Below are positions 1-41,180 of a stretch of 41,180 bases of DNA, in pieces. This DNA comes from a virus, in IMG/VR virus record IMGVR_UViG_3300010354_000197, positions 1 through 41,180 of that record; one strand, 5' to 3'. The notes below the pieces were generated by a model, which saw only the letters and a list, made by a program, of their open reading frames with translations, was not told the origin of the DNA and searched no databases. Within the stretch, counting starts at the first letter, position 1; the number at the start of each line of letters is the position of its first letter. A program made the translations under genes and the position numbers.

Positions 1-141
1 ATTACTGGTGAGGAAATTTTAGTGTGGGGATTAAATGGTTGGAGCAAAGAAAATAATTATCATCATAATGGTTTGTATAGTGTATATACGGGTAAATATA
101 AAAAGCATAAAGATGTTATAAAAGTTGAAGTTGTAGGATGA
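1..141 (+). CDS. C-terminal end of an unknown protein (partial)
   Basis: The window opens inside an open frame that runs to a TGA at 139-141, giving the last 46 residues of a protein. The visible tail is rich in Tyr, Lys and His and ends in a beta-like Val/Lys stretch. I do not recognise it. An intrinsic terminator follows at once, so this is the last gene of its transcription unit. Confidence 0.6.
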   Translation: MTGEEILVWGLNGWSKENNYHHNGLYSVYTGKYKKHKDVIKVEVVG

Positions 142-142
142 G

Positions 143-199
143 GACACTTCTCAAACTGGAACAAGGTGCCTTTACAGGGCACCTTTTTTGTCGTATAAT
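143..199 (+). promoter_or_regulatory. Module promoter (GACACTT element plus TATAAT)
   Basis: GACACTT starts at 143, the second half AACTGG follows about 11 bp later, and the -10 box TATAAT lies at 194-199, 51 bp from the element start. The same arrangement recurs through the window. It should drive the gene train that begins at 225. Confidence 0.65.
165..189 (+). terminator. Intrinsic terminator
   Basis: GGTGCC at 165-170 pairs with GGCACC at 178-183 and six T follow. It ends the upstream unit and sits between the conserved upstream element and the -10 box of the next promoter. Confidence 0.8.
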
Positions 200-224
200 A
201 ACCTTATGAATAACCCCCACTCAA

Positions 225-413
225 ATGATACAAATCAAAAAATCGTATGTTTTGGAACTCACAGAAGACCAAGCACAGCAACTCTATCGTCTTCTACAAT
301 CATCAAAAGAGTTCTCATATGGAGAACGATATAGAAAGGATTATTTTCTCCATGATGAACTGGGATTTCTTCACGACGAACTAAAAAAACTATTTGACAG
401 TGGAATCAGGTGA
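225..413 (+). CDS. Small helical protein of unknown function
   Basis: 62 residues, charged, predicted mostly helical. It contains a short internal repeat (FLHDELG, then FLHDELK near the C-terminus). It is the first gene after a terminator/promoter module, with the -10 box 26 bp upstream of the ATG. The stop overlaps the GTG start of the next gene. An alternative ATG at 206 opens a different, less protein-like frame. Function unknown. Confidence 0.65.
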   Translation: MIQIKKSYVLELTEDQAQQLYRLLQSSKEFSYGERYRKDYFLHDELGFLHDELKKLFDSGIR

Positions 414-505
414 AAGAACAGTTAAAAGAACATTTTAAAAACCCAGTAAGAGTAATACTTTACCTCACTATTATTACTTCCTATATTTTACACATTTTTA
501 AATGA
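410..505 (+). CDS. Single-pass membrane mini-protein
   Basis: 31 residues from a GTG start that overlaps the stop of the upstream gene (GTGA). A basic N-terminal stretch is followed by about 17 hydrophobic residues rich in Ile, Leu and Tyr that can span a membrane once. The stop overlaps the ATG of the next membrane gene. Its position in an unbroken overlapping chain supports it; function unknown. Confidence 0.5.
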   Translation: MKEQLKEHFKNPVRVILYLTIITSYILHIFK

Positions 506-666
506 ACTACCTTATTTCTTTTTTGCTTCAATTCCCACTGTACTATGTGCTAGTAAATGGTCTAGCAGCACTCACTGGTCTTAATATTTGGTGGTGTGTG
601 CCGATTTGTGTTGTGATTGCTCTGCTTTATGATATTGGTGAAATGGTCAGGAAGAGAGAACTGTGA
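502..666 (+). CDS. Two-helix membrane mini-protein
   Basis: 54 residues with two hydrophobic segments (about 2-25 and 29-46) and a charged C-terminal tail (MVRKREL). Start and stop both overlap neighbouring genes. Such small membrane proteins are common in phage early regions; a holin-like role cannot be argued from one sequence. Confidence 0.55.
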   Translation: MNYLISFLLQFPLYYVLVNGLAALTGLNIWWCVPICVVIALLYDIGEMVRKREL

Positions 667-992
667 CTGAGAAACCCGAATTTCCAAAACCACGATTAAT
701 TCGTGAAGATTTTTTACCTTATGAACCAATGAAAAACTATCGCATCAAAAAAGTTATTGAATATAAAACTGCTTGGTATTATCCACAGGTAAAAGTTTTG
801 TGGTGGTGGCATGATTTATTTTCTTGGAATGATTATTATACTGGATTTCTCAGTTTGGACCAAGCACAGAAGGCATTGTGTTCTCATATCAAGAAAACTA
901 TGGTAGAATACATAGAGTTTGACCCTGAGGTAGATTGCAAATGGAATGTAAATACGGGGACTGCGGATGGTGTTACGCACCAGAAGATGTAG
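663..992 (+). CDS. Unknown Trp/Tyr-rich protein
   Basis: 109 residues starting at GTG 663, overlapping the previous stop (GTGA). The centre is strongly aromatic (VLWWWHDLFSWNDYY). The frame runs about 50 nt into the next gene, a longer overlap than usual here, so the C-terminal end is the least certain part. No family recognised. Confidence 0.6.
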   Translation: MTEKPEFPKPRLIREDFLPYEPMKNYRIKKVIEYKTAWYYPQVKVLWWWHDLFSWNDYYTGFLSLDQAQKALCSHIKKTMVEYIEFDPEVDCKWNVNTGTADGVTHQKM

Positions 993-1387
993 AAAACAAC
1001 TCAGTTCAAGGTGGTTGTTTTGAACCAGAATATTGTGCTACTTATCTAATGCAAAATAAAACTCCAATGACTGAAAAAGAACACCTTGAGTGTGAAATTG
1101 AAGAACTAAAAATTGAAATAGCGCAAAAAACAAGAGAAATCGGTAATCTCAAAGGCATTCTTGAAAGAAAAAAACAACAACAACTCAAAGAAATGCCCAT
1201 CACGCTTCAACGCATTATTGAGGAGTGTATGTTTATTTATAACCGTCAAATACAATTAGACGTTGTTGAAAACATTTTGGATAGGGTTGAGATTGAATTT
1301 TTTCCTAAAAAGTCTCAATCTTATCAAGAATACAATGAGGGTTGGAATGATTGTGTTGAAGAACTGAAAAGGAGGTTGAGAAAATGA
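941..1387 (+). CDS. Cys-cluster plus coiled-coil protein, GWNDC family
   Basis: 148 residues from ATG 941 (a TTG at 935 is an alternative start). The N-terminus has five Cys in about 30 residues, suggesting a bound metal. Residues about 45-85 form a Glu/Lys coiled coil. The C-terminus carries a YNEGWNDC motif followed by a basic helix. This terminal motif recurs in the genes at 1875 and, in altered form, at 10510 and 11336, so these are paralogues or share a module. The stop overlaps the next start (ATGA). Confidence 0.65.
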   Translation: MECKYGDCGWCYAPEDVENNSVQGGCFEPEYCATYLMQNKTPMTEKEHLECEIEELKIEIAQKTREIGNLKGILERKKQQQLKEMPITLQRIIEECMFIYNRQIQLDVVENILDRVEIEFFPKKSQSYQEYNEGWNDCVEELKRRLRK

Positions 1388-1878
1388 CTGACTTCACAGA
1401 AGGTTCACGAATGAGAACTAATGCTGGTTTTCCTAAAACCAAAAAACCAGACATTATCCCAAAAGGACAGAAACCGATGACTGAACCTGATTATAAAATT
1501 GAAGAACTGTACAACACAGAAGAACTTAAGATGAACACAAACGAAGCAGTAGAGAACAAACTAAAACAACAACTCGTTAGTGACCTCAAATCCAAGAATT
1601 GGTATGTGGATATGAGAGAATTTGTGTATCCAATTCTAGAAGTGGTTGATGAGAACACGGTGAAGATTGATGGAGTAGAATATAAGAAGGTGGAGAAACA
1701 AGAACCACAGACACTTTATAAAACTCTTTGTCTAAAAACAGGAATGTCACGACAAGGTTGTGAAAAGATTTGCGATACAGTAAGAGGTTGGTTAATTGAC
1801 CACACAGTAATTGAAACTGAAGATGCTGAAAAGGTTACATTTACTATTCACAAAGAACAATTGCAAACCCCAAAATGA
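1384..1878 (+). CDS. Paralogue of the TLY/GWNDC small-protein family
   Basis: 164 residues. A disordered N-terminal third is followed by a beta-like segment NTVKIDGVEYKKVE, then PQTLYKTLCLK and a helix ending VRGWL. The gene at 1875 has the same order (IVMINGVKYQRIVE, then PQTLYDIIREW, then IEKWLP), so the two are tandem duplicates that have diverged. ATGA overlaps couple it to both neighbours. Function unknown. Confidence 0.65.
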   Translation: MTDFTEGSRMRTNAGFPKTKKPDIIPKGQKPMTEPDYKIEELYNTEELKMNTNEAVENKLKQQLVSDLKSKNWYVDMREFVYPILEVVDENTVKIDGVEYKKVEKQEPQTLYKTLCLKTGMSRQGCEKICDTVRGWLIDHTVIETEDAEKVTFTIHKEQLQTPK

Positions 1879-2207
1879 CTAACGAACACACAAAGATTAC
1901 ATCAACACACCCGATTGATGATGATATTGTTATGATCAATGGTGTAAAATACCAACGAATTGTAGAAAAACCAAAACCACAGACACTTTATGATATTATT
2001 CGTGAGTGGAATGATAATGAAGATTACCCAACTTGTGAAGAACTTGTGAATAGAATTGAGAAATGGTTGCCTCTTGAAGGTTGTCGCGAACTAAAAAGTT
2101 ATGAGTATAGTGCTGGTTGGAATGATTGTTTAAAAACTATCAAGACCAATCTCAGACCATCGCAAGAATTAGACCCAGAAAATCTGCCGTATTTTGTAGG
2201 TAACTGA
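1875..2207 (+). CDS. Paralogue of the TLY/GWNDC small-protein family
   Basis: 110 residues with the complete family layout: a beta hairpin around INGVKYQRI, the PQTLYDII helix, an IEKWLP helix and a C-terminal SAGWNDC-LKTIK helix. It is the most compact member and so best defines the family. Its start overlaps the stop of the previous paralogue. Function unknown. Confidence 0.65.
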   Translation: MTNEHTKITSTHPIDDDIVMINGVKYQRIVEKPKPQTLYDIIREWNDNEDYPTCEELVNRIEKWLPLEGCRELKSYEYSAGWNDCLKTIKTNLRPSQELDPENLPYFVGN

Positions 2208-2208
2208 G

Positions 2209-2388
2209 ATGACTAACGAACCATCAGACACAGAAATCCTTGAATTTCTACTCAATCAATTCAAGATTTATTCTGCTAATATGAACGGGCAACACGATTG
2301 GATTTTTAATCATCGTGGATTTCCTATGAACCACGCAAAAGGTAGAACTGCCCGTGATGCCGTAATTACCGCAATGAGGGCAAAATGA
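2209..2388 (+). CDS. Small unknown protein
   Basis: 59 residues beginning MTNEPSD, with a helical N-terminal half and a basic C-terminus (HAKGRTARDAV). One base separates it from the previous stop, and its TGA overlaps the next ATG. The second half (HDWIFNHRGF...GRTARDAVITAMR) reads like a small nucleic-acid-associated module, but this is only an impression. Confidence 0.55.
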   Translation: MTNEPSDTEILEFLLNQFKIYSANMNGQHDWIFNHRGFPMNHAKGRTARDAVITAMRAK

Positions 2389-2573
2389 AACCGATGAGAC
2401 ATAAATGGACTATTCAAACCTCCATTAGTGTTTTTGAATATTGCTTATACACTTGGAGAGGAACTATGTATCCTCATTTGGATGGTTTTAAAAATCCAGA
2501 TAACTTGAGAATACAGTTCTTTTATTATTTGAATTATGGTATGACTGGAAACGAAGCAAACTTACAGGAGTGA
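2385..2573 (+). CDS. Small unknown protein
   Basis: 62 residues, rich in aromatic residues (FEYCLYTW, FFYYLNY). No transmembrane segment is clear. It starts in an ATGA overlap and lies 3 nt before the next gene. No family recognised. Confidence 0.55.
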   Translation: MKPMRHKWTIQTSISVFEYCLYTWRGTMYPHLDGFKNPDNLRIQFFYYLNYGMTGNEANLQE

Positions 2574-2576
2574 AAA

Positions 2577-2939
2577 ATGAACTTTGATTATTGTAGAGAA
2601 ACATCATTACCAGGATGTGGTGCTCCTTCTTCATATCCTTATACATACCATTTTCAATTTTCTTTATCTTATGATGAAATTAGAAAAGTTTATCATAAGT
2701 ATGGATATGAAGATATTGATAGTTTTATATCCTTATTTGGTACAAACATAGATGAGTTTTATAAAATCTTAGCATCCATAGAACTCATTAGAGATGCTAT
2801 TTCAAGTGATAAGGTTGACCTGGGTATTGACTATAAGAAAAAGTATGATGAACTTGTAGAACTTCTTGAACCTCATAAGATTGATGAGAGTATGGAACCA
2901 TCAACAACACTCAAAATACTACTCAAATACAACAAATGA
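2577..2939 (+). CDS. Unknown protein
   Basis: 120 residues. The N-terminus has two Cys (YCRETSLPGCG) and an aromatic patch; the second half is helical and charged. The stop is coupled by ATGA to the gene at 2936. No recognised domain. Confidence 0.6.
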   Translation: MNFDYCRETSLPGCGAPSSYPYTYHFQFSLSYDEIRKVYHKYGYEDIDSFISLFGTNIDEFYKILASIELIRDAISSDKVDLGIDYKKKYDELVELLEPHKIDESMEPSTTLKILLKYNK

Positions 2940-3142
2940 CTTACGAAGAGTTTTTGAATATTCCAGGAGGTGTTTTCAAAGATTTGCAAACTATCCTTAT
3001 CTTGAAATCCAAGTATAATATGGACACTACTTCTGAAGAAAGAGAAATCTGGGAACATATAAAAAGGTTTGATGAAGAACAATCTAAATCTGCCGACCTC
3101 AGAATGCTAAAACGAAAACTTGAAGAACTTTTTAAAAAATGA
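2936..3142 (+). CDS. Small charged helical protein
   Basis: 68 residues with a Lys/Glu-rich helical C-terminal half (MLKRKLEELFKK). ATGA overlaps at both ends. Two antisense open frames cover it but have no supporting context. Function unknown. Confidence 0.55.
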   Translation: MTYEEFLNIPGGVFKDLQTILILKSKYNMDTTSEEREIWEHIKRFDEEQSKSADLRMLKRKLEELFKK

Positions 3143-3429
3143 AATCCTTTAACATCAACGAAACCGTCAAAGTCCGTCTCACAAAGTTCGGTAAAGAACT
3201 TCATAAGAAGCAATGGGAAGATTTTTGGAGTTCCATTGGTCGATTGCATCAGTTTCCTTATACTCCACTACAGGAAGATGAAAATGGATATTGTGAGTTT
3301 CAAATGTGGAGGTTGATGGAGGCGTTTGGAAATCACTGCGGAGTAGGTCAAGAACTACCTTTTGAGACTATAATTCTTATCAACGAGGAGGATTTGAAAG
3401 ATGAGAACTCTGACTATTTTTTGTCATAA
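3139..3429 (+). CDS. Unknown protein
   Basis: 96 residues, mixed alpha/beta. It opens with a strand-like NETVKVRLTKFGKELHKKQW, then aromatic residues and an acidic C-terminus. The start overlaps the previous stop and the C-terminal codons overlap the next small gene. Function unknown. Confidence 0.6.
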   Translation: MKSFNINETVKVRLTKFGKELHKKQWEDFWSSIGRLHQFPYTPLQEDENGYCEFQMWRLMEAFGNHCGVGQELPFETIILINEEDLKDENSDYFLS

Positions 3430-3514
3430 GTATAATCTAGATAACTTGCGTGTTGGCGATGCATTTTTAGGATGTAATAACTGTTGGTGGAGAAGTAATG
3501 CTGGGAAGTTATGA
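3401..3514 (+). CDS. Cys-containing mini-protein
   Basis: 37 residues with C-H near residue 8 and a CNNC pair, which could form half of a zinc site. A GAGGAGG-like Shine-Dalgarno lies upstream and its TGA overlaps the next ATG. Short length limits certainty. Confidence 0.4.
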   Translation: MRTLTIFCHKYNLDNLRVGDAFLGCNNCWWRSNAGKL

Positions 3515-3591
3515 AACCCATTTGTCCTGAATGTGGTAATCATCTGTATGTCTATTATGTTAATAAAACGGAGAATTTGAAAGATGCCTGA
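3511..3591 (+). CDS. Zinc-ribbon knuckle mini-protein
   Basis: 26 residues with a CPECG knuckle at the N-terminus, the usual half of a zinc ribbon. It sits in an ATGA chain between two other Cys-rich genes. It may act as part of a pair or be a remnant of a longer zinc protein. Confidence 0.4.
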   Translation: MKPICPECGNHLYVYYVNKTENLKDA

Positions 3592-3790
3592 AAGACCTGA
3601 ATATATCAAGTGTATTCAACACACTCACGCAGAAAAACAAAAAACTTCTTGGTGTGGAAAACAACTATCCAGTTTTGATTGGGTGTTTCAAGATATAGAC
3701 CACGCAACTTATAATGTAATGAGTGGTGGAAGACAAGTTCCTTGCCCCGAATGTATAAATGCTATTATTGGAATATTGAAAGATGACTGA
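3584..3790 (+). CDS. Small zinc-binding-like protein
   Basis: 68 residues. A CIQHTH segment, a WCGK segment and a C-terminal CPEC knuckle could together bind one zinc. It is the third Cys-rich product in a row. The stop overlaps the next ATG. Confidence 0.6.
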   Translation: MPERPEYIKCIQHTHAEKQKTSWCGKQLSSFDWVFQDIDHATYNVMSGGRQVPCPECINAIIGILKDD

Positions 3791-3920
3791 CGAAGAATGG
3801 GAAACCTCACTCAAAATTATGAATGAGCAAGCAAAAAAGTGGGTAGATGAAGAAATTTTTAAAATGAAGTATAATGTATTCAAAGAAATTATTAACAAGG
3901 AGAATTTAAAAAATGACTGA
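3783..3920 (+). CDS. Small charged helical protein
   Basis: 45 residues, almost entirely helical with alternating acidic and basic residues. It starts MTDEEW in the ATG-ACT style of the region and both ends overlap neighbours. Function unknown. Confidence 0.5.
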   Translation: MTDEEWETSLKIMNEQAKKWVDEEIFKMKYNVFKEIINKENLKND

Positions 3921-4110
3921 CTATAAACTTCGTATTGTAATCTATAAACAAATGAGGTATCATCAATTTATACCAGAGAGCATTTATGATTATATTGAGA
4001 AACTTCCTATGTGGAAATTCATAGAAAATGCTAAGAATGGAGAAACCTTAGAAAATATGTGCTTTCTTATTGGGAAACCTTCATTGTTTATGGAGGCAAA
4101 AAATGACTAA
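3913..4110 (+). CDS. Small unknown protein
   Basis: 65 residues, beginning with a strand-like, basic segment (YKLRIVIYKQMRYHQF), then helical. A purine-rich AAGGAG lies upstream. Overlaps the next gene by a few codons. Confidence 0.55.
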   Translation: MTDYKLRIVIYKQMRYHQFIPESIYDYIEKLPMWKFIENAKNGETLENMCFLIGKPSLFMEAKND

Positions 4111-4360
4111 ACTTGAACTTACACAAGAACAAAGAGAATTCCTTGAAAATGAATTCAAGAACATTCCTCAAAATATTGTAAAAGAAAATCAAACATTCAC
4201 TACAATAGAAGGTATTGAAAACCAATTGAAGAAAACTGAAGAACAGATTGAATTGGGAAATCCACAGTATCAAGATATTGGTGGTGTTATGACTTTTTAT
4301 GGGTGTATGAGGAATGGAAAATATAGTATAGATAGATTTTTTGTACCTATAACAAAATGA
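4103..4360 (+). CDS. Small unknown helical protein
   Basis: 85 residues from ATG 4103; the frame is open further upstream to 4070, but 4103 has the GGAGG Shine-Dalgarno and the local MT start. The N-terminus (LTQEQREFLENEF) and centre are charged helices. ATGA overlap with the next gene. No family recognised. Confidence 0.6.
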   Translation: MTKLELTQEQREFLENEFKNIPQNIVKENQTFTTIEGIENQLKKTEEQIELGNPQYQDIGGVMTFYGCMRNGKYSIDRFFVPITK

Positions 4361-4518
4361 CTGAAGAACAGAAAGAGAGGGCAATCAGTTTTGCACTTGA
4401 TTTGTTGGACCTTATAGAAAATGAACAAGTAGTTGGAGATTGGGAAACCTTTATTTGTAAGGGTGCATCCGATATTCTCATTGAACTTGTTAGTCAAAAT
4501 ATGGATAAAAAGAAATGA
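4357..4518 (+). CDS. Small acidic helical protein
   Basis: 53 residues, helical, acidic, with a Lys-rich tail. ATGA overlaps at both ends support real translation. Function unknown. Confidence 0.5.
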   Translation: MTEEQKERAISFALDLLDLIENEQVVGDWETFICKGASDILIELVSQNMDKKK

Positions 4519-4607
4519 CTGAGTTTCTTATGATTGTTATGATTGTTTATATGGGAGGTTCTATGTTTTTGGGACTACTTGAATACTTTATGGATAGAAA
4601 AAAATGA
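4515..4607 (+). CDS. Membrane mini-protein
   Basis: 30 residues, of which about 20 form a hydrophobic Met/Ile/Val/Leu segment, followed by a short basic tail (MDRKK). Likely a single membrane helix. Starts and stops in ATGA overlaps. Confidence 0.45.
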   Translation: MTEFLMIVMIVYMGGSMFLGLLEYFMDRKK

Positions 4608-4645
4608 CTGAACAAAATACTTTACAGGAACTAAACAATGATTAA
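4604..4645 (+). CDS. Possible 13-residue leader peptide
   Basis: A 13-codon frame starting in an ATGA overlap and ending just inside the ATG of the gene at 4638. Its only support is the overlap pattern; it may exist to couple translation. Confidence 0.2.
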   Translation: MTEQNTLQELNND

Positions 4646-4820
4646 AATCAGAAATGAATGGGAAACTATAGAAAATGGATTTAATTTTTATCCCTTAACT
4701 GATAAGAATAATTTTGGATTTGTTTTTCGTTTTGGTAAAAAATTACCACAATCAAACTATAGAGAAAAAGCATTATTTTTTCGTTATTCTAAATATTCAA
4801 AAAATGGTTTATTTATATAG
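4638..4820 (+). CDS. Small unknown protein
   Basis: 60 residues with many aromatic and basic residues, probably beta-rich (NFGFVFRFGKKLP). A CAGGAA Shine-Dalgarno lies upstream. The gene is followed by about 40 nt without coding, unusual for this stretch. Confidence 0.5.
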   Translation: MIKIRNEWETIENGFNFYPLTDKNNFGFVFRFGKKLPQSNYREKALFFRYSKYSKNGLFI

Positions 4821-4863
4821 TAAAAGCAACCGAGTGTCTCACAAAAAAGCTGGAGGAAATAAA

Positions 4864-5013
4864 ATGACTGAACATAAAAGAAATTACAAAGGAATAAAAT
4901 ACACTGTTCCACAATCTGTTATTGATGATTTGAAAAATCTTCACGGCGTGGATGCCTTTAAAGAAATAGAAGATATGTTAGAAAGGGAAATCAAATCAAA
5001 AGAGGAAAAATGA
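4864..5013 (+). CDS. Small basic/acidic helical protein
   Basis: 49 residues from ATG 4864, chosen because of the strong GGAGG eight bases upstream; the frame is open further 5' but that part overlaps the previous gene. The KYTVPQSVIDDLKNL stretch and the acidic helix after it resemble a small ribbon-helix-helix-like fold, an inference only. ATGA overlap to the next gene. Confidence 0.55.
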   Translation: MTEHKRNYKGIKYTVPQSVIDDLKNLHGVDAFKEIEDMLEREIKSKEEK

Positions 5014-5564
5014 TTAAACAAGAAAAATTTTATTCAATTGACTTTGAAAAACTCAAAGGAGAAGGTATGGATACCATAGCATACTTTCTTGGTATTATGA
5101 GTTATAATGAAGATTATAAGTATTTTGATAAAATCAAACATCTTTTAGATATTCCAGAAAAACCTAAAACTCTGGAAGAACTACAACAAGAACTGGATGA
5201 GAAGTTTGATGACCTTTTGGTAAAAACCAAGAGGAAATTTGCAGTATCTCAACAAAGTGCAGAGTATCATTATAATCAAAAGTTCAAAAAGATTAATGAT
5301 AACTTTGAGTATATAAAGAAGTGGGGACACTTTCCACTCGTTACATTTGTACCAGGAGGGGAGATTTTATTGAATAGTGATAATTACTTGGTTACCAATT
5401 CTAGTTCTTTAGGGTGGAAAAGTGTGTATACGATTGGTAGTGGAGATTCTGGTTATTATACCAATGGAACAGAATTAAGGATTTCTATGCCTAAGAAACC
5501 AAATTTGATTGTGAGAACTTTTACGTGGATTTGTCTGGGATTTAAGTGGGTGAATAAGAAATGA
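5010..5564 (+). CDS. Unknown 184-residue protein
   Basis: The N-terminal two thirds are charged and helical (TLEELQQELDEKFDDLL), the C-terminal third is beta-like with Gly/Ser/Tyr and ends in a basic WVNKK. The same WVNKK ending closes the next protein, hinting at a duplicated gene end. No recognised family. Confidence 0.65.
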   Translation: MIKQEKFYSIDFEKLKGEGMDTIAYFLGIMSYNEDYKYFDKIKHLLDIPEKPKTLEELQQELDEKFDDLLVKTKRKFAVSQQSAEYHYNQKFKKINDNFEYIKKWGHFPLVTFVPGGEILLNSDNYLVTNSSSLGWKSVYTIGSGDSGYYTNGTELRISMPKKPNLIVRTFTWICLGFKWVNKK

Positions 5565-5770
5565 AATCAGAAGATTGTTTAAGAATTATTACTGAATGTC
5601 CTGATTGTGGAAGTCCTGTATTAGAATACTTATGCAATCAATCTCTTTCAGAAGTGCGACCAGAAAGTAAAAACTTTGATTATTGGGTTTCTTGTAGTAA
5701 TATTTTATGTAAAAATAATTATGGGGAGGGGTATTTTATGGATTTACCGAAATGGGTGAATAAGAAATGA
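5561..5770 (+). CDS. Zinc-ribbon protein (Lar-like arrangement)
   Basis: 69 residues with CPDCG near the N-terminus and a second Cys set (CSNILCKN), the usual spacing of a small zinc ribbon such as phage Lar-type or transcription-associated proteins. The C-terminal WVNKK matches the neighbour upstream. Exact role unknown. Confidence 0.55.
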   Translation: MKSEDCLRIITECPDCGSPVLEYLCNQSLSEVRPESKNFDYWVSCSNILCKNNYGEGYFMDLPKWVNKK

Positions 5771-5869
5771 GAATCAAAAATGTATCTAAGTCCATTTAGG
5801 TGGAGTATTATATGAGAACCGAAACAAAACAACAACACCACGACCACTAAAGTTCAAAAGAAATAAAAA

Positions 5870-6094
5870 ATGATTAACCCAAACCCAGAATGCCCCAGAG
5901 AAGATTGTAGATTTTCTCATAGTGCTGGAATGAGAACTTGTATGTATTTTCAACCAATCTATGATAAGAATGGTGTGAATACTAATCCAGATAGAAACAC
6001 AACGACTTTTGAAGTAAATTGTTTGACTTGTGGTAAAATGTGGGTAGGTAAATCTCGTTTGGATGAAACAACTTATGAAGAAGTGAAGAAATAG
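5870..6094 (+). CDS. Zinc-ribbon-like protein
   Basis: 74 residues. CPREDC at the N-terminus and CLTCG near the C-terminus form two knuckles of a possible zinc ribbon, with a third Cys (RTCMYF) between. It ends this gene train; the next unit starts after a terminator. Confidence 0.55.
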   Translation: MINPNPECPREDCRFSHSAGMRTCMYFQPIYDKNGVNTNPDRNTTTFEVNCLTCGKMWVGKSRLDETTYEEVKK

Positions 6095-6182
6095 TTTCTT
6101 TTGGTGTTCTTGCTGATATGACCGTTCAACAACTTGCTAATCTAATTGGAAGGGAGGACTGACACTTGAGAAACCGTCACAA
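6095..6182 (+). other. Intergenic stretch before the terminator
   Basis: Only a 14-codon frame (ATG at 6118) is visible here, with no convincing Shine-Dalgarno. The stretch also contains the start of the conserved promoter element at 6161. Confidence 0.4.
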
Positions 6183-6216
6183 GGGTACTGGCCTGGTGCC
6201 CTTTTTGTTTTATAAT
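6161..6216 (+). promoter_or_regulatory. Module promoter
   Basis: GACACTT at 6161, AACCGTCACA at 6172, and TATAAT at 6211-6216, exactly 50 bp from the element start. The -10 is followed by ACTCTCATACACACA, a downstream sequence shared with the promoters at 19340 and 27657. Confidence 0.75.
6183..6206 (+). terminator. Intrinsic terminator
   Basis: GGGTAC at 6183-6188 pairs with GTGCCC at 6196-6201 (one G-T pair), followed by TTTTT. Confidence 0.75.
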
Positions 6217-6241
6217 ACTCTCATACACACAAAGACCTCTT

Positions 6242-6471
6242 ATGCTTACTGGAGATGACCTTCTCGCCGCAGTTCAAAAACTTACCGCAGACCAAAAACT
6301 TCCTTCTATGACCGAACAAGAAGAACTCCTCAAAACGTATCAAGAAGAAGTTGAAAAATGTTTTAATCTTGCTCAACTACTTGATGCTCTCAATCCAGAC
6401 CTTGCTGGTTCTTTTACTGGAACTCCAAGTGAAAGACTTGAACGACAACTTTATGCTCTTGGTGTACTGGA

Positions 6472-6475
<4 letters not shown>
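6242..6475 (+). CDS. Small helical protein
   Basis: 77 residues, helical, acidic, first gene of its unit and 26 bp downstream of the -10 box. A central EEVEKCFNLAQLLDAL helix is the best conserved-looking part. TGA overlaps the next start. No family recognised. Confidence 0.6.
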
Positions 6476-6779
<304 letters not shown>

Positions 6780-6783
<4 letters not shown>

Positions 6784-6947
6784 CTGAAGAGTATTACTGC
6801 GATTATCCAAAAGAACCTATTGGTGGTGGTAATCCTTATTATTGTTGTTCTTATTGTAAGATTAGTGACCCTCAAATCAACGGAGAAATTAAAAATCACG
6901 CAGAATGGTGTGAGTATCGGATTCAAAAATTGGAGCAACTGAAATGA
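6780..6947 (+). CDS. Small zinc-finger-like protein
   Basis: 55 residues. A CCSYC knuckle, then a His and a Cys about 10 and 15 residues after it (HAEWC) give a C2HC arrangement. The start and stop overlap neighbours. Function unknown; nucleic-acid or protein binding is plausible. Confidence 0.5.
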
Positions 6948-7273
6948 CTGCCTTCACTTACAAAGGATACGGACGTATCTATACCAATCCAGAGCACATC
7001 CAAGAGATAGAAAAAATTATTGAAGAACTTGATGAGTTTGAGTGGTCTTATTATCCAAGAGAACTTGTAACATCTTGGGATTATTACCCAAATGTTGAAT
7101 ATGTTGGTAAGTTTGAACTGGATGAAGAGAAGTTCAAACAAATTTGTAAGGAACGAAACATTCCTTTTTTTATCTTTGATGCTAGTTTTGATGCTGAACC
7201 TATTGGTTGGTATCCTTCAGAACCTTTGAGTAAAGAAGAAATTAAAGCACTTTCTTATAAAGAACTTAAATGA
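6944..7273 (+). CDS. Unknown acidic protein
   Basis: 109 residues, alpha/beta, with an ending LSKEEIKALSYKELK. A nearly identical ending appears on the mini-gene at 7990, see there. ATGA overlap to the next gene. No recognised domain. Confidence 0.6.
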   Translation: MTAFTYKGYGRIYTNPEHIQEIEKIIEELDEFEWSYYPRELVTSWDYYPNVEYVGKFELDEEKFKQICKERNIPFFIFDASFDAEPIGWYPSEPLSKEEIKALSYKELK

Positions 7274-7620
7274 CCTACATTATCTTAAGAGACACTCTGG
7301 GTGCCGGACTGACTACTTTTGAGTCCACAAAATTAGAAGTTTTTAGCGAACAAAGCCTCCCAGAAGCGGTTGTGGAAGTTAGTCAAGAACTTATGGACAA
7401 GGCTGGAATTGATACTGTCAATGAATACGAAGAAGAACTAGGCAGGCATCTTTCGATTTCTGATGAGATTGTTATTTGCGAAATCATCGATGAGGTTGAT
7501 AAAATGTCTGCCGATGATTATATCAGGCATCACATTGTAGAGGCCAAAATTAAACAGTCTACTGATGAGTATGGTCTTTATCTAAAACTTAAAAAGAAAT
7601 TTGAAAATCAAACTGTTTGA
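7270..7620 (+). CDS. Unknown protein with MTYIIL N-terminus
   Basis: 116 residues, acidic. It begins MTYIILRDTLGAG, matched by the mini-gene at 7990. The body is helical with an ITDE/EEELGRHL centre. Followed by 50 nt before the next gene. Confidence 0.6.
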   Translation: MTYIILRDTLGAGLTTFESTKLEVFSEQSLPEAVVEVSQELMDKAGIDTVNEYEEELGRHLSISDEIVICEIIDEVDKMSADDYIRHHIVEAKIKQSTDEYGLYLKLKKKFENQTV

Positions 7621-7670
7621 GAGTAATTATAGCAAAGGAACCAATGAATTTCGTTTTGAAGGAGAATTAA

Positions 7671-7853
7671 ATGGCGACTAAACTACTTGATGACTATGTA
7701 AATTTTATTATTGATTCAATGTCCCAAAAACTTAAAGAAGAAATTCTTTATGATTATTTGGTAAGCGAGTATAAAAACGTGAGTGATGAAAAACTTGCTA
7801 ATGAAATTCGTGAGAATTATGGCGATGAATGGTTTGAGGAGTATAATAAATGA
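7671..7853 (+). CDS. Small acidic helical protein
   Basis: 60 residues with a DYLVSEYKNVSDEKLANEI segment typical of small phage helical proteins. A GGAG Shine-Dalgarno lies upstream; overlaps the next start. Confidence 0.55.
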   Translation: MATKLLDDYVNFIIDSMSQKLKEEILYDYLVSEYKNVSDEKLANEIRENYGDEWFEEYNK

Positions 7854-7993
7854 CTAAATTTATCATTGACGTTTTCCTTGACGGATATGACACCGAAGAA
7901 GAAATGCTTGAACACTGCGATGAGTCTGCAGTAGAAGAAGCATTGAGTGATTATGGTTTTATGGTCAATTATGTGAGGTGGACTGGAGAATGA
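7850..7993 (+). CDS. Small acidic protein
   Basis: 47 residues: a strand (KFIIDVFLDGY), an acidic helix with one Cys, then a final strand (GFMVNYVRWTG), a ferredoxin-like half-fold pattern. ATGA overlaps at both ends. Confidence 0.5.
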   Translation: MTKFIIDVFLDGYDTEEEMLEHCDESAVEEALSDYGFMVNYVRWTGE

Positions 7994-8109
7994 CCTACAT
8001 TATCCTAAAAGACACTCTTGGTGCTGGTAGAGATGATTATCCTCGTGGTTATGTCAAAACTTTGAATAGAGAAGAAATCAAGGCACTTTCTTATATGGAA
8101 CTAAAATGA
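7990..8109 (+). CDS. Chimeric mini-gene built from two neighbours
   Basis: 39 residues. The first 13 copy the N-terminus of the gene at 7270 with one change; the last 15 copy the C-terminus of the gene at 6944 with two or three changes. The middle has no match. It looks like the scar of a duplication of the 6944-7270 pair followed by internal deletion. Both ends keep ATGA overlaps, so it is still translatable. Confidence 0.5.
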   Translation: MTYIILKDTLGAGRDDYPRGYVKTLNREEIKALSYMELK

Positions 8110-8432
8110 TTATTGAAGCAACTGAAATCCTCAAACTCTTTCATAAAGCAGATAAAATTGGCGCTACCTACGACATCAAACAAAAAGATGATGGATTTGA
8201 AATAAAACTCTATTACACTTGGCATGAGAATGATTATTATCATACCGCAGTTTTTATCACTCAAGAAGGTGATGGGAGTGATGAAAAAGGAGATTTGGGG
8301 TTTTATGATATGATGCACCTTCTTGACGAAAAGTTGGAAGAACAAAAACAAAAAGAAATCAAGGCACAAAAACGCAAAGAACTTATTGCTCGTTTTACTG
8401 ATGAAGAAAAGGAATTGCTTGGAGTAAAATAA
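8106..8432 (+). CDS. Unknown charged protein
   Basis: 108 residues. A beta-rich first half (KIGATYDIKQKDDGFEIKLY) leads to a Lys/Glu helix and a tail FTDEEKELLGVK. A similar tail (LTQEEKEIMGLL) ends the frameshifted gene at 14819. It abuts the DNA ligase gene with no gap. Confidence 0.6.
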   Translation: MIIEATEILKLFHKADKIGATYDIKQKDDGFEIKLYYTWHENDYYHTAVFITQEGDGSDEKGDLGFYDMMHLLDEKLEEQKQKEIKAQKRKELIARFTDEEKELLGVK

Positions 8433-9314
8433 ATGACTAAAATCCAAAAACCACTCCTGGCTGGAAACTTTGACCCAGCAAAAGCAAAGTTTCCCTATAT
8501 TGCAACACCAAAGATTGATGGTATTAGATTTCTTATGGTAGACGGCGTTGCTGTTTCTAGGACATTTAAACCCATCCGCAATAAGCACATTCAAAATTTT
8601 CTTCAACAATATCTTCCTGATGGTATTGATGGGGAACTAACGTCCGGTGATACCTTCCAATCATCAACATCCGCTGTGATGAGTATCGAAGGGACACCAG
8701 ATTTCAAGGTATGGATTTTTGATTATCTGGACTCAGCTTCTGAGGATATTCTCCCATTCTATCTCAGGATTCTGAATATGCCAAAACTCGACGCACCTTT
8801 TGATTATGAGGTCCTAAATGGAATCACCGTAAAAACCCTTGAGGAAATCGCGGATTATGAGAAAATCTGCCTTGAGGTCGGTTATGAGGGTGTGATGCTA
8901 CGGGACCCAATGGGTACTTATAAATTCGGCAGGTCTACTGTAAACGACAATATTCTTCTAAAAGTAAAACAATTTTTAGACGACGAGGGCGAACTTATTG
9001 AGATTCAAGAGAAAATGAGTAACCAGAATCCAGAAGAAAAAGATGCATTTGGACACGTTAAACGGTCTGCATCTTTAGATGGCATGATTCCTACTGGCGT
9101 TGCTGGGACCCTTATTGTTAAGAACCGAGATGGTCAGGTTTTTGGTGTGGGTAGCGGTCTTAATGATGAATTAAGAGAAGAAATCTGGAACAACAAAGAA
9201 AAGTATATTGGGCAGCTAGTTAAGTACAAGTACTTCCCTCAAGGTGTAAAAGAACTTCCAAGACATCCAGTGTTTTTGGGGTTTAGAGACCCCGAGGACA
9301 TTATAAATACATGA
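8433..9314 (+). CDS. ATP-dependent DNA ligase
   Basis: 293 residues, short like phage T7-type ligases. It seals nicks in duplex DNA through an enzyme-AMP intermediate. Motif I KIDGIR carries the adenylated Lys at residue 27; motif III is DGEL; FKVWIFDYL fits the IIIa region; EGVMLRDPMGTYKFGRS is motif IV; LLKVKQF is motif V. The C-terminal third (GTLIVKN, GVGSGLND) fits the OB-fold. It ends the long small-gene train and probably works in phage DNA replication and repair. Start ATG follows the previous TAA directly in ATG-ACT style. Confidence 0.9.
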   Translation: MTKIQKPLLAGNFDPAKAKFPYIATPKIDGIRFLMVDGVAVSRTFKPIRNKHIQNFLQQYLPDGIDGELTSGDTFQSSTSAVMSIEGTPDFKVWIFDYLDSASEDILPFYLRILNMPKLDAPFDYEVLNGITVKTLEEIADYEKICLEVGYEGVMLRDPMGTYKFGRSTVNDNILLKVKQFLDDEGELIEIQEKMSNQNPEEKDAFGHVKRSASLDGMIPTGVAGTLIVKNRDGQVFGVGSGLNDELREEIWNNKEKYIGQLVKYKYFPQGVKELPRHPVFLGFRDPEDIINT

Positions 9315-9332
9315 ACACTCTGTAAACCAAAT

Positions 9333-10253
9333 ATGAGTAGAGACCCAATCACTGGCATAAAAATTAAAGGTAGTAATTTTTATATTGATGGTAAAAAAAC
9401 TCAACTTGCAGGTAATCATACTTGGAACACAGTTCAAAGAGTTGGTGGTGAACGAATTGGAATGGATAAAATTACAGGAAACTTCACTCGCCTGTGGACT
9501 CTTGAGAGTAGACAAGTAAACTTTGGTGATTCTACTTGGGGTAGTAATTCTCGCGGAACTGTAAGAGTCAACGATGTCCCTTGGAATAAGGATGGAAGTT
9601 TAAATGATTCTTATTATCAAGCACTAGAGGGAGCAGTTAAGTCTGCGCAAAAACGTGGTATTGTTGTTTCTGTGGTTCTATTTGAAGGTTCTATTCCAAC
9701 AAACTTCACTGGAAGCAATAATGCTGCCTGGAAATCTCATTCATTTAATGGTCTAGGACCAAGAGACCCCAGTGAAGTTCATACTAAGGGACGTTGGAAT
9801 AAGTATCAAAAATCACACGTAGAGAGAGTTGTACGAACTCTTCAAAAGTACAATAACGTCGTTTATGAGGTAGGTAACGAGTTACACCGAAATTCTGTAC
9901 GGTGGTTTCAACCTGCAGTTGTTAGATGGGTCAATCAACTTACGGATAAACCAGTGGGAGTTTCTTATGCTCAAGGTATGAAACCCTCAAGAGGTAGAAG
10001 TCAAAATTGGATGACCCGAGTGGATGCAGATTGGATTGCTCCATCAGGTTCAACTAGATTACGTGGTTTTAGAGGACCCCAAGTTTTTGATACGGATCAC
10101 ACATCACCCTTACGTTCAAATGTACCAGCACTACAATCTGCTTGGAATGATGGTAGTAGTTTGTTACTGATGGATGGATTTAATGGTACGATTCTTAGAA
10201 ATCAGAATAGTCTTAGACCAGATTTGAATTTTATTAACGACGTACTTGGGTGA
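9333..10253 (+). CDS. Glycoside-hydrolase-like TIM-barrel protein
   Basis: 306 residues. The N-terminal strand FYIDGKKTQLAGNHTWN and the later NNVVYEVGNELHR resemble clan GH-A cellulase-like barrels, in which the Glu of the GNE motif (here about residue 183) is the acid/base. A second catalytic Glu is not obvious; Asp-rich DTDH near residue 252 may take its place or the enzyme may be altered. No signal peptide is visible. It could be a tail or capsule depolymerase, or act on cell-wall or storage glycan. Sits alone after the ligase and is closed by a terminator. Confidence 0.6.
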   Translation: MSRDPITGIKIKGSNFYIDGKKTQLAGNHTWNTVQRVGGERIGMDKITGNFTRLWTLESRQVNFGDSTWGSNSRGTVRVNDVPWNKDGSLNDSYYQALEGAVKSAQKRGIVVSVVLFEGSIPTNFTGSNNAAWKSHSFNGLGPRDPSEVHTKGRWNKYQKSHVERVVRTLQKYNNVVYEVGNELHRNSVRWFQPAVVRWVNQLTDKPVGVSYAQGMKPSRGRSQNWMTRVDADWIAPSGSTRLRGFRGPQVFDTDHTSPLRSNVPALQSAWNDGSSLLLMDGFNGTILRNQNSLRPDLNFINDVLG

Positions 10254-10255
10254 GA

Positions 10256-10311
10256 GACACTTGAGAAACCGTCACAAGGGCACTTCACAGGTGCCTTTTT
10301 TATTGTATAAT
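10256..10311 (+). promoter_or_regulatory. Module promoter
   Basis: GACACTT at 10256, AACCGTCACA 11 bp later, and TATAAT at 10306-10311, 50 bp from the element start. Drives the gene at 10335. Confidence 0.75.
10278..10302 (+). terminator. Intrinsic terminator
   Basis: GGGCAC at 10278 pairs with GTGCC at 10291-10295, loop TTCACAG, followed by a T run. It has the same loop (TTCACAG) as several other terminators in the window. Confidence 0.8.
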
Positions 10312-10334
10312 GACTTTATGAAGCACAGCATTTT

Positions 10335-10517
10335 ATGAAAATCACAATTACTTACCAACCACAAGATAATAATTATCGTTGGAAACTAATTACTGGTCCT
10401 GATGAGGTTGACCATTATGAGGGAATTGCGGATAGTGTCGGAGGATCATTTGAAAAAATTTTAATAGTAGAAACATTAAATTCTCAACATTATTATGGTG
10501 GGACTGAAAATGACTAA
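10335..10517 (+). CDS. Small unknown protein
   Basis: 60 residues with strand-like ends (MKITITYQP; FEKILIVETL). First gene after the promoter at 10306. The gene overlaps the next start by eight bases. No family recognised. Confidence 0.55.
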   Translation: MKITITYQPQDNNYRWKLITGPDEVDHYEGIADSVGGSFEKILIVETLNSQHYYGGTEND

Positions 10518-11343
10518 AGAAATTGAACAAGTAAAACAAAAAATTCAAATGCTTCAATCTAAACTCGCATTTCTTGAAGAACTGGAAAAGACAAAATCTC
10601 CAATAGAAGAAGCATATAAACAAGTTTTTGGAAACTATCCAAACCTTGGTGAAGGTTCAACTGAATTTGATATTCAATCTTGGAATATTTTTCAGTATGG
10701 ATATAAGTTTGGATGTGGAGAACTTCCTGTTGAGGAGATTGAGAAACATAATGTTAAACCAAAAATGACTCTTGAGAATGAAGGTGAGTTTAGTATTGTG
10801 TCTTATAATGGTGTGTTTTATCATCGTATTCAACTACCCACTTCTGTTTATTGGTATATAAACAGTCTGGTAGGTAAATTGGAACCTATTCAAGATATAA
10901 AACTCAAAAATGAACTAGAAAGTGCGTGGTTAATGAATGATGTGAAATATCAAAATGACGATGAACCGTATTGTCCTGATGACCCTCCTGAATATGATGA
11001 AATTGAATGGGACGAGAAGGATAATCCAACCGAACCGACCAGAAATAAGTACTTTGAAAGAATTCTTAATGCACCCATTGATAAAAGAGGTTATATTGAT
11101 TTGAGGGAATCTACAAGTGAGTTTCGTCAAAAACTATTTGATGGGATTAAATCAGTCTTTTATAATCCAGAATACGAAAGAACTCATTGGAGTGTGAAAG
11201 TTAATATGGCAGTTGATGAGGTAATTACTCATTTTGAGGATATTCTTCCTGCATCACAAGACCCAATTTATGATGACACTGATAAAGGATGGAACTGGTG
11301 TTTATCAAGTATTAGAACAAGCATGGAGAAACCTAATGTCTGA
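10510..11343 (+). CDS. Large member of the GWNDC-like family
   Basis: 277 residues from ATG 10510 (ATG 10495 is an alternative, but 10510 fits the local MTK style). The N-terminus is a coiled coil (about residues 3-30). A central acidic, Pro-rich linker (DDEPYCPDDPPEYDE) precedes a helical C-terminal domain ending DKGWNWCLSSIRTSM, a variant of the GWNDC tail seen at 941 and 1875. Function unknown. Confidence 0.65.
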   Translation: MTKEIEQVKQKIQMLQSKLAFLEELEKTKSPIEEAYKQVFGNYPNLGEGSTEFDIQSWNIFQYGYKFGCGELPVEEIEKHNVKPKMTLENEGEFSIVSYNGVFYHRIQLPTSVYWYINSLVGKLEPIQDIKLKNELESAWLMNDVKYQNDDEPYCPDDPPEYDEIEWDEKDNPTEPTRNKYFERILNAPIDKRGYIDLRESTSEFRQKLFDGIKSVFYNPEYERTHWSVKVNMAVDEVITHFEDILPASQDPIYDDTDKGWNWCLSSIRTSMEKPNV

Positions 11344-11581
11344 ACAAGAAAGAGACGAGCATCTTAAAAAGTGCCTAAGTATCATTGACAACTGGGTCGA
11401 GAAGAATAAACCTCCGACTCTTTATCAAATCATTCACGATAATTTAGGGTATTCTCATGAGTGTACCCAAGAAATTATTGATGCGGTGGAGCGATGGCTA
11501 CCAAAAGAAAGCAGCAGACCATCTTATAGCACAATGCAGTGGGACAAATGTGTAAAACTTATGAAGGAGAAATTACAATGA
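11336..11581 (+). CDS. TLY-family paralogue
   Basis: 81 residues from ATG 11336, which overlaps the previous stop. The order PPTLYQIIHDN, then a EIIDAVERWLP helix, then a C-terminal MQWDKCVKLMKEKL helix matches the genes at 1384 and 1875. The GWNDC motif is altered to QWDKC. So the family is spread over two loci about 9 kb apart. Confidence 0.65.
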   Translation: MSEQERDEHLKKCLSIIDNWVEKNKPPTLYQIIHDNLGYSHECTQEIIDAVERWLPKESSRPSYSTMQWDKCVKLMKEKLQ

Positions 11582-11814
11582 GAAACATTCCTAAAAACTT
11601 TTATGCTGATTATGACTTAAAACAAAGAAAAGAATTTTGGATAAAAAGTTTTAATGAACAACAAAAAATCGTCAACGATTCATATATTTCAATGATTGTT
11701 GATGATAATGGAAATCTTGACAAATATAAAATTATAGAGGTTCTTATGGACCTACAAGACAAGATAGAAGATTTAGAAGCCACTTGCCAGCGAACAGACT
11801 CTTATTATGATTAA
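11578..11814 (+). CDS. Small charged helical protein
   Basis: 78 residues from ATG 11578, overlapping the previous stop and preceded by AAGGAG. Charged and helical, with an acidic C-terminus. No family recognised. Confidence 0.55.
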   Translation: MRNIPKNFYADYDLKQRKEFWIKSFNEQQKIVNDSYISMIVDDNGNLDKYKIIEVLMDLQDKIEDLEATCQRTDSYYD

Positions 11815-12556
11815 CCCATTAATTAAAATTCCCCATTTCTTAGAGATAAACAAATGCTCTAACGCCCCAGTTTATTTTATCAACAATTATATAAAATTCT
11901 CCTCGTTTAAAGACGATAATGTCCCATTTCTTCTGTATCCGGCCCAGGAAGAAATAGTCAAAAAAATTCATAAAAACAAATATAATCTTATAAAGACCCC
12001 AAGACAATTTGGTAAATCATCAGTTCCCCTATTCTACCTTTTACACCAGGCAATTTTTAAATCTAATTGCAATATTGTGATTAGGGGTTTTAATTATCAA
12101 AATTCAAAATATTTACTTGAACGATTCTATAAGGTATATGACCAATTGCCTGATTGGATTAAACCTAAAGTAGTAAAGAGAAATTCAACGTGGTTGATAC
12201 TTAAAAATAATTCTAGGATAAAAATAGTAACGAATATTTCTGCGCCTGAAACTTGGGAGAATTGGAAATACACTCATGTATTCTTAGATGAGTTTGCTTT
12301 TATGGAGTACTATACTTCTCAGAATTTATTGAATTCTTTCTTTGGTTGTAATAGCTCTCCCAAAATAATCGTTGCGAGTACCAAAAAAGAAGGTAGTTAT
12401 TTTAATGAGCTAGTCGAAGACTCTAAAAATAATATAAACAAATATTCATTATCCGAGTATGATTGGAGAGACATTCCTAGATTGGATAGTAATTGGAAGG
12501 AAGAAACGATTAAAAATATTGGCAAAGATTCCTTTAATCGTGAATATGAATTATGA
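11807..12556 (+). CDS. Terminase large-subunit ATPase domain, free-standing
   Basis: 249 residues. The layout fits the T4 gp17-type packaging ATPase: an adenine-binding YPAQEEI (44-50), Walker A TPRQFGKSS (64-72), Walker B VFLDEF (158-163, Asp161 and Glu162), and a coupling motif IIVAST. The protein ends NREYEL, where full terminases continue from the QEHEC-like hinge into an RNase-H-fold nuclease of about 200 residues. No nuclease follows in any frame. It may be a domain-only paralogue, a helicase-like motor, or a remnant; the packaging terminase should be encoded elsewhere. It starts inside the previous gene and overlaps the next (ATGA). Its codon use is more AT-rich than neighbours. Confidence 0.75.
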   Translation: MINPLIKIPHFLEINKCSNAPVYFINNYIKFSSFKDDNVPFLLYPAQEEIVKKIHKNKYNLIKTPRQFGKSSVPLFYLLHQAIFKSNCNIVIRGFNYQNSKYLLERFYKVYDQLPDWIKPKVVKRNSTWLILKNNSRIKIVTNISAPETWENWKYTHVFLDEFAFMEYYTSQNLLNSFFGCNSSPKIIVASTKKEGSYFNELVEDSKNNINKYSLSEYDWRDIPRLDSNWKEETIKNIGKDSFNREYEL

Positions 12557-12921
12557 TTAACTTTTTTAAAAAATTATGGGAAAAATACGTAATTTACAAA
12601 TATTTTTCTATTGGGGTGGAGGGATTTTCGCCTAGATTTTGGCCAGGGTCTAATGGCTCTTATTGGGTTTCAAGAGATTTTACATATTGGAAAAAACATT
12701 ATAAAAAACTGGGATATAAACCAGTCGATTATAAGACCTGGATACTTATTGGAGAGAAGTTTAAAGTAAAAGTCTACGAACCAAAAATAGTCATAAGAGA
12801 TTCCGGTGCATCCGAATGGGTGAACAGTGCCGAGTATTTTTCAAGTGAAGATGGCCAGGAGTTTTTAAAGGAAAGTAATGAATTTGCCGAACGTTACATT
12901 GAGAAAAATGACCGAATGTGA
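12553..12921 (+). CDS. Unknown protein next to the terminase-like gene
   Basis: 122 residues. A basic N-terminus, many aromatic residues (SPRFWPGSNGSYWVSRDFTYWKK) and an acidic C-terminus. Translationally coupled (ATGA) to the terminase-like gene, so it may have arrived with it. No nuclease motif recognised. Confidence 0.6.
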   Translation: MINFFKKLWEKYVIYKYFSIGVEGFSPRFWPGSNGSYWVSRDFTYWKKHYKKLGYKPVDYKTWILIGEKFKVKVYEPKIVIRDSGASEWVNSAEYFSSEDGQEFLKESNEFAERYIEKNDRM

Positions 12922-12924
12922 ATT

Positions 12925-13185
12925 ATGCGACTAATCGATAGATATAACGAATTTTACAATGATACTTGCGCCGGATTACCCCATGGCTGTGTCATTTCGA
13001 TGGAACATTTGCAGTCAATATCCATAAAAGCCGCAATTTACGCATTCTCCCGCAAATATAGTCTCAAAGAAAGCATCCTAGTAGAAGAACTTAAACAACT
13101 CGCAGACCTTATTGAACAGCAAGGTGATAGGACAGTTGAGGAAGTGTCCCAAGTTCATCGTCGTAGGGACTTGGATGCATTATAA
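12925..13185 (+). CDS. Small helical protein
   Basis: 86 residues, mostly helical, with an acidic-then-basic C-terminus. It follows the previous gene by 3 nt. Function unknown. Confidence 0.55.
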   Translation: MRLIDRYNEFYNDTCAGLPHGCVISMEHLQSISIKAAIYAFSRKYSLKESILVEELKQLADLIEQQGDRTVEEVSQVHRRRDLDAL

Positions 13186-13206
13186 TAAAACTTTAGATAA
13201 ATTCAA

Positions 13207-13605
13207 ATGAAAACCATTTTTGCATTGGTTGCAACTATTCTAATTATCATATCATTTCCTCAAAATGCTTTTGCTGAATATTATAATACCAACGGTGAAT
13301 TAATTCTACCTGCAGACAAACAACCTCCAAAACTTCCTTATGGAGTAGGACTTAATCTTAAAGATAGGAAAAAAGCAACAAATAGTTATAATTACATCAT
13401 TGAAAATGAATGTAAAACACTCGCAGTAAATCTTTATATGGGAGAAACTCTATACTCCTGCCCTAATGGCGTTAAGTTTTGGTCTGATGTCTCAATAGAA
13501 CCTTTCATTATGACAAAAAATAGAAAGAAAGATAACGACGAAAGAGAACTTGATGATGCTACTATGAGTGCTGCTATTTATTCTAGTATTGTTATGATGA
13601 ACTGA
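13207..13605 (+). CDS. Secreted protein of unknown function
   Basis: 132 residues with a clear Sec signal peptide: Lys2, a hydrophobic core about residues 4-17, and a likely cut after AFA (about residue 23). The mature part has two Cys, suited to one disulfide in the periplasm. A phage protein exported to the periplasm could affect lysis or superinfection, but nothing specific can be seen. It ends just before a promoter module. Confidence 0.65.
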   Translation: MKTIFALVATILIIISFPQNAFAEYYNTNGELILPADKQPPKLPYGVGLNLKDRKKATNSYNYIIENECKTLAVNLYMGETLYSCPNGVKFWSDVSIEPFIMTKNRKKDNDERELDDATMSAAIYSSIVMMN

Positions 13606-13660
13606 CCACTTTTGGAACTGGCACAGGAGGTGCTCTAAGTGCCTCCCGATGCTCTATAAT
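13604..13660 (+). promoter_or_regulatory. Module promoter
   Basis: GACCACTT at 13604, AACTGGCACA 12 bp later, TATAAT at 13655-13660. Between them lies a GGAGGTGC/GTGCCTCC stem without a T run. The -10 is followed by a CTCATTACACACA tail like other module promoters. Confidence 0.7.
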
Positions 13661-13684
13661 ACGCTCATTACACACAAACACATT

Positions 13685-13990
13685 ATGGGTTATTACATCA
13701 AAATTGGTAACGCAGTTCCCGAATTCAGTAAGGAAGATGGAGAACTTTATGCTCGTTGGGAGGTAGAAGAAACTTCTAATGACGACGCACCTAATTTTAC
13801 TGGCGACTACCTGACGAAAAATAGAAACATCCGTATGCCTTCCTACACTGCATGGAGTGAGTTTTGTGATAAAGTAGGTTTGTCTGAACTATTTTTTGCT
13901 CAGTACAGCGGATTGTTTAGTCGGCATCCTGGTTGTGTTATGATTACTCAGGAGATTTACCAAAAGGTTGCTAATGCCCTTGAGGAATAA
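13685..13990 (+). CDS. Unknown protein, frame open past its stop
   Basis: 101 residues from ATG 13685; an upstream ATG at 13649 lies before the -10 box and cannot be used from this promoter. Mixed alpha/beta with a helical C-terminus. After the TAA at 13988-13990 the same frame stays open to 14128 and reads like protein (46 residues, Tyr/Asp/Trp-rich). So the natural product may once have been about 148 residues, or the stop may be read through. Confidence 0.6.
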   Translation: MGYYIKIGNAVPEFSKEDGELYARWEVEETSNDDAPNFTGDYLTKNRNIRMPSYTAWSEFCDKVGLSELFFAQYSGLFSRHPGCVMITQEIYQKVANALEE

Positions 13991-14128
13991 CAGAAACACG
14001 CAAAACGACCTCCGGGTTATGATGACTTTGGTAACTACGATTACGACCTTGCCCGTTTGATGTGGTTGGAGTATTGGATGAAGTGGGCACTTGAAAACTG
14101 CGAAACTCCTGCGATTTACAATTCTTGA
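13991..14128 (+). other. In-frame extension without its own start
   Basis: Directly after the TAA of the previous gene, 45 sense codons continue in the same frame to a TGA. They include GYDDFGNYDYDLARLMW and have protein-like composition. An internal ATG after about 23 codons would give only a short peptide. Confidence 0.4.
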
Positions 14129-14137
14129 GAATGATTT

Positions 14138-14740
14138 ATGAGAGACCAAAACTACCTAGCAATTGACCTTGAACTGAACAATAAGAACGACGGCACCACA
14201 CCTAAAATCATTCAGGTGGGTGTCGCATTTGGTTCTCCATTGCGTCCTGATGAAATTGAAACACATTCTTGGTATCTTGATCCCCAAGAACCCATCAGTC
14301 CATTTATTACTCAACTTACGGGTATCACTGATGAAATTATTCAAGAAAAAGCAGTTCCTCACAACAAACTTGCCGAAGAACTGGGAATGCTTATCTCTTG
14401 GGAAAAGTGTTTTGTGAACCCTGTTGTTTGGGGTGGTGGAGGTGAAGGGAATGATGCTACTGAACTCAAAGATGAATTTCGTGAAAGGCGTATTGACTTC
14501 CCATACTTTGGTCGCAGGGTGATTGATGTAAAAACTCTTTATGTCTTTCAACAGATGGTTCAGGGTAAAACTCCCTCTGGTGGTCTAAGGAAATCTATGA
14601 ACTCTTATGGTCTTAAGTTTCAGGGCACTCCTCATAATGCTGAGGATGATGCATTTAATACGCTAAGGTTCTTTTTCTATTTTCTGGAAAGACAAAAGAA
14701 GTTTGGGGATTATAAGGAACTGATGAAAGGTCTTAAGTAG
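14138..14740 (+). CDS. DEDD-family 3'-5' exonuclease
   Basis: 200 residues. It should remove nucleotides from 3' ends of DNA or RNA using two metal ions. Exo I is IDLEL with Asp10 and Glu12; Exo II is probably the Asp/Asn near GEGND (about 105); Exo III is HNAEDDA with His166 and Asp170-171, the DEDDh pattern of DnaQ/RNase T-type enzymes. Length fits a free-standing domain. It lies in the same unit as the previous gene and is closed by a promoter module. Phages use such enzymes for nucleotide recycling, proofreading or repair; which is not visible. Confidence 0.85.
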   Translation: MRDQNYLAIDLELNNKNDGTTPKIIQVGVAFGSPLRPDEIETHSWYLDPQEPISPFITQLTGITDEIIQEKAVPHNKLAEELGMLISWEKCFVNPVVWGGGGEGNDATELKDEFRERRIDFPYFGRRVIDVKTLYVFQQMVQGKTPSGGLRKSMNSYGLKFQGTPHNAEDDAFNTLRFFFYFLERQKKFGDYKELMKGLK

Positions 14741-14796
14741 GACACTTGACTAACTGGTACAGGAGGTGCTCTAAGTTCCTCCTGATGCCCTATAAT
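14741..14796 (+). promoter_or_regulatory. Module promoter
   Basis: GACACTT at 14741, AACTGGTACA 11 bp later, TATAAT at 14791-14796, 50 bp apart. The stem between is CAGGAGG/CCTCCTG with loop TGCTCTAAGTT and no T run; it pairs differently from the one at 13620 but keeps the stem. Confidence 0.7.
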
Positions 14797-14818
14797 ACTC
14801 TCATACGCAACCAACACA

Positions 14819-15111
14819 ATGATTATTTGGCAAACCTATTACAATGCTGATATGACTGAAGGTAGGGGTCCGATGATTCCCAGTTATGCCTTCCTTCATA
14901 GAGAACACGCTGCTGCCTACATTGATGCTCAAGAAGGTGTTATGGGATGCAGGGCAAAGTGGTCTGAACAGGAATATGGTGACTGGAGGATGAAAAAATT
15001 GAAGTTCTTGAGTGCAATTGCGAGGAGAGTGAGCAACGAAAAAAAGAACTCAAGAACCAAGCACTTAACAAACTCACTCAAGAAGAAAAGGAGATTATGG
15101 GTCTTCTTTGA
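14819..15111 (+). pseudogene. Small charged protein gene broken by a -1 frameshift
   Basis: The first frame gives about 58 plausible residues ending near YGDWRMKK. The original frame then becomes strongly basic and unlikely. One base back, from about 14990, the sequence reads EDEKIEVLECNCEESEQRKK and ends LTQEEKEIMGLL, which matches the ending of the gene at 8106. So the true protein needs a -1 shift at about 14987-15002, where G-AAA-AAA occurs. It may be a programmed slip, a one-base deletion, or an assembly error. Confidence 0.6.
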
Positions 15112-15115
15112 CCAC

Positions 15116-15144
15116 TTGACTTTTCCTTCTTCATCTGCTAGTAT
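15116..15144 (+). promoter_or_regulatory. Sigma-70-like promoter of the NAD island
   Basis: TTGACT at 15116-15121 and TAGTAT at 15139-15144 with a 17-bp spacer. This has a normal -35 box, unlike the module promoters elsewhere in the window, so the NAD island may be controlled separately. Confidence 0.6.
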
Positions 15145-15151
15145 ACATACA

Positions 15152-15199
15152 TTAGAACGATAGACGTTCTAACCACACATATTCTAAGGAGTTTAGAAT
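15152..15199 (+). promoter_or_regulatory. Two-hairpin leader with Shine-Dalgarno in a loop
   Basis: TTAGAACG (15152-15159) and CGTTCTAA (15165-15172) form a perfect 8-bp stem with loop ATAGA. Then ATTCTAA (15181-15187), loop GGAGT, and TTAGAAT (15193-15199) form a second perfect stem whose loop is the Shine-Dalgarno and whose 3' arm runs into the ATG. The same plan precedes the gene at 17356 with different paired bases. The first stem could also be a DNA operator close to the transcription start. Confidence 0.7.
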
Positions 15200-16220
15200 G
15201 ACTAAAAAATACGATGTAATTGTTTTTATTGGAAGATTTCAACCGTTCCATAATGCCCATCTGGAAATCATCAAACGGGCAACGGAACTCGCAGAACACA
15301 CCGTGATTATTGTTGGTTCTGCAAATCAACCAAGGACTTTCAAAAATCCCTTCACTTATGATGAAAGGGAACGAGTAATCCAAGATACTCTAATGAGTTT
15401 GGATGCAAAATTCAGTATTCACCCAAATCACGATACCATCTATAATGATGATGCGTGGGCAGCAAGGGTTCAGAGTATTGTAAATGAAGTAAACCTTGAT
15501 AATAGTGAGAACATTGGAATTATTGGTCATAAGAAAGATGAAAGTTCTTTCTACCTTGATATGTTCCCGCAGTGGGAGTTGGTAGAAGTTCCTTTGATTG
15601 AGGAACTCAGTGCTACTCAAATCCGCAAACTTTACTTCACCGAAAACTTCAATCCCAACTTTATCAAAAATGTTGTTCCTTACTATGTTCTTGTAGACCT
15701 TCTTGGATTTGCTAAGACGGAAGATTATAACCAAATCCTTCGTGAGATTGATTTTGTTGAGAAATACAAATCCCAGTATGCATTCTTCCCCTATCCACCG
15801 ACCTTTGTGACCGTAGACGGGGTTGTGGTGCAGTCGGGGCACGTTCTGATGATCCGTCGTCGTGCCGAACCTGGAAAGGGTCTTCTTGCCCTTCCTGGAG
15901 GGTTTCTGGATGCTCTGAGCGACAAATCACTAGAGGATGCAGTCATCCGAGAACTACGAGAAGAAACAAATCTTAAAGTTCCAAGTCCTGTTCTTCGTGG
16001 TAACATTGTAGAACACAAGGTCTTTGATGCACTTGAACGCAGCACACGAGGAAGAACAATCACTCACGCATTCCACATCAAACTTCCAAACGGAGAACTA
16101 CCAAAAATCAAAGGTGGAAGTGATGCTGCATCTGCAAAATGGATTCCGATTTCTAAAATCAATCCAAGTGAATGCTTTGAGGATCACTACGAAATCATCA
16201 ACTATTTTACTGGGGTATAA
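15198..16220 (+). CDS. nadM: Bifunctional NMN adenylyltransferase-Nudix hydrolase
   Basis: 340 residues. The N-terminal domain joins NMN and ATP to make NAD+: GRFQPFHNAH (12-21) holds the HxxH nucleotidyltransferase motif and SATQIRK (about 139) matches the second motif. The C-terminal domain (about 205-340) has a Nudix box GGFLDA...RELREETN (about 234-259), which in this family cleaves ADP-ribose and related compounds. The length and order match cyanobacterial slr0787-type and phage NadM-Nudix proteins. The next gene starts 2 nt later, making an operon with NADAR and macro-domain genes. With the NAMPT at 17356 it completes a two-step NAD+ route from nicotinamide. Confidence 0.92.
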   Translation: MTKKYDVIVFIGRFQPFHNAHLEIIKRATELAEHTVIIVGSANQPRTFKNPFTYDERERVIQDTLMSLDAKFSIHPNHDTIYNDDAWAARVQSIVNEVNLDNSENIGIIGHKKDESSFYLDMFPQWELVEVPLIEELSATQIRKLYFTENFNPNFIKNVVPYYVLVDLLGFAKTEDYNQILREIDFVEKYKSQYAFFPYPPTFVTVDGVVVQSGHVLMIRRRAEPGKGLLALPGGFLDALSDKSLEDAVIRELREETNLKVPSPVLRGNIVEHKVFDALERSTRGRTITHAFHIKLPNGELPKIKGGSDAASAKWIPISKINPSECFEDHYEIINYFTGV

Positions 16221-16222
16221 CA

Positions 16223-16747
16223 ATGTTTAAAGAACAAAACTTTCTAGAAAAATATAATCAATACGTGTTCTTCTATAATGGATTTCTGTCGAACTGGGCA
16301 GATACTCCATTCATGGACACTCGCACCGGGATTCCTTATAATTGCTCTGAGCAATACATGATGCATCAGAAAGCACTGATGTTTAACGACCACGATATTG
16401 CTCAAAAGATTCTGCAGAAGAAATTCCCAGGAGATCAAAAAGCACTTGGTCGTAAGGTTAAGGGTTTTGAAAAAGAAGCATGGGATAAACGTGCCCGTGA
16501 TATTGTCTATCAGGGTTGTTATTACAAATTCACACAGAACAAGGATGCTTATGAATATCTTATGAGTACCAAAGATCATTATCTTGTAGAAGCATCACCT
16601 TTTGATACTGTTTGGGGAATTGGTCTTGGTGGTTATGAAGAAGGAGTTAATGATCCTAAAAATTGGAAAGGTACTAACTGGTTGGGTCAGGTTCTTACAC
16701 AACTTCGTGAAGATTTGGAAGGCAGACCAGAACTCATTATGTTTTGA
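16223..16747 (+). CDS. NADAR domain protein (ADP-ribose N-glycosidase-like)
   Basis: 174 residues covering one NADAR (YbiA-like) domain: FLSNWAD, YNCSEQYMMHQKA, ALGRKVKGF, KFTQN, LVEASPFDTVWGIGL and NWKGTNWLGQVL are all family signatures. NADAR proteins studied so far remove ADP-ribose from nucleobases, notably guanine in DNA, and were first predicted to act on NAD or riboflavin intermediates. Its place between NAD+ synthesis and a macro domain suggests reversal of ADP-ribosylation by host defence. The stop overlaps the possible TTG start of the next gene. Confidence 0.9.
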   Translation: MFKEQNFLEKYNQYVFFYNGFLSNWADTPFMDTRTGIPYNCSEQYMMHQKALMFNDHDIAQKILQKKFPGDQKALGRKVKGFEKEAWDKRARDIVYQGCYYKFTQNKDAYEYLMSTKDHYLVEASPFDTVWGIGLGGYEEGVNDPKNWKGTNWLGQVLTQLREDLEGRPELIMF

Positions 16748-16749
16748 TT

Positions 16750-17277
16750 ATGAAAACCATTCACGGAAATCTGATTACTCTTGCTGAACAAGGTGAGTTT
16801 AATATGATTGTGCAGGGATGTAATTGCTTTCATACACAATCTTCTGGTCTTGCAGGACAACTTGCAAGTAAATATCCACAAGTGTTGGAAGCAGATAAAA
16901 CACAAACTGAATATGGAGACAGAGAAAAATTAGGAACTTGGAGTGTTGCTATAGTTGGCAACTTTAGTGTTATTAACGCATACACTCAATATACTTTTAG
17001 TCGTGAAAAGGATGTTTTTGAATATGATGCTTTTGATAAATTCTTGAATGACTTCAGAAATATGATAGAATATTATGATTCAGTAGCAAATTTTTACTGG
17101 AAACCAGATGGAAATAATGTTCGTTTTCGTGAGTTTGAGAAGTTTAGAATTGGTTTTCCTCAAATCGGTGCTGGACTTGCTGGTGGTGATTGGAGTAGAA
17201 TCTCCAAGATGATTGAGAAGTTCTCAGAAGATGTAAAAGATTATGCTGAGGTCACGGTGGTTATCTATCAACCTTAG
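16750..17277 (+). CDS. Macro domain protein (ADP-ribose binding or hydrolase)
   Basis: 175 residues from ATG 16750 (TTG at 16744 is the alternative). HGNLI, then VQGCNCFHTQSSGLAGQLA (the ADP-ribose-binding loop), then RIGFPQIGAGLAGGDW (the phosphate loop) define a macro domain; Asn in QGCNC fits catalytic members. The family removes ADP-ribose from proteins or, in DarG, from thymidine in DNA. It directly follows the NADAR gene, so the two may reverse different ADP-ribose marks. Confidence 0.88.
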   Translation: MKTIHGNLITLAEQGEFNMIVQGCNCFHTQSSGLAGQLASKYPQVLEADKTQTEYGDREKLGTWSVAIVGNFSVINAYTQYTFSREKDVFEYDAFDKFLNDFRNMIEYYDSVANFYWKPDGNNVRFREFEKFRIGFPQIGAGLAGGDWSRISKMIEKFSEDVKDYAEVTVVIYQP

Positions 17278-17308
17278 TCAGGTGTAAAGACTCTAAAACA
17301 CAAAAAGT

Positions 17309-17357
17309 CCTTTGGATAGACCGAAGGTATCACTATACATTTTAAGGAGTTTAAAAT
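17309..17357 (+). promoter_or_regulatory. Two-hairpin leader of the NAMPT gene
   Basis: CCTTTGG (17309-17315), loop ATAGA, CCGAAGG (17321-17327): same loop as the first hairpin before nadM, different stem. Then ATTTTAA (17339-17345), loop GGAGT, TTAAAAT (17351-17357): same Shine-Dalgarno loop as before nadM, with a C-G pair replaced by T-A. The changed but still paired bases support an RNA structure. A TATACAT at about 17334 could be a -10 box. Confidence 0.7.
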
Positions 17358-18732
17358 GACTATTAACAAATCTATTCTACTTAACACAGATTCTTACAAG
17401 TTTTCTCAATTCAATCAGTATCCTCAAGGAACTACGAATGTATATTCCTACGTGGAAAGTCGTGGAGGCAACTGGAAACAAACTGTTTTCTTCGGACTTC
17501 AAATCTTTCTGAAAGAGTATCTGTCTAAACCGATTACTCAAGAAGATATTGATTTTGCAGAAGAACTTATTCTTGCTCACGGAGAACCTTTCAATCGTGA
17601 AGGTTGGGAATATATCCTTAAGGTTCACGGTGGTAGGTTGCCTATTCGCATCAAAGCAGTTCCTGAAGGTTCTGTAATCCCTGTGAAGAATGTTTTGGTT
17701 ACTGTGGAAAATACAGATACAAAATGCTGGTGGTTAACTAGTTATATTGAATCCTCCCTTCTTCGGAGTATTTGGTACGGCACTACGGTTGCGACCAACT
17801 CTTATGAGAGTAAGAGAATTATTCACGATTACTTAGTGAAAACTGGAGATCCTAGCACCATTGAGTTCAAACTACAAGACTTTGGGCTTCGCGGGGTGTC
17901 CTCTTTCGAGTCTGCTGGTATTGGTGGTCTTGCCCACCTTATCAACTTTCAAGGGACTGATACCGTAACTGCTCTGCTTTATGGTAAGAAATACTACAAC
18001 ATTAATATGGCGGGATTTTCTATTCCTGCTATGGAACACAGCACTGTGACTTCGTGGGGTCGGGAAGGTGAGGTAGATTCTTACCGCAATATGGTGAAAC
18101 TCTACGGCAAACCTGGAGCACTTTTTGCTGCTGTGAGTGATAGTTACGACATCTACGAAGCGTGCCGTAAATGGGGTACAGTTCTCAAGGATGATGTAAT
18201 CAACTCTGGTGCGACTCTTGTAGTCCGTCCTGATAGTGGTTATCCTCCTGAGGTTGTGGTAAACTGCCTTCAGATTCTTGATACTCACTATGGTCACACT
18301 GTGAACGATAAGGGTTTCAAGGTTCTTAATCACGTCCGCATTATTCAGGGTGATGGTATTACTCAAGATACCATTGACCGCATTCTCTACCGTGCGATGA
18401 CTGCCGGATACTCGGCAGATAACATTGCTTTCGGTCAGGGTGGTAAACTTCTTCAAGGTGTTGACCGTGATACTCAGAAGTTTGCGATGAAGTGCTCGTC
18501 TGTTGAAGTCAATGGACAACAGCGTGATGTTTATAAGAGTCCGATTACCGATATGGGTAAAGAATCCAAGAAAGGTCGTGTAACTCTCTATCGTAATGAT
18601 GAAGGATACTTCACTGACCTTGAGGGTAGGACTGATGCTCAAGAAGTTCTTGAAACTGTGTTTGAGAATGGGGAAATCGTCAAAGAGTATACCTTTGATG
18701 AAGTCCGACAAAATGCTTCCAAGATTGTCTGA
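17356..18732 (+). CDS. nadV: Nicotinamide phosphoribosyltransferase
   Basis: 458 residues, the normal length for bacterial and phage NadV/NAMPT. It makes NMN from nicotinamide and PRPP, feeding the NadM enzyme upstream. Clear signatures: the N-terminal DSYKFSQFNQYPQGTTNVYSYVESRG, DFGLRGVSSFESAGIGG, FQGTDTV, HSTVTSWGRE and VVRPDSGYPPEVV around the PRPP and nicotinamide sites. It has its own two-hairpin leader and ends at a strong terminator. The NAMPT plus NMN adenylyltransferase pair is the phage NAD+ reconstitution pathway 2 known to defeat NAD-depleting defences. Confidence 0.95.
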   Translation: MTINKSILLNTDSYKFSQFNQYPQGTTNVYSYVESRGGNWKQTVFFGLQIFLKEYLSKPITQEDIDFAEELILAHGEPFNREGWEYILKVHGGRLPIRIKAVPEGSVIPVKNVLVTVENTDTKCWWLTSYIESSLLRSIWYGTTVATNSYESKRIIHDYLVKTGDPSTIEFKLQDFGLRGVSSFESAGIGGLAHLINFQGTDTVTALLYGKKYYNINMAGFSIPAMEHSTVTSWGREGEVDSYRNMVKLYGKPGALFAAVSDSYDIYEACRKWGTVLKDDVINSGATLVVRPDSGYPPEVVVNCLQILDTHYGHTVNDKGFKVLNHVRIIQGDGITQDTIDRILYRAMTAGYSADNIAFGQGGKLLQGVDRDTQKFAMKCSSVEVNGQQRDVYKSPITDMGKESKKGRVTLYRNDEGYFTDLEGRTDAQEVLETVFENGEIVKEYTFDEVRQNASKIV

Positions 18733-18733
18733 G

Positions 18734-18793
18734 GACACTTAAGGAACCGTCACAGGGGGTCTTCACAGAGACCCCTTTTTGTGTTATTATAAA
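18734..18793 (+). promoter_or_regulatory. Module promoter
   Basis: GACACTT at 18734 and AACCGTCACA 12 bp later; the -10 is TATTAT/TATAAA at 18785-18793. Drives the DUF5662 gene. Confidence 0.6.
18756..18780 (+). terminator. Intrinsic terminator
   Basis: GGGGTCT at 18756-18762, loop TCACAG, AGACCCC at 18769-18775, then T run. The same stem and loop occur at 19312, 27321 and 27627. Confidence 0.9.
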
Positions 18794-18815
18794 TAATTGA
18801 TTATTCAAGTGGCAT

Positions 18816-19289
18816 ATGTCAGACGAACTTGGTAAAGAATCTATTGATAAGATTGAACTGGTATTCAATCATATCAAAAATGTTCAACGAAACTGCTATA
18901 AATTGGGAATCCGTTTAATGAAAAATGGAGAGATTGAATTAGGTAGAACTCTCATTTGCAATGGACAGATTCACGATAATAGTAAGTTTAAAGGAATTGA
19001 GTTTGACCATCTTTTCTACGGAGATCCACTTCTACCAGAAGTAGTTAAGCATCATCAATCGGTCAATCCACATCACCCTGAATATTGGGGAGGCATTAAG
19101 AATATGCCTAGAGTATATGTGGCAGAAATGGTTTGTGATTGGTATGCACGTTCAACTGAATTCGGAACTGGAATCCGAGATTGGATTGATAATGCAGCAT
19201 TAAGCAAGTTTAACTTTGAAAAAACTGATGATGTTTATGGTACGATTCAAGAAATGCTAAACCTTCTATTAGACCCTAGTTTTAACTAG
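18816..19289 (+). CDS. DUF5662 family protein
   Basis: 157 residues. The conserved core IHDNSKF...HHQSVNPHHPEYWGG...VAEMVCDWYARSTEFG matches DUF5662, found in many phages. Its His/Asp pairs (HD, HH, HH) resemble an HD-type metal site, so a phosphohydrolase role is possible but unproven. Single-gene unit between two near-identical terminator modules; the next unit starts at 19340. Confidence 0.75.
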   Translation: MSDELGKESIDKIELVFNHIKNVQRNCYKLGIRLMKNGEIELGRTLICNGQIHDNSKFKGIEFDHLFYGDPLLPEVVKHHQSVNPHHPEYWGGIKNMPRVYVAEMVCDWYARSTEFGTGIRDWIDNAALSKFNFEKTDDVYGTIQEMLNLLLDPSFN

Positions 19290-19345
19290 GACACTTAAGG
19301 AACCGTCACAGGGGGTCTTCACAGAGACCCCTTTTGTGCTATAAT
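19290..19345 (+). promoter_or_regulatory. Module promoter
   Basis: GACACTT at 19290, AACCGTCACA at 19301, TATAAT at 19340-19345, 50 bp from the element start, followed by ACTCTCATACACACA and AAGGAA. Confidence 0.8.
19312..19335 (+). terminator. Intrinsic terminator
   Basis: GGGGTCT at 19312-19318 pairs with AGACCCC at 19325-19331 and TTTT follows. A near copy of the one at 18756. Confidence 0.85.
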
Positions 19346-19371
19346 ACTCTCATACACACAAGGAAACCACA

Positions 19372-19602
19372 ATGCCCCAATACACTGCTACGATTGAGTT
19401 TGATTCTATTGTTATTAATACACTTCAGGTTAAAGAAGATATAAAATATTATCTTCGTTGTTTTAAAAATCTTAACATCAAGAGTGTAGAGAAAATCTCC
19501 ATCTCTCCAGAACAAGCACTCAAAGAGATTGACGAATTGATTTATGGTTCTAGTGCCGTATCTTCTGATGCAATTCGTGGTATTCTGAATAAGGTTGCCT
19601 GA
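19372..19602 (+). CDS. Small unknown protein
   Basis: 76 residues: two strands (TATIEFDSIVINTLQ), a helix, another strand, then a helical C-terminus, a compact alpha/beta plan. AAGGAAACC lies upstream. Two bases separate it from the next gene. Confidence 0.6.
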   Translation: MPQYTATIEFDSIVINTLQVKEDIKYYLRCFKNLNIKSVEKISISPEQALKEIDELIYGSSAVSSDAIRGILNKVA

Positions 19603-19604
19603 TT

Positions 19605-19790
19605 ATGACCGACTTCAAAACAATGACTAAGGAAGAAGCAATTGAGTATTGTTATGAGCATCAAGATGAGTATGTTCATAACTTTGATACTGTAAGTGAG
19701 GGTATGCGACAATTTGAATGTCTTATTGCCATTCTTGAGTATGATACCATCACTCCTGCCGAACTCCCTGATTATGTGATGGATTACTGA
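19605..19790 (+). CDS. Small acidic helical protein
   Basis: 61 residues beginning MTDFKTMTKEEAIEYCYEH, acidic. This opening is typical of small phage helical proteins of unknown role. Second gene of its unit. Confidence 0.55.
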   Translation: MTDFKTMTKEEAIEYCYEHQDEYVHNFDTVSEGMRQFECLIAILEYDTITPAELPDYVMDY

Positions 19791-19816
19791 TTAATTTTAA
19801 ATAAAGTTGTTTAATT

Positions 19817-20041
19817 ATGACCAAACTATGTATAAATTGTAAGTACCATAAATCTGTTCAATTTTATAGCACTTGCAATCATCCAGAACTTCAAAAACCA
19901 CCTAATCCGGTAGATGGAAAACCCAGAACCAATTTCTGTGAATTTGAACGATACAGAACAGGAAAATGTGGTCCCGATGCAAAATATTATGAAGAATGTG
20001 AAAGTATTTTTGATTCAATAAAAAGTATGTTTAGATTTTAA
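19817..20041 (+). CDS. Small Cys-rich protein, probable zinc site
   Basis: 74 residues with six or seven Cys: CINCKYH, then CNHPE, then a Cys near RTNFCEFERYR and CGPDAKYYEEC. The CxxC-K-Y-H and C-x-H-P pattern with a later CGP-A-K-E pattern suggests a metal-binding family of phage proteins. Precise function unknown. Confidence 0.6.
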   Translation: MTKLCINCKYHKSVQFYSTCNHPELQKPPNPVDGKPRTNFCEFERYRTGKCGPDAKYYEECESIFDSIKSMFRF

Positions 20042-20045
20042 ACAA

Positions 20046-20438
20046 ATGGGACTTTTCGATTATGTCTGCTCTTCTTATAGCCTAGGAGAACACTTCACAG
20101 ACTCCGAATTACAAACAAAAGATATTGGTGGGACAATGGCCCATTATTGGATAGACCCTGCTGGTAGGTTGTGGTGTCCGGATTATACTGGCACTTCAAC
20201 CTTTGAAGAAATCAAAGAGGATGACCCGCGTTATTCTAAAGATAGATTGTTTCTGAATTTTGAATGGATACCAACCGGAAAACGTGGAAGGTATCATATT
20301 TATCTCATCACAAAATACATTGTAGTTTATCCTTCAGATTGGAAAGGGAAATGGGAAGACTGGCCAAGGCTGAGACTACACTTTGTAAATGGGGTTCTTC
20401 AGGATTATGAGCAAGTCAGTAGACGATCCATAAACTGA
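20046..20438 (+). CDS. Unknown conserved-looking phage protein
   Basis: 130 residues. The N-terminus (MGLFDYVCSSYSLG...LQTKDIGGTM...YWIDPAGRLWCPDY) reads as a beta-rich phage family I have seen as hypothetical, with no assigned role. Ends a short operon. Confidence 0.65.
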   Translation: MGLFDYVCSSYSLGEHFTDSELQTKDIGGTMAHYWIDPAGRLWCPDYTGTSTFEEIKEDDPRYSKDRLFLNFEWIPTGKRGRYHIYLITKYIVVYPSDWKGKWEDWPRLRLHFVNGVLQDYEQVSRRSIN

Positions 20439-20499
20439 CCACTCATTCTAGACTTTTGGATAAAATTATCTTATAATAAGCAAAGTTCACAAAAATCTT

Positions 20500-20904
20500 A
20501 TGACCTACTTCCTCAAAAAAGTTAATTATTTCTTCGCGTCTCTTATGCGAAATTGCGGAACTTCTCCAGAACTTTCTAAGATTATTAATCAATATCTGGA
20601 TGACCCAGAAACTGATATTCTAATTATTAATCAATATTTTTGCACTCTTAAACATCCAACTTATAATGATCTATGCCTATGGATTTCAAACTATCCGTAT
20701 TGTTATGGTTATGTTACGCATGACTATTCAAATTCAACAACCGGAGACTGGGAGACTTATATAAAACTTAACTTTATTCTAGGCCAAAAACTGCCAGATC
20801 GAAAAACTGTTTATCGACTGCACGAGGCAGTAGAAAACAAGAAAAAAGAACTGGGCCATAATAGCCAAATAGAGCAGCAATTAAAAGAGATTCTCAATGT
20901 TTAA
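20500..20904 (+). CDS. Unknown protein
   Basis: 134 residues, largely helical, with two Tyr-rich stretches and a charged C-terminal coiled coil. An upstream TATAAT at 20472-20477 may be its promoter. Overlaps the next gene. Confidence 0.6.
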   Translation: MTYFLKKVNYFFASLMRNCGTSPELSKIINQYLDDPETDILIINQYFCTLKHPTYNDLCLWISNYPYCYGYVTHDYSNSTTGDWETYIKLNFILGQKLPDRKTVYRLHEAVENKKKELGHNSQIEQQLKEILNV

Positions 20905-21058
20905 TTTGTTTCTTCTGACCATTCTTACCTGTAATCAGGTTTTTGAGCTTTACAAGAGACTGATAACCAATCATAATCTGACTGACACTCAAAAACAAGA
21001 AATTTTAAAAGAAATTCAAAAAACAGTTAAGTCTTGTCCGGTAATTATCAGAAAATGA
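20897..21058 (+). CDS. Small protein with hydrophobic N-terminus
   Basis: 53 residues. The first 12 residues are hydrophobic and end in Cys (FLLTILTC), resembling a short signal or lipoprotein leader, but it is shorter than usual. The rest is a charged helix. Overlaps genes on both sides. Confidence 0.45.
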   Translation: MFNLFLLTILTCNQVFELYKRLITNHNLTDTQKQEILKEIQKTVKSCPVIIRK

Positions 21059-21246
21059 ACGACTTCTTTACACAAACATCAGACGAACCTTATTTACGGC
21101 ATAATTACAAGTTACATTTTCTAAATAAAAACACAAAAACATTTGACAATTATCAGGATGTAATTCAAACTTGGTTTCAAACTTCAAGTGAACTTTTAGA
21201 TTATGTCGAAGTTCTAGATCATAGAGAAAAATCAAAGGGATTTTAA
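21055..21246 (+). CDS. Small unknown protein
   Basis: 63 residues from ATG 21055, chosen because it overlaps the previous stop in ATGA style; the open frame runs further 5'. Aromatic and charged, no domain recognised. Confidence 0.5.
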   Translation: MNDFFTQTSDEPYLRHNYKLHFLNKNTKTFDNYQDVIQTWFQTSSELLDYVEVLDHREKSKGF

Positions 21247-21247
21247 G

Positions 21248-21334
21248 ATGCAAATTAATTGGTTTAATGTGTTGATAGACATATATATCATTTGGTGCGG
21301 GTTTAATTACGGAAAACAGAAAAATGATGAGTAA
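21248..21334 (+). CDS. Membrane mini-protein
   Basis: 28 residues, with a hydrophobic first half (WFNVLIDIYIIWCGF) and a charged tail. Likely one membrane helix. Overlaps the next gene. Confidence 0.4.
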   Translation: MQINWFNVLIDIYIIWCGFNYGKQKNDE

Positions 21335-21713
21335 ACCGATCTTGGGCACAGAAAATAAAACGAAAATGTCGTGGGCCGAGTATATTTTTACCCACGTTTT
21401 TCCTAGCTGGATTCAGAGTTTTAGAATGAATTTTAGAATCTGGACGGACCTTATGACGGATAATTTTAATAATTATGCTCTATTGAAAGATGATGACCCA
21501 TTTACTGAATGTTATGAATGGTTTTGGTCTTCCTTAAACGTGGATGAAGTTTATCCAAAAGAGTTTTTAGAATATTTACTTCAGATGGTTGATGATATTG
21601 ACACTGGTAAGGTAAATACTTATACTTTAGAAGAACTTAAAGAAGACCTGGAGCTTTTAGGAATGGACGATTTTGAAACTGACCACTCTCCCTTAACTAG
21701 CGTTGATTCCTAG
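21324..21713 (+). CDS. Unknown acidic helical protein
   Basis: 129 residues (start ATG 21324 or the adjacent ATG 21327). Aromatic N-terminal half, acidic helical C-terminal half (TLEELKEDLELLGMDDF). No family recognised. Confidence 0.6.
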   Translation: MMSKPILGTENKTKMSWAEYIFTHVFPSWIQSFRMNFRIWTDLMTDNFNNYALLKDDDPFTECYEWFWSSLNVDEVYPKEFLEYLLQMVDDIDTGKVNTYTLEELKEDLELLGMDDFETDHSPLTSVDS

Positions 21714-21743
21714 ATACAATAACACCAAACCACTCAAGGTTCT

Positions 21744-21962
21744 ATGTCCCGCACCCACCGAAACACTTCTTTCAATAAGTGTGCTCTCCGAAATCCCAAG
21801 ACGTTTAACGAAAAACGTCAAATTGATTCTCTCATTACTGATGATGAATCAATGGAATTCCCCATTTCTAAAATGAACCGAATTCTTTCACGGAGGGCTA
21901 TTCCAACACATCACGATGATATTGTTTGTTCTTCTTATTATGAGACCGATTATGACCACTGA
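21744..21962 (+). CDS. Small basic protein
   Basis: 72 residues. The N-terminus MSRTHRNTSFNKCALRNPKTFNEKRQ is basic and resembles a small phage protein type with a Arg/Asn-rich start; function unknown. The last codons overlap the next gene. Confidence 0.55.
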   Translation: MSRTHRNTSFNKCALRNPKTFNEKRQIDSLITDDESMEFPISKMNRILSRRAIPTHHDDIVCSSYYETDYDH

Positions 21963-22119
21963 AACCAAAAGTTATTATTCTAGGGCAATGATTATTGATG
22001 CCGAAAAATTTTTATGGGAAAATTTTGGCATCTCTGTGGGCACCGAAGATTACAATTGGTCTAATGACCAATTGATCGAAGAGGCCACTAAAAAAGGCTG
22101 GAAATTTAGTTTTTACTAG
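21952..22119 (+). CDS. Small unknown protein
   Basis: 55 residues from ATG 21952, overlapping the previous stop. Mixed helix and strand. Followed by a promoter module. Confidence 0.5.
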   Translation: MTTETKSYYSRAMIIDAEKFLWENFGISVGTEDYNWSNDQLIEEATKKGWKFSFY

Positions 22120-22120
22120 A

Positions 22121-22177
22121 GACGCTCCATAAACTGTCACATCAGGCCTGACCGACCCACGGTTGGGTCTTTATAAT
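22121..22177 (+). promoter_or_regulatory. Module promoter
   Basis: GACGCTC at 22121, AACTGTCACA 12 bp later, TATAAT at 22172-22177, 51 bp apart. Drives the three-gene unit at 22200-23349. Confidence 0.7.
22154..22172 (+). terminator. Weak intrinsic terminator
   Basis: GACCC at 22154-22158 pairs with GGGTC at 22165-22169, then only TTT. It lies at the usual hairpin position within the module. Confidence 0.5.
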
Positions 22178-22199
22178 ATAAGAAGTTAATTCACCCCCA

Positions 22200-22607
22200 A
22201 TGAATTCCGACCTAAAAAACATCAGCAACACGGGATTTTATTTTTACCCCAGTGATTTGGTACACCAAGATAGTGCTTGGCAGGCCCATGTAAATTCAAC
22301 TCGCCGTAGACTTTTTTCTCCTGGGATTGCCTCTGAGGCGATTGTTGTTCGTTATTATGGTTATACTGGAATGTATAATGACGTTGAGTATCTCGATTCA
22401 CAATATGCATACTATAGCATTTATGATGCAATGAGGCAGATTATTGATTATAAAGAAGAAGAATGTGAGGGTCGGATTGAGCTTCTTCTTTATACTGATG
22501 AATCTGGCCTTGAGCTTCTTAGGGAATGGCAATATGAGGTAGAAGGATTCGTAAATATGGATGGCGACAATGAAATCGAATATGCCGGCTGGGGAGTTGT
22601 GAAGTAA
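22200..22607 (+). CDS. Unknown protein
   Basis: 135 residues, Tyr-rich, alpha/beta with an acidic C-terminus. Its TAA overlaps the next ATG (TAATG). No domain recognised. Confidence 0.6.
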   Translation: MNSDLKNISNTGFYFYPSDLVHQDSAWQAHVNSTRRRLFSPGIASEAIVVRYYGYTGMYNDVEYLDSQYAYYSIYDAMRQIIDYKEEECEGRIELLLYTDESGLELLREWQYEVEGFVNMDGDNEIEYAGWGVVK

Positions 22608-23023
22608 TGGACCTTAACGAAACACATTACGAAATGATCTATTCACCAGAGGTTATTGAGCGTATGAAAGAGTATGACGATGCTGATTATTGCTCAGATG
22701 ATTGCCTGGTTTTTATTGACAGGTATGGAGAAGCAGATTTTCTTGAATATTATGATGATTATCTGGATTTCAATGAACTTTATGGCAGCATTTTAGACTT
22801 AGACGAACTTGTTTCTTATTTTTCTGGATTTCATTTTCTCCATATTCCGTTTTATGGATTTTATGAGTCTCCTCAGGATTTTGCCATAAAATACTATGGT
22901 CTAGAGGATCTTCCTCCTTTTCTTTGGATTGATTGGGATATTAGTATTGATATTTTGAGAAATGATTATGAAATCGTGTTTCATGATCACAATCAGAAGT
23001 TTCTTGTGTTTGGTAAAGAGTAA
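22607..23023 (+). CDS. Unknown acidic protein
   Basis: 138 residues, very acidic and aromatic (about one residue in five Asp or Glu, many Tyr and Phe). Such proteins can act as DNA mimics, but that is speculation. Coupled by TAATG overlaps at both ends. Confidence 0.6.
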   Translation: MDLNETHYEMIYSPEVIERMKEYDDADYCSDDCLVFIDRYGEADFLEYYDDYLDFNELYGSILDLDELVSYFSGFHFLHIPFYGFYESPQDFAIKYYGLEDLPPFLWIDWDISIDILRNDYEIVFHDHNQKFLVFGKE

Positions 23024-23349
23024 TGGCAGTTTGGAAAGCTGAAATTAAGGTTACATCTTCGGGAATGCCGTTCACGACATCCGTGATCGCAGGATCTCCC
23101 TCAACAGCAGTAGACACCATAAAATCCCAGTATAATAATGTAGTTTACATAAGAAACCTAAGAGTAGTTTCTGAGCGCAATGATTACCAAGAAAAACCTA
23201 AACAATCTTTTGAGGATAACACAACCTTTGGAGAAAAAATGTTGTTGGGTGGGGTCTTTGTTGTTGGTTATTTGATTTTTGTTTATTGGTACATTGCAGT
23301 GCCATTAGCCGTCATTATTGGCCTTCTTTGGTGGTGGGCCAAGGATTAA
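23023..23349 (+). CDS. C-terminal membrane protein
   Basis: 108 residues. A soluble N-terminal half (strands, Thr/Ser) is followed by two adjacent hydrophobic segments at about 69-103, ending WWWAKD. Likely anchored in the inner membrane by a hairpin. Function unknown. Confidence 0.6.
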   Translation: MAVWKAEIKVTSSGMPFTTSVIAGSPSTAVDTIKSQYNNVVYIRNLRVVSERNDYQEKPKQSFEDNTTFGEKMLLGGVFVVGYLIFVYWYIAVPLAVIIGLLWWWAKD

Positions 23350-23369
23350 ATATTACAACTTTCGTTCAG

Positions 23370-23442
23370 CCAAATTGGCCGGAAGTAGCTCTTTAGAGTG
23401 AAGGAACGCGATTTATCCACCCGTTTCTTTGGAGGAAAACTC
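23370..23442 (+). promoter_or_regulatory. Structured leader upstream of a strong Shine-Dalgarno
   Basis: The 90 nt before the gene at 23443 hold several possible stems: GCTCTTTAGAGT, GGAACG (about 23403) with CGTTTC (about 23423), and TCCA with TGGA spanning the GGAGG. The last would hide the Shine-Dalgarno, so alternatives could control translation. Composition differs from the surrounding genes. Confidence 0.4.
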
Positions 23443-23562
23443 ATGACACAAAAACCTATTAACAAACTTAATCTGATCCGGTCGGCCATTAGGAAAACTA
23501 ATGCTCTGAAAACCGCCCAAACCGCCCAGATACGTCAGCAAAAGCCCACATGTATGCTATAA
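23443..23562 (+). CDS. Small basic protein
   Basis: 39 residues with a perfect GGAGG Shine-Dalgarno, the strongest nearby. Basic, Gln/Thr-rich and helical (RSAIRKTNALKTAQTAQIRQQ), a possible nucleic-acid binder. The -10 box of the next gene lies in its final codons. Confidence 0.5.
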   Translation: MTQKPINKLNLIRSAIRKTNALKTAQTAQIRQQKPTCML

Positions 23563-23583
23563 TGCTAGGGAGCCGAGAGGCCC
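23552..23583 (+). promoter_or_regulatory. Extended -10 promoter with an immediate stem-loop
   Basis: TATAAT at 23558-23563 preceded by TG (extended -10). AGGGAGCC (23567-23574) pairs with GGCCCCCT after loop GAGA, followed by a T-rich stretch. The transcript would begin with this hairpin, or the hairpin ends the upstream gene. Confidence 0.5.
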
Positions 23584-23603
23584 CCTTTCTTTTATTCTTA
23601 ATT

Positions 23604-23975
23604 ATGATTTCGTATTTCTCCCAAATTTTTGCCAAAGACATTACTGCTGATGACCTTGAATATCTTTCGCTGGAAGATACTTATAAGGTTTTAGATGAAC
23701 TGACTTCTCATAAAGAAGTGTATTATTCTAAGTGGCGTAAAATCCCCAAGGCCGAGATTGATTCAGATGTAAGTAAAGAAATTCTTGAGGATCTCAAGGC
23801 CTATAATACTCTTTTCATTATTGCAAAGCGTCGGGCACACTTTTTGAACCATTCAAAAGTTCAACAATTGACCAAGGCTATTATGACCTGGAAGAAGCGG
23901 GCCTTTCTTCTAGGTAAACAGTTGAATATGTCTACCGAAGAAGTCAAAAAGGTTCTTGTGTATCCGACTAACTAG
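23604..23975 (+). CDS. Unknown helical protein
   Basis: 123 residues from ATG 23604 (upstream in-frame codons overlap the promoter hairpin). Helical, with an acidic N-terminal half and a basic C-terminal half. No family recognised. Confidence 0.6.
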   Translation: MISYFSQIFAKDITADDLEYLSLEDTYKVLDELTSHKEVYYSKWRKIPKAEIDSDVSKEILEDLKAYNTLFIIAKRRAHFLNHSKVQQLTKAIMTWKKRAFLLGKQLNMSTEEVKKVLVYPTN

Positions 23976-23982
23976 AGGCCTT

Positions 23983-24010
23983 TATAATGAGGGTGGTCAT
24001 TGCGACCACC
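23983..24010 (+). promoter_or_regulatory. TATAAT box followed by a perfect stem-loop
   Basis: TATAAT at 23983-23988, then GGTGGTC (23992-23998) and GACCACC (24004-24010) with loop ATTGC and no T run. A promoter with a 5'-terminal hairpin for the gene at 24080 is likely. Confidence 0.45.
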
Positions 24011-24079
24011 ATAAGAACACAAAAACCAATGAGAATTTGTTGGGTCATCTAAATTTTTAAATAAATATTTATAAATGAC

Positions 24080-24331
24080 ATGACCATGCAAGACGATCTA
24101 ATTGCCGAAGAAATTCTAAAAATTCTTATGGAATCTGGTGTTTTTAGAAATGAAGAAATTGCTCTAGAGACATTACAAAATGCACCCAAAGAATGGTTAG
24201 ACCATTTAACCGAAGAGGCTAGTTTTGCGGCTATGAGTAGCCTTCAGAAATCTTTAGAAGACGCCATGAAACAAAAAGATTTCGATCGTGCCAGGGCGAT
24301 TAGAGAGAAGATCAAACAATTGAGCGCCTGA
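24080..24331 (+). CDS. UVR-motif protein
   Basis: 83 residues (ATG 24080 or 24086). The C-terminal LEDAMKQKDFDRARAIREKIKQL fits the UVR motif of UvrB, UvrC and Clp proteins, which pairs with another UVR motif. The N-terminal helices do not match these families. It may recruit or block a host UVR-containing protein; this is inference. Confidence 0.65.
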   Translation: MTMQDDLIAEEILKILMESGVFRNEEIALETLQNAPKEWLDHLTEEASFAAMSSLQKSLEDAMKQKDFDRARAIREKIKQLSA

Positions 24332-24344
24332 GTGGACGCTTTTT
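24323..24344 (+). terminator. Probable intrinsic terminator
   Basis: AGCGCC and GGACGCT can pair with one bulge and TTTT follows; it overlaps the stop codon of the UVR gene. Confidence 0.5.
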
Positions 24345-24411
24345 GAGGTGTCTACGGATCAGTCTTGTTAGTGGTGGTTTTAGGTAAAATTTGAGAATAA
24401 ACAAAGTTTTT

Positions 24412-24777
24412 ATGAATTACCAACAAAAACTAGCCGCCGCCCAAAACCCAAACACCCCAACAAAAACACTAGAACTCCTGGCGAGCGATGAATATTCTTA
24501 TGTTCGCTACTGGGTTGCACAAAACCCAAACACCCCAACAAAAACCCTAGAACAATTAGCGACTGATAAAGATTCTTATGTTCGCTCCTGGGTTGCACGA
24601 AATCCAAACACCCCAACAAAAACTCTAGAACAATTAGCGACTGATAAAGATCCTTATGTTCGCTTCTGCGTTGCACAAAATCCAAACAGAACCGAAATTA
24701 TTGAACGGTTAGTTTTTATGACGGATTATAAACTGTCCACTCAACCCAAAATCCCTGACCATACATTTTATCTTTAA
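24412..24777 (+). CDS. LRV (leucine-rich repeat variant) protein
   Basis: 121 residues from ATG 24412 (MNYQQKL, the same start as the copy at 40839). Three tandem repeats of 26 residues, each NPNTPTKTLE-LLA-SD-YVR-VA, match the LRV family of helical repeats that form a right-handed solenoid and bind proteins. The fourth repeat is broken (NPNRTEIIERL). DNA identity between units is high (78-bp period), so repeat number can change by recombination. Confidence 0.75.
   Translation: MNYQQKLAAAQNPNTPTKTLELLASDEYSYVRYWVAQNPNTPTKTLEQLATDKDSYVRSWVARNPNTPTKTLEQLATDKDPYVRFCVAQNPNRTEIIERLVFMTDYKLSTQPKIPDHTFYL
24436..24690 (+). repeat. 78-bp tandem repeats
   Basis: Three units of about 78 bp, each starting with CCAAACACCCCAACAAAAAC. 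A homologous array starts at 40870. Confidence 0.85.
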
Positions 24778-24798
24778 TGGGTCCACAACATTTTGTTT

Positions 24799-25278
24799 AT
24801 GCGAAACTTTAATCATCTTACACCAGAACAAATTGACCAAGAAATTGAAAGGCTCCAGAAACAACTAGAAGTCGCAGAACGGTCAATTGAGGATCAAATT
24901 AGCGATCTCTACCAACAAAATTGGGCCGATTATAAAAATCAACTAAAAGAAAACCTTGTTTCAGAAATTCAACTTGTTTCAAATACTTTAAAGACAAAAA
25001 CTGCTTTTAAAGTTGTTTGCGAAAAGTATTTTGGTGAAGAGTTTACCAAACGTTTGCTTGGCTGTTTTAACATCTGTAACAAAAGCAATAACTGGAGGAG
25101 TCTTCATCGGATCTATGTTCATATGAACTCAGATCATGATAGAGGAATGGTCTCATTTTTTGCTACTCTTTATCGACGTAATGTATTGAAAGAAAAGAAT
25201 ATTTACATTACAAATGTAGATAAATCAAGGTATCAAGAAGTCTTGGCTGACTTTGAACAAACTGAAATCTTTAATTGA
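24799..25278 (+). CDS. Unknown coiled-coil protein, paralogue A
   Basis: 159 residues from ATG 24799. An N-terminal coiled coil (LTPEQIDQEIERLQKQLEVAE) is followed by a helical domain with a KVVCEKYF and NICNKSNNWRSLHRIYVHMN motif. The next gene has the same design, so the two are diverged duplicates. Function unknown. Confidence 0.6.
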   Translation: MRNFNHLTPEQIDQEIERLQKQLEVAERSIEDQISDLYQQNWADYKNQLKENLVSEIQLVSNTLKTKTAFKVVCEKYFGEEFTKRLLGCFNICNKSNNWRSLHRIYVHMNSDHDRGMVSFFATLYRRNVLKEKNIYITNVDKSRYQEVLADFEQTEIFN

Positions 25279-25292
25279 TAGGAGAACTCAAA

Positions 25293-25808
25293 ATGTTGAC
25301 TGTTACTGAAATTCAAGAACAAATTGAACTTCTTCAACGAAAAAAAGAAGAAATTCTTTCTTATACAATAAAAGATACTGTAAGCGAAAAGTTTAAGGCA
25401 TCTTTTCAGGCTAAAATTTCTCCTAGCATTTCTAGGTATAAACAAGAAATTAAGAGGATGAAGTTCTGTGCATATATTGATGCTGTGTTTGAAATTCTGC
25501 TGAAAAGGGTAATTGATGAGCAGAGTGCCGATATTATTATGAAATATCTTCGTCTTTGTGGAAAAAAGAACGATTTTCATAGTATTTTGTCTGTTTATGC
25601 AAAATTTCGGGATAACCTTGAAATGCGGCAATTGATTAAGTTTTGTTCCGCTGTTTATCGCTACAAACTCGCATCGGATCCATCCATTAGGGATGATAAT
25701 AATGTCAGTAATTATAAATCAGAAATGAAGTATGCTTCCGCTTGCGAAGAATGCGGATCATTGGCCTTTGATCTTTCTGTTCAAATGAAAAAAATAAATT
25801 TCATTTGA
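25293..25808 (+). CDS. Unknown coiled-coil protein, paralogue B
   Basis: 171 residues from ATG 25293, with AGGAGA upstream. It repeats the neighbour's plan: IQEQIELLQRKKEEI, then LRLCGKKNDFHSILSVYAKF, then FCSAVYRYKL. A C-terminal CEECG knuckle is extra. Followed by the non-coding hairpin region. Confidence 0.6.
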   Translation: MLTVTEIQEQIELLQRKKEEILSYTIKDTVSEKFKASFQAKISPSISRYKQEIKRMKFCAYIDAVFEILLKRVIDEQSADIIMKYLRLCGKKNDFHSILSVYAKFRDNLEMRQLIKFCSAVYRYKLASDPSIRDDNNVSNYKSEMKYASACEECGSLAFDLSVQMKKINFI

Positions 25809-25814
25809 ACCTAA

Positions 25815-26107
25815 GTGGACAGATCACCAACTGTCCACTAAACACCAAAACCACCAAGAGGTCTGCTATCTTTAAGGGGTGTTAAAAATCCGTTGGATTC
25901 CGTTCTCACTTAACACCACCTTTACTTGTTTGTGGAAGGACAAGTAAAACCCTACAACTGAATAACCAGACGCCTTACTTAAATTTTTCCTTCTGGAATC
26001 CCGTCACCCTTTTAAGTAAGGCAATTTACCCCTCTAAAAGAACCGCAAGTTCTTTATCCTGAACTAGATTCAGGAAATTATAATTCCCTGAGTTGAAGCA
26101 GGGAATT
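25815..26107 (+). ncRNA. Non-coding array of seven hairpins
   Basis: No frame is protein-like. Seven perfect stems follow one another: GTGGACAG/CTGTCCAC (25815/25831), GGTGTTAA/TTAACACC (25878/25910), TTTACTTG/CAAGTAAA (25921/25941), GCCTTACTTAAA/TTTAAGTAAGGC (25972/26011), AAAGAAC/GTTCTTT (26037/26049), CCTGAA/TTCAGG (26058/26069) and AATTCCCTG/CAGGGAATT (26082/26099). The second and fourth enclose a smaller TCC/GGA stem and similar TCC-CGT-C-CAC tails, as if duplicated. The array runs up to a tRNA. It may be a structured RNA processed together with the tRNA. Confidence 0.6.
25818..25872 (+). promoter_or_regulatory. Possible module promoter of the hairpin RNA
   Basis: GACAG at 25818 and CTGTCCAC at 25831 keep the spacing of the module element and here form a perfect inverted repeat. 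TATCTT at 25867 is a weak -10 at the right distance. Confidence 0.4.
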
Positions 26108-26112
26108 TACAT

Positions 26113-26199
26113 GCTCCTCTGGTGGAATTGGCATACACGACGATCTTAAAATTCGTTGAGGACATTACCCTCTTGCGAGTTCAAGTCTCGCGGGGAGCA
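26113..26199 (+). tRNA. tRNA-Leu (anticodon UAA)
   Basis: 87 nt. Acceptor arms GCTCCTC and GGGGAGC pair, with discriminator A at 26199. The anticodon loop is CTTAAAA, giving UAA. A long variable arm and a T-arm (GCGAG-TTCAAGT-CTCGC) complete a type II tRNA. CCA is not encoded, so the CCA-adding enzyme at 28032 or the host must add it. One mismatch is present at the base of the anticodon stem. Confidence 0.93.
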
Positions 26200-26218
26200 T
26201 AAAACAGCCAACAACCAC

Positions 26219-26371
26219 ATGAACGAAATCACTCTCTTAAAAACAAAAATCGATTCACTAAAAAAAGAAATTGAGGATAACCCTAATTATTCTCAAAGCA
26301 TAAAAGACTCTATTCTTGATGACATTGCTTATTACCAAAATCACCTGAATCATCTAAATGACACTCTCTGA
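26219..26371 (+). CDS. Small coiled-coil protein
   Basis: 50 residues from ATG 26219; the open frame upstream lies inside the tRNA gene and is not coding. Coiled coil (LLKTKIDSLKKEIEDN). Overlaps the next start. Confidence 0.55.
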   Translation: MNEITLLKTKIDSLKKEIEDNPNYSQSIKDSILDDIAYYQNHLNHLNDTL

Positions 26372-26501
26372 AGAACAATTTTACGAATTATGGGTGAGGT
26401 TTGCATCATCAAATATTATGGAATCATTGCCTGATGATGTTGAAGAGTTTTGTTCTCAATTTGGGATCACTATTGATTATTTCCTGATGGAGTGGTTGTG
26501 A
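26358..26501 (+). CDS. Small acidic helical protein
   Basis: 47 residues, MTLSEEQFYELW at the start, acidic and helical, one Cys. Overlaps the previous stop. Ends at the promoter module. Confidence 0.5.
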   Translation: MTLSEEQFYELWVRFASSNIMESLPDDVEEFCSQFGITIDYFLMEWL

Positions 26502-26555
26502 CACCTAAGGACCGGCACACCCATCGTTGACAACAGGTCCTCTGTACTTTATAAT
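26500..26555 (+). promoter_or_regulatory. Module promoter with immediate downstream stem-loop
   Basis: GACACC at 26500 and ACCGGCACA about 11 bp later; TATAAT at 26550-26555, 50 bp apart. A hairpin with T run starts 8 nt after the -10 (26564). Confidence 0.6.
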
Positions 26556-26563
26556 GATTAAGA

Positions 26564-26591
26564 AAATACTCTAATTAAAGAGTATTTTTTA
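26564..26591 (+). terminator. Stem-loop with T run just after the promoter
   Basis: AAATACTCT (26564-26572) and AGAGTATTT (26579-26587) form a perfect 9-bp stem followed by T. It lies at the start of the transcript from 26550, so it may be an attenuator or a 5' protective hairpin rather than an end of the upstream gene. Confidence 0.6.
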
Positions 26592-26617
26592 CTCCCACTT
26601 TCACATTTTATTTAATT

Positions 26618-27028
26618 ATGAAACAACAAAATGGTTTTATTGACCCTGCTCTGGTCCTAATTGCTATCGGAGCAGTGGTAATTGTTGGTGGCCTTGCATT
26701 TGGCCTTCCTCAATATAATGTATGGAATCAATCCTTAGCAGGAAAAAGTGAACTTGCTCGCGCCGAGTATAATCGACAAATTGCAATTCAAGAAGCAAAT
26801 CCCAAAAAAGAATCGGCTAAGGCTCTTGCTGATGCAGAAGTTATTCGTGCAGAAGGTGTAGCAAAAGCCAATCAGGTAATCGCAGGTTCTCTTAAAGGTA
26901 ATTCAGAATACCTTTCTTATCTTTGGGTTACTGGACTGGAGCAGGGAGCAGAAAAGGGAAATAAAACGATTTATATGATTCCATCTCAAGGAAACATTCC
27001 TGCTCCTGTTTTTAATGTGACTAAATAA
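26618..27028 (+). CDS. Membrane-anchored SPFH/band-7-like protein
   Basis: 136 residues. One membrane helix (about 9-31) is followed by a helical stretch ADAEVIRAEGVAKANQVIAGSL and a C-terminal WVTGLEQG-NKTIYMIPSQG that resembles the end of SPFH/prohibitin proteins. The central SPFH domain is missing or reduced, so it is a short form. Phages carry such proteins; the role may concern membrane organisation at lysis. Confidence 0.6.
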   Translation: MKQQNGFIDPALVLIAIGAVVIVGGLAFGLPQYNVWNQSLAGKSELARAEYNRQIAIQEANPKKESAKALADAEVIRAEGVAKANQVIAGSLKGNSEYLSYLWVTGLEQGAEKGNKTIYMIPSQGNIPAPVFNVTK

Positions 27029-27034
27029 AAATAC

Positions 27035-27118
27035 CTGTTGAGAGTGCAATTTCACAGGTAAGAATGGGTGCTCTTATGGGCACCTTTTCTATTATAAATA
27101 TTAATGCACTCTCAACAG
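27035..27118 (+). repeat. 14-bp inverted repeat around a terminator and -10 box
   Basis: CTGTTGAGAGTGCA at 27035-27048 and TGCACTCTCAACAG at 27105-27118 are perfect complements. Between them lie a terminator and TATAAA. A competing short stem TACCTGT/ACAGGTA (27032/27054) shares the left arm, so two structures exclude each other. It directly precedes the HNH gene remnant. Confidence 0.7.
27067..27088 (+). terminator. Intrinsic terminator
   Basis: GGTGC at 27067-27071 pairs with GCACC at 27080-27084, followed by TTTT. Inside the inverted repeat. Confidence 0.65.
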
Positions 27119-27125
27119 AATAGAA

Positions 27126-27299
27126 ATGAACTATCTAAAAATTTATTGTAATCTTATCAGGAAAGCGGAAAATAGAACTCCACCTGAAGGATATACAGAA
27201 AAACATCACATTTTTCCATTAAGTATATCTGGGAAAAATAAGAGAATTGTAGTTCTTAATGCAAAAACTCATAGAGGTTGGAAAGTGAGATATTTGTGA
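27126..27299 (+). pseudogene. HNH homing endonuclease, truncated
   Basis: 57 residues: MNYLKIYCNLIRKAENR, then PEGYTEKHHIFP, then NKRIVVLNAKTH. This is the N-terminal part of a well-known phage HNH endonuclease type, whose usual sequence continues with EHYIAH and a longer helical domain. The frame instead ends in WKVRYL and a stop before a terminator, so the C-terminal domain is lost. Likely a decayed mobile gene. Confidence 0.75.
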
Positions 27300-27355
27300 C
27301 ACTTTCTAAACTGTCACAGGGGGGTCTTCACAGAGACCCCTTTTTGGTGTACGAT
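27298..27355 (+). promoter_or_regulatory. Module promoter
   Basis: GACACTT at 27298, AACTGTCACA at 27310, TACGAT at 27350-27355. The element here is a perfect palindrome, TGTGACA and TGTCACA with a 10-nt gap. Confidence 0.65.
27321..27345 (+). terminator. Intrinsic terminator
   Basis: GGGGTCT at 27321-27327 and AGACCCC at 27334-27340, then T run. Same stem and loop as at 18756. Confidence 0.85.
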
Positions 27356-27378
27356 ACTCCTGTAATCGCAAAGAACTG

Positions 27379-27603
27379 ATGACCAACAAAACTCAAGAAG
27401 ACTGGAACAAAGTGCAGGACGACTACTACAATGAGATGGAAGAATACCTCAAATCTCTTGCCGAAGAACTTGGTTGTTCTGTTGCTTGTGCTGGAGACGT
27501 TTGGTATCTTCGTCAACGTTCTCGTTGGACTCAAGAACTTGAGGATGAACTGATTCGTCTTTACAATGAAGGCACTCCTCCAAACATTTGCGAGTTTCCT
27601 TGA
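27379..27603 (+). CDS. Small unknown protein
   Basis: 74 residues, acidic and helical, three Cys. Middle WYLRQRSRWTQELEDELIRLYNEG resembles a small helix-turn-helix-like module, an impression only. It is alone between two near-identical terminator modules. Confidence 0.55.
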   Translation: MTNKTQEDWNKVQDDYYNEMEEYLKSLAEELGCSVACAGDVWYLRQRSRWTQELEDELIRLYNEGTPPNICEFP

Positions 27604-27604
27604 G

Positions 27605-27662
27605 GTCACTTAAGGAACCGTCACAGGGGGTCTTCACAGAGACCCCTTTTTTGGTCTATAAT
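27605..27662 (+). promoter_or_regulatory. Module promoter
   Basis: GTCACTT at 27605, AACCGTCACA about 11 bp later, TATAAT at 27657-27662, followed by ACTCTCATACACGC and AAAGGAAC. Confidence 0.7.
27627..27652 (+). terminator. Intrinsic terminator
   Basis: GGGGTCT at 27627-27633 and AGACCCC at 27640-27646, then six T. Confidence 0.85.
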
Positions 27663-27688
27663 ACTCTCATACACGCAAAGGAACTCCA

Positions 27689-27823
27689 ATTGATGGGTTT
27701 GAACACTTCAGTTTGCTATTCTTCATCTTCCTAGCACAATTGTATAAGGGCACTCCTTTAATTCCTGTATTCACTTTTGTATTTGCAGGGGTTATGATTT
27801 TCTTTATGATTGTTGGTAAGTAA
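27689..27823 (+). CDS. Membrane mini-protein with a probable ATT start
   Basis: 44 residues with two hydrophobic segments (FSLLFFIFLAQLY and IPVFTFVFAGVMIFFMIV). No ATG, GTG or TTG opens this frame; the ATT lies 6 nt after an AAGGA Shine-Dalgarno and behind a good promoter. The overlapping ATG frame gives only 14 codons. Either ATT is used or the start has decayed. Confidence 0.4.
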   Translation: MDGFEHFSLLFFIFLAQLYKGTPLIPVFTFVFAGVMIFFMIVGK

Positions 27824-27855
27824 TCTTCTTTTGTTGTCCTATTATTTGAACTCCA

Positions 27856-28032
27856 ATGTTTAACATTAATCCCAATCAACGCTGCACTGTGTATGCCCAG
27901 CGAGCAATTATTTTTTTTATTCTTGCTGTTATTTTGAATAGTCTTGCAATCTACCCATTTCTTTTGGGGATTTGTATCGGCACATCAATTGGCAATGCTC
28001 TCTTTTCTATTATCGCCCTAATTCAAGACTAA
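27856..28032 (+). CDS. Small membrane protein
   Basis: 58 residues: a short polar N-terminus, then two hydrophobic helices (about 15-37 and 40-55). Its TAA overlaps the ATG of the CCA-enzyme gene (TAATG). Function unknown. Confidence 0.55.
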   Translation: MFNINPNQRCTVYAQRAIIFFILAVILNSLAIYPFLLGICIGTSIGNALFSIIALIQD

Positions 28033-28763
28033 TGTTTACCTTTGCTGAAGTTGGTGGTGCAGTCCGAGACAAGTTTCTTGGTCTGGATTCCAAAGATGTT
28101 GATTTTGTCGCAATCCCCGAAGACCCTAGCATCTTTGAAGATGCTAACTGGGCATTTGCTGCTCTTTGTATTAACCTACACGAGCATGGGTTTAAAATAT
28201 TCCTTGAGACTCCTGAATTCTTCACTGTTCGGGCACAAGTTCCTGATGGACACCCATTAAAGCAACGCACCAACGTTGCTGACTTTGTGCTCGCTAGGAA
28301 AGACGGACCAAGTTCTGATGGTCGTCGTCCTGATTTTGTTCTGCCTGGAACTCTGATGGATGATCTGCAACGACGGGATTTCACCGTCAATGCGATGGCG
28401 ATTCTGGATGGTGAACTGGTTGACCCTTTCGGTGGTCGTGAAGACCTCAACAACAACCTCCTGCGTTTCGTAGGAGACCCTAAGGAACGCATTGTCGAAG
28501 ATGGTCTGCGGGTTCTGAGGGCAATGAGGTTTTGTGTAACCAAAGGGTTTAATATTGAAGAGGAAACTTGGGATGCAGTCAACAGTGATTTTGCTGCTGA
28601 AATGCTCCATAAGGTTTCGATTGAGCGTATCCGTGACGAACTGGAAAAGATGTTTCTGGCGGACACTGTGTTCACTATGGAACTTCTTGACGATGTGCGA
28701 CTCACAATGAAGGATGCAATCTTTCGTGATGGTCTGCGTCTGATGACCACTCTGAAAAAATGA
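28032..28763 (+). CDS. tRNA CCA-adding enzyme/poly(A) polymerase-like
   Basis: 243 residues from ATG 28032, which overlaps the previous stop. Class II nucleotidyltransferase signatures: GGAVRD (8-13), DVDF with two catalytic Asp at 22 and 24, RRDFTVNAMA, GELVDPFGGREDL, and an EDGLRVLRAMRF neck motif. Full-length bacterial enzymes are about 400 residues, so the body and tail are short. It probably adds CCA to tRNA 3' ends, in line with a phage tRNA-Leu gene that lacks CCA. A long antisense frame over it is a shadow. Confidence 0.85.
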   Translation: MFTFAEVGGAVRDKFLGLDSKDVDFVAIPEDPSIFEDANWAFAALCINLHEHGFKIFLETPEFFTVRAQVPDGHPLKQRTNVADFVLARKDGPSSDGRRPDFVLPGTLMDDLQRRDFTVNAMAILDGELVDPFGGREDLNNNLLRFVGDPKERIVEDGLRVLRAMRFCVTKGFNIEEETWDAVNSDFAAEMLHKVSIERIRDELEKMFLADTVFTMELLDDVRLTMKDAIFRDGLRLMTTLKK

Positions 28764-29083
28764 ACCGTTCTCTTGCTTTCATCTTGTCAATTCTTGGAAT
28801 TATCTTCCTAGTATTTCCATTAACCTCTGACTCATTTTCTCATTATACCCAAGACAAAACCTATCGGGCCACACAAGAACACATTCTTTCTTGTAGGTCA
28901 GAGCTGGCTCTTAAAATCTTCTCAAGCAAATACAATCCAAATTTGCTTGGCTCTAAATTAGAAAAGAATTTGGATCTGTCTTGTGGAACTCTTCCACGCT
29001 ATGATGATTTTGCCTATGACCAAAACAGCATCATTTCTCTTTATAATTGGATTGGTCAAAAAATTACTTTTATTCCCCTATGA
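28760..29083 (+). CDS. N-terminally anchored or secreted protein
   Basis: 107 residues. The first 23 residues are a hydrophobic helix after MNRS, suited as signal anchor or signal peptide; then a soluble part with two Cys (ILSCRSE, LSCGTLP) that may form a disulfide outside the cytoplasm. Overlaps genes on both sides. Confidence 0.6.
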   Translation: MNRSLAFILSILGIIFLVFPLTSDSFSHYTQDKTYRATQEHILSCRSELALKIFSSKYNPNLLGSKLEKNLDLSCGTLPRYDDFAYDQNSIISLYNWIGQKITFIPL

Positions 29084-29361
29084 CAAATAAAGAATTAGAA
29101 GAACTCATAAAGTCCGGTAAAGTTGAGTTTTTTGATGCAAACAATATAATTCCTTCAATAGACCTTGATTCTTACGACTACAACTTGTTTCTCAAATTTG
29201 CTAGTCAAAAAGAACTAGAGGAGGATTCTTTCACCTCAGAAACATTCAAGAAAATTGAGGAGTACAAAATTCAAGGACTTAAACCGACTGTTAGTTTTGC
29301 TGAAGATTGTGAATTAGAGGAAATTTTTAATTTTATGATCAAATACCACACGGAAAATTAA
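29080..29361 (+). CDS. Unknown acidic protein
   Basis: 93 residues from ATG 29080, overlapping the previous stop. Acidic and helical, two Cys absent except one. No family recognised. Confidence 0.55.
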   Translation: MTNKELEELIKSGKVEFFDANNIIPSIDLDSYDYNLFLKFASQKELEEDSFTSETFKKIEEYKIQGLKPTVSFAEDCELEEIFNFMIKYHTEN

Positions 29362-29362
29362 G

Positions 29363-29578
29363 ATGAAAAACGCACTTCGCCCATTGGCCTTTGTACTAGG
29401 TGTATTGGTTTTCTGGTTTACTGGTCAATTATGCGTGGCTCCTGATTTTCTTATACCATTCCCAGAAGACGGGCCGATGCAAGCATTATATGGATGGGGA
29501 GTAGGGGTTGGTATTGTCCACGGGTGTCTTGTTGGTAGTGGTTGCCTAATTTTTGCTTTAGGAGGTGATAAAGATTGA
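29363..29578 (+). CDS. Two-helix membrane protein
   Basis: 71 residues with two hydrophobic segments (about 6-24 and 42-66), the second Gly-rich. Topology and size resemble small phage membrane proteins such as holin-like or ion-channel proteins, but no family is recognised. Ends at a promoter module. Confidence 0.55.
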   Translation: MKNALRPLAFVLGVLVFWFTGQLCVAPDFLIPFPEDGPMQALYGWGVGVGIVHGCLVGSGCLIFALGGDKD

Positions 29579-29632
29579 CACTTTAAGAACTGGCACATAA
29601 ACTCCACCTCTAGCATATTTTTCTCTTAAAAT
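29577..29632 (+). promoter_or_regulatory. Module promoter
   Basis: GACACTT at 29577, AACTGGCACA 11 bp later, TAAAAT at 29627-29632, 50 bp apart. No terminator stem is clear between them. Confidence 0.6.
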
Positions 29633-29659
29633 CACTCCATAACGAAACTTCAATTCACT

Positions 29660-30010
29660 ATGAAATTCGAGCACTATTCCTCAACTAGCGATGCGGTCTA
29701 TTTGTTCCTAGAGAATGATGAGATGCACAATTTTCGCAATGACATGTTTGAGGCCGTTTGTAACAGTCAAGAACCGGCTCCAGTTCTTTATACTTTTTTC
29801 AATGATAATTGGATTGTTGGGAAATCTCTTGAGATTCGTCATTGTTCTGTCAAGTATCTGGTGGAACTTATAGATTATCTAGAGAATAATTCACCAAAAA
29901 ATGGTGGGATATCTTCTACAACCAAAGTTCTTGTTGAGTTTACTAAACACATCCAAAAACGGATTGCTAATATCAAATTTTTTGAAGAAGTGATGGAGGA
30001 GATGGTTTAA
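29660..30010 (+). CDS. Unknown acidic protein
   Basis: 116 residues, alpha/beta, acidic N-terminal half and helical basic C-terminal half. First gene of its unit. No domain recognised. Confidence 0.6.
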   Translation: MKFEHYSSTSDAVYLFLENDEMHNFRNDMFEAVCNSQEPAPVLYTFFNDNWIVGKSLEIRHCSVKYLVELIDYLENNSPKNGGISSTTKVLVEFTKHIQKRIANIKFFEEVMEEMV

Positions 30011-30016
30011 ATTCTT

Positions 30017-30190
30017 ATGGACCCAAACAGAAACAAACTGGAAACAATTCTTAAACTTCCCACTCATCGTCTTTTAGAGGTTTATCGCAGTGAAAGAAGT
30101 TGTTCTCACTATACTGAAGACTCTAATGTTCAACAACGACTTTCTGCAATGAAGGAGGAACTAGACAAACGAGAACACCTATCTAAGTAA
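30017..30190 (+). CDS. Small charged helical protein
   Basis: 57 residues, helical (RLLEVYRSERS, RLSAMKEELDKREHL), basic and acidic balanced. Short intergenic gaps on both sides; TTATG start style like its neighbours. Confidence 0.5.
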   Translation: MDPNRNKLETILKLPTHRLLEVYRSERSCSHYTEDSNVQQRLSAMKEELDKREHLSK

Positions 30191-30196
30191 CTTATT

Positions 30197-30409
30197 ATGG
30201 ATGAAATCTACAACACACGAAAACCTGAGGAACTGGAATCCTTGAAGGAATCTGGGGACATTCAAGATTATTCCCTTTATGATAGTATGATGGGAGAAAC
30301 TCTTGAAATTACTTTTCCTTCAGGTAAAACTCTGGTAGTTAATAACTGGGGAGCAGAATACAACTGTTATCTTGATTTTACACGAACTCATTATGAACAA
30401 CCTAATTGA
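30197..30409 (+). CDS. Small unknown protein
   Basis: 70 residues. An acidic helical first half, then beta strands (ETLEITFPSGKTLVVNNW). Overlaps the next gene by 17 nt. Confidence 0.55.
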   Translation: MDEIYNTRKPEELESLKESGDIQDYSLYDSMMGETLEITFPSGKTLVVNNWGAEYNCYLDFTRTHYEQPN

Positions 30410-30608
30410 AGCACTTCAAATCTTTTCCAAATACGGAAATCCAAAATATCCAACTCATTGCGAACACGATATGTTGTATATAAATCCAGAGATTTGTCCT
30501 GATGATTTGTCTTTTGATGACAGAGTGAGAGTAGAAAAACTGGGTTTCTTTGTTACTGAAAAAACTGGTGAAAGAACTTTTGCTTCCTTTACGTTTGGTA
30601 GTTGTTGA
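30393..30608 (+). CDS. Small unknown protein
   Basis: 71 residues from ATG 30393. Contains several Cys and His (PTHCEHDMLYINPEICPDD), then an Arg/Val strand. A metal site is possible. No family recognised. Confidence 0.55.
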   Translation: MNNLIEALQIFSKYGNPKYPTHCEHDMLYINPEICPDDLSFDDRVRVEKLGFFVTEKTGERTFASFTFGSC

Positions 30609-30614
30609 TTTATT

Positions 30615-30848
30615 ATGAACAGAACAGTTGAAACGCTTGGAGTGGCGCTCTTAAGTTTACTATTTGGGTTTATAATCTTTTCTCCAATGCTTCTGGTGAT
30701 AAAAGAAACATCAAAAAAAACATCAAAAGAACCATCTCAAAAGTTTGAAGAAGTTGATACTTACAAAAACTGTGTAGTCATTCGCTACACTCCACCAAAT
30801 TCGGCTCATTATCATTATTTTTTGGATTGTTCCAATGAAACCAATTAA
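30615..30848 (+). CDS. Membrane-anchored small protein
   Basis: 77 residues. One membrane helix (about 7-28), then a Lys/Ser-rich linker and a small domain with two Cys. Overlaps the next mini-gene. Confidence 0.55.
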   Translation: MNRTVETLGVALLSLLFGFIIFSPMLLVIKETSKKTSKEPSQKFEEVDTYKNCVVIRYTPPNSAHYHYFLDCSNETN

Positions 30849-30924
30849 AATTAAAGCAAAATTCACAATTACTCTTGAGGATTATGAGTGGAATTATGGG
30901 AAAATAAATCATGGATCAAAGTAA
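30835..30924 (+). CDS. Mini-protein
   Basis: 29 residues, strand-like (KIKAKFTITLEDYEW). Overlaps genes at both ends. Low information. Confidence 0.35.
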   Translation: MKPIKIKAKFTITLEDYEWNYGKINHGSK

Positions 30925-31186
30925 AACCAGGGCACTGATAAGAAAACAAACCGAATTCCTTAAACAAGAAACCGAAATCATCAAAGAACAAAACAAAAGA
31001 CTAAAGCAACTGATTTCAAAAGTTAAATGTGAAACATGTGATGGAACCGGACTTGTAAAAGTTCTTATGAATCCGGACGGTTATTATATCCATGGTGATG
31101 AGCCAATTGTAGAAACTTTAGGCTGCGAAGATTGTGAAGGGACCGCTTATGAATATAAAGACTCACCTAAAACAACGTCATCTTGA
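30911..31186 (+). CDS. DnaJ-type zinc-finger protein
   Basis: 91 residues. A coiled coil (about 1-35) precedes CETCDGTG and, about 30 residues later, CEDCEGTA, the paired CxxCxGxG motifs of the DnaJ cysteine-rich domain, here with one zinc site. No J domain. It may bind unfolded protein or guide a partner. Overlaps the Toprim gene. Confidence 0.7.
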   Translation: MDQSKTRALIRKQTEFLKQETEIIKEQNKRLKQLISKVKCETCDGTGLVKVLMNPDGYYIHGDEPIVETLGCEDCEGTAYEYKDSPKTTSS

Positions 31187-31682
31187 CCTAGAACTGCACA
31201 GACCAATTCTTGACGAAGAATTAAACATCGCCACTTTTCTTCTATATAATCTTTCGGGTCAACTAGTGGGGTATCAGCAATATAATTCCCTAGGTGACAA
31301 GAAGGTTTTTAATTCTAAACTTGAAGGGAAATATTATACTTACAGGAATAAAAATCAACCAACCATTGCAATCTGGGGACTAGAAAGTTATTATATTTCT
31401 AATGGTCCTATTTTTCTAACCGAAGGGGTCTTTGATGCTTGTAGAATGACTGAAGTAGGACAATCCGCCTTTGCAACTCTTGCAAATAATCCACCAAAAG
31501 ATTATAAAAACTGGTTAGAAATGTTAAATCGCCCAATCATTGTTGTTTGTGATAATGATGCTGCGGGGAGAAAATTAGCCAAGTTTGGTGATTATGTCGA
31601 GGTGGTGCCTGATGGCAAAGACCTGGGAGAATCACCGGATGATTATGTTCGGTTTCTTGTCAATAAGTATTGTGCCAGTTGA
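31149..31682 (+). CDS. Toprim-domain protein (primase-like)
   Basis: 177 residues from ATG 31149. The C-terminal half is a Toprim fold: LTEGVFDA with the catalytic Glu near residue 92, and VVCDNDAAGR with Asp near 135 and 137. This is the metal centre of DnaG primases and topoisomerases. An N-terminal beta domain (about 1-85) is present but no zinc-finger or helicase part. It may be a compact primase or a Toprim nuclease. Overlaps the DnaJ-type zinc-finger gene. Confidence 0.75.
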   Translation: MNIKTHLKQRHLDLELHRPILDEELNIATFLLYNLSGQLVGYQQYNSLGDKKVFNSKLEGKYYTYRNKNQPTIAIWGLESYYISNGPIFLTEGVFDACRMTEVGQSAFATLANNPPKDYKNWLEMLNRPIIVVCDNDAAGRKLAKFGDYVEVVPDGKDLGESPDDYVRFLVNKYCAS

Positions 31683-31684
31683 AA

Positions 31685-31736
31685 AACTGTCTACTTATGA
31701 GTGTCTAGGGTGGTCTAGGTGACTTATAATATCACC
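31685..31736 (+). promoter_or_regulatory. Promoter with a palindrome across the -10 box
   Basis: AACTGTC at 31685 matches the second half of the module element, 40 bp before TATAAT at 31725-31730. GGTGA (31718-31722) and TCACC (31732-31736) flank the -10 as an inverted repeat, a possible repressor site. Confidence 0.5.
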
Positions 31737-31758
31737 ATACACAAAGGAGGTTTTCCAA

Positions 31759-31983
31759 ATGTCTTTCACTGCCGAAGGGACTATTGAAATTGATTTGGCA
31801 GAGTTTTTTGCTTGGGTTTATAGAGAATATGTCCCAGCAAAAGGTGCAGAGTATGAGTATGGTGTACCTCGTGTGAATAAGGGTAATCAAACTCTTGAAA
31901 TCGATTTTGCAATGGCAACTGAATGCAACCCTAAAGATTGGGCTAAACAACCTGATGTAGTCAAGCAGTGGAAAGACGCTTAG
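31759..31983 (+). CDS. Small unknown protein
   Basis: 74 residues with a strong AAAGGAGG Shine-Dalgarno 8 nt upstream. Alternating strands and helices (EGTIEIDLAEFFAWVYREY; TLEIDFAMAT). The strong ribosome-binding site suggests high expression. Function unknown. Confidence 0.6.
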   Translation: MSFTAEGTIEIDLAEFFAWVYREYVPAKGAEYEYGVPRVNKGNQTLEIDFAMATECNPKDWAKQPDVVKQWKDA

Positions 31984-32048
31984 TAAACTTTCCTAAGAAG
32001 AAAAAGAAATTCTTGATCTTATCTGATAAATTTACAAAATAATCAACC

Positions 32049-32429
32049 ATGAACATCTCAATCGAAGTTTCCAACGACGAATACGAAATGATTCTTAATA
32101 GCCTTGAACACCTTCAGGCCAAATATTTTAATAATGGGTATCAAATTATGGCCGACAAAACTTCCAATCTTTATAAGGAATTGCGCGAGCTTCAAAAATT
32201 ACAAATAGCCAAAAACACACAAATACTTGTCGTTGATATCCAAAACCCTGGCTCAACGATGTATCGTAATGCTAATACGATTGGTAGTTTCCTTTTGGAT
32301 CGGGAGATTTCTGGTTATCTTTTGTTCATTGTTGGCGAAAACAACAAAACGCGACAAATTGTTCTCACAAGTTCCGAATGTTCTGAGATTCAATCTCAAG
32401 TCCTAGACCAAATTTACAACTTCTTCTAA
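32049..32429 (+). CDS. Unknown protein
   Basis: 126 residues: an acidic helical first third, then alternating strands and helices (ILVVDIQNPG, YLLFIVGENNKTRQIVL). Possibly a small Rossmann-like or response fold, unproven. Ten bases to the next gene. Confidence 0.6.
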   Translation: MNISIEVSNDEYEMILNSLEHLQAKYFNNGYQIMADKTSNLYKELRELQKLQIAKNTQILVVDIQNPGSTMYRNANTIGSFLLDREISGYLLFIVGENNKTRQIVLTSSECSEIQSQVLDQIYNFF

Positions 32430-32438
32430 CCTAACCCT

Positions 32439-32966
32439 ATGATTATTGATCTTTCACAATACGTTGGCTATAACATCATTGCCAAACTTGCCGACAATGC
32501 TGTTATACATGGATTAGTTACATATAATTATCGTCGTAATAACTACCCAGATTATCCTTATAATATTGACGGTTGGGCTTTCAATGATCACGGGCGAGGA
32601 TTATCAAAGGCCCCTATTGTTAAAATCCTGAATCCAAGTGGTATTGCCCAAAAAGCGCCCAACATTAATCTAGATGATTTTGTGGGTCAGAAGGTTTATG
32701 TGAAACTAGCCAGGGGTTCTGAACATATTACAAATGTCAGTCCTATTTACAATTTGTCCGAGGTTGGACAATATAAGAAAAACGGAACATCTGCATCTGG
32801 TAATGAACATTGGGCCATCGTAGAAATCTACGGTGAAGGTGCTTATGAAATAAAAACTAAATCTACCTTTGATGACCCCAATGACCATCAAATCGAACAG
32901 GCCAAACAATTGCTCAATCAAATGAGCGAGGAACAAATCGCAAAACTTCTGAAATCACTCAAATGA
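32439..32966 (+). CDS. Unknown protein
   Basis: 175 residues, mostly beta-like in two halves that may be duplicated (QYVGYNIIAKLADNAVIHG and DFVGQKVYVKLARGSEHIT share the pattern), followed by a charged helical tail. No family recognised. Confidence 0.6.
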   Translation: MIIDLSQYVGYNIIAKLADNAVIHGLVTYNYRRNNYPDYPYNIDGWAFNDHGRGLSKAPIVKILNPSGIAQKAPNINLDDFVGQKVYVKLARGSEHITNVSPIYNLSEVGQYKKNGTSASGNEHWAIVEIYGEGAYEIKTKSTFDDPNDHQIEQAKQLLNQMSEEQIAKLLKSLK

Positions 32967-33208
32967 ATAACCAAATCGATCCCGCTTCTGGTCTTGCAAT
33001 TAATTGTCGCAATTGCGATCATTGCGACAAATCGTCTTACAATTCGGATATTGACAAGTGCTTGAGGGCTGGCGGGTCTTATTGTAACTTGATACACATG
33101 TTTCCACGTCTTTATGAACACATTTGCTGTAATTACAATTCATGGACACCAAGAAAAAAAACCATTATAGAATTACTTGGAGACAAAATTCGTAAACTTC
33201 TTTCTTGA
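32963..33208 (+). CDS. Small Cys-rich protein, probable zinc site
   Basis: 81 residues. CRNCDHCDK at the N-terminus, then a CLRAGGSYCNL and CCNYN set give about eight Cys, enough for one or two metal sites. Similar to but distinct from the Cys-rich gene at 19817. Confidence 0.55.
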   Translation: MNNQIDPASGLAINCRNCDHCDKSSYNSDIDKCLRAGGSYCNLIHMFPRLYEHICCNYNSWTPRKKTIIELLGDKIRKLLS

Positions 33209-33210
33209 TT

Positions 33211-33339
33211 ATGAAATCCATGGATTCTAGGGCTCTATTCACGATTGTTTTCATTTTAGGTTCAATGTTTGGAAGTTTAAGCACAGCTTTAATTGCCACT
33301 ACTTTCCTTGATAGAGGATTGGAACAAACAAGACAGTGA
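33211..33339 (+). CDS. Membrane mini-protein
   Basis: 42 residues with one hydrophobic helix (about 8-30, LFTIVFILGSMFGSLSTALI). Its stop overlaps a GTG that could open a 19-codon frame to 33395. Confidence 0.45.
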   Translation: MKSMDSRALFTIVFILGSMFGSLSTALIATTFLDRGLEQTRQ

Positions 33340-33396
33340 AACTCCTTGCATTTAGCCTCAACAAACACCAGATCGTAAACCAACTTCTTTTTTAAA

Positions 33397-33942
33397 ATGG
33401 CAAAAAAGAAACCTCCTAAGTTCCAACTTCTTAAAGAACTTTCTTTTGAAGATATTATTGTCTCGGACAAAATATATCCGTCTAGATTTTTGGGTACAAC
33501 TAAAAGAATTAAACTTTTTAAGAAGATTGGATACACTTGTGTTTCTTGTGGTAGATGTGCCGTTAAATTGAGGAAGTATAAGGATCAAAGACAAGATAGA
33601 ATTTTCTGGTCAATTCTATCATCTGATGATATAGAAATTACAATTGATCATATAACCCCTAAAATATTGGGAGGAAAAAATAATATCGAAAATCTTCAAC
33701 CGATGTGTCGGTTGTGTAATCTAGAAAAAGGTAGTGGAATTGATGTAGTTCCTTTTATAAGTTACAGAGGACCCATTGAGGGTAGGGAGCTTTACATAAA
33801 GTCTCATAGGAAATTAATATATAAAGGAATTATTGAAAAAATCGATATTAACCCCCATACTCAAAAAGACGAAATCTTTATTGTTAGCGAAAGAGGATCC
33901 TCATACAAAATAAACAAAAAAGCCTACATTAAACAATCATGA
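33397..33942 (+). CDS. Free-standing HNH endonuclease
   Basis: 181 residues. CVSC (about 49-52) and a later CRLC bind one zinc; the motif IDHITPKILGGKNNIENLQ with the catalytic His of DHI and an Asn-rich core is the HNH nuclease fold. A C-terminal basic beta domain (about 120-181) may bind DNA. No intron surrounds it, so it is a free-standing homing-type gene. It lies 2.9 kb before an endonuclease-less group I intron. Overlaps the next gene (ATGA). Confidence 0.85.
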   Translation: MAKKKPPKFQLLKELSFEDIIVSDKIYPSRFLGTTKRIKLFKKIGYTCVSCGRCAVKLRKYKDQRQDRIFWSILSSDDIEITIDHITPKILGGKNNIENLQPMCRLCNLEKGSGIDVVPFISYRGPIEGRELYIKSHRKLIYKGIIEKIDINPHTQKDEIFIVSERGSSYKINKKAYIKQS

Positions 33943-34160
33943 CAGAATTTAAACGCTATCTTGAAGAAGTCGTGGATAATTATGATGAAAATTATCCACG
34001 ACTTAGTTGGGGTCAATGTTATACAAATGTTTTGTCCCGGTATCAACCAAATCTACTTCTTAAGGTCTTTAAAGAAGGTGAATTGGTTCCATTTTATAAT
34101 GAGCGGATTATTCCAGAATTCTTGATTTATGTTAAGGAAAATTGGGGAGTTTATGATTAG
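33939..34160 (+). CDS. Small unknown protein
   Basis: 73 residues, aromatic and acidic. Coupled to the HNH gene and closed by a terminator. No family recognised. Confidence 0.55.
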   Translation: MTEFKRYLEEVVDNYDENYPRLSWGQCYTNVLSRYQPNLLLKVFKEGELVPFYNERIIPEFLIYVKENWGVYD

Positions 34161-34180
34161 GTGGCGATGGCCGCCTTTTT
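34160..34180 (+). terminator. Intrinsic terminator
   Basis: GGTGGC and GCCGCC pair (34160-34165 with 34170-34175), followed by TTTTT. Confidence 0.8.
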
Positions 34181-34230
34181 GTCGTTTATTCAAAAACTCA
34201 GATGGAATGTGCTTATAAATAGTTAGCCTG

Positions 34231-34312
34231 TAATGGTTAGCACTTTTCAGGTTGGGGAGCCCTTAAGCTCCCCTTAAACATAAAATAACATAAATAATAA
34301 TGCTAACCATTA
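34231..34312 (+). repeat. 12-bp inverted repeat around a stem-loop
   Basis: TAATGGTTAGCA at 34231-34242 and TGCTAACCATTA at 34301-34312 are perfect complements. Inside is GGGGAGC/GCTCCCC (34254/34267). The right arm ends 12 nt before the endonuclease ATG. Same plan as the repeat before the HNH remnant at 27126. Confidence 0.75.
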
Positions 34313-34324
34313 TAGAGAAGAACT

Positions 34325-35380
34325 ATGACTTCACAAAGTCCGAGAATTTACACGTATAAGATTACGTTTGAAGAAGTCCCTCATTATTATTACGGGTATC
34401 ATAAAGAAAAGAAATATGGCGAAGAATACTGGGGCTCACCTATAACTCATAAGTGGATGTGGGATTTTTATACCCCAGAGAAACAGATTTTGGAGTTATT
34501 TGAATTTAATGACGAAGGTTATAAAGAGGCGGGGGAAGTTGAAAAGAGATTAATTAGACCTGTTTATAATACAGATCCTTATTGTTTAAATGAAAATTGT
34601 GGCGGAGTACTTTCCATTGATAGTTGTAGAAGGGGTGGAAAAATTAGTGGCAAAATTAGTGGCTTGATATCTGGTCCAAAAACATTAGAACTTGGTATTG
34701 GAATTCACGGGTTAGATGAAAAAAGTCGAATAGAAAATGCTAGAAAAGCCGGATTAATTGGTGGCAAAATAGCCAAAGATATGGGTGTAGGGATACACGC
34801 ACTTACAACTGAAGAAAGAATCGAGGCGGGGAGAAAGGGTGGTCCTATAGGTGGAAAAATAGCAGGGCCAAAAACCTATGAACTCGGTATTGGAATACAC
34901 TCCCTTACTCATGAGGAAATATGCGAAAATGCGAAAAAAGGTGGAATTAAAGCAAGAGAGGAAAATCTAGGCATATTTGCCATGACTTCAGAAGAAAGAA
35001 GTGAGGCTGGAAGAAAAGGTGGTAAAATAAGCGGAGAGCAGCATAAAGAAAACGGAACTGGTATATTTTCTATGACACCAGAGGAATGGAGTGAAGCGGG
35101 TAGAAAAGGTGGTAAAAGTGTATTTGAAAACGGTCTTGGATGTTTTTCTTTAACCCCAGAAGAAAGAGTTGAAGTAAGTCGTAAAGTTGGTCTTAAAGCT
35201 AAAGAAGAAAAGAAGGGAATATTTGCCATGACTGCAGAAGAAAAAGCAGAAAGAAGCAGAAAAGTTGGTCTGCAAAAGTGGAGATGTTTAGTTACAGGAT
35301 ATGTCTCAAATTCTGGCAATTTGTCTCAATTTCAAAAGAAGCATGGTATAGATACTTCACTGCGAGAAAGGATAGAATAA
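34325..35380 (+). CDS. GIY-YIG-like homing endonuclease with NUMOD-type repeats
   Basis: 351 residues. The N-terminal 95 residues (YTYKITF, then HYYYGYHK) and an AGEVEKRLIRP segment fit a diverged GIY-YIG nuclease with its conserved Glu. The rest is a chain of seven repeats of about 32 to 38 residues. Each carries G-hydrophobic-(H/F)-x-(L/M)-T-x-E-E and xEAGRKGG, like NUMOD3 DNA-binding modules. The C-terminus KWRCLVTGYVSN...YQ-like closes the family. Seven modules is a high count and suggests a long recognition site. Preceded by an inverted-repeat structure that may silence early expression. Confidence 0.8.
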   Translation: MTSQSPRIYTYKITFEEVPHYYYGYHKEKKYGEEYWGSPITHKWMWDFYTPEKQILELFEFNDEGYKEAGEVEKRLIRPVYNTDPYCLNENCGGVLSIDSCRRGGKISGKISGLISGPKTLELGIGIHGLDEKSRIENARKAGLIGGKIAKDMGVGIHALTTEERIEAGRKGGPIGGKIAGPKTYELGIGIHSLTHEEICENAKKGGIKAREENLGIFAMTSEERSEAGRKGGKISGEQHKENGTGIFSMTPEEWSEAGRKGGKSVFENGLGCFSLTPEERVEVSRKVGLKAKEEKKGIFAMTAEEKAERSRKVGLQKWRCLVTGYVSNSGNLSQFQKKHGIDTSLRERIE

Positions 35381-35415
35381 TCAGTTAAAAGGGATGGTCT
35401 CTTTTTGTTTTGGTG

Positions 35416-35471
35416 GACACTTCTTGAACTGGTCGCGGTAGGTCGCCATCTTCTAGCTCATGCCGTACACT
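35416..35471 (+). promoter_or_regulatory. Module promoter
   Basis: GACACTT at 35416, AACTGGTCGC 11 bp later, TACACT at 35466-35471, 50 bp apart. It should drive the ubiquitin-like cassette. Confidence 0.6.
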
Positions 35472-35538
35472 ATAGGAGTCGGTGAGGGAAACAAACCTAA
35501 ACCACAACCACTGTCGTTTACTACTTTCTTTTTTCATT

Positions 35539-35802
35539 ATGCAATTTCTCAATAACGTTCGCGCTCAAGATCAAACTGCCCCTGTGACCCTTCTGGTCAA
35601 TGAGGAGGCTTATGCAGTTACCCCGGCTAATTATCAGGGTAAAACTGTTGCCCAACTTTTTGCTCAGTATGCTTCTATTCTGGGCGTTGATGCTTCCCGT
35701 ATCACTGCTTATGTGCTGAATGCTGAGCAAGTTCCTGGTGAAACCATCGTGCGACCATCTGAAGTATATAGAGGGGTCATTACTTCAGAATCAAAGGGTT
35801 GA
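35539..35802 (+). CDS. Beta-grasp ubiquitin-like protein
   Basis: 87 residues from ATG 35539 (a GTG at 35482 would add a leader that overlaps the promoter). VTLLVNEEAYAV, a helix KTVAQLFAQYASIL, a short strand ITAYVLNAE and a last strand YRGVITSE give the order of a beta-grasp fold. It ends SKG rather than GG, so conjugation through the C-terminus is possible but not standard. Its neighbours (JAMM, PRTRC-B-like, E1) match prokaryotic ubiquitin-like systems, in which such a protein is the modifier or sulfur carrier. A strong terminator follows, which allows separate, higher expression. Confidence 0.7.
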   Translation: MQFLNNVRAQDQTAPVTLLVNEEAYAVTPANYQGKTVAQLFAQYASILGVDASRITAYVLNAEQVPGETIVRPSEVYRGVITSESKG

Positions 35803-35811
35803 ATCCCCATA

Positions 35812-35843
35812 AGACCCTAGAAACCTCTAGGGTCTACTTTTTT
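35812..35843 (+). terminator. Intrinsic terminator
   Basis: AGACCCTAGA and TCTAGGGTCT form a perfect 10-bp stem (35812/35826) with loop AACC, then TTTTTT. It lies inside the cassette between modifier and protease genes. Confidence 0.9.
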
Positions 35844-35865
35844 AAATAAAACCCTTTTATTCTTT

Positions 35866-37113
35866 ATGGAAAATCAAATTCTACGAACAGCAAACAACGG
35901 ATGTTTTGAATTTTATACTGGTGGCTGGGGAACTTATCTCCGGAAAATTGATGATCCAGAGGCCAATGTCATCATTGATAAAAACGACCTAGAAACCTTT
36001 ACTCTTAAAGAAGACATTCATCGAATTCCGGCAAGTCTTTGGCAACGTTGGGTTCAACTTTGTTTTCACTTTGTCGAAAAGGTTCCTTCTGATGTAGAAG
36101 TTTCTATCAGGATCCTTCGCAGTGAAGAAGATCCTTCTGTTTATCGGATTGTTGTACCGAAACAGAAAGTTTCTGCGGCATCTGTAAGGGTTGATAGTTT
36201 TCATGATGCTATCGACATTGAATCTGGTGAAGAGATTACCCAATTCCCTCCTATTGGATGGATCCCTGTTGGTAGTTCTCACTCGCATTAATTGTATGGT
36301 GCGAGTAAAACCTCGGTAAATTGCTGGAACATCCTAAAGCCCCAATACCACAACGTAGTTGGAAACGACAAGCGTGAAGGTTTGAAAAGTTTGGGGATAA
36401 TAATGGACAATCAGCAGCGGATACCCTTTAACATGGGGAGCGTTCAGAGACTAGACCCGAGGACACAGATAAATAATTATCTGTGTATGGTATAGTCCGG
36501 TCTATGGTGAAAATCATAGAGTCAGGCAGAAATGACCTGGCCCCACAAATATAATTTGTGTGGTAACAAGACGAATACGATGCAAGCGTTCTTTAGTGGA
36601 ACTGACGATAAATATGAACTTGGCGATCCAGGAATTCATATTGTTGTTGGATCCATTGATGTAAACAAAAGGACCTATCGACTCAAGGCATCTATTGTTG
36701 CCAATGGTCGAAGGTTTGACGTGGATCACGACAAAATTATTGATTGCGATCCAATTGATGATGCCACCTTCCATGAGGATGTTCTCAAATATGTTGATTA
36801 TTCCCGCCCGGTAGTCCATCATAAAAAGGCGACCAGTTTTCAAACTTTTCAACATAAAAGTAATCAAAAGTTCTCTTCTTATGATTATAAATCGCCTTTT
36901 GGGTTCTCGGATGAAATTGATTTTACAGACGATTACTACCGAGAATTTTTTGGCGAAACTGAGGTAATAGAAACCAAACCACTTAAATTGTGGCAAATTG
37001 AGGACGTTATCGAGGACTACATCAAACAAAACAAGGGAAATGTCGAAGAAATTCAGGAACTCATTTCTCTGCTTTCTGTTTATGTTGAAGAACACAGTGA
37101 ACTTTCCATTTAA
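35866..37113 (+). CDS. JAMM/MPN+ metalloprotease, split by a group I intron
   Basis: Two exons, 35866-36288 and 36574-37113, joined in phase 0 give 320 residues. Exon 1 ends with HSH followed by a stop; exon 2 starts NTMQAFF-SGTD. Joined, they make H-S-H-x7-S-x-x-D exactly, the zinc-binding JAMM motif, with Asn in place of the common Pro. Neither half alone has it. In ubiquitin-like systems JAMM enzymes process the modifier or remove it from targets. The N-terminal 140 residues are beta-rich; the C-terminal part is acidic and helical. A downstream ATG within exon 2 (36580) can give an inactive short form. Neighbours are the beta-grasp, PRTRC-B-like and E1 genes. Confidence 0.85.
36289..36573 (+). 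ncRNA. Group I self-splicing intron (285 nt)
   Basis: The 5' splice site follows a U (36288) that pairs with G36299: exon ACTCGCAT and guide GTGCGAGT form an 8-bp P1 ending in the required U-G. The intron ends in G (36573). Conserved elements are present in order: P (about AATTGCTGGAAC, 36319), Q (about AATCAGCAGC, 36409), R (GTTCAGAGACTAGAC, 36442) and S (TATAGTCC, 36491). P4 pairs GCTG with CAGC, P7 pairs ACTA with TAGT, P8 is a perfect 10-bp stem (36463/36477), and P9-like stems follow. Exon 2 can form a short P10 with the guide. It has no open reading frame worth naming. It interrupts the JAMM catalytic motif. Confidence 0.93.
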
Positions 37114-37115
37114 TC

Positions 37116-38132
37116 ATGAACAATCCCATTTTTCCAACTCAACCAGCAACAGTTAGTCTTCATCCGGTTCCAACCCAGGCAGAATTTATTTCTTATCTTG
37201 TTGGGCCAGATACTCTAACCATTAGGGCCTGGATGCCAGACAATTATTCTTCCTTTAAAGAAAATATGTCCCAACAAAGGGCCTATGATACTTTTTATAC
37301 TGATAATTGCGGTGATTGCCCAAGAAATAATCGGTGGTATTATGAAGAAAATCACCCAGAGCTTTTTGATGCTGAAATGTACTGGAGACATAATGAATTT
37401 GACACATTTGTTCATGATAATCCCGGCGAATGTTTTGTTTATTTGAATGGTTATTATGGTCAGAATTGTCCTCTAGGGATTGAGTTTAAAGAGCCAGAAT
37501 CAAACATGTATTCCATTTCAAACATGGTTTTTGACATTCAACTGTCACATAGGGGTCAATTCAAAAAATATACTGATAATGCTCACCTACAGGCCGGTTA
37601 CGTAAATGATTCTGGTGAGGTTTATGAGACCCTTCCAAATTCTGCCGCAAATGTTTATTCTGGAGAAAATGATAGAGACGGATATACTTATGGTAAGATT
37701 TGCTGGAACTCTATTGAGAATCCAACAACGCTACGTGAAATCGTAACGTCCTACTTTGGGTCTAGGTTTAATAATGATCTATTGAGGCTCAGCAGTTTCA
37801 AAAACAACATTACGTCAATAAGAAAGAAAAAAGAAGAAAACAAATATACAAAATCTAACCATAAATTCCTGTGCTCTGGTTATGATTGTCTGCTTATGAT
37901 TGATGGGAGCAAAGACGTTCAGGCCTTCTTTACAATGTTGATGGCCGGATTTAAATCTTTGCCAGAACTTCCTCACATTATGATTGTCCCGGCAAAAACC
38001 TCAACAATCAAACAAGGTGAAATGATTTATTTGGGATATACCACACAGGAAGATGCTGTTGGTAGGTCTTGGTACGTCTCAACCGAAGGTGCCATTATTG
38101 GCCAGCTTGACGACTCCTTTGTGACGGTCTGA
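37116..38132 (+). CDS. PRTRC protein B-like (probable)
   Basis: 338 residues, 2 nt after the JAMM gene. The segment YGKICWNSIENPTTLREIVTSYFGSRFNNDLL and its position before a ThiF-type E1 suggest the PRTRC system protein B, whose exact role is unknown but may be E2-like. The N-terminal half is aromatic and acidic. The assignment rests mainly on neighbourhood and one motif. Confidence 0.5.
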   Translation: MNNPIFPTQPATVSLHPVPTQAEFISYLVGPDTLTIRAWMPDNYSSFKENMSQQRAYDTFYTDNCGDCPRNNRWYYEENHPELFDAEMYWRHNEFDTFVHDNPGECFVYLNGYYGQNCPLGIEFKEPESNMYSISNMVFDIQLSHRGQFKKYTDNAHLQAGYVNDSGEVYETLPNSAANVYSGENDRDGYTYGKICWNSIENPTTLREIVTSYFGSRFNNDLLRLSSFKNNITSIRKKKEENKYTKSNHKFLCSGYDCLLMIDGSKDVQAFFTMLMAGFKSLPELPHIMIVPAKTSTIKQGEMIYLGYTTQEDAVGRSWYVSTEGAIIGQLDDSFVTV

Positions 38133-38201
38133 TTACTGTCCATTATCTCACCCTATTAACCTAATTTTCTCTTACCATAACAAAGTAGTTTACTCAGACA
38201 C

Positions 38202-38915
38202 ATGAATTTCAATCCAGATACAGTTTTTATTATTGGTGTTGGTGGAACTGGTGGTTATCTTGCCGCCCCCATTGCTAGGCTGGTTGCTTATCATCAGGCA
38301 ACCCAGGATGCCAAGGTTGTTTTTATTGATGGTGATGAATTTGAAGAACACAATGCAACCCGTCAAATTGTCGGGCCATCACAAATTGGCCTGAACAAGG
38401 CAAAGGCAATGGTTGATTTTTGTTCTTTCCAGGGTCTTAACAACGTTGAATGTAAGGAAGACTTTATTTCAATGACTTCTTTTATTCCAATGTTGAATCA
38501 ATCAAAGACTCCACTGATTATCTGTTCGGTTGATAATGATGCAACCCGGCACGATGTAATTGCGGCAATCCAAATGTCCTGCAAAGAAAAAGATTTCTTC
38601 TTTATCACCCCAGGTAATTCTGATGGGACCGAAGATGTAAAGGGACAGACACTTTGGTTTGGTCGGTGTAATGGTGAAAACGTTGGAATGAATCCGACTC
38701 TGGTTTATCCCAACATTAAAGAACCAATTGATAGTGTTCCCCATAAAGGATCCTGTGCTCTTAATGCACCCTCTCGCCCGCAATTGATCTCAGCGAACTT
38801 TATGGCAGCCGCGATTACTCTTACTGTGATTCAAAACTTCCTTGATGGTATGTTGGATCATAAAAAGAGTGGCATGTTCTTCAATGGCCGCACTCTGATT
38901 ACCTCCATCTCCTGA
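38202..38915 (+). CDS. ThiF/E1-like adenylyltransferase (PRTRC type)
   Basis: 237 residues. A Rossmann ATP site GVGGTGG (12-18), then FIDGDEFEEHNATRQ with the acidic and Arg residues that activate ATP, then a KGSC near residue 189 that could be the transfer Cys or structural. No CxxC zinc loops. Such E1 proteins adenylate the C-terminus of a ubiquitin-like protein, here most likely the product of 35539. The length and order match PRTRC ThiF proteins. Confidence 0.85.
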   Translation: MNFNPDTVFIIGVGGTGGYLAAPIARLVAYHQATQDAKVVFIDGDEFEEHNATRQIVGPSQIGLNKAKAMVDFCSFQGLNNVECKEDFISMTSFIPMLNQSKTPLIICSVDNDATRHDVIAAIQMSCKEKDFFFITPGNSDGTEDVKGQTLWFGRCNGENVGMNPTLVYPNIKEPIDSVPHKGSCALNAPSRPQLISANFMAAAITLTVIQNFLDGMLDHKKSGMFFNGRTLITSIS

Positions 38916-38922
38916 ATTTATT

Positions 38923-39258
38923 ATGACTACCACTACTGAAACTACCATGGTTAACGTAAACGATCAACTGGTCGAGTTTGCTAATCTTTTGAATGCGCTT
39001 CGCTATCTCTATGAAGAAATTCAGACTGCAAAACCCAACACTACCTCATTGAACAATGCGGTCGAGGAATACTTTAAGTCTGACGCATTCTCAAAGCGAA
39101 TGGCTACTTATCTGAAACGTTATCAAATTCCGGCAATGACTGAAATGGTTTCAAACGACATCAAAAATAGTCTGGATTCCCAACTTGAGAATTACATTTT
39201 GGCCAAACTAGATGATCGTATTGAGCACGTTTTGCGGACAAGGCTGGGCCGGTCCTGA
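38923..39258 (+). CDS. Unknown helical protein
   Basis: 111 residues, a Thr-rich start then helices (LNALRYLYEEIQTAK). Seven bases from the E1 gene, so it may be part of the same operon. No family recognised. Confidence 0.6.
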   Translation: MTTTTETTMVNVNDQLVEFANLLNALRYLYEEIQTAKPNTTSLNNAVEEYFKSDAFSKRMATYLKRYQIPAMTEMVSNDIKNSLDSQLENYILAKLDDRIEHVLRTRLGRS

Positions 39259-39303
39259 GACTGTCCACTGACCCTCGCCAACCGTCCCTGACCTTGCCAT
39301 AAT
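39259..39303 (+). promoter_or_regulatory. Possible module promoter
   Basis: ACTGTCCAC near 39260 resembles the second half of the module element and CATAAT lies at 39298-39303, 38 bp on. Weaker than the others. Confidence 0.35.
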
Positions 39304-39310
39304 GATCACA

Positions 39311-39332
39311 TCGGGGGCAAGAGAGCCCCCGA
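39311..39332 (+). promoter_or_regulatory. 5'-leader stem-loop
   Basis: TCGGGGGC (39311-39318) and GCCCCCGA (39325-39332) form a perfect 8-bp GC-rich stem starting 7 nt after the likely -10 box, with no T run. Probably a 5'-terminal hairpin of the mRNA. Confidence 0.5.
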
Positions 39333-39358
39333 AACTCACTCTAAATCATTTTCTTGTT

Positions 39359-39643
39359 ATGGATCGCGCCACAAACATCCGAGAATTTCTTCAGTCATCC
39401 GGGTCTACGATTGTTAATGTCCGGTTTAGGAAGAAAAACGGAGAAATGCGTAGCCTGTGTTTCAATCCCAAAGATCGCCAGGAAATTGTGGGTAGATCTC
39501 CTTCTACCACCAACCCTGACATTATTCGTGTGAGGGATTTTAAGATTGCAAAAGATCAAGGCGAAAAAGCCTGGCGATCTTTTGATGTCAATCGCGTTGT
39601 TAGCCTCACTGCAAACGGCCAAATTTTTGAGTTTGACTCATAA
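39359..39643 (+). CDS. Unknown small beta-rich protein
   Basis: 94 residues from ATG 39359; the open frame further 5' lies in the leader hairpin. Strand-rich with STIVNVRFRKKNGEMRSLCFNPKDRQEI and GEKAWRSFDVNRVVSL, an arrangement I have seen in hypothetical phage proteins with a small beta-barrel look. Function unknown. Confidence 0.6.
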   Translation: MDRATNIREFLQSSGSTIVNVRFRKKNGEMRSLCFNPKDRQEIVGRSPSTTNPDIIRVRDFKIAKDQGEKAWRSFDVNRVVSLTANGQIFEFDS

Positions 39644-39774
39644 ACCAGCAAATCAAGAAACGATGGATTGAGGCTCTCCGCTACGAAGAAGTAATGGTAG
39701 CCATTTCTGATCTAAACGATAATGAACAGTTGACTTTTAACCAAATCGCGGCCATTATCGAGGAACAACTATGA
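39640..39774 (+). CDS. Small helical protein with a probable ATA start
   Basis: 44 codons from ATA 39640, which overlaps the previous TAA as ATAA where this genome normally has ATGA. The start NQQIKKRWIEALRYEE matches a common opening of small phage proteins. If ATA is not used, an ATG at 39694 gives only 26 residues. Overlaps the next ATG. Confidence 0.45.
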   Translation: MNQQIKKRWIEALRYEEVMVAISDLNDNEQLTFNQIAAIIEEQL

Positions 39775-40133
39775 GTAACTCAGCATCTCAGGATTTGATC
39801 AGGCGATTAGCTGATGAAATTGATCTTTGGCTAGAATGTTATGGTCCACCATCTAAATTACCTCTTGAGCAAGATGATACTTATAATCTCGTACAAGAAG
39901 CTCGCTCTTTTCATACTCAAGTTAAAGAGCAGGGTAAAAAAGTTTTTGTTTTTAAGACGATAGCAAATAGCCGGGATGGTAGAAGGTATCTTCTTGCTAT
40001 TCCCGAAGACCAAATTACCGAAATTAAATCAATTGTTGGTGGACAGAATGTGTACCTTGTCGTAAATGGTCAAGAGGTTTCTGGGTCATTTGAAAAACTG
40101 GTTGAATCTTTAGGTCATCACATCGACATTTAA
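39771..40133 (+). CDS. Unknown protein
   Basis: 120 residues, a helical N-terminal half, then strands. ATGA overlap with the previous frame. Closed by a terminator. No family recognised. Confidence 0.6.
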   Translation: MSNSASQDLIRRLADEIDLWLECYGPPSKLPLEQDDTYNLVQEARSFHTQVKEQGKKVFVFKTIANSRDGRRYLLAIPEDQITEIKSIVGGQNVYLVVNGQEVSGSFEKLVESLGHHIDI

Positions 40134-40140
40134 TAAGATC

Positions 40141-40163
40141 GCCCTCTTTTGAGAGGCTTTTTT
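40141..40163 (+). terminator. Intrinsic terminator
   Basis: CCTCT and AGAGG pair, with extra G-C pairs at the base, then six T. Confidence 0.8.
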
Positions 40164-40192
40164 AATAAATAGCTATTATTTACATCCAAGAA

Positions 40193-40609
40193 ATGAGCCA
40201 AAGATCCCAAGAAATAATTAGAAGAATTCAAAACGCCGCAGAAAAAGCTGGAAATCGTAAACTAGACCTAAACCGCAGAGAAGTCAAGGATTTACATAAA
40301 AAGAACAAGGAAAAAACCTATAAAGAGTTTATGAATGAGGCCATGGGGAGACACCAGGCCACATTAAGAACTGAATTAGGTGGAATTAAGGGAAATGTGG
40401 CAGATCCAGAAACACAAGAAAAAATGGACGCCGCAAAGAAAAAAGACAAGGAAGAGGCCAAACAAAAAGCCAAACAACTAAAAACTGATCTGCATATACA
40501 ACGAACTCAAGGTCTAGGAATTTTAGGAAATTATAAGGGATATGGCTGGGGATATCTAAAAACAGATCCAAAGACAGGAAAGAAAACTTTTACACCAAAG
40601 GACAATTGA
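40193..40609 (+). CDS. Highly charged helical protein
   Basis: 138 residues, mostly Lys/Glu/Gln helices (DAAKKKDKEEAKQKAKQLK), ending GYGWGYLKTDPKTGKKTF. The next gene has a similar terminal stretch, so a shared module is likely. Candidates include DNA-packing or scaffold-like proteins; none is shown. Confidence 0.6.
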   Translation: MSQRSQEIIRRIQNAAEKAGNRKLDLNRREVKDLHKKNKEKTYKEFMNEAMGRHQATLRTELGGIKGNVADPETQEKMDAAKKKDKEEAKQKAKQLKTDLHIQRTQGLGILGNYKGYGWGYLKTDPKTGKKTFTPKDN

Positions 40610-40611
40610 CC

Positions 40612-40657
40612 AACTGGCACAACCGACAAACCAAATTAATAAATCCCCCTTTAAAAT
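40612..40657 (+). promoter_or_regulatory. Module promoter (half element)
   Basis: AACTGGCACA at 40612 and TAAAAT at 40652-40657, 40 bp apart, the usual spacing of the second half-element to the -10. Confidence 0.45.
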
Positions 40658-40680
40658 AAGATCGAACCAAAAACTTTGCC

Positions 40681-40842
40681 ATGACATCACAAGAAGTTAG
40701 ATCTATTGTTAAACAAATTGAGTATGAGCGCCGCCGGCTAGAACTTAAGACAACTCTTATTGAAAAAGGTGTAGAGTTTTATGACAAATTTGGCTGGGGT
40801 TATATTAAGAATGGTGTAAAAAATTATGTCGGAGACCAATGA
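40681..40842 (+). CDS. Small basic helical protein
   Basis: 53 residues. A helical basic N-terminus (RSIVKQIEYERRRLELKT), then KFGWGYIKNGVKNY, similar to the end of the previous protein. Its stop overlaps the next ATG. Confidence 0.55.
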   Translation: MTSQEVRSIVKQIEYERRRLELKTTLIEKGVEFYDKFGWGYIKNGVKNYVGDQ

Positions 40843-41180
40843 ATTATCAACAAAAACTAGCGACCGCCCAAAACCCAAACACCCCAACAAAACCCCTAGA
40901 ACTCCTGGCGAGCGATGAAGATTCTTATGTTCGCCGCTGCGTTGCACAAAACCCAAACACCCCAACAAATACCCTAGAACTCCTGGCGAGCGATGAATAT
41001 TATAGTGTTCGCCGCGGCGTCGCACAAAACCCAAACATCCCAACAAAAACCCTAAAACAATTGGCGACTGATAAAAATTCTTATGTTCGCTACTTCGTTG
41101 CAAAAAACCCAAACACCCCAACAAATACCCTAGAACTCCTGGCGAGCGATAAGGATGTTGATGTTCGCTCCTGGGTTGCA
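40839..41180 (+). CDS. LRV-repeat protein (partial, runs off the window)
   Basis: At least 114 residues, continuing past the end. It starts MNYQQKLATAQNPNTPTK, almost the same as the gene at 24412, and then has four or more 26-residue LRV units. Repeats are near-identical in DNA. So two copies of this gene family lie 16 kb apart in the same genome. Confidence 0.75.
   Translation, partial: MNYQQKLATAQNPNTPTKPLELLASDEDSYVRRCVAQNPNTPTNTLELLASDEYYSVRRGVAQNPNIPTKTLKQLATDKNSYVRYFVAKNPNTPTNTLELLASDKDVDVRSWVA
40870..41180 (+). repeat. 78-bp tandem repeats (incomplete)
   Basis: At least four units with the CCAAACACCCCAACAAA core, homologous to the array at 24436, cut by the window end. Confidence 0.8.

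Follow-up and report, generated by a model that had tools for sequence, protein, structure and literature searches.

The 41,180-nt stretch of the virus record IMGVR_UViG_3300010354_000197 analyzed here (the window) carries a predicted JAMM/JAB metalloprotease gene that is split by a group I intron and flanked by genes of a ubiquitin-like (Ubl) cassette (Table 1). Elsewhere, the window contains a glutamine riboswitch aptamer at 23361-23412 (RF01739, 49.4 bits), a tRNA-Leu gene (anticodon TAA) at 26112-26200, and an NAD-salvage-like gene pair at 15198-18732. The nicotinamide phosphoribosyltransferase of this pair is 61% identical to that of Synechococcus phage B23, and the second gene, judged from its sequence, codes for an NMN adenylyltransferase/NUDIX-like protein. 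Inspection by eye also picked out NPNTPTKTLEQLATDKDSYVRSWVAR-type repeats of a variant HEAT-like kind at 24391-24777 and a repeat array resembling them at 40738-41124.

Table 1. Features of the intron-bearing protease gene and its neighborhood in the window
Feature	Position	Strand	Remarks
Free-standing HNH endonuclease gene	33397-33942	+	PF14279 42.5 bits, PF01844; possible homing nuclease
KGG-repeat protein	34325-35380	+	PF10685 18.9 bits, just below cut-off; possible free-standing-endonuclease-like
Ubiquitin-like (beta-grasp) protein	35539-35802	+	87 aa, ends ESKG; AlphaFold model and PDB fold search
JAMM/JAB exon 1	35866-36288	+	141 aa; Glu78 and HSH metal ligands; open frame, homology to intronless relatives
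P1	36281-36306	+	Exon ACUCGCAU (36281-36288) with internal guide GUGCGAGU (36299-36306)
Group I intron	36289-36573	+	RF00028 63.3 bits; boundaries from the empty allele L002
P10, 5' strand	36291-36297	+	Pairs with 3' exon 36575-36581; 7 bp
P3 (36311-36316/36457-36462)	36311-36462	+	Encloses P4, P5 with extension, and P6; Rfam match, helix check
P4	36321-36326/36412-36417	+	Within P3
P7 (36449-36453/36493-36497)	36449-36497	+	P8 (36463-36470/36479-36486) lies between its strands
P9, P9.1, P9.2 peripheral hairpins	36501-36561	+	Folding, pairing check
JAMM/JAB exon 2	36574-37113	+	179 aa and stop; NTMQAFF S GT D
Conserved 338-aa protein, E2-like candidate	37116-38132	+	Position, gene order
ThiF/E1-like adenylyltransferase	38202-38915	+	PF00899 33.4 bits (cut-off 28.1); PRTRC_ThiF 2e-13

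The best PDB matches of the modeled Ubl protein were mostly ubiquitin-like domains, ubiquitin, SUMO, NEDD8, and ISG15 among them, with E values near 0.001 and mostly just above it. The gene is conserved in related phages. Apart from a few exceptions, the proteins there have a Gly as their last residue or a Gly followed only by one or two variable residues (F, S, LG, VY, AA, RH), as though a number of them were precursors that need trimming. Orthologues of the 338-aa protein in two other contigs, L153 and L167, gave weak Prok-E2_D matches below the cut-off. By eye, L167 also has an IS605/TnpB-like transposase-associated gene (1938-3134, minus strand) near its intron-bearing Ubl cassette. The type 6d operon of Iyer et al. 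2006 (PMC1779556) consists of a Ubl protein, a JAB protein with an extra N-terminal domain, an E1, and an E2-like protein; we infer that this type is the same as PRTRC. The window resembles it in having a Ubl protein with a terminal Gly, a JAMM protein with an N-terminal extension, a ThiF-type E1, and an E2-like candidate. However, its best NCBIfam matches, PRTRC_A at 26.4 bits (cut-off 101.8) and PRTRC_ThiF at 50.1 bits (cut-off 144.75), lie far below the curated cut-offs, and the cassette is therefore termed PRTRC-like, not a member but a divergent relative in phages. Similar proteins occur in few isolated phages.

Read separately, neither exon matched JAB in Pfam, and only the spliced protein matched Prok-JAB, at 24.8 bits against a cut-off of 25. 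This is a warning for annotation: the unspliced gene appears as two unknown proteins, and the JAMM signal is lost. Because the JAMM profile found no match among PDB sequences, a fold search was employed. Queried with a structure predicted for the L002 orthologue, Foldseek returned JAMM/MPN proteins as the best PDB matches (E 1e-4, probability 1.0), among them Rpn11 homologues, AMSH, PfJAMM1, and a bacterial Ubl-deubiquitinase. All 16 homologues compared share the residues of the JAMM/MPN+ motif, E78, H139, H141, S149, and D152. A search of bacterial and archaeal genomes with the JAMM protein confirmed no relatives. The host gene is thus predicted to encode a JAMM/JAB metalloprotease of 320 aa after joining, which resembles eukaryotic ubiquitin-removing proteases and whose most likely role would be to process or remove the Ubl protein encoded next door.

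Several features identify the 285-nt insertion as a group I intron, which is predicted to splice. First, the Rfam covariance model RF00028 matches positions 36279-36519 with 63.3 bits (E 6.9e-14), above its curated gathering score of 50 bits. Second, the folded intron RNA is much more stable than 100 shuffled versions (z -4.5). Third, P3, P4, P5, P6, P7, P8, P9, and P9.1 all pair, so that the core from P3 to P8 is complete with the guanosine site in P7, and P9.2 can be read off the sequence as CACAAAU/AUUUGUG. Finally, the ends are those of the group: P1 is an 8-bp helix that closes with the pair U36288-G36299 and is unchanged in all three copies of the intron described below, the last base is G36573, and P10 is present. 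The original prediction had placed a group I intron at exactly this position, with the U-G pair, the final G, and pairing in P4, P7, and P8, and all of these hold.

The boundaries are well defined. Exon 1 ends in ...GSSHSH, the intron opens with an in-frame stop (TAA), and the frame is picked up at 36574 with NTMQAFFSGTD. Joining the exons, which the intron splits between codons 141 and 142, yields one open frame and restores HSHNTMQAFFSGTD (H-x-H-x7-S-x-x-D). The contig L002 (IMGVR 3300034062_007872) carries the gene without the insertion. Its protein is 92% identical to that of the window, and at its empty site (TCTCACAGCCAC/AACACCATG) the residues of ...TCTCACAGCCAC|AACACCATGCAAGCG... match the predicted junction exactly. 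HSHN is likewise ungapped in all other intronless homologues found. Because these homologues, including L002, read across without a gap, the junction is fixed after 36288 and before 36574. Both the splice sites and the insertion within the JAMM catalytic motif had been foreseen, and the empty allele, the joined HSH-x7-S-GT-D frame, and the fold search bear them out. A 3' splice site at G36570 was also considered and rejected, as it would add a Thr relative to the HSHN of all relatives and abolish the 7-bp P10.

The bases around the junction are recoded. They read TCGCAT|AA(T/C)ACG in all three intron copies, whereas the sister L002 has AGCCAC|AACACC. Between the window and L002 this amounts to six synonymous differences in 12 nt, a clustering with P of 2e-5 relative to the rest of the gene, and at least two base changes are needed to turn a TCN serine codon into an AGY one or back. 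The recoded bases coincide with the exon strands of P1 and P10. They are explained either by short co-conversion of the flanks as the intron arrived or by subsequent selection for pairing. The intronless L139 naturally has TCGCAT|AATACT; therefore, donors with suitable flanks exist.

The JAMM gene was found in 24 contigs, the window included. Three of these carry this intron, one carries a different intron, and 20, some of them near-identical copies, carry none. The second copy (L006) came from the first protein search and the third (L167) from one that used exon 1 alone and presupposes no uninterrupted motif. Both lie at the identical site, score 59.2 and 54.8 bits with RF00028, and are 97.5% and 92.9% identical to the window intron, respectively. 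The host genes are far less alike: the joined coding sequences of L006 and L167 are 80.7% and 58.3% identical to that of the window at the nucleotide level, and 0.34 and 0.59 of the four-fold sites differ. In the protein tree, the window pairs with the intronless L002 as its sister, L006 lies outside that pair, and L167 belongs to another group, which includes the intronless L172 and others. One site, a patchy distribution, and introns much more similar than their hosts fit better with horizontal movement between divergent phages, because vertical descent would need many losses and an intron that evolves many times more slowly than its host gene. Purifying selection on the intron could account for part, hardly all, of the high identity.

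Searches with the intron core yielded only distantly similar introns elsewhere, and an exact 22-mer search returned L006 as its sole match. A fast RF00028 genome scan missed the L006 intron that direct cmscan detects, and absences from that scan were not counted as evidence. The only close copies found are the three at the JAMM site.

Comparison of the three copies revealed five double-sided pair changes that preserve pairing; P5, its extension, P8, P9.1, and P10 contain one apiece. In L167, for instance, a C-G pair in P8 is replaced by U-A, and P9.1 also has a compensatory change. The P10 pair 36296/36576 joins intron and exon; it is A-U in the window but G-C in L006 and G-U in L167, and its exon base occupies the wobble position of the Asn codon. 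The compensatory changes, that in P10 included, show selection on the ribozyme and on both splice sites. Such mutual adjustment of intron and host exon in P10 makes most sense if the exons are ligated at this junction. These observations bear on the idea that the intron is a degenerate relic that no longer splices, leaving the gene dead or expressed as two separately translated proteins. Such a relic would be in keeping with the missing endonuclease, and an in-frame ATG (36532) could start translation of exon 2. However, every core helix is intact, with compensatory changes between copies, the three phages with the intron all keep both exons open and conserved, covariation in P10 matters only if the exons are ligated, and separate translation would strand HSH from the downstream S and D. 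We therefore regard a relic as extremely improbable.

The original prediction had gone further and proposed that splicing gates a deconjugation step, its timing or conditions controlling the protease. The intron does part the catalytic residues and begins with a stop, and an unspliced mRNA is predicted to yield an inactive 141-aa fragment. Were it true, a ribozyme would be linked to a viral ubiquitin-like conjugation pathway via a deubiquitinase-like enzyme, and retention of the intron would be explained. The evidence does not support this claim. The 92%-identical gene of the close relative and most homologues, 20 of 24 contigs in all being uninterrupted, do without the intron, which has been exchanged between distant phages. 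Neither an aptamer beside the intron, in the Rfam scan, nor alternative splice sites were seen. Protease activity does require splicing according to the predicted gene structure, but the same dependence is expected of any intron in any essential coding motif. A regulatory gate is accordingly very unlikely, and no observation favors it over a neutral mobile intron. Neutrality is supported instead by the horizontal spread of the intron and by the fact that most alleles lack it.

None of the three intron copies contains a frame for a homing endonuclease. Because the intron has no endonuclease of its own, movement probably relies on a trans-acting nuclease or on recombination after co-infection. 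In collaborative homing, which is established for phage introns without open reading frames (PMC10448857, PMC3984707), the HNH or the KGG-repeat nuclease upstream would cut the empty JAMM site and drag the intron along. Both nuclease-like genes lie 0.9-2.9 kb upstream of the intron in the window, and the KGG-repeat protein matches phrog_19000 (4e-9) and, at 0.03, the homing endonuclease family phrog_314. However, consistent linkage of either gene to the intron was not found across the intron-bearing phages: L167 has neither gene, and the only matches in L006 are partial, distant, and unlinked. Moreover, a homologue of the HNH gene sits at the same place in L008, beside an intronless JAMM gene. 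This special case of horizontal movement is consequently rather doubtful.

A different group I intron has entered the same motif in L153. At 4427-5550, an insert of about 1.1 kb follows HSHNTMG and contains the group I intron (83 bits) and a LAGLIDADG endonuclease gene (PF14528). Joining GGT to GCA restores HSH-x7-S-x-x-D, the protein match covers both sides of the gene, and the P1 guide GCCCAUA lies near 5286. The insertion site is 12 nt downstream of that of the window intron, so the motif has been invaded twice, independently. The JAMM catalytic motif is thus a recurrent intron target, as would be expected of nucleases directed at invariant codons. In a separate observation, a phage with an intronless JAMM gene (L009/L011/L012/L013; contig 3300016665_000872, about 43475-45888) has several group I introns with LAGLIDADG-like frames, crowded into about 2.5 kb, inside what is apparently, from the sequence, a capsid-type gene.

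Taken together, we favor, with a probability of about 0.92, a mobile and essentially neutral group I intron without an open reading frame that resides in the JAMM gene and is spliced out to give an intact protease mRNA. A compact intron would have invaded the most conserved stretch of the gene, between the codons for the second metal-ligand His and the Asn. After folding of the transcript, guanosine would attack behind U36288 at the U-G pair of P1, and the exons would be ligated at G36573/A36574, guided by P10 and the terminal G, to encode the 320-aa protease. The in-frame UAA at the start of the intron, from what is generally known of phage introns, would keep ribosomes off the ribozyme. The intron would have entered different phages at one site together with an exon tract, between a few bases and roughly a dozen long, that matches its guide, probably via repair of a double-strand break begun by an endonuclease encoded elsewhere. 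Recombination after co-infection is an alternative route, and reverse splicing a possible one.

Phage group I introns, both with and without homing endonuclease genes, occur in T4 td, nrdB, and sunY, in the DNA polymerase genes of SPO1 and Bastille, in Twort nrdE, and in cyanophage psbA. The window intron is like these in its Rfam family, its P1 U-G pair, terminal G, and P10, its place in a conserved coding motif, and its patchy, horizontal spread; it differs in its host gene, a JAMM protease of a Ubl cassette. Introns in Bacillaceae chromosomes and in Flavobacterium, Enterococcus, and Serratia phages are 70-76% identical to it over the half from P3 to P7, but none matches over the full length and their host genes are others. 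Phage group I introns favor conserved protein-coding genes (PMC3984707). A full-text search of a literature collection found no paper naming group I intron, bacteriophage, and JAMM together.

This is therefore a known kind of intron in an unusual host gene. The case is unusually clean, with an empty sister allele, one intron present three times at a single site in very different phages, covariation between exon and intron, and an unrelated intron 12 nt away. The cassette of Ubl, JAMM, E2-like candidate, and E1 genes in large phages has received little study and seems to be almost missing from databases of isolated phages, and the finding adds a protease resembling those of the ubiquitin pathway to the host genes of phage group I introns.
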